A stretch of 64,000 nucleotides of DNA from Gonapodya prolifera JEL478 (taxonomy: Eukaryota; Monoblepharomycota; Monoblepharidomycetes; Monoblepharidales; Gonapodyaceae), in the NCBI GenBank assembly GCA_001574975.1, contig KQ965836.1, positions 112,815-176,814 of the forward strand, written 5' to 3'. Shown here piece after piece: positions 1 to 64,000 of the stretch. The notes below the pieces were generated by a model, which worked only from the letters and a program-made list of their open reading frames with translations, did no database searches and was not told where the DNA came from. Each line of letters starts with the position of its first letter. Within the stretch, counting starts at the first letter, position 1. Made by a program: the position numbers and the translations under genes.

Positions 1-122
1 AGAAAATGGAGAGCAAATTTTGCTTACTATCAAGTCCCACCCGGTGAACACCTCCGCCTTTTCTGCTGCAAAGCCGCAGCGAGTCTCAGTCGATAGAAAT
101 AGTCCGGAAAATACCACTCGAT

Positions 123-1822
123 AAGCCAGTTCTCCAGAAATGGGCCAAAGTCGTCGATGAATCACTTGCAATGGTTTCGGAATTGGTTCACGAAGAACGT
201 AAGCGCGTTTCACCGTCTTCGCTCAGCAACCTTGTAACGATATGCTCGCATCAACAGCAAAACTGTTCGCGCTCCAAGGCACGAGATCGCTTGGTCATGT
301 CTTTTCTAAATCAAAAGGTGACCTTCCATGCTTGTGGTCCCATCGATTTGAATATTAACGGCGATTTACACTTTCAGTAAACGCAAAAAACTTCCAGGTT
401 GAATTTCCAAAACTATCTCCGCGTGATCTGTTCAAGGTCGCTGGTGTCGTTGGACATTCAGTGTTCGACTCATCTTGGGCTGTAGTGCAGTCCATTGTCA
501 CAAGAGCCCTCCACGAAATTATTCCCGGATCTGTACTGGAGCGTATAGTGCTCCCGGAGTTTGAGGTTCTTGGTCGCGGAGGATTCGGATCAGTTTCTTT
601 GTGTGCGGAACTTTTACGTTGTTGTGTGCTACACTTTGGTTTTCGAAATTGTTACTACAATTTGGTTTCTAGTCGAAAGACCAGTTTCGGAAAGTTCTTG
701 CTGGCGCAAAGTTGTATATGAAAACGGCGCAGAGGTACCTTTCTCAGCGAGGGTTTCAGTTTACACAAGGGCGATCACTGACAATGTCCTTTCTCCTTCA
801 AGAGAGCCTTCAAATTTCTTTCAGCTGGTGCTGCTGTCGACTTTTCACGCTCTACATCAATTACTCCCGAGTATCAGACTCTGTTCAAGCACCTCATGAA
901 CCTCGACGGTGCAACTTCACCAAATATGCTCAAATACAGCACACCTGTCCCTTTCGAAGTTCTTGCCAATTTCCACTGAGGAATGTCCTTTTCCTGCCGA
1001 AGCTCTACACAACTTCAAAGCCTTTGTCCCTCCGAGAACCCTGGGCACACCTGAAGAGAAAACCAAAACATTTGATCTGCTCGTTTTTGAGCGACTTCAG
1101 GGGAGCGTTCTGCGGGACGCCTTGCAAACAACATATAAGGACGGGGTGCCCAACCGTACGGCAACGACATGTTGCGGACAGGCAATTTCCGCAGTTCAGC
1201 AGATTCACGCGGCCAACATTGCGGACAGAGACTTCACCCCGGCTAATATGGAAAGTGAGTTGATCAGCTGGGTTTCGGCTTCTGCCTTCTTTGCATTTAA
1301 GTGAGCGACGTCGGAAGTTTTTCGACCTGCGTATCGCCAATACCCTCCGAAATACAAAGTACCCACCCCAAACAAGGCCAATCGAGCCATACACCGTCAA
1401 CCCAAGGGAAAAAGCAAAGGACACTCTCAAAGAGGGCGATCCCTCTGGGCGCTTGGGATGTGTGTCGGGATATGGAACGGTTTGAACGGGGAGAACATAC
1501 AAACGGATTTGCAAGATGCGAGTGACCGCAAAGGACATACGAGGTTGGTGAAACAATCATTTTGTTGAATCTAACACACGGACACTCTGCCAATCACACC
1601 TCCGAATGGCGACACCTCATCCCGCAGTTTGTAAACTTGACAAGCTTCAGCGCCATTGCACGCGACATGTCAACACTCACTGGCTATTCTGCGTTCTCCC
1701 ACTTATATCACAGATCGCACAACAGTGTCTACGGTAAAAGGATCATTTTTCACGACGTTGTGAATGAGGAAGCGCAAACATTGGTGAGTGCTATTGGTGG
1801 ATGCGTGTCGCGGATGAGCTGA
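123..1822 (+). pseudogene. Degenerate protein-kinase-like gene, fragments
   Basis: Several short open segments in different frames run across this stretch. One segment (about 390-600) ends in LGRGGFGSV, which looks like a kinase glycine-rich loop. A second (about 1020-1250) reads through LLVFERLQGS, typical of a kinase hinge, to DRDFTPANM, which sits where a kinase has HRDxKxxN. The catalytic-loop histidine and lysine are therefore both changed. The two parts lie in different frames and no clean set of splice sites joins them all, so I read this as a decayed or poorly assembled kinase-like gene. A later open segment (1562-1822) may belong to it or to another gene; I do not recognise it. The 5' end may lie outside the window. 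Confidence 0.4.
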
Positions 1823-2348
1823 TGACTCTCCCGCTGTTCACGCGCCACTTTCACGCTGGCGGCACTTCGTCCAGCAAGGAAACAGACGTGCGATGATGGT
1901 CAGGAACAAGGATGGGCACGATGAAGATGAGTAGTGGCAATTGGCATGAGTCGATTAAAGTGTTCGAGAATACTGGTCTCGCTCTGCGGATGAATGGTGT
2001 TAGCGAGCGTGACGTGGTGGGTGACAATGCGTTCGGGGACGACGAAGGTGTGCACGATGATGGGATCGGAGACGTAGATGGGGTGGGTGATGGTGCGGTG
2101 GCAACGGTGCTTATGTGGGCAATACGCGATGAGTGATCACGATGGGTTGGTGACCAAGGGAATGGGCGCGAACTATGTGGACGAAGTGGTGGGCTTCGAC
2201 TTGCAATGGGAGACGGGGGGGTTTCATCAAAGTTACAATGTTCTTCAAGTGAACCAAATTTAAAAATAAAAACATTTGAAGATACCGTTTCCAAATCTCT
2301 GCTCCACCTCTGTGTTCAAAGCCGACCTCTACCCCACCCCAACCTACG

Positions 2349-2368
2349 CAGCACGTTCAGGGCTATCA
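2349..2368 (+). repeat. 20-bp direct repeat, copy 1
   Basis: The sequence cagcacgttcagggctatca occurs here and again, identical, at 2651-2670. The flanks differ. Confidence 0.8.
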
Positions 2369-2650
2369 CATAGGGCTGAATTATATGACTGGATCTGCAA
2401 GTCATGTGGAGCAATAATTGGAAATGAGGGCAAACACACAACACAGGCTGTGTCCAAGGAATCCAAAAGAGATGCACCCTTGGTCAAAGAGCATCATATG
2501 TGCACCTTAAGCCTTGGAATCAGAATTTGCAAGCCATTTTGCGCTGGTGTTGAATCTGGATGATGCAATGAAACAGGGAGTTTGAAACTCCCGGTTTATG
2601 AGGACCAAGCAAAAATCATTGGATTTTGCCGGCAGGCGTCCCAAACTGCC

Positions 2651-2670
2651 CAGCACGTTCAGGGCTATCA
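2651..2670 (+). repeat. 20-bp direct repeat, copy 2
   Basis: Identical to 2349-2368, about 300 bases downstream in the same orientation. Confidence 0.8.
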
Positions 2671-3078
2671 AATGAGGCCCACTGATTGTGTGGATGAGGT
2701 ACAAGGGGGTTGTAAAATAACTGCTGGGCGGGAGACACGTGGCTCAAAGAGTGTTCATCTCCGCAAGATGGTTGATGTGGGAACATTGTTTTGCAATGCT
2801 TTTCCCCGAACAAACGATTGAGGCAGGAGGCACCAAATAAGCGAAGCACCCGAGAAGTACTGCTTACACCAACGAAATACAAATAAATTTCGCTTTCCGC
2901 CCCAGCCCACTCACCCCGCATCAGTACAGCAATCGCGCCCAGGAAATTTATATCCCCCGTTTCTCTTCTGCTGTCTTCGTCAGTCGATCTCTCCGTTGGC
3001 TCCTTCCGGCAAAACGGCAAAACCTTTCCGCCACACACCGATTCTCACTCCGCTCGATCCCCCTTCCCGCCCCTTGCG

Positions 3079-4578
3079 ATGACGTCCCCGCTCTCCGATT
3101 GGTGGCACGCACGCGCATCACGCCCGCCGCCCGCGCACACGCCGAACCCGCACTACGAGCGAGTCCTCGCTGGGAAGTGCGTGCTCATTACAGGTGCGTC
3201 CACGGTGAGTTGAGTTGGGATCCCTCCCCAAGAGGGGCCGGGGGCCGGGGCCAGGGCCGGTTGGGTGCTGTGGCGAGCGATCGTCCCGGGCAGAGAGGTC
3301 TCACGCGCATCGCCAACAGGGTATGGGCCGGGAGCTCGCCGGGCTGTACGTCCTGCACGGCGCCCGGGTGGCCGTCACGGCGCCCACGCTGGCCGAACTC
3401 TCGGACGCCGTCGCTGAGCTGCGCGCGATCCGGGCCCAGGCGCGGGCGCACAGGGGGTCGAAGGGACCCGACATCTGGTCCGCACCCGACGACGCCGCCG
3501 TGATGCCCCTGGCGTACGACGCGCTCAAGGACGGCGACGGGGCGCGTGTGGTGCGCGAGGCCGTGGAAGGGTTCGGGAGGGGCGGTGGAGAGGCGGAAGC
3601 GGGCCTGGACGGCGTGGTGCTGAACCATATCGTGAGCGTGTACTACCGCGCGCTTGAGGTGGATGTGGACAGGGCCATGCGGGATTTGGAGCGCGTGACC
3701 AAGGCAAATTATGTGTCGTATGTGGAGGTCGCGTTGCGTGCGTTGCCGCATTTGAGGGAGGCGGGAAAGAAGAGGGCGCGCAAGGCGATGGAGGGCGGGA
3801 GGGGTAGTCCGGATACGGAGTGGGTCAGGAGCCAGTTGGTCGCCATTTCGTCCTTGTCGGCGAAAGTGCTCAATCCGTGCACGTATGCGTATGGGGGCTC
3901 AAAGGTGGGTTGGGTGTTTGGCTTATTGAGGAGGGCTTGGTATGCTCACGTTTGCAGGCAAATTCTTTCCCAACCTACGACGTACCGGACGGGACTGGGA
4001 CATAAAGGCCGGTGTATCAAATACATTTGCACTGCTGCACTTGGAGCTCGCCAACCACCGTGAGTTTGTTTTGCGACACAGTGCCACACAATACCTTCAA
4101 CAAAATCTCATCCTCACCCCCATCATCCTACCCGACCCACCTGCGACGAAATCCCGTCACACCAGCTGGCTACAAAGACTACGTCTCCCAAACCACCATG
4201 CACTTTGCCGCCGTACGGACACAAGGCTTCCTCTCTGTTCAATCGCGCTTCCCCGTCCTTCCCTCCCGCTCGTCAGCTTCCGACCCGCGAGACGCCGCCT
4301 GGGCGACACTCAAGGGCGGGTGTTCGGGTCGTCTCGAGGTGCTCTTCCCCTCCTCCATCGGAATGACGGCGCCCCTGTATGCGATGGGCGGGGTACCGAG
4401 ACGAGTCGTCCTGGAGGGCGTTGCGTGGGCGCATGGCGGGTGGGAGGGCAGTTTTGGACCTCCGAAGGGGGTGGACGATGGTGTGGGTGCAGACGACGCA
4501 CGACAGGGTAGTGTAGGGTCGAGCAGTGACGGGCAGCCGAGGGAGCACAAGAGTGAGACTACAATAGTACATGCATGA
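3079..4578 (+). CDS. 11-beta-hydroxysteroid-dehydrogenase-like short-chain dehydrogenase
   Basis: An SDR enzyme expected to interconvert a hydroxyl and a keto group with NADP(H). The ATG at 3079 opens an exon ending in ITGAST. After a ~115-base intron the frame continues GMGRELAGLYVLHGARV, rebuilding the TGxxxGxG cofactor loop. Further on come LDGVVLNHI (the NAG/NHI region), then VAISSLSAKVLNP and YAYGGSK, the catalytic Ser and YxxxK. An intron at 3905-4007 joins SK to AGVSNTFALLHLELANH in frame. The final exon (to 4578) keeps KGG...RLEVLFPSS, which lines up with the C-terminal region of HSD11B1. The exact acceptor after 4060 is unsure. The N-terminal membrane anchor usual in HSD11B1 is not visible. 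The sterol-like substrate is only inferred; relatives include dihydrosphingosine reductases. Confidence 0.8.
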
Positions 4579-4961
4579 ACATTTACGTTTGATTTGAATT
4601 CGGCAAGGGGAGCGGCTTTTGTCCGGAAGGCGATGCTCACAGCGGTGGGCGCCCGCCGCCTTAGTGGGGAGAGGGGTGGATGTCAGAGCAACGATATGTC
4701 AATGAAGGTCCGGATCAGCACCGGAGTGGTGCGATGACGGCGGCTGGTGAGCTCCTGGTGCTCCCCCAGCCAGGTGAAGATCTGACATGAGGGGTGTGGA
4801 AGGCACCAGGCCACAGCCAAATGTGGCGGGGCGGGCCGAATTGCCGGGCCGCATTTACAGCTTCCACCAATGTTATTGTTGTTCTCCCGCCATTCTTATT
4901 GCCTATACTTCACTACCAGTGTTACTTTCAGTCGCTGCCCGCACCGCCACCCAAATTCGAA

Positions 4962-7556
4962 ATGTCTTCGCAACCACCAACACTCACAATCGACGAGCTG
5001 ACAGGTCTCCTGGCTTCCACCTCCGTCAAGGAAGAGTGAGTGCCCATCTCGGACCGGGCAGTCGCAATGACGGGTGGGGGTACCCGGACCTTCATTTCTG
5101 GGGCGAATTCACCTGTCTCATGTCCCTTTCCACGACTTCACATTCCCCATCGCACCATCCCCACACCCGTCGGCTCCCGCACCCGCCAGCCAAGTGGACC
5201 TCCTCCACAAGCGTCTCGTTGCAGATGGAATCCGGTTCGTCCGCATGGCGTACCTGGACAACTCGTGCGTGTTTTGCGTTCCCTTATATGTCTCCCGTCC
5301 CCTTCTGACGTTTGACGTTTGGCCCCGGCGACGGTTTTCTTTCAGGGGAATGCTGAGAATGTACGTCTACCCGATCAAGAAATTCTTCAGGGATATAGCG
5401 AAAAAGGGAAGGGCGTGTGAGTGTCAGGGGGGGTGGGAGGGGCGAGCGCACCGTCTGAGCGTAGCGAGGACACCAAGGCCTAAGCGCTATCGCGCTGACC
5501 GAGGACACGAGCGTAGCGAGTGTGTCCGCCGGAGGCGAGTGACACCGCGAAGCGGAATACTCTCGCGGAGCGAGGAATATGCCACGGGGAGCGTATGGCA
5601 GCGAGAGGAGCGCATATTCCCGCCGGAGGCGAATTACCCGATTGTGGGGTCATTCGTCTTCCTTCTGTGACCTAAATCCTACCTTCTCCGCTGCCTAAAT
5701 TTCGAATCCGCCTCGATGTGCCAGTGACGCCCTTCACTGCCGGCATGGTGAATCACGCCCTCTTGCCCCCCGATTCCTTCCGCGTCTGACCCACCTCACC
5801 CACTATGTAGACATTCGGCTACGACGATGTCGCATTCGATGTCTTTTTCGGCGAGGTGAGTTTTTTTTCCAGTCCTTTCCCCATTTTCGTGCCCGAATTT
5901 GACACACTCCCCGACCACCGCCAACACCAGCCCTCCACGAGCTACAACAACATCGTCGAGCCCAAATGGATTCCCGACCTTACCACCCTTCGATACCTCG
6001 GATACCGTGACCACGCCGTCGTGATCGGCGACCTTGTTGAGAAAGGTCGGTTGGGTCGTGTCTTCACTACATAATCATCATCTTCCCCCCAATGACAAAC
6101 GACGCCCANNNNNNNNNNNNNNNNNNNNNNNNCCCCATTAGATACCGGCAACCCCTGGCCTCTGTGCTCGCGCAACTTTCTGAAGCAAATGACCAAGGAG
6201 CTTTCGGAGCGCCACGGGCTCAAGTTCGTGACGGGCACCGAGTCCGAGTTTTACCTGTTTCGTGAGTTGTCACCCTGTTCGGGGGGGGTTGTGGGTGGAT
6301 CTTGAAATCTTACGCGAACCTGGCCTGGATTGTTTCCTCCCCCGCCCGTGATCGTGATTGTGACCAGAACACGTCGACGTCGGGTCCAAGTACATTGTGC
6401 CGCTGGATACGGCGCAGTACGGAGACCCCAAGTCGTACTACGGAAAGGTACGTCATTTTTTGTCCCCTCTCATTCCCTTGCTGGGGCTCCACTCACAACC
6501 CTCTCCCCCCTAGGTCGGAAAACTATTCGACGACATCCTCGTGAACCTCGGCCACGCCGACATTGGCGTCTACGACGCGCACTCCGAGGAGGGGCCCGGG
6601 CAGTACGAGATTGCGTCGGAGCCTCTGGAGGTGCTCGAGGCGTGCTGGGAGCTCGCTCTCACCAGGGAGATTGTCCGCGGGACCGCCGAGGAGCACGGCT
6701 TGAGGGGAACGTTTGCCCCGCGTCCGGCTGGGTCTAGTTGGGGAACGGGAGCGTGAGTGTGGTGTGGTGCTGGTGCCGGTTGGGGTGTGGTCGGGCTGAC
6801 CTTATTTCGGCGATTCTCCCTGACAGTCACGTCCACTTTTCGCTTGTCGATGAGAAAACCGGCAAGAACATCCTGCACGACCCATCGAGAGAGCACGGGA
6901 TGAGCGAGCGCGCGGAGAAGTTCTTGGCGGGGATCACCAAGCATTTGAAGGGTGCGTTGAGCGTGTTCGGTGTGCGGTTATCTCGAACTTTTGTGTTAAA
7001 GGATATTGCTTGGTCTTCTACCCACACATCCCACCCACTCACTCGTGACTGCGTCGACTCCCGTCAACTCCGTCTGCAAACAGGAATGGCCATCCTCGGT
7101 CTCCCCACCCACGCCTCGTACGCCCGCGTCAACTCCGCCCACATCCCCGGCTGTGTGACCGCGTGGGGCAACGAAAACCGCAATGCCGCGCTGCGCGTGT
7201 GCTCACCCGCGACCCACATCGAAGTGCGGTTCGCCGACGCCACATCCAACCCCTTCCTTGTCACTGGTGCCCTGCTCGCGGCCGGATTGCAAGGACTTGA
7301 CGAGAACATTCCCTTGCCACCGCCCCTGCAGGGACTCGGGAGCGACTTGTCCGCCGAGGACAGGAAGGCGAGGGGGATTGACGTGATTACCAAGTCGTTT
7401 GAGGAGTCACTGGAGAACTTCGAGAAGGATACCTACCTGGTTGGAAAGATGGGTAAGCTGGGACAGGCGATCATCAAGGTCAAGAAGTTGCAGCACGAGT
7501 TGCATGGGGACAAGACGGCGGCTGAGGTGCAGAGTTTGGCAATTGAGCGGTTCTAA
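4962..7556 (+). CDS. Glutamine synthetase, class I-like (GSI/FluG/lengsin type)
   Basis: A ligase of the glutamine synthetase fold that joins ammonia or an amine to glutamate using ATP. About ten exons are readable from the ATG at 4962. An early exon reads LDNSGMLRMYVYPIKKF. Further exons give GTESEFYLF (metal-binding Glu), EEGPGQYEIA, RPAGSSWGTGAHVHFS (conserved His strand) and GNENRNAALRVC (glutamate/phosphate-binding Arg). The stop is the TAA at 7554-7556. The motif order and the absence of eukaryotic GS-II signatures point to the prokaryotic-like class I group also found in FluG C-termini and lengsin. The join between the exon ending near 5415 and the one starting near 5811 is not clean; that intron holds a GC-rich dispersed repeat. 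A run of N (6109-6132) lies in a later intron. The true substrate could be another amine. Confidence 0.88.
5440..5640 (+). repeat. GC-rich dispersed repeat in a glutamine synthetase intron
   Basis: A run of short related blocks built on gcgtagcgag, gccggaggcga and cgcgaagcgga. The order around gcgctgaccgagg ... gtccgcc ... cgaagcgga ... actctcgcggagcga recurs at about 17943-18025. Inverted versions are seen near 16440-17290 and 35390-35520. Confidence 0.7.
6109..6132. other. Assembly gap (24 N)
   Basis: A run of 24 undetermined bases inside an intron of the glutamine synthetase gene. The flanking coding exons (ending near 6045 and starting near 6142) are intact, so the gap need not hide coding sequence. 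Confidence 0.95.
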
Positions 7557-8807
7557 GGGGTGCACGCGTTTGAGGGAGGGAGGAGTGTTGTTATGAGGTG
7601 GTACGATAACAGTTGGAACAAGTAGATAATGTATGGATTTGAATATGCACGCTTTTTTATTTTGAGTTGGAGGATTTGGTTTCGTTCCCGATGCATAGCA
7701 ACGAATGAGTGAGTTGTTGCTTCGGATGGGGGAGTTGCCGACCATTTGAGAATGTGAAGAAAGGCCAACATTAAGAATTTGAAACTTTTCTATCGTGACT
7801 CTTCGTGAGAACTGAGAGAAGTCGTCAAGGAACTCCCTTGCTTTCAGAGCTGAGTGTGGCACAGACATTCATGTGACCTGAGACTTCAATGTTATTGTTC
7901 AACCTTTCCACTCTCGCAACAGGTCCCTTGCCCCGTCCCTCCTCCTTCCTCCTCCCTCGCCGACGTAGTATGTTACTGGAGCTCTCTGAGCATTCTTGAG
8001 GGAAAGAGTCCATTCCTGGTGCGTCTTCGTCTCGTCCCTGGCAACCTGCCGCTGCATTTTCCCTGACCTCTCTCGATTCTCGCATTCTCCCATATCCAGC
8101 CCTCTCTGTCACGGAGAGGGAACTGGACCAGGCTTACGGGAGGTGTTAGAGCGGTTGCAGCGAAGCAATCCATCGAGTGATTTGGTCAAATGGTTCAGTT
8201 CGAACGTCAACTCACCCCGTTTGTCCTTCTCGTCATTCTCTCACCACTCGCGTCACTAGCGTATCCACCATGTAAAGCACTTTGAGCAATTACATACATG
8301 CAATGAACTTTCGTTTCACGGACAAGCTTTCCAACGTGTGCCTCCATCACATACTTGCCTTGTTGGAGGAGAGCATACACTGTACACGGTGCAGTGGATG
8401 AAGTTTGCGTATCGACATTGATGGGAGTGCAGGAGGGACTGTTCTGAGAAGGTCCTATTGGAGTTGGAACAAGTAGAGTATGTGTGGATAAGAAACAATT
8501 ACATGCAAGCGTTTTTTATGAGTTTGTCGCCAGTGTTGACGATGTTGGGGCTCGATCCGTGGGAGGTTATGATGTGCCGCACAACCAATGTCTGAGCACG
8601 AGGACTGGTCCCGCGGACAGAGAGAAGCTCCACCCACGGGGTCATGCTGGGGATCGACGGGCTGCGATGCCTGGGGGATTCGGGTTTCCGATGAGGGGTT
8701 GGCGATCGGGGATTCAGCCGGGAGATCATCCGGGTGCGCGAACCTCCGGTCTCATCAACACACAGCGGAAGCATCGATCGAGCTGAGCGAGCAGCACAAA
8801 GACGAAG
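7557..8807. other. Intergenic stretch with an imperfect repeated segment
   Basis: No gene is supported. Two segments resemble each other: about 7610-7665 and 8462-8515 share agttggaacaagtaga, then a similar spacing to a gcacgc/gcaagc block followed by ttttttat. The rest is CT-rich without family-like open frames. Confidence 0.45.
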
Positions 8808-11800
8808 ATGGCGGAGACGATTGCAGGCGCGGGTGGTGGAGTGGGCGCAGTGGGCGGAGTGGATGGGATGCGGGTGGAGACGCGCGGGGCTGGGGGACGG
8901 GCGAGCGCAGACACTGACGAGATGACGCCCACGACGGCGGTGGGCACGGACGAGACGGACGCGAAGAGTGAGTGGCGCGGTGCGGATGGAGGGGTGGGGG
9001 AGCGGTCACTGACGAAGACGACCTCGCAGTCTCAGGTGGAGACGCACCCAAAGAGAAGGAGCAGCAGCAGCCACAGCAGCAGACGCAGGCACAGCACGCG
9101 GCGGACGAGGGTGGACTCACGCTTGGCACGCTACGACGCGGGGCAGGGACACTCACGCGCAAGAGATCAGAGACAAGAAGAGAGCTCCTCGCATCGCCCA
9201 TTCCACAGCCAACGTCCGTTGCCCCGCCCACACCTGCCGCTCCACTCACACCTGCGACTGCGACCGCGGGTCTGGCTAGTCCACCAGCGAACCCAGAAAA
9301 CGCGCCTCGCCCCCCACCCACCCTCGCACTCGCGCAACCTACTCCCGCGCCTCCTCCAGACGACGCTATCCCGCGTCTCCCTTCGGGCGATTCATCCGCC
9401 TCAGTCCCAGAAATCACAGTCACGGCGGCAACCCTGCCCCGAGGCACACTGCCCCGAGGCACTCTCGGTCGCTCTTCTATGCGTAGGGGAACGTCCAGTC
9501 GCAGGAGTACCGGTCCCAGCTCTCCCGGTGCAAGTGGTGGCTCAGGCTCAGACGACGCTTCACATGCCACGGCGACGGCACAACGCTCGTCTTCCGCAGA
9601 CGGACCCGTCAACACCACCCACGCCCACGTGCACCTCACAGCCCCGCACGTCACGGCGAACCCTGTGTCGGAAGAGTTTGCAAAGGCGTTGAGGGGCGGG
9701 CCGAGTGCGGAGACGACCGCGACGGAAAAGACCAAGAAGAGGAGTTTTTGGGATTTGGTGAGAGTCTCCGTCTTTGGTGGCCGGTGCGAGTGCCATGAAT
9801 GTTACTACTTGGTATTGCTTGGTGCTGTTGGTTGGAGGTTGAGGTGTCCGGTGGTTGGGGATTTGTTTGCACCAGACACGTCATTGTTCATTCGCACGCG
9901 CTTGCACTCCTACTTTTTCTCATTCTACTATTTTCTCTTTTCTGTTGTCATTCCTTCTCATTTGTGCCCATTCCTTCTCACCTTCTTCTTCCACCCTCAT
10001 CTCCACCACCGATCCCCGTTCCATTCCACCCGCCTCCCCCCCAACCCAGCTCTCAACCCCCTCCATCTTCTCCTCCCGCACGCGCATCACATCCCGCCTC
10101 TCCCCCTCGCACCCTCAACTCTCGCACACATCTCCCTCATCCCACCCAAAACTTTCCGACCCCGCATCGCCAGCCTCACACCCCAAACTCTCCGACTCGT
10201 CCCCTTTAACAAAACCACCTTCAAGAGCACAGTCGGGGGGCGCGTCATTGTGGAGACTTGCGAGGGCAAGGACCGAGAAGGACAAGGCACATGGAGCTTT
10301 GGGGGGGATGGGCGGCGCGGCGGGGGCGGGGTATTCGACACGGATTAAGGATTATGAGTTGTTGAGTCAGATTGGTGCGTTTGCCCTTATGGTGGTGGGG
10401 GAGTTGTGTTTTCGGCATCGCGATGTCACATTTCTCACAACCTTTACCTCTCACCCTTCCCAACGCACACAGGTGGCGTCGACGACCTCTCTTTCCTTTA
10501 TCTCGCTCGGCACATTCCCACGCGCGAGCTCGTCGCGCTCAAGTACACCGATTTGACAATCTCGCCCGATTTTGAGCTCGTGGAGGAGGTTATTGTGAGT
10601 TGCCTGGGTGTGTGATGGTGTGGGGTGGTGGTGGGCTGTTTGGTGTGGAGAACGCTTTGAAGAAATGAGACAGTGCGGAGTTTGTTGCCCGATCCAACCA
10701 CCCAGCTGGCTCTGGACACATCCTTTCCCACTCGACTCACCTCCACCCCACCCCACCTAGCACACGATCCACATAACCACGCACCTCTCTCACCCTGTCC
10801 TACTCCCTTACCGTACCTCCTTCGTGGACGCCGATCGCCTCTGGTCCGTGACCCTCCCGATCCGCGGCGGGTCCTGCAGGCAGATCATGCGCGAGTATTT
10901 CCCTGACGGGTTTGGGTTCAAGGAGTCGGTCGTGGCTACGATTGTGAGAGAGATCGTTAGGGGAGTTCAGTATATGCACGCGAGCCATGTGTTGCATAAG
11001 TGGGTTGAAGTGCGCGTGTTTGGGGTGTTGGTGGGAGGAAAACGCTCACGGTTGGTCTTCACACGGTTACGCCAAACCCCGCCTCCTCCACCTGCACCTC
11101 TACCTCACCATCAGCGACATCCGCGCCTCTTCCATCCTCCTCTCGCACACAGGGGCCGTCCTGCTCACAGGCCTGCACGCCGCGCGCCCTCTTCTCACAT
11201 CTGGGCTTCTGCACCGTAGCACATTCATCCCAGTCGGTGACAACCACGAACACGCCGCGCCGGAGATCGTAGCGCAGGGCCGGCGCGTGGGCATGCCTGC
11301 CGACGTGTACTCCATCGGACACACGGCTGTCGAGCTCGCGTTCGGCAAGACGGGGTTCGATGGGTGGCCCTCGTGCAAAATTCTGCTGTGTAAGCTTGCC
11401 GATGAGTGCCCGGCTCCCGATGTCGGGACAGGGTGGGCGGGCGTGTCTGGTGGCGACGCGGACGAGGGTGAGAGGGAGGACGCGCGCGCCATGGAGGAGG
11501 GGAATAGGGCTGGTGTGTTTGCGTGGGGTGCCAAGAGGAAAGCTAGGGAGGCGAGGAAAAGGAGGGGGATGAGAATCGGCAAGGGGATGAGCTACGAGTT
11601 TTGGATGTTTGTGGAGTGTTGCACGAGGAGGGATCCCAAGAAAAGGTGAGGGGTTCGTCGGAGATGTACTTCTTGATTGCGTTGACGCTGACGATTATTC
11701 TACTTGTCTCCTGCGTTGCCTTCAGACCAACAACCACGGAACTACTAGAGCATCCATTTTTGGCGATGGCGAGGGACGCCAAGCACGTGCAGAAGTACGT

Positions 11801-12367
11801 GCTCAAGGTACGTTTGGTCGTTTGCCCAGGTGAATTGATGGACTCAACGCACATCCATGGACAGCCGAGCGGGCTCGTTCAGCGCCACGGTACGTTCAAT
11901 GAAACACACCAACCAACGCTATATGTCTCACTCTTCCATCTGTTGACCCCTTTCCACCAAAACATAACTCAGACTCCGCGATTCGCGCCTCCGCCGCTAC
12001 CGCGTCCCATTCCAGCCCCACCTCACACCGCCAAAGCGCCGTCTCCGTTGCGCCCTCGTCACGGCGTTCGTCCTCGACCGACCGTCGGCGGAGCTCGGCC
12101 ACATCCAAGGCTTCGGGGCTCTCCCGGGACGGTCGGCGCCGGTCGTCTGCGACCTCGGGCGTGGACGTGGACGACGACGGGTCCATGCACAACAAGCACC
12201 GCTACAGCGAGGGCGAGGGCGAGAGCGAGCCCGAGAATGTGGACTCGGAGTCCATACAGGAGGAGTTTGGAGAGGGGGTGGGCGAGGTGGCCACGCCGAG
12301 GATCAAGGGGATGTTGAATAGAGAGAGGAGGGACTCGAAGGGGAAGTCTTGGATGGGAGGAAGGTAG
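8808..12367 (+). CDS. STRAD-like STE20-family pseudokinase
   Basis: A STE20-related pseudokinase resembling STRAD, the allosteric partner of LKB1-type kinases and MO25 scaffolds. The ATG at 8808 starts a long Ala/Pro/Ser/Thr-rich N-terminus. The kinase fold begins at IKDYELLSQIG (exon end 10374). Next come GGVDDLSFLYLARH (glycine loop lost) and RELVALKYTDL (lysine kept). Then SCRQIMREYFPDGFG follows, close to STRAD's ...LLRxYFPeG. The catalytic loop, joined across an intron at about 11000-11114, reads HNDIRASSILL, and the DFG position reads TGL. The APE-like PEI and the segment ADVYSIGHTAVELA follow. Loss of the DFG Asp and the glycine loop argues against normal catalysis. A Ser-rich tail ends at 12367. 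MO25/LKB1 binding is inferred. Confidence 0.72.
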
Positions 12368-12577
12368 GCATTTCTGGCGGGAATGGACAAGGCGGCTTCC
12401 ATGTAAATAGAGCAGTCGCGTACTAGAGTGGTCGAGTGTACATATGCACATGTATTGAGTTGCTTCGTCAGTCGCTATAGCGTGGAGAGTAATACCGTCC
12501 TTGTTTTCGACGAGGGGTAGCAGACAAGGACGTCGCCCAAAACTGGAGTCCCCCGAGCCGCACGAAACTGGGCCATG

Positions 12578-13500
12578 CTACCGCCGGCCCTTCTTCTTTC
12601 TCGGTGCAGAGTCGTCGCTGCTTCCTCCACTATCGCTGTCGCTATCGCTCCGTCTCGACCGGCGCTTTTGGCTCGTCTTGCGCCGCCGCCGGTCCCGCGA
12701 GTCGTCCGAAGACGATTCGGAAGACGACTCGCTACTCGAGGCACTACCCGACGAAGATCCAGACGCGTCGGAATCCGAGTCAGAGTCCGAGTCAGATTCG
12801 GACGAGTCGTCTGCCCGCCGCTTATTTTTGGACGAGCTCGAGCTCCCACCACGCTTCTTGTCCCCTTTCGAGTCACGACCCTTATGAGACTTCTTTTTAT
12901 CGTCCTTGCCCCCCTTCTCCTTTCGCCGAGCATCCTTCTCCTCCTCCTTCCTCTTGAGCTCTTCTCTGATCCGCTTCTCCTTGGCCTCGTTCGCCTTGGC
13001 CTCCAGTTCCCGCGTCTTTTCGCGCAGCTCCAATGTGCGCTGTTTGGTGATCTCGGCGGCGGTGAGCTTTTTGGGTGCCGATTCCAGCTTGATGAAGTTG
13101 CGACATTGGAAAGCGAAGTGGCCCGCTGAAGGAAGATGGGGCCAACATTAAACACGAACGGCAGCTAGAACCAAGTTCATATGTGGCTGAAGCAGGGTGG
13201 ACGCGACTTGGAGGCGACTGGACCTCTCGCTTCGATTCTCGCAGCAAACCTTGGAAAGCCGTCCCAACCCCTTCCAACCATCAATGCCATCGCGATGAAT
13301 ACTCCACGCGGCTCTCCGCTTTGGTTTCTTCTCCCAAGATCCTGCGGAGTTGCGTGCGACTGGCCATCGCTTATCTGAAGTGGAAACGCACCTGCTCCAC
13401 ACTTCTTGCATCCCCCAACTGTAGCTGCAGTCTGATTGTGCCCGGCGGCAAGACGGGCAAAGGCCTGAAGTCCCTTGGATGTGTCGTCGGGAGCGTCCAT
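12578..13500 (-). CDS. SREK1IP1-like CCHC zinc-knuckle, Ser/Asp-rich protein
   Basis: Two exons on the minus strand. Exon 1 runs from the ATG at 13500 to 13392 and ends in GGCKKCGA. Exon 2 starts at 13126 and gives GHFAFQCRNF. The join builds a zinc knuckle C-x2-C-x4-H-x4-C, the arrangement of SREK1IP1, a small splicing-regulator-interacting protein. Behind it are a strongly charged helix (EKRIREELKRKEEEKD) and a tail of alternating Ser/Asp/Glu and Arg/Lys tracts ending at the TAG at 12578-12580. Such tails are typical of nuclear RNA-processing proteins. The splicing role is inferred from the family. The opposite-strand frames here are by-products of the biased composition. Confidence 0.75.
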
Positions 13501-13906
13501 GGTGAGCAGAAAGAAATGTAATGTGAACAGGTTTGAACTGGGGTGGTCGATCTTTTTCAGCGACTTGCATATGCATACACAGTACACAACAACATGAGTT
13601 TCATTACAGGCGGAGCACTTGTCAATCTGTCGGTACATCTACTCCAGAATAATCACATTTGAGAAGGACCACATCTACTGTGGGCTACATTACAGTGATA
13701 TTTTGGCTGATCCCTCAAGCAATCGAAAACCAAGATTACACATAGCTTATCGAACTAGAAGAGAAATGCTATGACCACGACAGGTGACGCTTTGGTTAAG
13801 AGAAGGGTCAGTTGGTCAGAAGTTTGGTGCGTTGATCCAGCGTTGATCCTCCATCAGGGACTCGCTTGTAAAAACAGAGAGCGCGAACTGGAAACGATGA
13901 AAAATC
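13501..13906. other. Intergenic spacer
   Basis: AT-richer DNA between the divergent zinc-knuckle gene and the gene starting at 13907. No supported gene. It must contain both promoters. Confidence 0.4.
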
Positions 13907-15078
13907 ATGAACCGCTGCTTCCCGCGTGATATTTCCGGTTTGCTGTGGTCGGATGTCCGCAACCGCGTACACAAGAAAACGCTCGGTTTTCTGAAGCTGG
14001 GGTTTGCATTAGTTGTTTGCGTTGTTTCATTTGGATTCTTGCTCATCCATCTCACTTTAGACTACCGCATCCTCCTATTCTGTTCGAAGACCCGTGTCCC
14101 TGATAATGACTACCAAGTTCCCATTTCTTCTGCTTGTGCCCCTGGCCGTGAATACTCGGATAAAATTGGGCATAGAGACTACCTCTCATTTGATAGTCAT
14201 ATTCGAGGTGAGCTTGCTGAACTTCCGCCTGCACGAAGCATGGGAGCGAACAGAGACTTCCTAACTTGCTTGCAGTAACCGAGCTCCGCTATGCATATTC
14301 AAAGGCTCAAGCAATAGAATTTTTTTTCGTCTTTTGTGCGGCGAGAAGATTCCCAGGCGTTGGAACGGCGAGAAACGTTACGTACGATCATTGGGTACAC
14401 TGGGCACGCGCGGGATGACAGGCAAACAGTTACCCTACCTGCAAATGGGAGCAGACTCGACATTGTGGCTACAAATATGCGAGGGGGCGAAGGGTGGGGA
14501 TTTATGGATCGATCAATTTTGACTTTGAACGAGCTTATGGACATCATTCAACGTACCCAATCGAAAATTCAATTGCGTTTGCTTGTCAATGCATACTATT
14601 CACATCAGTGGGAAAGGCGGGTAAGTGATCAGTGTTTGTGTCACCACGATTAATTTACTATCCAATTCACACTTACCGTTTCTGTAGAAAGGTTGCTGGA
14701 TTTAATGACAGATCCAATCGCATCCATGTAAAACTACACGTTACAACCGACCAGGGGTTTGCTGATCGCGCCACTGATGAAACAAGTGGTTTTAATGATT
14801 CTGGAAGCGTTCGTGTGACACAATGGCTGTGGAATCCCCCAATCACGTATGTATTTAATATTCATTAGTTTTCGACAGTTTTGCTTTTGTACTCACAACT
14901 ACATCACATAATAGAGAGTGGTGATGATGGAAAGAGGAACATACCTCAACATAATATTATTGCAGTCAAGTCCATGCCATACAACTTATCGACCATACTG
15001 GCACAATATTCGTTGCAACTTCAATTATACATATGTCATACAATATCATTATTCATGCCGATATTGATTCCTGCTTGA
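13907..15078 (+). CDS. Unknown protein with one N-terminal membrane segment
   Basis: Not recognised. The ATG at 13907 opens an exon whose residues about 27-50 form a hydrophobic stretch (ALVVCVVSFGFLLIHL), preceded by basic residues, as in a type II membrane protein. A donor at 14208 and an acceptor at 14275 give a 68-base intron. The next exon reads VTELRYAYSKAQAIEFFF, then meets a run of eight T, after which the plausible frame changes (RTIIGYTGHARDDRQ ... MDRSILTLNELMDII). A donor after WERR (about 14619) and an acceptor near 14690 lead to an exon ending NPPIT (about 14848). A last exon may run to 15078, overlapping the tail of the opposite-strand transporter by about 25 bases. The poly-T frame change could be an assembly error or a real break. 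A Golgi enzyme-like layout is possible but unproved. Confidence 0.4.
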
Positions 15079-17685
15079 TCAACCGATCTTTTTCACACCC
15101 CTTCCACCATCGTTTCGCGGCCTTGTACCGCCACTCCCCTTCCTCGTCCACAATAAACAAGAACGCCGCAAGCGCGCCTGCACCACATGCCAGCCCGAGG
15201 AAGCACGGACCGCTCCACTGAGCCAAGGTCCATGTTGTGGTGCCCACGGACGACCCGGCTGTCATCCCCATGAAGACGAGGAACATGACTTATTGGGTTC
15301 GGGGTTTGCGAATACGAGAAACACGGTTATTAAACCAAGCGTAAATGCTTTGACGAGGATGGCACTCACAGACGGCGTTTATGCGAGCGTTGGCGGAGGG
15401 TACGAGTGTGAGAATCCGTTTCCTGGTCACACAAAAAGCGCATATTCAGTTCCCGGAATCGCACGTTCATACCTTGCGCTCACTCACCTGTTCACAATGT
15501 TGATGAACTGGCCAAACACGTCGATGCAAAACGCTCCGACACACACGGCCGCGAAGCTCCGCTCGCCGGCTAGCTTCAGCATGAGCCAGGTGGCCATGAG
15601 GCCGATGCTGCCGAGGGACTCCATCTAAGTTCCAATGCGGGAACGATCAAGTGGTTTTAGTTTTTCATTTATATTGTATTGTAACAGCAACACCCAAACG
15701 CAACTCACGGTAGAGATGGACACCTTGTCGGCAAGCCGGCCGATGAAGGGGGCGGTGAGGATGCCGACGATTCCGGCGAGAGCGAGCAGGCCGATCACGG
15801 AGGTGGAGTAGTTGTAGGGAGGGCCGGCCAGCAGGAAGGTCGAGGTCGCCCAGAAGTTGGCGAAGCTGCTGGACTGGCAAAAGCCCATGAAGCACGCTGC
15901 GGAGGCGGAGCGTAGCGTGGTGGTGTGGTGTGGTGTGTAAGACGCGACAATACGTTTTGAGACGCAACAGCACCGTCCTGCGTACCTTGCAAAAGCACCG
16001 GCTGGCTCTTCAACAGCCCCACCATGGACCCCAACAAGCGGGCGTACGCCTCCACGACCGCCGCGACCCCAGTTCGTTTGCTGTGCCCCGTGGCGCTCGC
16101 GACGCTCTTGTGCGGCTCGTCGGGGACAAAGAAGTACATGAACGGCAAGAGCAAGGTCTGCACTATGGCCGCGAGGTAGTACACCCAGCGGTAGTTGAGC
16201 GCCTCGGTGATCGCGCCGGCGACGATACGCGCGGCGAGGATGCCGACCTGGCGTTGGCGGGAGGGTCGGGGGAGGGAGGGGGGGAATGGTGTTGGCCTGA
16301 AGTGAGAAGGTGACGATCGCCCGTGACTCACCAGAAAGCCGGATGTGAGCATCCCGAGAACGGCACCGCGGCGGTTCGGGGGTGTGAGCCTGAAAGGGGA
16401 TTTCGTCAGAATCGATGGTGAGTTTCGGCGGTATTACGATCTGTGTGGATCATTCGCCTCTGGCAGGAGTATTATTCCGCTCCACGGGGAATTCGCCTCC
16501 GGCAGACTCCTCGCTACATAATGAGCGTTCAACGAGTATTGGGTTCCGCGGGCTATTCGCCTCATGCAGACTCAATACACGCTCCAAGTGGGGCGTGGGA
16601 TAATTTGCCTCCGGCGGTCTCCACGTCCTTGCTCCCCTCCATGCCCCCGGTCGGTTTGTCGCACTAGGCCTCGGCGTCCTCGCGCCTCGCTCCTCCGGCC
16701 TCCCGCCTCGCTCCTCCGGCCTCCAGTCTCGGTCCTCCACTCCCTTGCTCGCTTACTCACTCTGATGCAAACGGAATCACAATCTGCGGAATGACCGTCA
16801 GGACGCCCATAAGGAAGTTGAGGGCTTGGAAGAGGGGGAAGAAGGAGATGAAGCCGAGCGCAAGGCTCAGGATGATGAGGAAGACGGTAAGGGAGACGAT
16901 GAGGCTTTTGGGTGGCGGAAGGGGGAGTGGGGGAGGGGGAAGGGGTATGGAGGGTGTCAATAATGGCGATGATGTGAATGAGAGGGTCGCTGTGCACTCG
17001 ACACTCGAACCACGCCCTTCACTTGAATGCGTCCTTCACGCATGGAGCTTTCTTCGCGCCAAGGCCTTGGTACACGCTCTGCTTGGGATGATTCGCCTTT
17101 GGCGGACTCCTTGGTCCGCTCGCCAGCCTCGGTCTTCAATACAAATTCCGCCTGGGACGCCTCCTCGCACTAAAGCATCAACACACGCTTCACTTCAGAT
17201 GGTTCGCCTCCAGCTGAATCCTCGGCCAGTGCTACCACCCTTCGGCCTTGGCACGCACCGCACCACTCGCCGATGCTCACCGTTTTCGATTGACCATGTC
17301 GCCCAACGGAGAAATCAAGATGAGCCCGACTGCATAACCCGACTGCAACAGAGTGTTGATTGTGCCGGCCTGTGTTGTGGAGATGGAAAAGGTGGACTCG
17401 AAGTATGCGAGAAGGGGTTGCACGTAGTAGAGGTTCGCGACTGTGACGGAGGCAACGAAGGCTGCAGCGGGGATTGGAGTCAGGCGGAGTGGGTTGGGAG
17501 AAAGGAGAAGGGCGAGCGATCTCACCGAGGAAGAGGTTGAGGGCAAACGTCATGCGGTATTGCACGGGTGGTGGAGAGGCTGCTGGCAGTGCCGCCGTTG
17601 CCTCCTGCTGCGTGTGCTTGTCATGCTGCGACTCGGAATCGGACTCGATGGACACGATTGTCGCCGGTCGGTCGTCAGTTGCCAT
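15053..17685 (-). CDS. Major facilitator superfamily transporter
   Basis: A multi-exon membrane transporter; the substrate is not deducible. From the ATG at 17685 comes a polar N-terminus, then ASVTVANLYYVQPLLAYF and GLILISPLGDMVNRKR, the MFS helix 1-2 signature with its basic loop. Later exons give a long hydrophobic helix pair, then NRRGAVLGMLTSGFLVG and WVYYLAAIVQTLLLPFMYFF. A polar central loop follows, then FWATSTFLLAGPPY, IVGILTAPFIGRLADKV and further helices ending with a basic tail at 15053. This suits a 12-helix protein of the prokaryote-like NLYYVQP(L/I)L subgroup. The introns between about 16380 and 17280 are unusually long for this window and hold GC-rich repeats. Joins at the repeat-bearing introns are approximate. 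Confidence 0.85.
16440..17290 (-). repeat. Cluster of GC-rich dispersed repeat units in transporter introns
   Basis: Recurring blocks of the type attcgcctccggcagactcc are seen near 16447, 16488, 16556, 16600, 17091 and 17200, often followed by ctcgct. They are inverted relatives of the 5440-5640 blocks. At about 16668-16735 two or three tandem ~22-base units (gcctcgctcctccggcctcc) occur. A coding exon (about 16755-16905) lies inside this range and is not part of the repeat. Confidence 0.6.
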
Positions 17686-18779
17686 CGTTTTTTCGATTTG
17701 GTTCCGGTCGCCCGGGTTAACTTTCGATCGAAACCATGTCCTGCCGTGGTCACGTCGCTCCATTTTATACAGGTCGTTTACTATAAACCTCGCGACACCA
17801 CTCGCCAAACAGGACCCACCCTAAACGGTGAGATTGGGGGCCCGAAGCCGGTTTCAAGAATTACCACTTGAGGATCAAATTAATTCTCAACGCGGGTGCA
17901 GGACTCCCTCAGACCCAGGTCAGCACCCTGCATGATGACCCGAGACCTAGCGCGAAGCGCTGACCGAGGCGTCCGCCAAAGACGAGTGCCCCACGAAGCG
18001 GAATGTACTCTCGCGGAGCGAACGTCGAGGTCTTTTTGCTTTCATTTCTTAGCAATAGCAATTCGCATTATGCACAGCCCTTTGATACATGCATGTCGCA
18101 TTGTTCTAACACAGTCATTTAATTCGCAAAATATAATCGTGGAGGTGGGTGTGATGGAGGTTGTGAGTGTGGTCGCGTCCCGACAGACCAGTGATAGTCA
18201 CCGTCCAGTTTGTGCTGAACTCTCCCCAAAGAGCTTCACCTGATTTACTCACCTCTCGCGTGTAAAGTAGTTGGTTGGATTGGACTTGTTTCCTTACTCT
18301 GGCAATAGTGAGAAGAGGGCAAGACCCAAAACAATGCGAAACATTCAAACAAATCGTTTCGTCCTGGTAGAATAGGTAACACCTCACTTCTGTACCAGAA
18401 ACGCCCGGCATGGTGCTTGATGGTCACTTTGATTGTCACAGCGACGCCGTCAAGAACAAAATGGATTGACACTCGGTCCATTCCGAATCTCCGCGCCCAT
18501 TGACAAAAACCCATGTCGATTGGTTGAAGAAGCGTAGACTTATTGAGGTCCACGTCAACGCTTTTTGGTATGCTTCAGGGAGCCATCATCCGTCTGGTTA
18601 TCGTATGTACGTCAGCCCTTCTGGCTCTCGCATGGGATCGGCAAGGAGTAGCGATCGCGCAGTGGACACACCAGGCAGTGGTGAGGAATATCACAACCGG
18701 TTCATTTGGTGGTTTGTTTCATGGTTTGAGAGATTGCTGTGGCCCCGACCGTCGTCGAACGTCTTCACCTTCCGAACCG
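17686..18779. other. Intergenic region with a possible small minus-strand gene
   Basis: Holds one dispersed-repeat copy at about 17943-18025. A minus-strand open frame from an ATG near 18516 (begins MGFCQWARRFGMDRVSIHF) could be the first exon of a small unrecognised gene running to about 18115, but no family resemblance supports it. An in-frame upstream extension of the MYND gene (ATG near 18570) is possible. Confidence 0.3.
17943..18025 (+). repeat. GC-rich dispersed repeat, intergenic copy
   Basis: Shares the ordered blocks agcgctgaccgagg, gtccgcc, gacgagtg, cgaagcggaat and actctcgcggagcga with about 5490-5575 in the glutamine synthetase intron, with small gaps between blocks. Confidence 0.75.
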
Positions 18780-20173
18780 ATGCGAATCAACCCCGACTCC
18801 AAATCCGTCGCTTTCGGCAAATCGCTCATTCTCGCGGAACATCTCCCGCAGCTCGGGCGGCTTCTGCAGGATGGGCAGGCGCCTGGAAAGTCGAAAGGTG
18901 CGAAGAAGTGTGTCCAGTGTGGATCCGTTCCGGAGTCCTTGATGCGGTGCTCGAGGTGCCATGGGTGAGTCGCCCTTGAAAAACGCGTGAGAGGAAGGTT
19001 TTTCATCGTCTCTTTGTGATCGTCTCGCCTGCCTGCTCTCTGGCAACAGCGCCTACTATTGCGGAAAGGACTGCCAGGTGAAGGACTACAAGCGTGGCCA
19101 CAAGGAGATCTGCAACGACCTTGCCATGATGCTCCGCATTCTGGAGTTTCCTGAGCTCCAAGAACTCCACGTGGGTTTCCCCCCGGCCGCTTGAGTGCCC
19201 ATCATGTCTTCCGACGCGGACCAATTACGAATTGGAACCTTTTCAGGACCTGTACCTCCAACTCCGCCGCGACGAACTCAAGCGCCGCCTCGTTGCTGCC
19301 GTGGAACTAAACAAGTTTGACGGGCAGGCGCTCACGCTGTTGACGCAGGTGGTTGCGTCCAAGCACCGGGCGGATCGGTGTCAGGAGACTGGAGTGAGGA
19401 CGCACCGCCGTCGCTTCTTTCCGAGGTAGAACCCCCAAAACGAACTCCGTGGTGCTATTTTAGGACGTTCCGGAATCGCTCGCGTCGCCTTTCCTATCCC
19501 CGTGCGCGAAGGACCACCCCGAGACTCTCGCGCGTTTGTCGCATGAAGACCTGGACACATTATATACCCTGCCATGCCCCATCCCACCAACCGCCGACCT
19601 CCCACCCTCGCAAAAGCCGCTGCGAGAACTCCTCGAAGAGACGTCGTGCGGGCACTCCAAAGAGGACCACCCTCCCGCCCGGTTCTTCTACAGGTACGTG
19701 CCAGCCCGCCTTTTGAGCGTCCGCACCTCACACTCCCGCGCGGCAGCTTCTGCACCGCCGCCCCCGTCCGAGTCATGCACCACCCCACCCTCCCGGGCAC
19801 CACGCACTGCCCGACCTGCCGCGCCTGCATGGACGCGGCGTTCACGCACTGCGCACAATGCGACTCGTGCGCGTACGGCGTCGTGTTCCCATGCACGAAC
19901 TGCCATGACTTGATGGTGCATGCGGATGGGGTGTGGTTTCATCCTAGGTTCAGGGAGAAGATTGAGGCCAAGGACGTTTGTGTGATACAGGGGTGCAGGT
20001 GTTTCAATGGGCAGGAGCCGTGGGAGTACCAGTCTGGTAGGTTGTTTTGGTTTTGGTGTGATCGTGGTGGTGGTGTCTCGTCTGACCCCTGACCCGATTG
20101 GAATCGCAGAATGGCACATCGAAGAGCTGAAACAAAAGTTTGAAAAGAAGAGTGCAATTAAGGAAATAAAATA
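18780..20173 (+). CDS. MYND-type zinc-finger protein
   Basis: From the ATG at 18780 (chosen because the upstream in-frame part has no family support), exon 1 ends KCVQCGSVPESLMRCSRCHG. After a short intron comes AYYCGKDCQVKDYKRGHKEIC. Together these form a complete MYND finger (paired Cys, YC-x3-C, H-x3-C), a protein-protein interaction module. A helical middle part follows (LYLQLRRDELKRRLVAA). A Cys-rich second half then reads THCPTCRACM, HCAQCDSCAYGVVFPC and TNCHDLMVHADGVWFHP, possibly another zinc-binding unit. The last exon ends KKSAIKEIK, stop at 20171-20173. No SET domain is seen, so it is not an SMYD methyltransferase. Its partner and role are unknown. Confidence 0.75.
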
Positions 20174-21118
20174 ATTATCTGCTACCTTTTTCGTTGTCCA
20201 AGCTCACTAAATGCCCGCTCCACCCGGTAACTGCACGCCACGCTTCCTCCCCGTGTCGAAACGGGTGGCATCATCACATTTTTCTGTCAACTGCTTGCCG
20301 CGCGAGACCTCCGATATTATTTAGGTGGGGTGTAGCAATAAGAGGGAGGCATTCTGGGATTGTATTCGCTAGTTTCATAATGAATTCCATACATAAGCAG
20401 GGGTCTCATGGCCTTTCTTGCTGTGGAAACAACAACAAGAGTGAATTCAAGGTGCAACACACCCAAGGGGATGAAAGATGAGACACTACAAGTTAAGCAT
20501 CAGATTCAGACTTTGGTGGCCTAAAAGCACCCAAAGTAGTTGCAGAATTAACACCGTTGAAGGGAAATAAAACAGTAATCCAGGAACAACGTCTCTTACG
20601 TCACGAAAATAATGATAACCTCAACTAAACTACTGTTGATAGTTTATCTGGATCAAATTGGGACGCTCACTTGCGGCACCGGCCTTGCATTAACTGCACA
20701 CAAAATCTCTCCCGAAGCCGTGCAGCCTGTGAGCTTAGATGTATCTTCTGCCTTTTTCGTTGTGTTTTTCCGCGGGCCTCGGCCAGGTTGGCCACAGAGT
20801 GAAGGGCGTGGTTGCGAGTGAAGGCAGGGCTTCACCGTTCTCGTCAGCAAATTCAAACCGCACTTTTGGCAACCCCCGCGACCGCCATCTCAGTAGAGAA
20901 ATCGACCGACGGCGCCCACTGACAGCTCATCCCCCGTGCGAAATTCACCCCGCACGCGCTCGGCTTCCTGTTCTGTCGCACCTCGTCATCCATCTGCGAT
21001 TTTTCAATCTCTAACCGTGGAGTCAGGCCCCCGCCTTGTTCCCGCTGGACATTCAATGATACTGACGCACGCGGCGTCTGGCCTCTGGGCGTCTCCCCTC
21101 TGAATTTTCTCCAGGGAG
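20174..21118. other. Intergenic region upstream of OGT
   Basis: No supported gene. The distal part (about 20400-20650) is AT-rich; the proximal part carries several short open frames with no resemblance to known families. Confidence 0.4.
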
Positions 21119-24100
21119 ATGGATCCTCGCGCGAGGGACAGGGAAGCAGCGACGAGGTCATCGGCATTCCCTCTCGCCGCGCACAGGGCCGATGCCACAT
21201 CCAGTGCGCATGGCGCTAATGGACGAGGAGTGGGGATTCCAGGGCCCGACGGCGCGACAATGGTCGGGTTCGCGCCCGTGGCAGGTTCTTTGGCTGGACA
21301 GGCAATGATGGGCTTCCAGGTGACTGCCGAGAAGCATCTCGCTCGTTTTCTGTCCGATTTTGATGTTTTTCCTTCTTGGAAATCCCCCGTGCCCCAGCCA
21401 AACCTTCGAATGCCCCAGCAACCCCCCACACCTCCAATCGAACGAGGTTTCATCAACGGAGGGCTTCATTCACGCCGCACCGCGTCGGGGCCGGACCCCG
21501 TCATCATCAATTCCCTCAATCCCCAACTCATGGTCCCCACGACACGACCGGGCGCGACGCTGCAGCCGGCCATGAACACGGGGGCATGGGAACCTTCCCA
21601 CGCACTAATGGTGCCGGGACAGGCTGTAGGAGCTTACGGCGTGATTGGCACCGCGCCGTTCTCCGGAGGAATGTTCCCCGGAATCCAGCTTCCCTTCCCC
21701 AGTGATCCTCGCCACGCCCTCTCGCAAACTGTGCAGCCTCAAGGCATACCCATTCCGCACGCCGGCGCCGCACTCGGTTTTGGCCCCTCGCTACCCCACT
21801 CGCACTCCCCCATGCAAGGTATCCTCCAACATGGCCTGCCTTCTCAAGGAATGCTCCCCAACGTCGGCATCCCCTCCTCCCCTTCAAAGTTCTTCCACCA
21901 CCCGCACCAGCGGCCGCCACCGGGTGTCGTCTACTCCCTCGCGCAACTCCACCTTGCCTCTCCACCCTCGGCCCAAGCCATGGTGGCCCCCGTCATGTAC
22001 CAAATGCCCTCTGTCGTCCAACACCAGCCCGTCCTCGTCCACACGCCGTACGGCGGCGTGTACATCACGTCGAACGGCCAGATATTTCATGCCAGGGACC
22101 CGTCGGCCGCAATTTCTTCCGGGGTGCTCGCATCGGGGGCGCTCGTACATGCCGTCACTGCTGCCCGAGCACTCGCCGAGGCACAGGCTCAGGCGATTGC
22201 GGCGTCACAGAGTAGGGCCCAAGCTGTTGTTCCCGCTCCGATTCAGATGCCTCAGCCAGTGCCGGAGCATGGGCAGCCGGGGCCACAGGGGCCGAATAAA
22301 GAGTGGTTTGGTGGGTTGTCGCTATTCATCTATTCTTTCGCAAAGCCATTCTCACGCCATTCAAACTGATACAAAATCGCGTGTAATCTGCCTACTTCCC
22401 TCGCTTGTCCCTCCTTTTCCATCCTTATAGACTATCTCCTCCAAACCGCGCACGTCAAATATAATGCTGGCGAGTACGCTGCCACTCTATCTATCCTGCA
22501 AGATCTGCATGCCGCATATCCCACGAATCTTCCCACTCTTCTCCTTCTCGGGTGCACGTGCTACTCCCTTGGCTTGCACGGACTGGCCGTTGGATACAAC
22601 GAACGGATCCTGGGGATCGACCCCAACTTTGCCGAAGCCTATTCCAACCTTGGCACGACGTTCAGAGCGATGGCTCAGGGGGGAGGAAACGGAATCGTCG
22701 GAGGTGGATGGATGGGCGCGCAGGCAGGTATGTTGGCTACCACCTCGGCCACTGCTGGTACTCTCGCGCACCGTTCGTCTGCCGAGCTCCTGGACACGGC
22801 AGAAAAGTGCTACCGGCAGGCTATCTCGATCCGACCCAAGTATTGGGACGCGAGCATCAATTTGGCTGGAATGCTGTCTGGATTAGGAAGGTTCCGAGAG
22901 GCCCTAGAGGTGTACGATGAGATTGAGCGGAAAATGGAGGAGGATTTTGCCGAGGACGAGCGGATGTGCAACGTGGGGGTGCATGTGGGCCAGGGTCAAG
23001 GAGTCAACGTGGATGATGACAGGGTTCTTGCAGCTACGCTCATCGCCGCTGAGAAGAGGAGGAAGCATAGGGCAATGATGGCTCGAGCGCACGGATTTGT
23101 CGCTCCGAACGAGAACAGTGGCTTCACCTCATCGCGACGCAAGGACCTCTACTACGCCAAGGGCAACCTGTGGTACGCTTCCGGGGACGTGTGGGCAGCC
23201 AAACGAGAGTACCTCAAAGCCCTGGTGTGCGTCGGCTTGGATGTGGGCGCCGTCTATGACTCCTGCACGGCGGGGACCCTGCCAGCGCAAACAGTGACTC
23301 CGGCGCAGGCGTTGCAGATGCTGCACAGGAAGCCTGGGGACCCGGCTGGCGAAAGCTTGTACTCACCAACAACCTCGAGTACGCTACAAACGCTGGCAAA
23401 AATGTACCAGGACGCGCAGATGCCCCATTTGGCGGTTGCGCTGTACTACATTTCGCTGTCGATACATCCGACTGCGAACACGTGCAATAATTTGGGAATT
23501 CTGTTGTCACCGCAGAGATTGGACGAGTCAATAGCTTGGTATGAGGTGGGACTGCAGCTGGATCCAACGCACGTGCACTTGTACACGAATTTGGGGTCGG
23601 CTTTGAAGGACAGAGGTCAGACTGCCGAAGGGATCAACTGCTACCAACGGGCCATCGCTCTACAACCAGATTTTTATATTGCCTTGGCGAACTTGGCAAA
23701 CGTGTTCAAGGATCTTGGCCGGGTGGACGAGGCTATCGATCTGTATCGGCGTGCTTTGCGGTGCAAACCGGACTTTGTGGAGGCATTCTGCAACTACGTC
23801 AATTCGCTGCTGTTCGTATGCGATTGGACCGATCGAGAGGAAAATCTTCGAAAGATCAGCGATGTGGTGAATACGCAGCTGAGGGAGGGAAAGCGGACCA
23901 ATCCGAAACAGGTGCCCACGGTGCTTCCATTTCATACGTTCACGTATTCGAGTTTGTCGGCTTATCAGGTGAGGGAGATTAGCAGGCGGAATGCAGAGAG
24001 GGTGGTCTGGAATGTCGCGACGAGTGACTGGTGAGTGAGGAACATTATGGGACCCGTGCGGTGTTGCTCACAATTCCACGGCTCAGGTTTCCTGGGTTTC

Positions 24101-26691
24101 CAACGAGACCACTGAAGATTTGCCGAATCGCGGCAGCAGTGTCCAACGGCTCCACTATGGAATTTTTACAAGCATGGAGCCGTCTCGCCTCTTCAACTGG
24201 TCCGGTCGCAGCCCTCATGGCAAACCCGTCCAACATCTCCTCCCTGGCTGTCCGAAGTGCATCATACCCATATCCATATCCCGTACCACCGCTCCCAAAC
24301 CCGCATATCAAAATCGGATATGTTTCGTCCGATTTTAATAATCACCCTCTGGCACATTTGATGCAGTCAGTATTTGGCCTCCACAGTCGTAACAAATTTC
24401 AAGTCTTTTGCTACTCGTTGACGCCATCGGACGATTCCCCGTACCGCAAGAAAATTGAGCGTGAAGCCTACAAGTTCGTTGATTTGTCATCCCTCGGCCC
24501 CAAGGACATTGTAGAGCGCATCCTGAACGATGGCATACATATTCTCGTGAATCTGAATGGGTACACAAAAGGAGGAAGAAACGAAATATTCGCCGCACGT
24601 CCGGCGCCACTCGCCATGACCTACATGGGATTCGCAGGAACCATGGGCGCGGGTTCGGTCGGTGACTACGAAGTAGAAGACGACGAAGTTGTCGCTGGGA
24701 ACTCGCATAAGCTGGACGACGGTGACGAATCGGATCCGGACGTGGCGTTTTTCGACGGCATAGCAGACCGATGGATGGATTACTTTGTTGCCGACGAGGT
24801 GGCGGCTCCTCGACGCGTTATATGTGATGAGCCTGACAATGTGGAAATGCTCACGATGTTGCAAACGGGAACTCTCCGACGAAATAAAATCTGGGCTAGA
24901 GATACGAACAAAGTCTTCACCGAATTCATGGTGTACATGCCCCAATCCTACTTTGTCAATGACCATCGACAGGGATTTAGAGAGGAGGACAGCTCAGAAA
25001 TCGACAGAATTGTTGCAGAGAACACCAGCGAGCAAGTCACCGGGCACATGGACAGTGGTCCTACCCCCGCCGGTTCAGACGATGAAAGCCATCTATCTGA
25101 GCAAGAGAAATTACGTTGGCGCAAGGAAGAGCTCAGACGGTTGCGCATGAGGGCAGAAGTTTTTCCAAAGGTTCCGGAAGATACCGTCATATTTGCCAAT
25201 TTCAATCAGCTGTACAAAGTAGGTGCTTCCACAATTCGAATTGCCACGTCGTATCACTAAATCAAATGTATTTCTCTTTCAGATTGATCCGATGATTTTC
25301 AGGACTTGGTGTAACATCCTTAGACGAGTTCCGAACTCCATCCTTTGGCTCCTACGGTTTCCTCCGGCGGGAGAGCATCACCTCAAGCAGAAAGCTCGGG
25401 AATATGCGGGAGAGGAAGTTGCACAGAGGGTCGTGTTTACAGGTAAGATGAAGTTCATTTTGGGGAAATGCGGTTGCTGATCTTGATTTCAGATGTCGCG
25501 TCTAAGCACGTTCATATTCATCGAGGCCGGATAGCAGATTTATTTCTGGACACACCAGAATGTAACGCACACACAACTGCCGCCGACATTCTGTGGAGTG
25601 GCACTCCGCTTGTCACGTTTCCAAAGTACGAGTTCAAAATGTGCTCTCGCGTAGCAGCAAGTATTGCCTACGGAACGGGACTCTGGCCAGACGCTGAGCT
25701 CCCTGGCATGATGGAGGAGCTCGTGGCGATCAGACGTGTGGAGGATTCCACCTGGCCTTCGATCTGGGCAGAGGCCTCTCGGTTTGCGGATGAAAAGAGC
25801 AAAATCGTGACAGGAACATCCGCTGTCAACGACAAGGACCACTGGGCCGAGATGGATGGACTAAGACAAATTCGAGGGGGAAAGAGTGGTCGATACGAAA
25901 GGTTGCGAAATCCAGCTCATGTTGGCCATCTGATGGTGTGTACGAGCTATCAAGAGTACGAAGACCGTGCCGTACAATTTGGCTCCGGTGTTCGCTGGGA
26001 ATGGAAGGCGATTGGAAGTTGGAAGAATCCTCGTCCAGATGGGACAGAACCGGAGATTAAGGAGGAAGCGTCAAGTGCCAGCAACTTAGGAGTAATCCCC
26101 AAGCAATCCAGTAGTAATGGAAAGGAGCTCGGGCGTGGTAAACTTACACTTTCGACCGAGGTGCTGAGAACTCCTGCAGCAGCGCACACTCACAATGTTG
26201 TCCACGCGCTGGGCCTGGGCTTTTCCACTTCATTTTTCACGCCCGCTGGCCCATCTACACACTCCAAAATCCTATCGCCGTTCTTCCCTTCAAACGCGAC
26301 ACCGACCCACATCTTTGCGCCACGTGGACCTCTTGTGCGGTTGCGGCGAAGGCTATTTTTGACTCGAGATGTTATGCCACTGTTCGACACGGGGAAGTGG
26401 GTGAGAGATCTGGAGAAGGGAATTCTGGAGTGCTGGGCCCGGTGGGAGCGTGGATGGGCGAAGCTTCAGGAGCGGAATAGACGCGAGATGGAGGAAGGGG
26501 GATTGAGTGCTCCTGTGCGAATGGATCAGGGTGCTGCAACAGAACGAAAACGGCGAAGGCGAGACAGCAACACGTCGGAACCGCTTTTCGTACGTGGGGG
26601 CTACGGCGTCAGCGGGTCTCAGGATCACATAATACGCCGCCCTATTTCCACTCGCTGCATCTGGATAGAGGAGGACTCTTTGAGTCCATGA
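21119..26691 (+). CDS. O-GlcNAc transferase (SPINDLY/OGT family)
   Basis: A glycosyltransferase that adds GlcNAc (or fucose, in SPY relatives) to Ser/Thr of nuclear and cytosolic proteins. Five exons join in frame: 21119-22310, 22431-24030, 24087-25218, 25283-25442 and 25493-26691, giving roughly 1,750 residues, much longer than animal OGT. A ~400-residue Pro/Gln/Ala-rich N-terminus precedes TPR units such as NFAEAYSNLGTTFRAMAQ, THVHLYTNLGSALKDRGQ and DFYIALANLANVFKDLGR. The catalytic half has IGYVSSDFNNHPLAHLMQ, DGIHILVNLNGYTKGGRNE, the UDP-binding Lys in NFNQLYKIDP, WLLRFP, DTPECNAHTTAADILWSGTP and SRVAAS. Two acidic insertions interrupt the catalytic half (about 24660-24760 and 24960-25140). 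The family is clear; GlcNAc rather than fucose donor use is inferred from overall OGT-like motifs. Confidence 0.93.
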
Positions 26692-26899
26692 TTGATTGAT
26701 ACTGTAACAAATACTTTCCTGGTGTCGTTGCGTTTGTTACTGCAACCACCTGTAATGAATGAAATCTAGATGAAATTTTGATGTCAATTGGTTTTTCGCG
26801 TCTCGTCTCAATCTTCTTGCCGCAAACCTTTCATTGCACAATTGTGTTCTGGGGACTGCCTGTTCCGTTTGCTCACGAATTCACCTCACACTCCGGACG

Positions 26900-29677
26900 A
26901 TGGCGACTCCTCCAGCCGAAGGGACAGTCCCCCCAAACCCCCCTCCTTCATTCAATTTTGGCCAGAGAATCCGGGAGGGTATCGCCTCTATTCCGCGATC
27001 AATCGCATCGAAACCACTCAGAGCTCTCTTCCTTGGCGTTTTCGTCTACGTGAATGTACAATCATATCGGAGACAAAAGGAATTCCTCACCGTTTCTGAT
27101 TCGACGGTGCTACGATGGAGGTTGGATGTGGGTGCGATGATGTTGAATCTTGAACGACGAATGAGTTGAAGATGCCACCTTTTCGGTCCGATTGGATGTA
27201 GAAAACGTCCATAACAGAGGCACCACCCGAAGCAGGGTTCTCTCTCGCCAGTTTGCTTTCCCCCGGAAGCTCTGGCAACCCCCTCGCAAGTCTGACTCAG
27301 CGTGGCCTGACCTTGTACGACTTCGTGAAGACTTTAAAGGAGGCAGAGAATGACGAGCGCATCACGGGACTTGTGCTAGATCTTGCTGGGTCGGGTCCTA
27401 TGGCCGTGCAGGAGAGGTTGGGGTTCGCACAGGTCCAGGAAATAAAGAGGGCTCTCGAAAGCTTTCGGGCGATAAAGGAGCAACAGTTCAAGGATACTCC
27501 CGATAAATGGCAGAAAATGATCGCTTTCACTGATTCATTTGGTGGGTAGCATGAAGTTTCGCCACGATATTGCAACCTTAAGAAACTCCCCCTCCCGCCA
27601 CCGCCCACCATACCTTGGAACCCCAATACAGATTCACAGGTGGCCTATTATCTTGCATCCTCATTTGATTCCATATTCTTGGAACCTGTTGGCATTTTAC
27701 CACTTGTTGGGGTCAGCGTGAGTGTTTTGAGTCATCCATCCAAAGTCACCAACATCGTTGATTTAGCTCGTGTCGTCAGACTGTTCAACCGTTCTTCAAA
27801 AATTTGCTCGACCGTCTGGATCTACACCCTCGCGTATTCACCAAGGAGCAATACAAAGGGGTATATTCATTTCTCCAAGGCACTGGCTTTTCAGACCCCA
27901 TCCGGGAAAACACAACGTCTTTCGTGACTTCTCTCAATGATCAACTAATGGAGGGAATCGCCCGTGGGCGTTGGAGGTGGTTACGAAATTCGGACGAGAC
28001 TCTCACACGGATCGAACGTGGAGAGTTTGTCGGCGAGACCGGGGAGCCCGAGGAAAGAGCCAATTCATCATCGGGAGTCGAAGCTTCGGGTTCCTTTGAC
28101 GAAGCATCAGAGCTGGAGCGAAAGTCTACCGCTAAAGTCATGCAACGAATTCTCGACCTCGGAGGAATTTCTGCACGCGAGGCTCTGTCTTTGGGCCTCG
28201 TCGATACACTATACTACCGCCGCTTTATGGTAGAGTACTTTTTGAAGGAGAAAACTACCCAGGGAATGTTTGGGCAGATCAAAGAAAAGGAGAACAAAAG
28301 TATGTCTATTCCACGGTACGTTCATTCCATTTCGACCTCTATCGAATGTGGTTTCCTTGACACAAGCTCTTCCGATAGTTATAAAGCAGCCCGGGCGTTT
28401 GAGAAGAGAAGCGGGGTGGCGCGCTATGCCACAACAGCGGGATATCCGTTGCCGACGGAAACGACTCCATCTATAAACCTCTCCGTGTGGAAGCAAGGAG
28501 AGAAGCCGAAGCCCGCCAACAAAGTAACCGTTGGCATGGTATACATAACCGGGGTGATCAGGAAAGGAGATGGACATGACGGATCCTCGAATCTCGTGAG
28601 AGCCCTCGTCGATGCCGGACGAGATGATGATGTCGAAGCGGTGGTTGTCAGGATAGGTAAGGTGATTCTCTCATACTTTTGCTATGGGATGATGCCTTGA
28701 TAACTTTCACATTCCAGACTCTGGAGGTGGTGACGCAGGTGCATCGGACACAATTTGGGAAGCTGTTAAGGCGACAGCGGAAACGACGGGAAAACCGTTT
28801 GTAGCCAGCTTCGGTAATGCTTGCGCTTCTGGAGGTTTGTATGCTTGCTCCAGCGTTGTTTTCAGATCCACTGTGAAGCATTTTTTTTTTTCTAGGTTAC
28901 TACATAGCATCAGCGTGCAGTCGTATTTTCGCGAACCCGGGTAGTGTCACCGGCAGCATAGGTGTTGCCGCAATGAAACCATATGTCTCGGAGGCATTCC
29001 TCGATCGTTTGGGTATCACAATCGACAGCATTTTCACATCAGAAGGTGCGAAGAACGGATCCATCTTCCACGACATCGAGGGGAAATCTCTCGATCGAAT
29101 GTTACGGAGGATGGAAGAGTCCTACACTGTGTTCAAAAAGCGTGTCGCTGAGGGTCGTGGTTGGAGTTTGGAGAAGGTTGGATCCCTTGCTGGTGGTCGT
29201 GTCTACACAGGGTTGCAAGCTTATAAATTGGGTCTGGTTGATGAACTTGGCGGGACCCACGAGGCAGTGCGATACGCGGCAACTCGTGCGATGGAAGCTC
29301 GTATGAATCTTTTGCCGGAAGACGTGAAGTCTGCGGTGGAGAAAGTTGGCAAGGTTGGGCCACCAGAAGAAGTTGACCTGAAGATATTCCCTGCACCCAA
29401 ATCAGTCTTCGCAAAAGGTGGGGATCCTGATGTATGTTTGACAATCAGTCACTCACACGTTACTTGTCATCCAGCCGGTAACTTTGAAGATATTGACAAC
29501 TCGCGTTGGCTCCGAATTGCCACAGACGTGGTAGGCAGCGCGTTCTTGCAAGTTGCGCGGACGTTGTGGTACAACAGAGGGTTGCACTTGGAATGGGAAC
29601 GGAGCATGACAGATTCAGCCAGCCGTTACAATATTCGTTACGAGGATGCAACTCTCACTTCGGGTGTTCGGATTTGA
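26900..29677 (+). CDS. SppA-type S49 signal peptide peptidase
   Basis: A membrane-anchored serine protease of family S49 with two tandem SppA domains, like bacterial and plastid SppA. From the ATG at 26900 a Pro-rich N-terminus leads to one hydrophobic segment (ALFLGVFVYVNV). The N-terminal domain has YDFVKTLKEAENDERI, AYYLASSFDSIFLEP and FTKEQYKGVYSFL; the Lys of QYK sits where the catalytic Lys of E. coli SppA (TYKSAVEPF) lies. The C-terminal domain has IDSGGGDAGASD and, across an intron, GNACASGGYYIASAC, in which the Ser before GG is the nucleophile. Then come NPGSVTGSIG and AYKLGLVDELGG. Both dyad residues are kept, so it should be active. A mitochondrial or other organelle location is possible; the N-terminus gives no firm answer. 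Confidence 0.9.
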
Positions 29678-30258
29678 TTTTTCCTCTTTCGACCTAGATT
29701 GACCACATGCATATAATATTTTACGGTAGACCGGGTGTACATACAATTGCATGGCCCACTCCACAGTTGTCCCACCGAGGTACAACAAGGATTCTAGCTG
29801 GTGGGGATCGCATGTCCCATCAGAGACGATCGACCCCACAGCCTGTAGAAGAACGAAGAAGCGGCACTCCACCAAGGACGTGGGTTTCAGTAACCTTCCT
29901 TTTTGAACCCATCCATTGTGAAACGATGTAACGATTGGCGAACCCAATCACTGAACCCACAGTTTTACCCAATCTTCACTTCGCATTGGGACAACTATGG
30001 CTCCATTCACCAACTCATCGCCCATCCAACTACCACAAACTCAACGATACGGGCTGACGCGAAGGGAATGGTACAAGTCCGTATAGTACGCCACCCCATG
30101 CTATCCTCGAAATCCTGACATCCTCCCTTCTTATAATGCATTTTTACACCTCAATCTTCACAGGAACATTGTGAGTGGAATGTTGGAATAGGCGATCGGA
30201 CAATTGGCTTGATACTCAAGCTTCCCCTGTATGCACCGATATTTTACATTTGCCTGGA
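29678..30258. other. Intergenic region
   Basis: No supported gene; short open frames only. It contains the downstream region of the peptidase gene and the promoter of the next gene. Confidence 0.4.
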
Positions 30259-31067
30259 ATGATGGTTACAGGCGAACAGGATAATGTATTCGAGGTACGA
30301 AAGCGCTATGATTTTCGCTGATGGGTTCAAATAAGTGCTCAATGATTGGGCAACCAAAGATTCTACGCGCTCCTTTATCTTGGAATGGCAGGTCTTTCGC
30401 TCACGGCGATAATCTTGGTGAGTAAAAGCAAACTTGATGCGAGGCGCTATGATGAGTAACATTCGGAGCGTGCAGTCATTCCTGCATCCATGTCCGACAT
30501 GGTACTTCATTGCGATAGACGTCCTACTCAACGTGATAATCGTAGTTGAGGTAGTTCTTCGCTATACAGCCCTCGGGAAGCTTTTTTGGAAATCGTGGTG
30601 GAACGTTTTTGAGTGAGTGGATGTTGTCATTGATGGTTCCTTCATTGTCAAATGAACCACGCCACTTCAAGTCTTGCCGTCTCTCTCCTTTGCGTCGCTA
30701 CGCTTGTCCTCCTGTGCATTCACTTCAGAACATGTGATGCTACAACCTTCCGAGAAAATGTTGCAGATCTCGCACTTATCATTGTGCGAAACGGGGTCCA
30801 GCTGGTTCGAATGCTGTTCATGCTGCGAAAAAACAAACGAGGGTTATTTAACCGACCAGCACCAGTCCAATTTTCGATCCAAAGTGATGAGAGTGCGTTG
30901 CTGGCCGACGACTGGGACACCACGCAGGACGTGTAAGTAATCGAATACCTGAAGTTGTATTGAATTCTATCTTCCTAACCATTCACAACAGGGTGCCATC
31001 AAATGTCCCCGCCAATTTAAATTTTGATTCTAATACCCTATGGGATGAGGAAGATGATTTTGTCTGA
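30259..31067 (+). CDS. Small four-helix membrane protein, voltage-sensor-like
   Basis: Exons joined by eye give four hydrophobic helices in a row: FYALLYLGMAGLSLTAIIL, WYFIAIDVLLNVIIVVEVVL, WWNVFEVLAVSLLCVATLVL and ALIIVRNGVQLVRMLFMLRK. Helix 2 ends in a Glu-rich VVEVVLR and helix 3 starts WWNVFE. Helix 4 carries Arg/Lys spaced along one face. This is the S1-S4 pattern of ion-channel voltage sensors. No pore loop or S5-S6 follows: after a polar segment a short last exon (about 30992-31067) gives an acidic tail ending EEDDFV. It could be a stand-alone voltage-sensor protein (as in proton channels) or a channel-derived regulatory protein. The Hv1-type RxxRxxR is not exact. The start (ATG near 30259) and the first intron are uncertain. 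Confidence 0.55.
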
Positions 31068-31304
31068 TATCGAATAACATGATTTTGATTGGTTACATGG
31101 AACAACGGTGCACTTTTGTATTTTACTTTACGTGTCAAAGGGTATCATGGCAAAAGAAAACATCCCAAATTCACGTTATGCCATTTGCAAATGAGTCATC
31201 AACATCTGTAGACCAGTGTTGTTAAGTGCACCCGTCAGTGGCCAGACATCGCGGTTCCCTTACCTATGATGACTTCTTCTGAAAATCGAGCCAACCTTAT
31301 CCTA

Positions 31305-33020
31305 TTATAAAAACGACGTCAAATTCTCGCTGTTTAGTGTGAATGAACTTGTTTTAACTTCCACCCACCCGTTTGTGCGTCGGAGGCTGTCATACCCGCT
31401 TCCATCGGAAACCCTCCCATTCCCTTCCAAAACTGGAAACCTGCCCCCATTCAAAATCGGCACCGCATTGTCGTGAAATGTCTCCGTTGATCGGTGTGAT
31501 GCATTTTCTGATGGTGGCTTCGTTCCAGGACTGGCATGGTGAGAAAGACTCCTGGTACTGGGGACGATTGATAGAGGTTCTGGATTTCGGTGGCGTGGTG
31601 GTTCCGGAGGAGAGTTTGACGATGCTGCCACAGAACCAGATGTCTGACTATTCGTGTCGGTGTCCGCACCACTCGATGTCCGCCAAGTGAACCGCAACTT
31701 CAGGTCCGACACGGCTGTCACGGAGGGTATGAGACCCGTGCTTCGGAGGACTCGAGATGAATGCGATTGGGTTGAATCGGAGATTTCAGATCCAGGCGTA
31801 TATACTGAGAAGGGAAGTTGTGGGTTGGTCACATCTGCAGGGTTATACTGCGTGTGGAGTGAAGACGGCAGGGGAAGAGAGGACGGTGGGTTCGAGGGAT
31901 TCGGTGGTAGCGATGTAGAGCGATTGGAGAAATGCGATGGGATTGTGGTTTGGCGCCCCTATGTGTCGTGATAGTGCGGCCGCAGGTGAGCGATTGTTGA
32001 TCCCTCATCCCACTGATGGCACCTCCAGCTTACCGGGACAGGTGGGGATGCAGGGCGCTCTGAGTCCATAAAAGAGAAGAGATGAGATGTATCACGAAAC
32101 ATCTTCCGGAACGGTCGCCTACGCTACCTCGAAACCGTTTGGCACCCGGACGTCCCTTATGTGGTGACGTTCGCCGCTTCCCGTTACCTGGACGGAGAGA
32201 GACAGCATTGAAACGGTCTTGTATAGTAGAAAGGTAATCAACACTCACGTCGCTTTCCCGTCTCGGTGCTACCCTCTGATCCAGAGTCCGACGACCATTC
32301 CGCGTAAGGTGAGGCTGGTCGACCTACATCGCTTGTGAACCGCGACGCAGCATCCCTATCCAGGAGGTTAGCATAAAATTAGTCAGGTCGATTGGTGGGG
32401 CAAGGGGAAACCTCCATCTTCCTCACCGAGCAGCTTGACGTGTACCTCGAGGTCCAAGACCCAAGCATTTTTCGAGGTGCTGAGCAAACTTTTGTGCCCC
32501 GTGTTGCCGACCACATTCTGGACAAACGATAGGCTCAAGTGTGTCTACTCGTTGGTGGAAGGATCGGTTGTGGCCTGATAAACGCCAACGATAAGATAAG
32601 CAAGGCTGGCAACACCCGGAAGCGCTCAGAGCGTCGATTTGATCACAAATATGACTCACTGATATCTCGGCAGCTTTTAGTGTATGAAATGGATAAACAA
32701 ACGTCAATGAAAGTTGGGGAGCAACACTTCAAGGTGACGCCGAACACATCCGTAATCACATCCAAATGTGTATTTTCTCAAAGAAGAACGATTCAGTGTC
32801 CACATTTGTAGTTTCTCCCGGTATCCCAGTTGGTGGTGATTCTTCCTTTCTGTTGGATCATCTTGGGAGCCACTCACTTCTTACCGCACACCTGGCAAGG
32901 ACGAGAAGCCAATCGCGCATCTCGAGTCACCGATAGTGCTAATTCGAAGATACATTCCTCCAGGAGGTCATCGAACAGCTCCGAATCCTTAAACGCGAAG
33001 GGATTTCGTGGAAGAATCAT
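31305..33020 (-). CDS. SGF11: SAGA-associated factor 11 (SGF11)
   Basis: A subunit of the SAGA deubiquitinase module, which removes ubiquitin from histone H2B together with Ubp8, Sgf73 and Sus1. The ATG at 33020 starts MILPRNPFAFKDSELFDD and then LLEECIFELALSVTRDAR, matching the long N-terminal helix of Sgf11 that packs in the module. A later exon (about 32430-32560) has VCPECGRQHGAQKFAQHLEKC followed by LGLG, the Sgf11 zinc finger C-x2-C-x11-H-x3-C that touches Ubp8 and the nucleosome. Downstream exons are basic (KRRTSPHKGRPGAKRF) and then Ser/Thr-rich, ending at 31305. The protein is longer than yeast Sgf11. The C-terminal exons are assigned by frame and position only and could belong elsewhere. 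Confidence 0.75.
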
Positions 33021-33273
33021 TGCACGGTTGGTATGAAGAAACCGTTGGCCATGGCATAAATCTTTAGACTGAATGCGTAGAGATAAGGCCGGTGAACATC
33101 ATGCTTACCAGAGACGCGGTCGTCTCCGTCATCTTCGCTTCCGGCCCCCCTTCAAGTTTTCACCCCGCCAACCTCGTAGCGTCTGCGCCACCATCAACTT
33201 CTTCAGTTCTGATTGACATTTCACTTCACATTTTAGCAAAGAGGAAGTTACTTTGGCTACATTATGCCATTAC

Positions 33274-34709
33274 ACTAGTGGCGAAAGTTTTGGACCACAC
33301 TCTCGAGCACTCCAACAGGATTCTGCAGCACTTCCATTAGCTTTCGTTCAAACGATTCCATGACGCCGCCTTCCGTTTCGTTGAGCAATCGATCACTGCA
33401 AAAAATTTCAGTCTCAGAAACCTCTAAGCTGCGCGCGTGGTTTCACAATATGAGCGCTCACATGGCTTCATTCGCCTTGGGCTGAATCATGGGGAGAAGC
33501 AAATTACGGAGCTCACCAGATCCGGCCTATCAGAGTGTCTTTTAGTCATTGAAAATAGTAACTCCTTCGATTGGAGAGACGCTTCTCTCGAATCCCTGCA
33601 GCGCACAAACAAACCTGCACCAAAGAACCCACGATATCTCCTCCTGCCTGAATCTGATTGACCAGATTCTCCGCCTTCCCTGCCAAATTCTGAACGAAAT
33701 CCCCAAGTCCCCGTTGACCGTCGGCATCAGCAGGTACATCGCGGCGACCCCCCAACCCGAGAACCTTCTGGACTGCCATTGCAACACGTTGCAACAGACG
33801 TCATTAAAACAGGCGGGAGGCCTTGGAAGTGTCGATGCAAACTCACTCGCAAGATCCACAACCTGGGGTATAATGTTCTGCAGTCCTGGTTTGGAGCCCT
33901 GCAGGATATCGCGTACTTCGGGCCGAATCATCTCCACAATGGTGGGCACTTTTGATTTCATATCACCCTCGGCGAACAACTTCTGCGCGCCGTGGTATGC
34001 GTCCAAAGCTCCAACTTTCTTCGAAGTGCAAAGGATGAGTGAGACACGCCCGCAACCCCGCAAGAATGGTCAAAGCTCGTGCGAAACCCACCCCATCCGA
34101 GGGATCAAAGTCGGCAACCGCTTTCGTTCTGTTCACAACGACGTTGGTAAGCGCGTTGCCGACGTGTTGCATCACCGAGTCGAGTTGGGGTTTCAGATCG
34201 GCAGTAATCTTGGAATTGCAATTGTCAACGGCGTCCAACAAAGTGCGGAGCAGCGCTAACGCACCGACGCAACCAAGGGCTCGACTTTTCCTTGCAGAAG
34301 AGGAGCGAACCTGGACAATATTGGCTGAAAGGTTGCAACCAATCTTGGCATCACAATGTCCCATCTACCCACTGTGGGGGCACCTGGGTCTTCAACACCT
34401 CCTCCGCCGTCCGCGGGATCTCCCGCTGGCTCGATTCTTTGAATTCGTCCACCTAACCTCGTCTCGACGTCAGAAAACGCCAACGGGAGAGATAGGCCGA
34501 GCCGACAGTGCCAACGGGCACTCACTCACCTTCTTATCCGCCTCCGCCTGCACCGCTGGGCGCAGCTTGGATTCGATCAATCCTCCTGCGACATTGGTCG
34601 CGGCTGCTGCAAGGGTCGTGAGGATATTGCTGCCCGATCCACCTTGTTGACCCTGCTGTTGTTGCAGCGCTTGGACGCCAAGTTTGCCGACCTCGTTAAA
34701 GAAATCCAT
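33274..34709 (-). CDS. Unknown helical protein
   Basis: Not recognised. Several exons assemble on the minus strand. The ATG at 34709 begins MDFFNEVGKLGVQALQQQ, with a Gln/Gly run, and the exon ends at 34530. Then come VDEFKESSQREIPRTAEEVL, PILSRFAPLLQGKVEPLV (after a clear tttcag acceptor), ITADLKPQLDSVMQHVGNA, DAYHGAQKLFAEGDMKSKV and LGDFVQNLAGKAENLVNQI. The last exon ends at the TAG at 33274-33276. Most segments are amphipathic helices with no Cys and no membrane segment, which suggests a soluble or membrane-surface protein. It lies between SGF11 and eL28 on the same strand, with no overlap. Confidence 0.5.
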
Positions 34710-34923
34710 CGAGAGAGTGAGGGTACGGTGTCGTGGGTTGTAATGGATCGTGTAGTGCTCTGAGAAGGGTTGGAATTTTGCGTCAGCTCACCAGTGACAA
34801 CTGGGTGGTCCCTGCCAAGCAAACTCACTCCAATCTCAACTCTTACATACAGAGATGCAAAAAGTAATGAGTGCACAATTGTATTCCACCACACAATCAC
34901 CGAACATTATCGCCAGACACTAT

Positions 34924-36011
34924 TTACTTCTTCGCCAACTTCTTCGCCGCTCGCGCACCCTTCTTCTCTTTGTGGACACGGGGGGCTTTGTGGGAGCGGA
35001 GGAGGGCGGTAACACGGGCGAGGGCGGGCTTTTTAAAGGAGGACAGGAACATGCGTCAGTCACTGTTCACAAGACACAAGAAAAGCGAAAGCGAAAAGCG
35101 CCAACTGTCCGATCCACCAGGAACGCAACGCCTGGTGAATGGAGTGAAATGTAGCCCGAATCTTTGATTGCGGATCCTCGAAGTCCCATTTGGTCGAGGT
35201 CCACTGCCCAGAACCAGGCGAAGCTTTTGCACTAGAATCAACGCCCAGAACCACATGGAAAGTGGCAGAGCTCTAGCATATTCGTGCGTGAAAATCAACT
35301 TCTGTCGCTGGTACGCAGCATCTGCGCAACATGACAGAAGGCTCGATATCCAGGTCGACCCAAGCGTCCCTCCGCGCTGTATCGTTCGCGCTTCGCGGGG
35401 GATCGCCTCCGACTGACGGCCTCCGTCAGCGCCTTGCGGAGCTCGGGTCTCGGGTCTCGCATCGCTCAACGTGTCCCCGCTGCACTCGAACAGCTCGGTG
35501 TTCGTGCTCCGCACTCCAGACCTCGCTTCCGGTCTCACCTTGGTCAGGTCGGCGCGGTAACTCTGGGCAATCTTCTTGAGGGCAGCCGAGTTTCCACGCG
35601 CTCCCTTGGACAGGGTGATGGAGTTGGGGGTGGAGGCGGGTTTGGCGTCAACACCGCGGGTCTTCTTGACGGTGACCACGACGGCGTTCTTTTTGTCCGC
35701 TACAGGCGCAACATCGATGGTCTGCAGCGTCCCAAGAAGTCCCAATTGTCAGATGAAGGTGGGTAAAACCGGAAGTCAAGAAGGAAGGGGGACGAGGAAT
35801 GGCGAGAAGCCCCACTGTTAGAAATGAATAATCTTGCCGAGATACATCAAGTCGACGTGTCCTCACGCACCTTGGGGTTCGCAAGACCGGAGGCGGAGAA
35901 GGAGTGGGTGTTTGTCAAGTTGCCGGGCTCCCTCGACAGCACGATCCCGTTCCGCTTGACAAGGAAGGAGTTGTTTTTCCTGATGATGAGCCAGACGAGG
36001 TCGGCGGACAT
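34924..36011 (-). CDS. RPL28: Large-subunit ribosomal protein eL28
   Basis: A structural protein of the 60S ribosomal subunit, present in most eukaryotes but absent from S. cerevisiae. Three exons join cleanly with phase 0. 36011-35871 (MSADLVWLIIRKNNSFLVKR ... GLANPK) matches the start of human RPL28. 35721-35539 begins TIDVAPVADKKNAVVV and ends YRADLTK. 35028-34924 begins PALARVTALLRSHKAPRV and has a lysine-rich end, stop at 34924-34926. The joined YRADLTK/PALARVTALLRS matches the RPDLRxAAIRRASAILRS region of the family. The protein is about 143 residues, normal size. The 510-base second intron contains a copy of the GC-rich dispersed repeat. Confidence 0.93.
35390..35520 (-). repeat. GC-rich dispersed repeat in the eL28 intron
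   Basis: Read on the minus strand it has gcgctgacggagg, tcggaggcgatc and cgcgaagcgcg in the same order as 5490-5575 and 17943-18025. It lies within the intron between eL28 exons 2 and 3. Confidence 0.55.
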
Positions 36012-37206
36012 TGCGGGATGTGGGCTGTTGGGGTAGTGGAGGAGGTGGAAGTGAGGGGTCGATTCCAGACCAGCCACGCCGCAGAATGGGTCAAGAGGTC
36101 GTCCGCACAGAGAACAGAGTCAGCAGACTGGCAAACGCGGGACGAATGAACTCGCAACACGTACGGGTGGATGGATGGATGAATGTCGCTGAGAAACCCT
36201 TTCGAGGTGGCTAAACCTCTGGGTGAATTGTCCGACACCGCGAGACCGACACAAAGTGGCAAAAAACGGAAAAAAATCAGGAGACTAGATTGAATCCGCG
36301 GTTTAAGAAGAGACAGCCAGAGGAATGCAATTCGACGTCGGCATCGGAGGGCTCCGATGGAGCGTCTGTACGCTGGCGAATCTGCACGAACAGCAAACGA
36401 CGGGCGTCCGCGCCGGACAAAAGCGAGCTGTGGACAATAATACTCATTTTACCGTCTTTCACTGCTCACAGTAGCGGGAGATAGCGATGGCTGCTCATCT
36501 TGTTGCGTGTTCAATTAGTTTCATGGCCTCACATGTGTCGCTCATTAAATGCTTGGTCAAGTGTCATGATGTCGTTGTGTGAAGGTGTGAACGCTTCCAG
36601 CTTGATTTGACAATCAGGAGCTATTGGAGCGGATTCGACGGGACTCCCACAATTACGCTTTCTTCGAGGGCGCATCGGAAGATGCTGCGATTTTTTCTAG
36701 TCAGCGATTGTCGTCATTCTCCGTTGACTATTGTATTGTGTACGAGACAATGACGTGGATGTTTACCACCCGATGATTTTCCATTGAGGCAGCGACTTTT
36801 CCTCCAGTCATTCTACCACCTTATGACAGACCACACGTCGCGAGTGCGGAAGCTTCTTTTTGCCAGCGTGACGCCAAAGGCACTTCACCTCCGGTTTCAA
36901 TCTCGAAATTTCCAATTATTTTGACCCCCGGCCAAACCTTGAACGCCCGGCCAAAAAATTGACTTTGAGACCCCCCAATGTGCGTCTGGAAATATGTAAC
37001 TTAGTTTCCCGCAACCAAGCGCAGGCAGTGGCGTGCAAACCAAAAACACCGATCAACCAGGAACCACTTCACCGAAGAGTGGCATTCCTGGCATTTTCGT
37101 CTTGCGAAAAAGTCACACCAAATGCCGACATCCACCTCATGATTGTACTTTTCCGACATTTGATTCCATTGTAACTAAAATAGGAAATAATTCGAAGTGC
37201 ACGCTA
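36012..37206. other. Gene-poor spacer upstream of eL28
   Basis: Begins with the eL28 promoter side. No open frame shows family resemblance. Becomes AT-richer after about 36500. Confidence 0.4.
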
Positions 37207-37693
37207 ATGTTGGCACACACGATGAAGACACCGCATTCCCGTCGCGCACTTTGCCGCCTTTTCTACGACGCAGCAGCTACCGTGCCAGTCAGCAGCCGTG
37301 ATCCCCGTCTGGTTGAGGCCATGGACATTTGTCTCGAAGAATTGAACAAGCCCAGACTCGCAGAGGCTCTTCCTCCGGAGATCCTCGTCGAAATGGTCAA
37401 AAAAGTGAATAGGGAGGACTTGAAGTCTCAATGAGAAGTTGGTGTCAGAAGGGAATCTGATTGCAGCAGATCTGATCAAAAAGTTTCGTGGACCTTCAAC
37501 TACTCCCCGTGGCAATTTTGTTGGTCAACATTCAATCTACGGGGAAGAAGACTTTGAGAGTAGTTATCTGGGAAGTGAAGGAAGTAGTCGATCCAGTAGA
37601 TCCGTGGATTCAAGTGACAAGGCGACGAGAACACGGAAGTGTGAGGGGATAAGACCAGTTTCGACCAACCCTCTTATGGTATTGATAATGTAA
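37207..37693 (+). pseudogene. Small unknown gene with an apparent frameshift
   Basis: The ATG at 37207 opens a frame with helical, acidic segments (LVEAMDICLEELNKPRLAEA, PPEILVEMVKKVNREDLKS) that stops at 37432-37434. The next frame takes over at about 37427 with LNEKLVSEGNLIAADLIKKF and a Ser/Arg-rich tail to 37691-37693. The two halves read like one continuous helix if a single base is gained or lost around 37425-37430. That could be a real frameshift, an assembly error or a very short unusual intron. The protein is not recognised. Confidence 0.35.
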
Positions 37694-38792
37694 TGATGAT
37701 GTGAAATGCATATTAAAAGTGATATTCTCCGTGAAAGGTGGGGCGGGTTCAATGAATGATGTCTTCATTGTTATCCGCCGATCTAGAGCGGAAAGAATCA
37801 TTTTGTCATCGGGCTGCTGGGGTCCAGGATCCTACCTCTGATTCTATAGCGGTGGTCGTGGTTCGAGGCTTTGGCGCTCGGTGCGATATTGTTGTCCTGT
37901 GCGGTCGCCGGTCATACGGTATGACCATCAAACATACTGCAACGGAGTGCGGAATTTGGGCTTTGAGGGGCATTACAGGACGGTCTCTCCGTAAATCACT
38001 CAGTCACGACAGACAGAAAAAAGACATTAAATCAGACCTTTTTTGTTTTGGCGTCGCTTCACCTGACTCGTCACCGTCGCCATTCCCAGACCAGAGGATC
38101 CCGTCATTAAACACGGAAAGCTATACCCGCTCCAAAATTGTAAATGTGGTTGCATTGATCCCACAAAATAATACGTAGTTACGAAGGGGATCCTTACAAG
38201 TTAGTCTGAGTGAAAGAACGACCAATGTCATTTCAGTTGACGTTTGCACTACGCCAGAGCAGGTTCCGAGCATTAGAGGACAGTTTCGCGTAACGAATTT
38301 AATTGATTTTTATTCTACTTACATCTTCCTACGATATTCGGATTCTTTGATGTGGGGAAAGACAAAAATTCGTTACCCCGAAAGGACCTCTCCCCTCTCC
38401 CACTATGTTCCAGAGCACCCCACGTGGAGGAGGATGGTATCATGCTCCTGGGAGCACTCGGTATCACACCCGCTGTCCCGTGTGCCGGCGGCACGGCTGG
38501 TGTGCAACGAATGTGTCAACGATTCGTGAGAACTCCATGTAACACATGCGGAAACAGCTACGTATCTTGCGATCTCTGTATCCTTCCTGACAACAAACCT
38601 TAGTCGTCTCTCACTCGGATGTTCCGCAAGTGCTGCAACTCGTAAGGGATCGTGTAGTGAAGTTGTTCGATTGTACTTGGAGAGTGACGTCCCATATATT
38701 AAATGTACCGTTCGGCAAACAACTTCGAATAAAAGCAATTACATTATACCTATTCCTTCTATTAATGTTTTGCGCGTTAAAGAACAATAGAT
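37694..38792. other. Gene-poor spacer with weak open frames
   Basis: A 140-codon plus-strand open frame (37756-38178, begins MMSSLLSADLERKESF) and a short Cys-containing one (about 38352-38603, with TPCNTCGNSYVSCDLC) are the only candidates. Neither resembles a family I know. Confidence 0.25.
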
Positions 38793-40999
38793 TTACGATT
38801 GCCACTTATCGTCTCTGGCTCTTCCGCGCTCTTTTGACATCTTCGCTGCCTCTTTGCGTCCCTTTTTCTGACGGCGCTCGTTACTCTTGGTGTCCCTCTC
38901 GTCACCAGTGATGTCACTGCTATCACTGCCATCCTCAAGATCTTCCATTTCTTTCTCCCGCCTTCTCTGTTGTCGTGTTCCTCTTGAATTCATTTCACTT
39001 TTTGTGCCTTTTACCACATCGTCCCTGTCGTCAGCCAGTTCTGATCGCGATTCAACACCAGACATCTTTGCCTTTTCGATGGTTGCTTTCTCCATCTTCA
39101 GAACAAGATCCCAGAGCTCTCGAAGAGCTGAAGCTCCACCTACGCTCCCTACTATTGACTTCATGAAAGCCCACTGTTCACCCCTGTGCTCAGGACAGAT
39201 TGCAGCTGCCGCTGTTAACCATAATGGTAAAATACAACCACCTGCACAGGAACAGTGGAGCCCTCACCAGAAACAAGCTCTCCTTGATTCAAAGATACTG
39301 CACTGATTGCGTTTTGTATGCGTGTTGATGCCAACGTGGAGTCTATGGATTTATCCTGGGCCACAGTCATCCAAAATACCTTGAGGACTTCCCGCACCAT
39401 CCTGCGCTCAATCTTGCGGTGCTCTTGAGCCTCCACGTCCTTGCGACGATCCACCTTTCTTGGCGGCATGACAAACTCCGCTTTTGCTAAAGCGCTGAAG
39501 TGTCCGCCGACGTAATAAAATCGTTGCTTGAGAGCGAGGGCCTTCCCAAGTACCATTGGTGATATGAGGTTCAATGTCAGAAGCTCAGCCCAAACAGATC
39601 CAGCAAATTCACGGACACCAGAGTCTGTTGTGATTGATCTTAGAAAGAATTGGATATTCTGCATATCTGTTTCCATGGCCGCGAGAGAATTGATGGCTCC
39701 TTCCTCTGTAGAAGCCGGAAGTTTATAGATGGGGGCGAGGAACGGCGAGAGCGCAATGGGGCTCAGGCGTCCTGCCGCTATGTGGGTACGACCAGAGGCA
39801 ACATAGGCGATAATTGCAGCGTGTGAGGTGCCAGGCAACTTTATGCGCTGAAGAGTGTCTGCACCTCGCGGGGATACCAGCTCCCTCGCAAATACGATGA
39901 ATGCCATTGCCTTTTGCTGCCACGATCCACTGTCACGCCACCAAAGGTATGTTTCACGTGCGATACTGGCACGGAAGTCCTCGTCGACTGGAAGGCCCCA
40001 AAATATGTCGGCTCGAACAGTCTCGCTGGGAAGCTCCAGGATGAAAAGAACATTGGCAGCAGTTTTGGGCTGCAATCCAAATGATTTGACGGCAGCTCCA
40101 AATGCGCCTACAACCCTTGACGAGAGTTGGGAGAACGAACTCGTAGTTTGACACAGCCGGGTCTTTATGTGCCCGATAATTTGGTTAGTCAAACGTCGTC
40201 GCTCCTCTTGGTTCACGCCGCCGCCGACAATCGCTTGCACAACAGAGAATAAATCGTCGTCTGGCATCGCTACCGCGATGGCAATCTCAACATGCACACA
40301 CCACTCATTCAATCCCTGTTCCCGGGCAATCCCTTCGGCTACGCGCCAGATAACCTCTCCCGAGAGGACGACTTTACAGCGGGCGAGAACACGACCAATA
40401 GAAAGGTCGCTGGTCGATTGAGTGTCCGGTTGAGATTGGAAAAGAGCCGTCGTGCCATTCGCGAGATCTGGATGGCCACTAATTGCGAGGAACAGATCTG
40501 CTAATTCCGCTTCACGCTCCAGAATGGTTCGACGTGCGTTCCGAACTTCAGGAGCAAGTCCCTTGAGTGCAGCGGATAGGAATTCGGTGTTGCCGAACGC
40601 TTTCCCGGCTGCCAACTTCTTCAAAAATTTGCCGTAGTCGGCCATTGTCCCAACGATCTTGCCACCACGCCGGAGAGCAGCGGCGATAGCACCCAAATCC
40701 TTTAAATCTCCGCGAAGTACAAGCGCGTCAGCGCGTTCGCCTAAAACGTCGAGCGCGACATCGTTCCAAGTTTTAGAGACCAGCCGGAATCGGGCGTAGA
40801 GTTGGAATTCTGTGCAGAAGTGTGCAATGTGACGAACGACCTCTGCAGGAAGGAAGACGCGGCGCGATCGCGGAGCAATCGAGGGGATGGAGTGTTGTGG
40901 CACTGCGCTCCAGGGGGAAAACGAAACAGCATTGTCCGTTTGATGCGCGGATACGTCGATAACCAGTTGTCGTCGTTGGGCCTTGGATAAGCCTGTCAT
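38793..40999 (-). CDS. F-box protein with a charged C-terminus
   Basis: From the ATG at 40999 a long exon of about 590 codons runs to about 39228. Residues about 49-85 read VFLPAEVVRHIAHFCTEF and YARFRLVSKTWNDVAL, an F-box that would bind Skp1 and place the protein in an SCF ubiquitin ligase as a substrate adaptor. The rest is helical with no recognised repeat. A donor after STVPVQ joins to an acceptor ending gttaacag near 39218. The last exon reads PEHRGEQWAFMKSIVGS and ends in a strongly charged Lys/Arg/Asp/Glu tail, stop at 38793-38795. The substrate is unknown. It is not closely similar to the tandem F-box pair at 49.7-53.3 kb. Confidence 0.75.
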
Positions 41000-41224
41000 T
41001 GAAACGACATTTCATTCAACAATCAATGACTCACCATTACCTCACGTCCACCACCTACAGCTCAGATTGATCGCGTGAAGGGAAAAGGGAGGGGCAAGAT
41101 CGTAGCACGAGAGGGCATGAGTCGGCAACCACAGCACCACTTCCTGAGTCTAACTTTCTGATTCCGCCGTTTAGGTGCCGCTTACGTATGTAACTGTATC
41201 TATCAACCATTACATGTAAATACT

Positions 41225-44200
41225 CTAAATCGACGGTATCTCTGGAATCCGCAGCTTCGGGAAAGGCGCTGCATCCGGATCCACTGGCAGAACCTTCTCA
41301 TTCTTCCTGGAAGGGCCCTTAGGTGTTGTCTTTCGGGTTTCCGTGTCATCATCATCTGACTCTTCTTCATCGTCGTCCTCCTCATCATCCTCATCTTCGG
41401 TTGCCGTGTACTCTTCGCTCTCCTCCGTTTGACTCGTACCCTCCGTCCCCTCACTCTCGCTTTCACTTGCAACAACCTGCGCTCCTCTAGATCCCGATCT
41501 AACAACAGCTTTCCCAGCTCCAAATTCTCTTCGCACGGACTCGTCCACGCTGGCAGGGTCAAACGAAGGAATCTTGATGTTCGACATGTCCATCGCGGTT
41601 GAAGGAAGTCGCAGCTCTGTGGACAGATGAGGCGGTGGTGATGGTGACGGCGCCATCGCCGGGGGTGGCGGAAACCCTTTCAGCCCCCTTTTCCCAACAT
41701 CGGAAAAGTCAATCGCAGGGCTGCTCTTTGCCCAAACGTTGCCCATCACATCGTCCATCGGTGATATGGGTGAGGAAGGCCCTGGATCATCGCTCCATCG
41801 GTGTTTTGGGGGTTCTGGAGGCGAAGGTAGTGGGTTGGCGGCACCCCCGCCAACGACTGCTGCTGCCGCACGAGCTGGAACGGAACTGTGCTGTGATGAG
41901 CCCTCGCCGCCGATTGGTCGTTGTTTGCGGGCGTCACCCTGATGCTTCTTTCGGGTGCCTTTCCGCGAAAGGGAAGGCGTCGATGAGCTCGATGCAAGGG
42001 AGAGAATGTCTTCCAACGAGAGATTGCTCCCGGTCTCAGTCTTGTGGAAGTGAACCATCTGAAGAGTTGTGATGATGGTTGAATTGGGGTTCGGGTTGTT
42101 GAGAGCAAGATCCAAGGGCGTCTAGGTGAAATCAATCTTGACGTCAAGCTCAATCGCATAACGTGTCCATGTTACAAACAAACCTTGTTGTCCGAATCAG
42201 TCGCATCCACCACCGCGTTCCTCCTGAGTAACATCACCACCAATCTCGGATCATCCGACAAAACCGCCTCATGCAAAGGTGCTGCAGAGGTGATATGGAA
42301 AGAATGAATAAGGGAGGAGACCCGGAGTAAAAAGAAAAAGTCGGCGTACTTCTCCCATCTCTGTCAACCATGTCCACTTTGGCACCCCATTGCAGTAAAA
42401 ACTCAGATGCTGGAGCGTCCCCCACGGCTGCGGAACGGTGCAACGCAGAAGCATGCCTTGCCCCAGGATTTTGCCAATTCACGTCTACCGCAGATGAAGT
42501 AATCAGTCAGCACATTGGAGAAATAAAACCCCGGCATTGCACCGTCACTGATGAGAACAACGCACCCGCTTGAAGAGTCAAGAACTTGAGCGCTGATATC
42601 AAGTCTCCCGCAGACACAGCATCCCAGAAAAATTCGTGGACGGGTTTTGCAATGAACATGTTGTTCATGGAGTTCGTCCAAACAAAGGACCTGTTTAGGT
42701 ATTTCTCTCGGATAAAGAGCTCCTTGGTTGCCCTTCAATGCAGCACAAGAGATTCGTTCGCAAAAAGGTGTCCCAGTAAGGCTCATGCTATCAGTGCAAA
42801 GAGACTCACGGCTTACCTGTCAGAGTTCGAGCTTGGTATTTCCAGTTTGGACGGCAGGGGAACGGGAGTACCGGTCCGGAGACTGTATCAAGTCCGTTGA
42901 TTCTGTCAGTCCGTCAAGGTTCACCATTCAGACAACACTCACGTCGCCTCATATATCTCGTTGACCTGATTGTTACCTAACCTTTGCATCATCTACCGAA
43001 TTCATGCAATCGGTTTGTTATTCCAGGAAGAACACCAAGACAAACACCCCACTCACTTCTACCATCTCGGCCTCCCAACGGTCCAGTCCCAGCGACCTCA
43101 CTTTGCTCACGTGTCTCCCCAGCCCACGGTGAATTCCGGAGCATGTAATGCACAAAGTTACACCAAGATTGATGGATGCCCAGGTCGGCGAGGGGTCGCC
43201 ACAGTCAACGCAGTACTCGTTGCTGTTTAGGTTTGACACCCACGGTGCACACGTTCATAAGCTAGAAATCATCTCCCATGACGTAGCGAGAGGGCCACCC
43301 ACCCCGACACCTCCTGTACTATTTTCTTGACCACAGCCTCGTCCATAAGTGGCTGTTGCGCCATCGCCTATTTCAGGTCCCAACGCGAAACATGGACTCG
43401 AGCAATTCGCTTCGGACATAGTTCACCCCGCACCCACGTTCACAGCAGCTTGTCCCATAATCTCCTCAGGTCTCTCCACGTGCAATGCCCGACCGATAGC
43501 TTGTTGCATCGCATTCATCCATTCAAAAAAGTCAGACTCATTCTCAGCTTGGAGAATGTACCCGCTGTGACATTCATGTGACCGGTGACATATTGGAGTC
43601 GAGGGGAAGGAACAGTGCGTGGGGTCGCTCTCACTGACTTGCGACATCATACGAATTTCAAAAAGCACTCACCGCAGTGGCGACACTAGTTCAAAGCAGA
43701 ACCTTCTGTCGGCGTCTGGCATGTCCCGGACCATGCAAAGGCGCATGTCTACAGGGACAAACTTGAAGTCCTATTGGACCCGCGACCAACAATTGGACAT
43801 TGTACAGTGGTCGCCGAGATAGAACTCCTTCGCATGATCCGTACCTTCGCTTTTGTCTCCTCAACTTCTCCCTCTGCCCCAAACCAACCCTTTCCCACTC
43901 CGGCCACATAGCCCACCCTTGCTCCATCCACCTCCCACCATCGCCTCTGCCACGTCGCTCCACGTAACCGAGAGTACTTGCGCTTGAACAGATAGCCGCT
44001 CTTCTTTGGACTCAGGGGGTCCAAATCTTTAAGCGGTGGACGGGGATTAGCGGGGTCGTACAGGTGCTTCGTCATCTGGGTTCAAAGGAGTCAAACTCAG
44101 TCTTAACCCTTGCCCCAAATTCCACCCACCGCCACCACATCTGAGACTGATGGTGTCTTCCTGTGTGTCCAGACTTCCCTCAGCTCCGTTGCGTGGGCGG

Positions 44201-45959
44201 CAAGGTCGCGTAGTGCAGGCTCAACGTCGCGAAGGAGCTCGTACGCTTGGTGGTGAAACGAGTATTGCGAATACACAAGAGAAATGATCTAACAGTGAGG
44301 GAAGAGGCAAGGATGGGTGAGCTTCTGGCAACACTTTCTCCTAAGCACCTTTTCTTGGTGTTTTTTCGCATTCCCAAGTTGTTATCAACAAACCGGTTTG
44401 AAAACGCACCGATTCAGCAACTTCAAACCTTCGTTTTGCTTGAAGCTCATTCAGCTTGGAAACATGTTCCAGGGATGCACGGTGTTGAGATTTTCGTGCT
44501 GTTTTAATCGGATTTGGTGGGTTGAGTTGGGGAGAGAGTAGGACGACATCAAATCCGCTTCCATGTTCGTTGTCCAAACATCCACGAATAACTCCTCCCG
44601 AAACAAAATCCCGCACAATCTTTCCAGTGAAATCAACCTACCATCAGTCACTTCCATGCTTCCTTGTGCCGATTGTAGTGATGGGTCACGGGGATTGCGT
44701 CCGAGGTAACGTAGGAGAGCCGACTCGTACGAAGTCGAGGCGTTTCGATGATCCGAGGAGGATTTCTGGGGATTTCAGGTAGCGAGGAGCCAAAAAGACA
44801 AACGGATGGAGAAGAAGAAAAAGAAAGTTACATCCTTGTCCTCCACCCTTTCCAGCCACCAAACGATGTTTTTCTCGTTAACATAGTTTCGGCCCAATAT
44901 CGACATCCCTCCACACAGATTCAGCATCTTCCATCTCAATCTCATGCGAGATGGTGTAGCAATGCAACCCGTGGGAATCCTCGCGATTCCCTAGAAAGTC
45001 TTCGCAATGCCCCACGAACCTTGACTTCCCCCACCCGGTTCTCTACGAATTCCGCAACCGGCTCAACAAAGAGCGCTTCAACTTGTTCGGCAAGGGATGT
45101 ACGTGCAGCATCTAGCTCTTGGAATGCTGATCGAAAGCGGTTCAGTGACTTTGCTATCAGGCGAGATCGAAGAGGAAACAGGGGGATGGAAAAAGTAACG
45201 TCAAGTGAAAAGAGATGACGTTGGTATGCGATAGAGCTGACAGTTGAGACGTGGGCGCTCGCCTATGATGGGGTCCGAGGATTCTATGGCGAAGGAAAGA
45301 GTGGAGGTGAGTTTCGCAGACAACAGAATCGAGCTTGTCTCCAAATTGCAGAGAGAGTCCAGACTCCAGCTAGATGGGCATTGGCTTGCTCCATCGTAAA
45401 ATCTCTAGAAATTTCAGAGACGTAAGTCTACGGTGTGCCGCAATCACGCTGGCCCGTCATCCGCAACAGACAGCGGTGCATCTGCTGCCTGGCCACATCA
45501 GCCATAGTTTCGACTGATTATCTTCTCAATAAACCGATTTGGCAGTCATTGGGTCAAAGAAGGCATCTGGGCGATCCCGTAGAAACAGAAATGGCCTTCC
45601 TAGCAAGCGCTCTGACGCACCAATGTCAGCCAGTTTTCCCAGATCGTTTGCAAGCTGTGCTTGCGTCTCGGCGAGCTCGCGATTGGCGTCGGTTGTAAGG
45701 AGTGCAGTCTAATGGAAGCGCGGGATAAGTGGGAGCCACATGCTGTGGAGACAAGATGAATCACTCTGGAAATCCCCTTCAAAGCGGATTCAAGAACCGC
45801 AACGTTGGCATCGTATTGGGCCAGCTTGCGTCTGAACTTCGGATCGTCGTCGAAGCATTCCACCAGCGGTATCTCGTCGACAAGAGCATTCGTGTCGAAA
45901 AATGGCGCTGGTCCGGGCGATGGAGGCGCCCGAGGCGGTGGACGGGTGGAAGACGCCAT
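41225..45959 (-). CDS. BAR-PH-ArfGAP-ankyrin protein (ACAP/centaurin type)
   Basis: A GTPase-activating protein for Arf that senses membrane curvature and phosphoinositides during vesicle traffic. From the ATG at 45959 many exons give, in order, a BAR domain ([59 protein letters not shown]), a PH domain (KKSGYLFKR ... WQRRWWEV ... [18 protein letters not shown]) and an ArfGAP domain ([37 protein letters not shown]) with C-x2-C-x16-C-x2-C and the following catalytic Arg in GIHR. Ankyrin repeats follow ([48 protein letters not shown]). The final ~280-residue exon is Pro/Ser-rich with a long acidic run and ends at 41225. Individual exon edges are approximate. The nearest named families are ACAP and ASAP. 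Confidence 0.88.
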
Positions 45960-46344
45960 CACAGGGTTTGACCCAGCAAGTCAATGAAAGTGTAACGACG
46001 GAATCAGAAGGTCGCGGAACATAACATACATAAACAATGTAACTCTAATTTATCAGAGTGCTGCATCTCACATACTTCTAAAGAAAATTTTGTCTTAGCG
46101 TGACATGAATATCACAGTGGCGTTGCCACAACAAAGAAGATCTGCCGGAGGATTCTTCTAGATCCCGCAACATCAACCACTCACGGAGACGGCACGTACG
46201 AACGCGCACGACTGCTAGCGTGAAGGTGACCCATCAACCCCGTGACGTCCTCGACACATTTCATCCCTTGGACATTGCGAGCGACCACACTTGACCCCTC
46301 GTCGTAGCAACTTCAATCACGCCCCACACTCCACCCCATCACCG
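45960..46344. promoter_or_regulatory. Divergent promoter interval, ArfGAP / TM9SF
   Basis: 385 bases separate the start codons of two divergent genes, so both promoters must lie here. No specific factor site was identified. Confidence 0.4.
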
Positions 46345-49044
46345 ATGCTTCGCTACGTTTACACACCGTTGTCACTCCTCCTATTTTTCTGCGCCTCTCT
46401 TCCGTCCAATGCGTTTTATCTGCCTGGCGTCGCCCCGAGAGACTATCTGCCGAACGACAAAGTAGAGCTCCTCGTGAACACTTACACCTCGCGCGACACT
46501 GCGATTCCTTATGATTTCTACAACCAGCAATTTCATAACTGTGAGCCAGATGGCGGGCCCCGCACAATTGGCGAGTCCCTCGGCTCAATTCTCTTTGGCG
46601 ATCGACTGTATTCCTCGAGATTCGACCTGAGGATGGTGAAAGACACCGCTTGCAACAAACTGTGCTCGGCTCCTGTCGTTGTTTCTGCCGAGGATGGCGC
46701 TTTCATCAACCAACGCATCAAAGAGCAGTACGCCCACAACTGGGTCGTGGACGGTCTCCCCGCAGGCAGGCAGGTCAAAGATTCACACACTCTGGAACCG
46801 TACTATGAGATTGGCTTCCCCATCGGCACGTACTACAAAGAGCAGGACAGGGCCGTTTTTCACAACCACTTCGACATCGAGATCCTGTATCACAATCAGG
46901 ACGCCGAAAAGTACAGGGTTGTGGGCGTTCTTGTTCACCCAAGCAGGTGCGTACATGCTATGGGAAGTACACTGTGTGGATCCAGCGCCCGTGTGGGGGT
47001 TGGCAAGGGTGGGGTGGTGTGGGGCATGGAGGACCACTCAGAATGCAGACGAGGGTTTACGACAGGAACTTTAATTTTCCTTCGATGACCAGTTTCAAAC
47101 CATGAAGAGTGTTGGGACGTGGTGATTCACTTGTTTGAGTAAACCCGTCCGTCTCATCGACTTATCTGTTGCAGCATTCTTCACTTCTCGGACAGCACCT
47201 GCGCTAAAGGCACACTCCCTCTGACCCTTGCTGAGGATTCTGAGACCAGATTTGAATTCACCTATAACGTGTACTGGGTGCCCAGCACCAAGCAGTGGGG
47301 GACGCGGTGGGACGAGTACTTGCACGTGCAAGACCCGAAGATTCACTGGTTCAGGTGGGTTTGTCGGCTGCGACAGAAACAAAGCCATCAGTGGGAATGT
47401 TGACTGCAGCAGAGAAAGGGGAATGTCTCTGCGTCATCGGGACATGCGGGGAGACTGTCACGTCGTGTCGTGATACAAGTCTCACCTCTGTTCATTCTCC
47501 AGTCTTATCAACTCCATTGTCGTCGTCCTCTTCCTTTCCGGCATGGTTGCTGTTGTGCTGCTTCGAGTGCTGCACCGCGACATTGCGCGCTACAATGCCG
47601 CCGACGCCGAAGACGCGCAAGAGGAGTTCGGCTGGAAGCTCGTTCACGGAGACGTGTTTAGGCCACCAAGGGGATACCTTTGGCTTGCCGTGCTGGTCGG
47701 CAATGGAGCACAATTGGCGGCGATGGCGGGTGTGACGCTTGGTGCGTGGAGGAAGTGCTGAACCCGTTTGCGGTATCCCGTCTTACTCGTCGTTGTTACT
47801 GAACAGTGTTTGCCGTGCTTGGCTTCTTGAGTCCGTCAAGCCGTGGCTCCTTGTCAACGGTCATGCTGGTCTTCTATGTGTTCTTTGGCTCGGTTGCAGG
47901 ATACGTGAGCGCGCGGGCGTACAAAATGTGGGGCGGGGAAGAATGGAAGAAGAATGTTCTCCTCACAGCGATTTTCGTGCCGGGGTGAGTTTGAAGCGGG
48001 GGGTGGAACCCTTTTCGCTCGGGAAAGAGGAATACTGAACTCGCTCTGATGCCTCGACCTCGCACTAGCATCGTCTTCCTCATATACGTGATACTGAACT
48101 TCTTCCTCATTGCTGCCAAGTCGTCTGGCGCAGTACCCTTCGGCACCGTCGTCGCACTGATTGCGATGTGGTTCGGAGTGTCCGTTCCCTTGTGTTTGGT
48201 GGGGGCATACTTTGGATTCAAACAGCCTGTGAGTGCGTCATCCCTCCTACTTCGCCCTTCAAATCTGAGTTTGGGAATCGCCCGCGCCCCTCCACCTTAT
48301 TCTCTTCCCACAGCGCATCGACCAACCCGTCCGCACCAACCAAATCCCCCGCCAAATCCCTGACCTGCCTTCCTACCTCCGCCCCGCCGCGTCGGTGCTT
48401 ATGGCGGGCATCCTCCCCTTCGCCGCCGTTTTCATCGAGCTCTTCTTCATCATGTCCTCCATATGGAACCACCGCATCTACTACGTCTTTGGCTTCCTCG
48501 GCGCCGTCGGCGTCGTTCTCACTGTCACGTGCTCAGAGGTGGCGGTGCTCATGTGCTACTTTCAGTTGTGCGCCGAGGTGGGTCTTGGTGTGTGACGCGC
48601 GGCGTGGAAATGGGACCGGTGCTGATTATATTTTGTACGGTTTCTCTCCTTGTCCTCACCCAACGTCTGCCGTATGCGAAACGTCGCCCTCATCCACCGT
48701 ATGTCAAAACGCGCGACGTATTGACAGGACTACAACTGGTGGTGGCGGTCTTTCTTGGCCTCGGGCTCGTCGGCCTTCTACGTCCTGCTCTATTCTGTCT
48801 ACTACTACTACAAAATGCTCACGTTTACATCGTTCACGTCGGGGGTGCTCTACTTTGGATATATGCTCATCGGGTCGGGGATATTCTTTGTTCTCACGGG
48901 TGAGTGGGTGGTTGATTGTGATTGGAAACTGGAAACTGACGATGTGTGTTCGCACTCATGGAATTTTCCTCGTCAGGCACGATCGGAGTTGTCGCTTGCT
49001 TTGTGTTCGTGCGGCAGATCTACGCGTCGATCAAGATAGATTAG
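46345..49044 (+). CDS. Transmembrane 9 superfamily (EMP70) protein
   Basis: A nonaspanin of the endosome/Golgi system involved in membrane-protein sorting and adhesion. The ATG at 46345 is followed by a signal peptide ([14 protein letters not shown]) and [20 protein letters not shown], the family hallmark. [23 protein letters not shown] and a long luminal domain come next, including HWFR after an exon ending near 47351. The membrane half is split over several exons: [78 protein letters not shown] and [12 protein letters not shown]. The last exon ends QIYASIKID before the TAG at 49042-49044. The terminal KID is a KxD/E COPI-binding Golgi retention signal as known for TM9SF proteins. The protein looks complete. 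Confidence 0.93.
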
Positions 49045-49735
49045 ATGCTGAGGTTGGAATCAGTTCGTGGAAGCCTTTGCTCGTTTTATGTAAAGAGGCA
49101 AATGTTGAGGAACATTGCAATAAAAAGCATGCAAAAATTGCTATTAAGTCGCTTCGAACCCACTGTGTGGGCCAACGACCGCGCGTTCTCTTTATCTGTT
49201 GGCTGGGAGACACGATCTCAGGAAATCGCCTCAGGCGCAAGCTCTGTGAGACCCATCTCTCTCATCCTCTTAACATTATTTCGTCAAGATTAAAGGTGCT
49301 GAAAGTCACACCGATGTATGAAGCTGCTCGGGAGCCATACCTTTGATGGTGCGGTTGGGTAAATGTGGCCACCTAGGATTGCGCGGAATTCCCAACCGAC
49401 AACCGTCATGGCTAAGACATGACAGCAAAGAGGAGCTAGCAACGACGGGCTTCTTTTTGATGCCACGGGTGTGTGCTCGTGGGAATGCGGACAAGGGTGA
49501 ACCAGATGACCCTGGTCTTTTCGAGTTTGCATCCGCGAGGTCTAATCGCACCCCTCGCTCCCCGCGACGGACAACAACGAAGCACGCCTGTAAATTGCGT
49601 CGCGCCTCGCCTGTCACTGCACGCATCGGAGACCCTCTTGTCTGTAAAATAATACTCGGTGGTGTCCTAACTGCAAGGACGCGGCCTTGTGACTAAAGGC
49701 AGCCATTCAAAGCCAATCGCTTCGCGCGCGGCGCG
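49045..49735. other. Intergenic region
   Basis: No supported gene. A minus-strand open frame (49306-49626) and a plus-strand one (49343-49696) overlap each other and resemble nothing known. Confidence 0.35.
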
Positions 49736-51308
49736 ATGGCTTCGTCCTCATCGCTATCATTGTTGCATTTGCCAGTACGTACGCTGTTCCGCGTCTGTTG
49801 GCGTCCCGCTGGACTACCTCCACACCGCTCACATATATTGCATAGGACGAACTCCTCGTCGAAATCGTCTCTTCCCTGTTCGCAGACTCGCATCTCCTCA
49901 GGCTCTGCCTCTCGTGCCGTCGCCTCGCGCGGCTTCTCGACGAGCCGCATGTGTGGCGTTCGAGGATCGCCAAGAGGTGGGGTGACAAGCACATATCTGA
50001 AGACAAGGATAAAAAGGAAGCGTATAAAATATTGTGTCAGTCATCTTTCAGTCGGTTCATGCACGAGAGCTCCCTGAACAGTTTGCAATTGCCTTGTAAT
50101 CTCGTCGTTTCATATCTACAGCTTCGCTTTTCGTGCCGGTGGAAAAGTTTTCTATCGCCGACTTGGATGGATATCATTGGATATACTCTGCGGACTACAC
50201 AAGGTGAGGAATCTTGTTTGCCCTTGCATATGCACAACGTTAAAACTAATGCATACAACTGCAACATCAGTCCCACTGGGTTTGCCGCAACACTCAATGC
50301 TGCCGTTTGGTCCATCAAGGTAAGAGCGCACAAATGATTTTTATTCTCTTATCATACTAACACGGGGGACGTGCATCTACATAGCTTTCCACCACGTTGG
50401 ACAACGTCACACCCGGCACGTACCTCCCCATCTTCTACATCTCCTTCACGTTCAGCCCTGCCAACATTAAGGACATTGTGTGCGAGACCTGGGTGGAACT
50501 GTACGACGACGTTATTTCTGACCCAGAGGAGGAATGCATCTCGTCGTACAGCATTCTCGAGGAGGACGAGGCCCAGCCCTCTCGAGCTTCAAGCAAGGCA
50601 GGCACAGGCGCAGGCGCAGGCGCATCATCCAAGAGCCTCTGTGTCACTCCCAAATCCGTCTTCTCGTTCTCCCACGGCAACGACGTCCGGTCGCCCTCGG
50701 GGTACAAAAGCAGTCTCCTCCTGCTCTTCCCCGAGACCAACGAGTGGATCTGCGTCGCCCCCGACGCCAAACGCGCCCCAACCAACAGCTTCGTTGTTGT
50801 CCCAGAGGTCGTGACCATTTCCAAGACTGCCACTGACAACGTCGGCGAACCGGCCCCCGCCCGATCGTGCCGCGTCCGCCACGCCCGTGTACACGCTCGA
50901 GTCTACAACCGCTCGTCGGACTTCAAGCGCGGCCTCCGCATCGCTGGGTTCGAACTCATCCGCGTGCCCGACGTCGGCGACTCCCCCGCGCGCAAGGAAG
51001 CCCTGGACGCGCTCACGCCACGGGAGCCCGAGTACGGAGCGCGGTACGTCCTGGACACACGCGTGTTTTGGAACGAGCGGGACATGGCGTGGTACTTGGG
51101 CCGGCTTAAGCCGCGTGTTACGTGCGCCTATACCCTGCGTGTGGTGAAGGCCGTGGGAGAGGCGGCCGGGAAGATGAAGCGGCGCATCAAGGAGTTCCCG
51201 GATCGAGTGCGCGGGGTTAAGGAGGCGCTGGTGATGCATCGGAGAGAGGCGCCGGATGGGGGGACAGGGCTCCCGAAGACGGATGAGCACGTTGTGGTGG
51301 TGCCGTGA
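49736..51308 (+). CDS. F-box protein, tandem paralogue A
   Basis: Exon 1 (49736-49774) ends LLHLP and exon 2 (from 49846) begins DELLVEIVSSLFADSHLLRL and CLSCRRLARLLDEPHVW, so an intron splits a canonical LPDEL F-box. Exon 2 runs to 50319 (ending AAVWSIK). Exon 3 (50385-51308) begins LSTTLDNVTPGTYLPIFYIS. This last part is a conserved domain shared with the next gene; I cannot name it. It contains a Ser/Gly/Ala low-complexity loop (about 50580-50630) and RNRSSDFKRGL-like basic segments, and ends at the TGA at 51306-51308. The likely role is SCF substrate adaptor. A long poly-T tract (about 51393-51410) follows the stop. Confidence 0.7.
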
Positions 51309-51583
51309 TTGGCATGAGCATACCACCGCACCTTTATGCGGGTACAAACTTCTGGGGCGACGATTATGTTATATTCTTGGGTGCTTTTGCTTTTTTTTTT
51401 TTTTTTTAATGAATTGCTTTTCTTCTGCGATGTATTCATACTTTATGTCAACTTAACTTCAGTTTCGTCAGTGGAAAAATGAAAGCCCACCCATTTGGTC
51501 CCAAACTTCTTTTTCATTCATCCGATGAAATTTGAGGGTTTGTCGCACTGACCACGACCGAAGGGGTTCAAAAGAGGCCTCAG

Positions 51584-53289
51584 ATGCAAGATTCCGCGAA
51601 CATGGATACGAGCATAACGATCCAGGTCCCTCCGCACGCCCGCTCCACACTGAAATTCGCGTCCAAGATGTCCATGCTCGTCTTACCCGTAAGCTGCAAA
51701 CCTTTCCCGGATTGGTTTCACGGTGACCAATCCCTGCGACCTGTTCACCGTTTCTCCACACCTCGACCACCTAGGACGAGCTTATCGTGGCCATTATGGA
51801 GAGACTGGCAGCGGACGCTCATGTTTTGCGGGTGGCCTTGAGCTGCAAGCGAATATCCAGGCTACTATATGAGCAGAAGTTGTGGAGGCTGCGGGCCGCC
51901 CGCCGGTTTGGGAGCCAGGACGGATCCGGAGGGCTGGGGAATACAGACTGGAAGATTGCTTACCGGAACCAGGGTGAGTCTTGCTCGTGGATGGGTTGAC
52001 TTCTTGTATATTTTAATCACTCAATGCGGTGGACAAACAACATTCAGGCACGCTTAGGGTCCCAGCGAGCAAGATCGACGTTCCGTTAGCCCGACATAGC
52101 ATTCAGCAGTGGCTCGTGGGGAGTGTGACAAGGTTAGTCGGACATGGGTGTGACAATGTCACCCGGTGAAACAGCCAAGCTGATTGAATTTGTCTCCTCC
52201 CAAGCCCCACAAAGGAAGCTCTGATATTTAATACTTTTCGGTCACTTGAGGTGAGATCTCTGAGCTCGCGAGTCAGGTCATTCCGCCACCTCAGTTCATC
52301 CCATTCTGGATAAGCTGTGGATGTCGCTCGACAACGTCCCGCCGGGAATCTACCTCCCTGTTTTCCACGTGTCGTTCACACCGTTTGCCAGTGGTCTTAA
52401 GGATCTCCAGTTCCACTCCTGGGCGATACCTTCCGAAGATGTCAAGAACCGATTTGGTACTGCCTCATCAAAGGTCCGTGTGACCGCGGTTCAGATGGCT
52501 GAAAGGGGACCAGTGACGCCAACGACGCCAAACAAAGTTGGCAATTGGAGCATGTCTGACATTTGCAAGTTTTCATTTTCCGGGCGGACCTCGTCGCAAA
52601 CAAAACTTTCAGCGAGGTCATTAAAGGAGACGGAATGGACCATGTTGACAGCACATATTCCCATCTCCCAGCCACTGATCATCCCCGAGATAATCCACCT
52701 CCAGAATGGCAACCGTGTCGAGAAAGTTCACTTGCGCGCGGCAACGGTCCGAGCCTGGATCTCCCACCCTGACAACAGTGAAAAGTGGGGTCTCAAGGTT
52801 GGCGGCTTCCAGTTGTTTCGGATCGATGATACAGCGCGATTCGACCAAGTGATAGACAACGCCGAGGAAACGTCCAGGACTATCAAGGTGAACCAGCGGT
52901 GGGACGTACTTCGGTCGGCACTTATGAGTCCAGACTTTTCCAAACAGATATCCAACTCAACAAGCCGGGATGTTGGGGAGAATTTCGAGCTGGTGGACAA
53001 AAATAAGCGGATCGCCCTGGAGTTCAGGGATTATTCAGCCATCAAAAAGTACACTACAGACCTTCGCGATGGACCCAATCGCTCAAAGAGGCGAAAAGGG
53101 CGGTCGAGGTCTCTTTCTCTTGGGCGCGACCGCTCACTGTCACGAGGACCACAGAGATCGAGATCTCGTGGTGTTGCTAGTGACGGGAGGAGTAGTCGAA
53201 GGAATAGCGATACAAGAAGGAATAGCGATACTACTGGTCAAGGAATTCGTCAGACCTTGTCGACGTTGGTGGACGCCTTCGTTTCCTAA
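51584..53289 (+). CDS. F-box protein, tandem paralogue B with SR-like tail
   Basis: Same plan as the preceding gene. Exon 1 (from 51584) ends MSMLVLP and exon 2 (after an intron) begins DELIVAIMERLAADAHVLRV and ALSCKRISRLLYEQKLW, with the F-box split at the identical place. After small exons the shared domain reads MSLDNVPPGIYLPVFHVSF and WGLKVGGFQLFRIDD. The last part differs: a basic Arg/Ser tail (RSKRRKGRSRSLSLGRDR and RRNSDTRRNSDT repeats) and stop at 53287-53289. The exon joins around 52060-52320 are uncertain, and an ATG at 52321 could mislead a gene finder into a shorter model. The SR-like tail suggests a nuclear location (inference). A poly-T tract follows the stop here too. Confidence 0.68.
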
Positions 53290-53713
53290 ATGTTTTTTTT
53301 TTTATTGTTCTGTCGGTTGCACAATTCAATTGATTTTTCATGTGAGATATTATTTCCTTCCTTAACTACCGGACTTCCTGGCGAGTGTGACCCCCGAAAT
53401 TTGAAAATGTAGAGATTGGGAATGGGCTCAGAATGGGCGCGATGGGTGGATGAAGAACCCACGCGGCAAATATGGTGGTGAAGTGGTTACCCGAAAGTTA
53501 TGCATAAATGGCCGTAATTGTAAAATGAATCAATGAGAAGTACGCTAATTAGTAAAAGCGTACAATTCAATTCTGCAGTGATATATGATCAAAACTGGCG
53601 TACGATTACATGCGATGCAATGACTTGAGCCGTTCCAGGTCCACCACCAACCAAAAAAATTTACTAAGAATGATGAAGCGAGCTGATGCACGTTCACGGG
53701 AATTAAAACAAGT
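53290..53713. other. Convergent 3' spacer
   Basis: Spacer between the F-box gene (+) and the kinesin gene (-). Starts with a T-rich run after 53291; no gene seen. Confidence 0.4.
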
Positions 53714-56700
53714 TCAACTGGCGGTTCCGCCGACAGATAGTTTGCCACCTCTCAGTGGCTTGGCGATTTTGCTGTGAGACCACAGCCACCCTTCTCGAGG
53801 AGATGTAGGATTCGCTTGAGCTGCAACTGTAGTAACGCATTCGATTAAGTCTAAGCATTTGGAGTGCATTCCCCAAAACAGGTGCAAGACGCTCACTCGT
53901 TGCTTCCTGCAGTTTTTGTCTCAGTGTTGTGAGCTCCTGTTCAAACCTGCACGTCAAAATATTTTGAGGATTATACAATTTGGATCACAATCGTCAGCGA
54001 AGACTCACCTGTGTTGCTGGTCTTTGAACTTCTCCTGAGTATCCTGAAGTAAAATCTCAAGTGTCTGGATCCTCTCATTACGAGCTGCAAGCTTGCGGTC
54101 CGCCATTGTGAGCTCCTTTTTGAGATTTTGGTTCGACTCAATGAGTTGCCGCTGAACGGTTGTGAGCTGCTCGAGATTACGTTCCAAAAAGGCGAGCTTC
54201 CGCTGCTGTTCACGGTTAGCGCCACTTCCGATGGCTTTTGTATATTGTTCTCGCGTCTCATCGAGTGAAACTTCGAGTTCGATGACCTTTCATAGAATAC
54301 ACTTGTAAGACAAAATGGTTTTTGACGGGGACTACTATGTGAAACTCACTCGATCCACTCTTTGTTGCAGGTTCTGCATCAAGCGCTTCTTCATGGCATC
54401 AAAATCGACAAGTTGCTGCGCCTGCAATGGGGATGACAGTGTTGTCCTGAGTGCATCAAACTAGCATAATACTCACCATCTGCTTTTTAATCTTCTCAAT
54501 TTCTTCTTCCCGCTTCGCCAGATCCATGGCTTTAGCGACATCACCATGAGAAGCGCTTTCGCTCAACAATTTGTGCAAATCCTCAATCTCCTTAGCACGT
54601 TTCACAGCTAAAGCATTTGCATCTCCAAGTTCCTCCTCCTTTTTCGAAAGTTCTCGCCGAATGGATTCGAGCTCATTTTGCTGTTGTTCTTGTTTCAGAT
54701 TGTATTGTACCTCAATCTTCGCCTGTTTTGTAAGCGAACAAATTGTTTCACTTCAGGCGCACTGATGTCAACAAAGAAATCAAATTCACCTTAAGCTCGA
54801 CGAGGTCATGTTCGCTCGCCGTGTTCTCTTCCTCGACTACAATGGAAGTCTGAAGCACTTCTTCAAAGTCAGCTTCAAGCTTCTCATACTTCGCTTCCAC
54901 CTCGTCTAGTCTCTGCCTTAGTGCAATATTTTCGGCTTGAGTAGTCTCAAGCATCGAAGATAATGTTATGAGTCGAGCCGCAAGTTCGGGGTTTGCGACT
55001 GTTTCTGTACGTTCTGCTTCGTCGGTAGCACTGGTAATTCCTTCATTCAGTGTAGGCTGTGGTGTGCTATTCCCAGATTTTGAGACAGGCCCATTTACTG
55101 AAACGTGGAGGTTCCCTTCCGAATCCGTTGCGGCCTCCAGTCTCTGAAGAGCCTCACGAATCTGTTGCTCTCGAACTTCGAAGTTCACCTTCAAAATCCG
55201 AAAATAAATACCCAAAATTGTGATTAACAATGGGGGTACTTACACCGGGCGAGAGTTCCGCAACGACCTTGATTAATTTCTCTACCCGTCGTCGGTCCTT
55301 GTCAGACGAGCTTGCCGCCTTGGACTGCCGCGCCAGAACATCTTGCAGCTCTTCGTTTTCTCTCTAGAAGCAAAACATTTTTGCATGAGTGCGATTTGCT
55401 ATTGAGAGCATGATGATGCATACGATCAAAGTTGCAACTTCGTCCTCTGCGGCAAGTTTTGCCTCCTGCAACCCATCAACAATAATGCCTCTTTCCTTCA
55501 ATTCGTATTCCAGTGACTTAATCACGGATGTCATCTGTTCCACTTCTTCCTTGAGTGCATCAACAATCAACCCATTTGAAGTCATGTCCATTACCCCGAC
55601 AGCGGTGCGCGCTTCTGCCAGTTCCCGCCTTAAAGCCTCCAGCTCCCTCTCCTTTTCTGCAAGTTGATCCGCGAGCTCATTTTCCCTCGCATACAGGTTC
55701 TCATCGGTCTCTGACGGCAAAGTGGGAAGACTACTGGTGGACAAATTGGCTTCATCGGACATCGTCGGCGTCGTAGGCCGACCAGTGGCAACAGTTGTGA
55801 CGGAGGCTGCTGATGAAGGGCGGTGGGGTACCAAGGTAGAAGGTGAAGAGTGAACAGAACCGGTGGGAGTAGGTGGAGGGTTCGGCAACCCGCTTGTAGC
55901 ATCCTTCCCACGAATTCGACTGGGAGTTTGCTTCTCTGGTGGCACATTTCCACCTTGGATGTTTCGGGTCAAGAAAAAGTGGGGAAACGTCTTGGAGTGC
56001 CCTCACTTACCACCACGCCACACTGTGATCTCTTCTTCTAAGCCAGTGGAGTACCGGCGCACAAACTCCAGCTCCTCCTTCAGTCCCTTCAAAACTTTTT
56101 TTAGCTCGGATACGCTCATCTCCACGTTGACATGCGCACGGTTCTGGATGCATTTCGCTCGCATCCCAAATCGAAGAGTGGAGATTGTTTCGTCAGAGTT
56201 CGAGGTGGATGGCGAACAACAAGTGATTAGAGTAGTTTTCGAATTCCCGCCAATGGACTCTTGGAGGATGCGAGTGAGCTTCGAATCACGATATGGAATA
56301 TGCGAAGACTTATTGGGGTCGAGGATGTCAGCGTTTCCTCCTGGTATCCTGGAGTGTCCCATTAAGCCTACCTTTCCATCTGTCAGGGCGTTTATCACGT
56401 TCCCCAGTGCGCTCAAACTCTTGTTGATCTTTTTAGCCTCCTCGAGCACCTGCCCCGTCGCGCCAGTCTTGGAGACTTTCTCCGATCCTGCCAAATCAAC
56501 CAAGTACAGCCGCCCCGACTTGTTCGATCCCGTCTGCAAATTTCGTTGCGTGATTGTAAGAAGAAAGATGGAGTGCGAACGGGAGGACGCTTCGTTCATG
56601 TCTGGACACCACAAGCAATTCCCCCTTAGCGAACAAAGCGAGGTATCAGAACATTCAGGCTTTACTCACTGGTCTCAGCCGTTTGCCGGTTCGCCATTCC

Positions 56701-57758
56701 TCTCCGCATGATCTCGTACACCTCGCCAATCTCCCCCACATAGCATTCCAGTAGACCCTTCACATAGACGCCTCTTCCCTTATCTTCATGAATTGGAAGA
56801 TTGTCGGAGGTCGCTGGAAGAAAACGGGACCGACAAATTGGAAACAGTTTACATTTGTTGGTGTGTCAATACCCAAGAAACTCACGATTCAGCAAATCTC
56901 TGATCTTCTCCATGTAAATTTCCATAAAGCTGCACTTGACCGTAAACTCCATCCACTCGGGGCTGGACTCGATGGTACCAAATACGCTCTCCACGATGCG
57001 GGGCACGAGCCCTCTCTCACGCCCATCAATGTCGGGCCCCATCATCGTGTACGTCTTCCCGGCCCCAGTTTGTCCGTACGCAAAGAGCGTCCCGTTGTAC
57101 CCGTGCATGACATCCTGCACTATGGGCAGCGCGGCGTGCTGGAAGAGCTCGGTTTGGGAGGATGTGGGGGAGAGGACGAGGTCCGACGTGAAGACCAGCG
57201 GGTCTCGAGAAGTGTTTGGGATCTGCGAGAGAGGGAGTTATTGTGAGTGCCCCCGGCGCGGGTCGGAGTCCCAAGCGGGTGGTCGAGATTACGTTCATCC
57301 ATCGTTTCTCTCCTTCCCGTCCACACTTCCAAACCCTTCCCGAACATAACTCAAACCCCTCCACATCTCGCCCATTGCCCGCCAGCCACCACACCGGTCC
57401 AACAGCGAGAAATCGTGACACGCGCGGTGTTGTCCCTTCCCGAACCGCGAGGTCCCTCTCTCACACCTCCGCGACCAACGTACACACCTCAATCTGCACG
57501 CTGTCGTCGCCCAGAAATTTTGCGCACTGCAAGCCGCCCTCACTGCGCGGGAGGGGACGAGCGCGCGCGAGGGAATTGCGGTGCAGTTCAGTGATTGCAG
57601 CGCGGAACAGAACAGGAACCGGAGACAGGTCAGCTGCACGGTGGGACGATTCGGTACGACGCGATGTATACGCACTCGAGCTCCTTTTTCGAAAGCGGGC
57701 GAAACCGCGTGATAACGTTGATCGAGTCCCGAGCTGTCGATTGTTCCGCCATCGCCAT
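53714..57758 (-). CDS. Kinesin-1 heavy chain
   Basis: Plus-end-directed microtubule motor for organelle and vesicle transport. The ATG at 57758 (alternative 57752) leads to [16 protein letters not shown]. The motor has [12 protein letters not shown] (P-loop), [11 protein letters not shown] (switch I), [18 protein letters not shown] (switch II) and [16 protein letters not shown], then the neck. Coiled-coil exons follow, including [57 protein letters not shown] and [18 protein letters not shown], hallmark kinesin-1 stalk blocks. The tail has [11 protein letters not shown], the IAK autoinhibition motif, before the stop at 53714-53716. The coding frame stays open across a probable 63-base intron (56309-56371) inside loop [12 protein letters not shown]; translated, it would add 21 residues not found in the family. 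There is a Pro/Ser/Thr-rich hinge at about 55690-55960. Confidence 0.93.
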
Positions 57759-58119
57759 CGTGCGCCAATCCCGCGTCCGTCCCGTGACTTTCCTCAAGAC
57801 GTGCGTCTGAGACCACAGGCGCTCCGGTGGCTGGGAGGTGGACGAGGGGATTGTTCAAGAAAGAGTGGGGACTGTTATTCGTTTTGAACAACTTCATGTT
57901 TCACTTCCCGCCGCTACACTTCTTACTGCACATCTCAGTTGTTCGCTTCTCACCACACTTGTGCGTTGTTTCACCTCTCAAACCCCTCCTTACTCCACAT
58001 CTCACCCCTCCTCCCACTTCCCACTCATCTTCGCACTTCGCACTCCTCCTCCTACTTCCCACCCCACACTCTTCCTCACCACTGCCACTTCCCACTCTTC
58101 CACCACACCCTCCCGCGTA
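57759..58119. other. Spacer between RPP40 and kinesin genes
   Basis: Strongly CT-rich on the plus strand (about 57960-58120). Contains the kinesin promoter and the 3' end of the RPP40 gene. The long plus-strand open frames across it are composition artefacts. Confidence 0.4.
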
Positions 58120-59729
58120 TCACCCATCCACCGCGCCCTCCCACGCCGTCTCGCCCTCCACGCCCTCCCACCACACCGCGCCCCCTACCTTCGCGTCCTC
58201 GCCTCCACTTCCGCCTTCAAGCACGGTCGCGACATGCACACCCGCAACGTCGCTCCCCGTGTCGCGCTCAGCGGTACCGAACGACGTGGGCGAGGATGGG
58301 TGGCCGTGGATGACCAGGGCTGTGAATGGGATTGAGGCGGGGAGAGTGCTGGTGGGTGGGTGGTAGTGTCAAAGAACAGGGTCAGACACAATAGCGTGCG
58401 ACGGGAACGTAACTTACCACAAGGCATCCAAAAACCTCAGCACAACCTCCACGGGTACCAGACCCTGGAGTTGGAGCAGGTGACCCTCCTTGGGCGACGA
58501 GGGCGCAGGTGGTGGCATGACGGCGACAAAGGGGTCGGGTTGGTCGAACGCTTGGACTCTGTGTGGGCGGTTTGTGCACTGGATGGAGACGCGGCGGACG
58601 TGGAAGAAGCGGAAGGAACGCACCTATCGGCCCCAGAAACAACCATTCCAAGCCACTCATGGAGCGCTCCCGCGCGGTATCGCCACTCGGCGTCCAGGTT
58701 GTCGGGTTGAAAGAAACCTGCTAGGTTCGGGACGGCCACGGCGGGGAGCAGGGTGTGATTCAGCGTGAGTGGGACACGTCGGGATGTAGGGAGGGCGAGT
58801 GGAATGGTGCGGGCGGTTTCTGGGGGGAAGGGATCGTTGAATGTCGGGGGGTCCGACTGCCCATCCTTCAAGAGACTCCAATCTCCCTCCAATTCAATTC
58901 ATTGAATTCGCTTCCGGCGGGCTCCTGGGTCTTGAGCGCTCTAAGCTTCCTGCCTCGCGCTTGTTGCCCTCTGGCCCCCCAGCCGAACCAATCCCCCACA
59001 AACCCACCTTCATCCCAGGTTACACCAACGAAGCCATATTTTCCATCCAAGCACCTCTTCAATCCCTCTTTGACCCTCTCGTACGCCTTTAGGCCCTGTC
59101 TGAACCCTCGTCCGACATCCACATCGATCGCGTACTCCTCCCCCCGCTGACCGACCTGGGCGCGGCGTCCCGTGACGCCCATGGAGTGGTATACAGGGCG
59201 GGGGAGACGCATGTGGAGCGTGCGAGAGTGCAGGGAGAGGTGGAATCCGGGCGGTGGGTGGACAAGGAGGGATGGTGTTGCTGGTTGTAGGATACGGTGG
59301 TGATGATGATGATTGAGCTACCAAGAAACGATTGGGCAACTGTAGCGCGGTGGGTCTTGCTCACCTTTCTCAGCGACTGAGTTCAAAAACTGCTCGTCGA
59401 GGAGAGCCGTGATGTCGCATGCGTCCGCGACAGAGTAGAAGCACTCGTCAGGCAAGGCCGCCTTCAACTTGGCGATCAGCTCGGCGGCATACTCTGCGGG
59501 TGCGGGCACAAAGACTTGGACCTGCAATCGCAATCGGCGGCGTCGGCGTGAGTCTCCGGAGTCTCCGGAGTTATGGGTTGATGGTACCAAGAGCAGAGTG
59601 TTGTGTCACCTTCGACACGAATCGAATCGCCCTGATGGTCTTGTGCAGCGGCTTCTGCGGATGCGCGATCGGCGCGCACGACAGCAGCAGCGTAGCGGGG
59701 GGCGGCGGATGCGATAGATATATGGGCAT
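58120..59729 (-). CDS. RPP40: RNase P/MRP subunit RPP40
   Basis: A protein subunit of nuclear RNase P and RNase MRP, for tRNA 5' processing and rRNA maturation. Exon 1 (59729-59610) begins MPIYLSHPPPPATLLLSC. Exon 2 (59521-59365) reads VQVFVPAPAEYAAELIAKL and ALLDEQFLNSVAEK, like the YYxVxxLPLxELITPEFI region. An exon near 59220-59000 has RLPRPVYHSMGVTGRRAQ and YAIDVDVGRGFRQGLKAYE, matching the L(D)KxTYExxGLxGxxSQF...IDL stretch. Next comes WRYRAGALHEWLGMVVSGAD, like ALELFDWLGAVFSNVD. GHLLQLQGLVPVEVVLRFLD matches the family's ...GFILPEKICLLLE. The last exon has ALVIHGHPSSPTSFGTAERD, ending at the TGA (58120-58122). The order and motif chain match human RPP40; single residues are divergent. 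Confidence 0.75.
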
Positions 59730-60035
59730 GAGAAAAATAGTGTGATATGATTTTTTCTTCGCGCAGATAATAAAGAATAATTAGTTATGCGCTGTTCCAC
59801 TGACAGGTTGTCTGTCCGTGGTAGAGGGAATCGTCTGCAGACAGAGTGTGGTGTTTTTGTGACTCTCTGTGAACACGATCAAGCAGGGAATGAACCGAGT
59901 GCATAGTACCTGGTGCACTGGAACTCTGGAGCACTCGTCAAATTTGCTCACCATTCACCGGATATTCAAATTCGCCGAAGCAAATGAAGCGGAAACAATG
60001 AAGAATTAATTTATGAGCAGTAGAATCCCGGAAAC

Positions 60036-60305
60036 CCCATCTGAGGCAGAATTTTATACCGTTGGATTTCCCCCACCACATAACGAAGACACATTACTAA
60101 TCTATACACATTATTATTCCACTTTTATTCACGTTTTGTCGTCAAATGTATTCAGAGGAATAAATTTTGGAAGGGATTGCAATCGGGATATAAACTTGGG
60201 AATGAATAGCGAATTAGTTTGCGATATTTTGAGGAGCTCATAGTGCGCATACAGCACCTCATCTCCTTTGCACCGGTCGCCTCACCTCCGACGTCAAATC
60301 CGATG
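60036..60305 (+). repeat. Inverted repeat, left arm
   Basis: Shares with the reverse complement of the right arm, in order, gttggatttcc, ccaccaca, aacgaaga, ttattccacttttattca, attttgaggagc and gtcgcctcacc. The arms are diverged with small gaps. The interval between them is about 185 bases. Confidence 0.7.
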
Positions 60306-60489
60306 GGCCGGGCCCCATGGTGCTAGCCTCGTGTCATGGCAAACGTTGTCGGGATCACAGTAGTGTACGTCTCTGAGGACGAACTCCGTCCGCTCATAAG
60401 GGACGACTACTCAGAACACGAAGGGAGGTACTCGCTTTTGCACAACGAGAGATGACAACAATGTGGACATTCGGTTGGTCAGGCGAGAT

Positions 60490-60723
60490 GACGTTGGATA
60501 TATGTCGGATGGTGAGGCGACTGGTGTGAGAACACCGTTCGCTCCTCAAAATTTATTCGCAATTTATACCGCAACTCCAATCCCCTTTTGTTCAAAGATT
60601 TTTTAATCAGAATAAATTTGCTCACGAAACTTGAATAAAAGTGGAATAAAAGTGTGCACAAAGTTGGTAATATATCTTCGTTGTGTGGTGGCGGAAATCC
60701 AACAGTAGAGAATTTGGGTAGCC
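60490..60723 (-). repeat. Inverted repeat, right arm
   Basis: Diverged inverted copy of 60036-60305; for example, its reverse complement reads gttggatttccgccaccaca followed by aacgaaga, and later attttgaggagcg. Confidence 0.7.
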
Positions 60724-60909
60724 GGTTTGGGGGTGAGGAGTCGGAAGGGGATGCCGCGGAGGTGGCTTGAAAGTACTTTTATGTTCGCAAGTCATCACAC
60801 ATTTCCAAAGGAAAGCATTCTGCAAGCCCACTAGGTGTGATGAAAAGATTGCTTGCTGGGAGAGTGAGATCGAGCATCAATGACCTGATGTTGTCAATTC
60901 CCACAAACA

Positions 60910-61143
60910 GTGTCAAGTACATCACATATTATGCTTACTGGAGACATTGCAATGGATGACGGGGATAGGGAAGAGGGACAGGTTTCAAGCAATGAAGACA
61001 ACGAAGTGGAGTTGGAGGAGTGTGTGCACCTTAATGGGCCAATCCTGGACTACCCAAACATGGAGGTGGCATCCCAAGCAACTGTTGTTGGTCTGCCTTT
61101 TGACATGAATCGCGAGCCGTTATTGCAACCAGTGTCACACTGA
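60910..61143 (+). CDS. Short acidic open frame, doubtful
   Basis: A 77-codon open frame with an acidic stretch (DDGDREEGQVSSNEDNEVEL). Not recognised. It may be an exon or remnant linked to the ParA-like sequence downstream; it ends where repeat copy 1 begins. Confidence 0.25.
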   Translation: MSSTSHIMLTGDIAMDDGDREEGQVSSNEDNEVELEECVHLNGPILDYPNMEVASQATVVGLPFDMNREPLLQPVSH

Positions 61144-61372
61144 CATTCAATAATGTGGAGTATATAGTGTTGTATGAGTGTTGGGTATTAGCTGCTGTGC
61201 CACTACTGTGGCCGCGGGTTTAGATGTGCACACCTGCAGGACGTGCCCTAAGTTTGGCATCACGTTCCTGCAGGTGAGTTCAATGCACATTACATCTTGC
61301 TATGTACATCTGATCATATATACACGTTCCTGCAGTTTAGAGGCTTGTGCAGCTCACTTAGGTTGTGTAGCA
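61132..61372 (+). repeat. ~240-bp direct repeat, copy R1
   Basis: Starts gtgtcacactgaca, continues gagtgttgggtattagctgc, ccactactgtggccgcgg, acacctgcagga and ttcctgcaggtgagttc, and ends ttgtgtagca. Highly similar to R2 and R3 in the same orientation. It lies just upstream of the ParA-like coding remains. Confidence 0.88.
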
Positions 61373-61394
61373 ACCAGGGCAACTGCATTACGCA

Positions 61395-63094
61395 AAAATG
61401 ACTATCACATATACTACACCAATTACAACTTCAAAATTGTTGCCTTTTTTAATCACAAGGGTGGTGTTGGGAAAACCATGCAGTTGGCTGGGAGCTTGCT
61501 TTGAAGGGAGAGAGCACCATTCTGTTTGACTTGGATCCACAGACCAACCTCACTCAGCTTACACTTGGACAACTTGCCAACACATTTCAGAATCAGCCAG
61601 GCAACTTTGATGCATACTTTGCATCAATAGGCGCAGAAGATACAATTTATACTGCCTTGCAGGTGCTTAAGCTGCCACATGAAGTGAAAGCACCATCACT
61701 TATTGAGCTGAAAGTGAGTGAATAAAGAATTGTTTCTTTTCCCTCAGTCAGACCTCATTCCAGCTCCACCTCATGGGCATGACTGGGGACACTTGTACTT
61801 ACTACATGGGGACTCCAACATTTACAAACAAGAACATTTGGTGACTGCATGCACATTCAGAATGGGAGCAGGAGAAATGGGCAACCAATTTGGAGCACTT
61901 TTCCACCTTGCAAAGCTCACTGCATGTGCACACAATGCTAGCTTTGTCCTAATGGATCTGAGCCTTCACCTGGAATCAAGAATCAAATTGCTTTGGCAAG
62001 TTGTGATTACTTCCTGGTGCCATGTGCCCCAGAGTACTTTTCTTTCCAAGCAGTGAAATCACTGACAAAGTGAGTCTTTGCATATGAACATGGTGCAATG
62101 CCTTCAAACTCATGCTTTTTTGAGTCCTCAGTGTCACACTGACATCCACTAATGTGGAATATATAGAGTAGTATGAGTGTTGGGTATTAGCTGCTGTGCC
62201 ACTACTGTGGCCGCGGGTTTAGATGTGCACACCTGCAGGACATGCCCTAAGCTTGGCATCAAGTTCCTGCAGGTGAGTTCCATGCACATTACAACTTGTT
62301 ATGTATGTTTGATCATATACACACGTTCCTGCAGACTACAGGCTTGTGCAGCTCACCTAGGATGTGTAGCACTCAGGTTTGTACAAAATTGGTACAATGG
62401 GAACTCAGAGGAAAGAATAAACAACAGTAGTATGCAAATTCACACTCTCTTGGACCTATACAATCAGATGCAGTGTTTGCCCTGTTCTTTCTATTGCTTT
62501 CTTTTCTTGAGGACATGTTAAAATTATTTTGACCCTCAATTTTAGTTCAGATGAAACCAATTATGTAACCCCGTGTTCTTTGGTGGCATAATTTCTCAAT
62601 TTACTTTCCATGCAAATGATGAAGCCTTGTATAACACAAGAAAATACTTATTGGCAGTTGAAGAAGCCCTTCAGCACATGAGCTACGCTCTTCCAGACCA
62701 CTGGGTGGGAAACCAGCAATTCTATCAGAATGTTATTGGAAAACAACTTCCATGAACATCCCATGCTCTGAAAATTGGGACAGCTGCAATAGTCAAGGAA
62801 TATCACCAGCTGGCAGCCATTTCCTAGCAAAAGACACTTCCAGTTGGATTGCTTTCCCCAGATCAGCTGCTCAGATTCAAGCAGAGAATTTCAGAGTTTC
62901 ACAAGATCTGGGCAACAGTGGTGGAAAAGATGATTTGTTCACCACCGGGGAGCCATAGTGAAGCTGGGGTCCTCCACCTGGCCAGCTGCAGTCTCCGGGA
63001 GGATACCCCAACATGCCATCTCCCCAGTATTGGGGGTACCCAAATGCCCCATCTCCTCAGTATTGGGCAGGATCATTGTTGAATTGTCCCTGAT
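61395..63094 (+). pseudogene. Bacterial-type ParA/Soj-like ATPase gene, decayed
   Basis: Three sets of ParA-family signals occur in order. IVAFFNHKGGVGKT (about 61433-61487) is a deviant Walker A. After a frame change near 61490 comes ALKGESTILFDLDPQTNLTQ, containing the DxDPQ motif. LYLLHGDSNIYKQEH and FVLMDLSLHLES then give the Walker B/switch region. A one-base shift at about 61972 restores NQIALASCDYFLVPCAPEY and FSFQAVKSLTK, the classic continuation. Repeat copy R2 (62131-62371) interrupts the sequence. After it come FGGIISQFTFHANDEALYN and a C-terminal part with LLRFKQRISEFHKIWATV, then two YPNxPSPQYWG units near 63010-63065. Family members partition plasmids or chromosomes in bacteria. 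With at least two frame breaks it is very probably inactive, unless unrecognised introns explain the breaks. Confidence 0.72.
62131..62371 (+). repeat. ~240-bp direct repeat, copy R2
   Basis: Copy of R1 (999 bases downstream) with scattered substitutions. It sits between two conserved blocks of the ParA-like remains. It keeps cctgcaggtgagttc and acacgttcctgcag about 60 bases apart. Confidence 0.88.
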
Positions 63095-64000
63095 GACTGA
63101 CGGTAGTAAAAATGGTAAAAGGAGGAGGATCAGAAAGCTAGTCTAAAAGTGAGATATGTATAATGCAAATGTCAAAGCTGAACATGTGTGTAATATTATC
63201 AAATTCAAGTCTGCATTGGAGTCTTTTGCAACCAAAAGAGTGCCCCCTCACCCTCCTTTTGAACTCAGTCAGAAAGGGTACTGCAGATGCTCTAACTCCA
63301 ACTGTGGCACCTGCAAGGTGCGTGCTTGTGTGGTCCTTCTACCTCCTTTTGTTTGCGTTTGATTCTGCCACAAGGGAATCCATTTTTCGTGCACAACTTG
63401 TCACACTGACATCCACTGACGTGGAATATATAGAGTAGTATGAGTGTTGGGTATTAGCTGCTGTGCCACTACTGTGGCCGCGGGTTTAGATATGCACACC
63501 TGCAGGACATGCCCTAAGTTTGGCATCACAATCCTGCAGGTGAGTTCCATGCACATTACAACTTGTTATGTATATTGATCACACATACATGTTCCTGCAG
63601 ACTACAGGCTTGTGCAGCTCACCTAGGTTGTGTAGCACAACTGTTTGCTTCATATTTTTACATTCCTGTTGCCCTTTTTGCTCACACAATGATCCTCCAA
63701 GGTCGTCCATGTCACATATTTTACATACCCCCACCCAGAGAGCTACCCCCACACTGGAGCCAGGTACCCCCAGTGCATGAAATTACAATTTTGGATATCC
63801 CATATACGAATTTGCATTTCCAAAAGATTAAAAATTTTCCTTCAACTTTATTTTGAAGGTTATGGATAATTGTTCATGGGTGCAAGGGTGTGGCATTAGA
63901 ACACAAAATAAATTTAGAAAAATCCACATATTGATTAATTTTTTTGCGAACAGTGAATAATTGAATTGAGGACTTTAATAATTCCAAAATAATTTTATGA
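63095..64000. other. AT-rich end of window
   Basis: Contains repeat copy R3 and short open frames without recognised similarity (for example 63156-63362, with CSNSNCGTCKV). No gene is supported. The sequence after 63780 is strongly AT-rich. Confidence 0.4.
63399..63638 (+). repeat. ~240-bp direct repeat, copy R3
   Basis: Third copy, same orientation, 1,268 bases after R2. The match begins at gtcacactgacatccactga and ends at ttgtgtagca. Confidence 0.88.

Follow-up and report, generated by a model that had tools for sequence, protein, structure and literature searches.

A decayed bacterial-type ParA ATPase gene and its apparently intact, putatively intron-bearing sister in the genome of the fungus Gonapodya prolifera

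ATPases of the ParA family are best known in bacteria for distributing DNA and other cargo. What, then, is a ParA-type gene doing in pieces at the end of a contig of the fungus Gonapodya prolifera, and was it ever of use there? The window analyzed here, a stretch of 64,000 nucleotides, holds pieces of a ParA-type ATPase with a deviant Walker A motif at 61424-62944 on the forward strand, with the NHKGGVGKT and VLMDL blocks in frame 2 and the FDLDPQTNLT and CDYFLVPCAPEYFSFQAV blocks in frame 1. Our data indicate that a bacterial-type ParA gene has genuinely decayed into a pseudogene here, and that a sister gene elsewhere in the genome is apparently intact.

Identification of the segment rests on a profile of 143 unique bacterial, phage, plasmid, and viral-contig sequences, from which both fungal copies were excluded. 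Four of the 1583 open reading frames (ORFs) in the window matched this profile at E-values of 8e-5 to 6.1e-12, in the same order in the window as in the profile:

61178-61501, forward strand: ORF matching profile positions 4-19 (E 6.8e-6)
61453-61722, forward strand: ORF matching profile positions 24-78 (E 1.4e-9)
61718-62053, forward strand: ORF matching profile positions 99-158 (E 8e-5)
61942-62070, forward strand: ORF matching profile positions 159-194 (E 6.1e-12)

The next-best ORF in the window stood at E 0.82, and a reversed-window control with 1718 ORFs gave nothing better than E 3.3, bearing out a sequence-only reading of the window that had placed ParA blocks here in family order. The copy has a KGGVGKT Walker A with the early lysine, but is shortened after the motif, and carries FDLDPQTN (the D.D.Q.N block) and FVLMDL (a hydrophobic-D Walker B). 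Curated models responded faintly: three of nine submitted pieces matched Pfam AAA_31 at 14.8-18.5 bits, each below the curated cut-off of 27 bits, and NCBIfam gave sub-threshold matches only. The piece at 61942-62070 matched 24 plasmid records, the best eight showing 50-53% over 36 amino acids. A plasmid search with 61718-62053 (no match at E 1) and a phage search with 61718-61960 (no match) were negative because these pieces are too diverged by themselves.

The C-terminal third (62567-62944) scored 14.4 bits when its three pieces were pooled, against a best of 5.3 bits in 200 shuffles; scored one by one, none of the pieces rose above the shuffles. Pairwise BLAST of 62555-62752 and 62828-63079 against the corresponding exon of the sister gene, which lies on contig C7, gave no meaningful match, and 62555-62752, searched singly, matched nowhere else in the genome at E 10. 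The fourth C7 exon, searched against the genome, matched 62642-62884 in the window (E 2.1e-5), spanning one TGA and one TAG, and a read-through of the window copy, with X at the breaks, scored 163.9 bits against a profile including C7, with similarity over the full length including the C-terminal third. ParA similarity is clear up to about 62884, short of the end at 63094 that the sequence-only reading had given the segment. The window copy and its surroundings can be divided as follows:

61133-61372, forward strand: upstream copy of a 240-nt repeat, with ACCAG on each flank
61424-61489, forward strand: N-terminal piece with Walker A (FKIVAFFNHKGGVGKT), frame 2, from the profile match and alignment to C7
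61478-61492, forward strand: first frame change, frame 2 to frame 1, from collinear matches in differing frames with no room for an intron
61489-61713, forward strand: FDLDPQTNLT piece, frame 1 (profile E 1.4e-9)
61714-61747, forward strand: candidate 34-nt GT-AG intron (GTGAGT...CCCTCAG), predicted from its signals, between aligned pieces
61748-61960, forward strand: piece with the Walker B block FVLMDL at its end, frame 2 (profile E 8e-5)
61958-61964, forward strand: the reading shifts a second time, from frame 2 to frame 1, with no space for an intron
61963-62069, forward strand: piece with PSPGIKNQIALASCDYFLVPCAPEYFSFQAVKSL, frame 1 (profile E 6.1e-12; plasmid matches)
62070-62376, forward strand: candidate phase 2 intron, lengthened by a repeat, with donor GTGAGT as in C7
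62132-62371, forward strand: 240-nt dispersed repeat copy with TG...CA ends and CTCAG on each flank
62377-62473, forward strand: exon piece FVQNWYNGNSEERINNSSMQ..., in phase with the exon before; aligned to C7, singly not significant
62474-62545, forward strand: possible third intron, weak, with an acceptor-like ATTTTAG ending at 62545 and an uncertain donor
62546-62567, forward strand: possible third frame change, hinging on the end of the uncertain intron
62567-62752, forward strand: C-terminal piece NPVFFGGIISQF...GKQLP, frame 2, significant only jointly with the next two pieces
62753-62755, forward strand: in-frame stop TGA
62756-62824, forward strand: C-terminal piece TSHALKIGTAAIVKEYHQLAAIS, frame 2, from joint C-terminal tests and C7 alignment
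62825-62827, forward strand: in-frame stop TAG
62828-62944, forward strand: C-terminal piece QKTLPVGLLSPDQLLRFK..., frame 2, from joint C-terminal tests, with similarity clear to about 62884

In the assembly, the lesions of the window copy comprise frame changes near 61478-61492 and 61961, the stops TGA (62753) and TAG (62825), and a Walker A region that, compared with C7, lacks two to three residues after KT. A third frame change near 62560 is only possible, since the candidate intron before it lacks a certain donor. Of the frame breaks that the sequence-only reading put near 61490 and 61972, the first stands, while the second lies nearer 61961, and neither leaves room for an intron. A normal spliced gene, another outcome that reading had considered, is half right: introns are predicted and likely, yet they leave two frame changes and two stops unaccounted for. 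By the standard of an open frame after splicing plus a complete P-loop, the window copy as assembled falls short of a functional gene and should yield no working ATPase. Alternatively, the copy may be functional and its lesions may be sequencing or assembly errors. The frame changes sit in or beside short single-base runs and could be such errors, and coding similarity is retained over most of the copy's length; however, the two separate in-frame stops and the shortened Walker A region are less easily explained in this way, and we regard a functional window copy as decidedly improbable.

The stretches 61714-61747 and 62070-62376 are likely introns, judging from their splice signals and their position between aligned pieces. 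The GTGAGT donor at 62070 is a phase 2 site, 65 nt past the first base of the DYFLVP codons; in the C7 copy, GTGAGT likewise lies 65 nt past the DYFLVP codons, in the identical phase. The two copies do not agree in the place or the phase of their first introns. The sequence-only reading took the gene to be broken by a copy of the local repeat, which our analysis does not uphold: the repeat at 62132-62371 starts directly after CTCAG, and CTCAG recurs right behind it, leaving a possible splice acceptor downstream with the next piece (62377 on) in phase. The repeat thus seems to have entered the 3' end of a candidate intron, not necessarily breaking the gene. Three copies lie in the window (61133-61372, 62132-62371, and 63399-63637) and at least 41 places across many contigs of the genome carry it (398 candidates, 40 scored). 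Perfect 5-bp flanking duplications were seen by eye around six of nine distinct copies inspected, and with its TG...CA ends this ~240-nt repeat looks closer to a solo LTR than to a classical MITE. A mobile element carrying a ParA gene, which had been proposed as one possible source, was noticed around neither copy, and the copies are on different contigs.

Searches of the 47.6 Mb genome with AAA_31 and with C7 exons located the second ParA gene at C7:694471-695839 (modeled exons), on a contig of 911 kb with an adenylate kinase ORF about 0.2-0.25 kb downstream. A four-exon model of this gene, with its start codon left unplaced, has 391 codons and no stop, and its predicted introns of 92, 66, and 35 nt are each GT-AG. 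The ATPase motifs are retained (KGGVGKTTTT Walker A, VDMDAQCN, and FVLLDLSPS), and two of three pieces exceed the AAA_31 cut-off at 53.7 and 31.1 bits (first piece E 3e-14). Against a five-sequence profile including C7, the structure 3pg5 matched at E 1.7e-41 over profile positions 3-320 of 348. Genome searches with C7 exons, whose counts are lower bounds, gave no further clear copy and one weak match on contig C118 (E 0.04). This gene had escaped the sequence-only reading, as had the C-terminal third of the window copy and the in-frame stops at 62753 and 62825.

From its open frame and retained motifs, the C7 copy is probably functional. When its coding sequence was subjected to simulated decay by substitutions only, 403 of 1000 replicates were still open after 0.02 changes per site, a number that fell to 132 at 0.05, to 14 at 0.1, and to zero at 0.2; since C7 is nevertheless open, it appears to have been constrained since the copies split. 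The same reasoning extends to the window copy: the presence of only two stops after divergence to 34% identity suggests that it was mostly open through its history and died recently, on a very rough estimate about 0.05 changes per site ago.

Are the two copies sisters? The window copy (C106, after its contig) matches C7 at 171 bits, with 34% identity over 361 residues, while the best prokaryotic or viral matches among the loci gathered were 129 bits for C7 (a bacterial contig) and 105 bits for C106 (a prophage record), making the fungal copies each other's best match by bits among the loci compared. These scores also support the earlier assignment to a bacterial type of ParA, as does the relatives profile. 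Relatives were sampled as the best 80 of 563 confirmed genome-contig places, the best 80 of 161 viral places, and four phage or plasmid loci; 160 of these 164 loci gave proteins, of which 143 were unique and 105 remained after thinning at 75%, while 76 further loci, searched separately, were left out of the trees. In the tree with all 105 bacterial and viral rows the fungal copies pair with SH-aLRT 95, although two long branches meet there and the tree program warns that such joins may be false. A smaller tree, built with more care on 52 of the 105 rows (14 selected and 38 taken at random), gives the pair 100/99. When one fungal copy is omitted, the other has no firm neighbors and falls near the base of a large clade; C7 without C106 joins eight rows with support of 53.

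Two independent bacterial transfers, one per copy, could also account for the pair in place of one transfer followed by duplication. The copies are just 34% identical, their first introns differ, and long branches may attract. However, the 100/99 pairing, the mutual best match, and the intron-like donor at the same base and phase all speak against this, and the shared site and mutual best match favor the pairing independently of the tree; we therefore consider separate transfers improbable and retain a single transfer with later duplication.

The donor is harder to name. The family is carried by bacteria of many phyla and by many viral contigs, and with such a spread and such long fungal branches the tree singles out no donor. 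Among the rows in the trees, the nearest to both copies by path length is bacterial (L046). Among the viral matches listed, the highest identity to C7 belongs to the viral contig L097 (41% over about 205 residues), a partial identity that exceeds the full-length average between C7 and C106; the best partial identity for C106 in the collections searched is 34.8%, among the matches listed. These patterns leave a small but real chance that the gene entered via a eukaryotic virus or from an ancient endosymbiont rather than directly from bacteria or phages. The family is common on viral contigs, L097 is the highest-identity row to C7 among the matches listed, and the very long branches leave room for intermediates, but L046 is nearer to both copies by path length, and the contig with the best match in a separate search is not recognizable as a eukaryotic virus from its ORFs, inspected by eye. 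We favor an old acquisition, probably from bacteria or phages. Because our comparison set consisted of bacterial, phage, plasmid, and viral collections, its presence in eukaryotes may predate any transfer into fungi.

Since the window copy lies in the last 2.6 kb of contig C106, which ends together with the window (C106:112815-176814), bacterial contamination or a misjoined contig end has to be weighed as well, and the lower GC content of the sequence in which the gene lies, 0.43 against 0.53 for the window, could point the same way. Contamination is nonetheless unlikely given the shared intron site, the paralogue on the 911 kb contig, and the genome-wide repeat: the copy has intron-like signals, one of them common to the paralogue near the adenylate kinase ORF, and the 240-nt repeat inside it also lies on many other contigs. 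Nor did the collections searched, which covered bacteria, plasmids, phages, and viruses, hold anything close to it: the best partial identities among the matches listed are about 41% (C7) and 34.8% (C106). We give this explanation only a slight chance. A kinesin motor gene lies upstream of the ParA segment, at 56-57 kb of the window, and the assembly yields 63 matches to the Zn2Cys6 domain (PF00172), while none of 14 prokaryote control genomes yields any; this domain is nearly confined to fungi, to our knowledge, and so speaks for a fungal assembly. A search for 5.8S rRNA gave none (1607 candidates, 39 scored). A probable old horizontal origin for a gene now eroding in a fungal nuclear genome, as the sequence-only reading had it, is supported.

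Could the copies instead be relatives of the eukaryotic MRP/NBP35/CFD1 or Get3 proteins? All of these have a deviant Walker A, and the genome has MRP/NBP35/CFD1 genes that the AAA_31 model also matches. Yet against five genomic P-loop loci (exon-split DNA, the fifth, on C31, with no family assigned) C106 and C7 scored at most 27 bits, compared with 105-129 bits against prokaryotic and viral ParA proteins, and the four identified loci have SGKGGVGKS where the fungal ParA copies have HKGGVGKT. An MRP/NBP35 identity, which the sequence-only reading had named as a possible outcome, is accordingly borne out for neither copy, and we find a eukaryotic relative of this kind barely credible.

The closest relatives appear to be lone ParA-family ATPases of ~335-360 amino acids from bacteria, phages, and plasmids, such as Salmonella phage SE1 gp23, Pantoea dispersa WP_222952515.1, Vibrio campbellii WP_282252948.1, and PDB 3pg5. 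Fungal and lone proteins are alike in domain order, length, and C-terminal third, and in the motifs HKGGV[GS]K (NKGGVGK in the Vibrio row), D.D.Q.NL, and D[YF]F.VP..P..F. The fungal copies differ in their intron-like interruptions, in a linker insertion in C7, and in the broken state of the window copy; they also have VPCAP where four aligned prokaryotic and phage rows have VP[TMA][TS]P, and, near the C terminus, PVG where these four rows have PVF. Soj/ParF-type partition ParA proteins (PDB 1wcv, 4dzz, and 6iub) have the deviant Walker A ATPase core in common with the fungal copies, but their best matching stretch is mostly confined to the N-terminal block. The eukaryotic MRP/NBP35/CFD1 proteins (Pfam ParA, NUBPL iron-transfer P-loop NTPase) belong to the same P-loop superfamily, but are unlike the fungal ParA copies in Walker A context and, for the genome's own loci, in reaching at most 27 bits in total.

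That one genome contains both a wreck and an apparently intact sister with putative introns suggests that a gene captured long ago came into use, and that one of its copies was later lost. Long ago, the fungal lineage would have acquired a gene for a ParA-type ATPase of ~350-390 residues, most likely from bacteria or phages. The gene would then have gained spliceosomal introns, to judge from the predicted splice sites, and have been duplicated, with both copies retained while they diverged to 34% identity. The C7 copy would have survived, open over its modeled length, whereas the window copy would have been lost recently through two frame changes, two in-frame stops, and shortening of the Walker A region, with dispersed repeats also inserted in its intron and flanks. 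We consider this whole account, from transfer, intron gain, and duplication through long retention to C7 survival and recent loss of the window copy, highly probable.

ParA/MinD ATPases dimerize with ATP and release upon hydrolysis, and by analogy the C7 product may undergo ATP-dependent dimerization as a deviant Walker A ATPase, with release on hydrolysis. Rather than plasmid partition, its cellular task would more likely be to position or regulate some other factor. Whether the fungus has domesticated a bacterial or phage ParA as a working nuclear gene, with the window copy a second, long-functional version recently dead, is in our judgment an evenly balanced question; if so, C7 would be a constrained, intron-bearing deviant Walker A ATPase in a positioning or regulatory role.

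Fungi are well known to have acquired metabolic enzymes from bacteria, and inter-domain transfer with intron gain is a familiar kind of history, but a ParA-type ATPase is an unusual gene to be captured. The window copy adds what appears to be a recent loss that followed long retention, introns having been gained in the interval. The open C7 gene makes it testable whether, and for what, a fungal cell uses such an ATPase. A survey of 44 early-diverging fungi describes bacterial xenologues in chytrids that gain introns and form post-transfer paralogues (PMC11291939), the same path of transfer, intron gain, and duplication in other gene families; the word ParA is absent from its main text. Among the open-licence papers listed, and in the available parts of PMC11291939 and PMC7159879, we found no account of a comparable ParA in a fungus.

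Several smaller observations concern other loci and the flanks. AAA_31 matches on C82, C7:684329, C23, and C22 were considered as ParA copies and rejected, being NBP35-, MRP-, and CFD1-type by their letters; among these, Pfam was checked for the C7:684329 exon only. By eye, the CFD1/NUBP2-type Walker A exons at C22:268376-268492 (L006) and C23:286361-286477 (L005) are nearly identical and may reflect a recent duplication or alleles left uncollapsed. An acidic ORF of 84 amino acids (60889-61143), immediately upstream of the first repeat copy in the ParA region, could have served the ParA gene as an N-terminal exon; it had no match below E 0.38 in the rest of the genome. Beyond the end of ParA similarity, a proline-rich repeat (SPQYWGYPNAPSPQYW), seen by eye at 62980-63090 in another frame, may represent a C-terminal tail that has since been lost. 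The stretch 60050-60714, a short way upstream of the pseudogene, holds nested imperfect inverted repeats, with main arms of 51 and 66 nt (84% and 79% complementary; 563 and 418 nt apart), which are possibly a degenerate terminal-inverted-repeat element.
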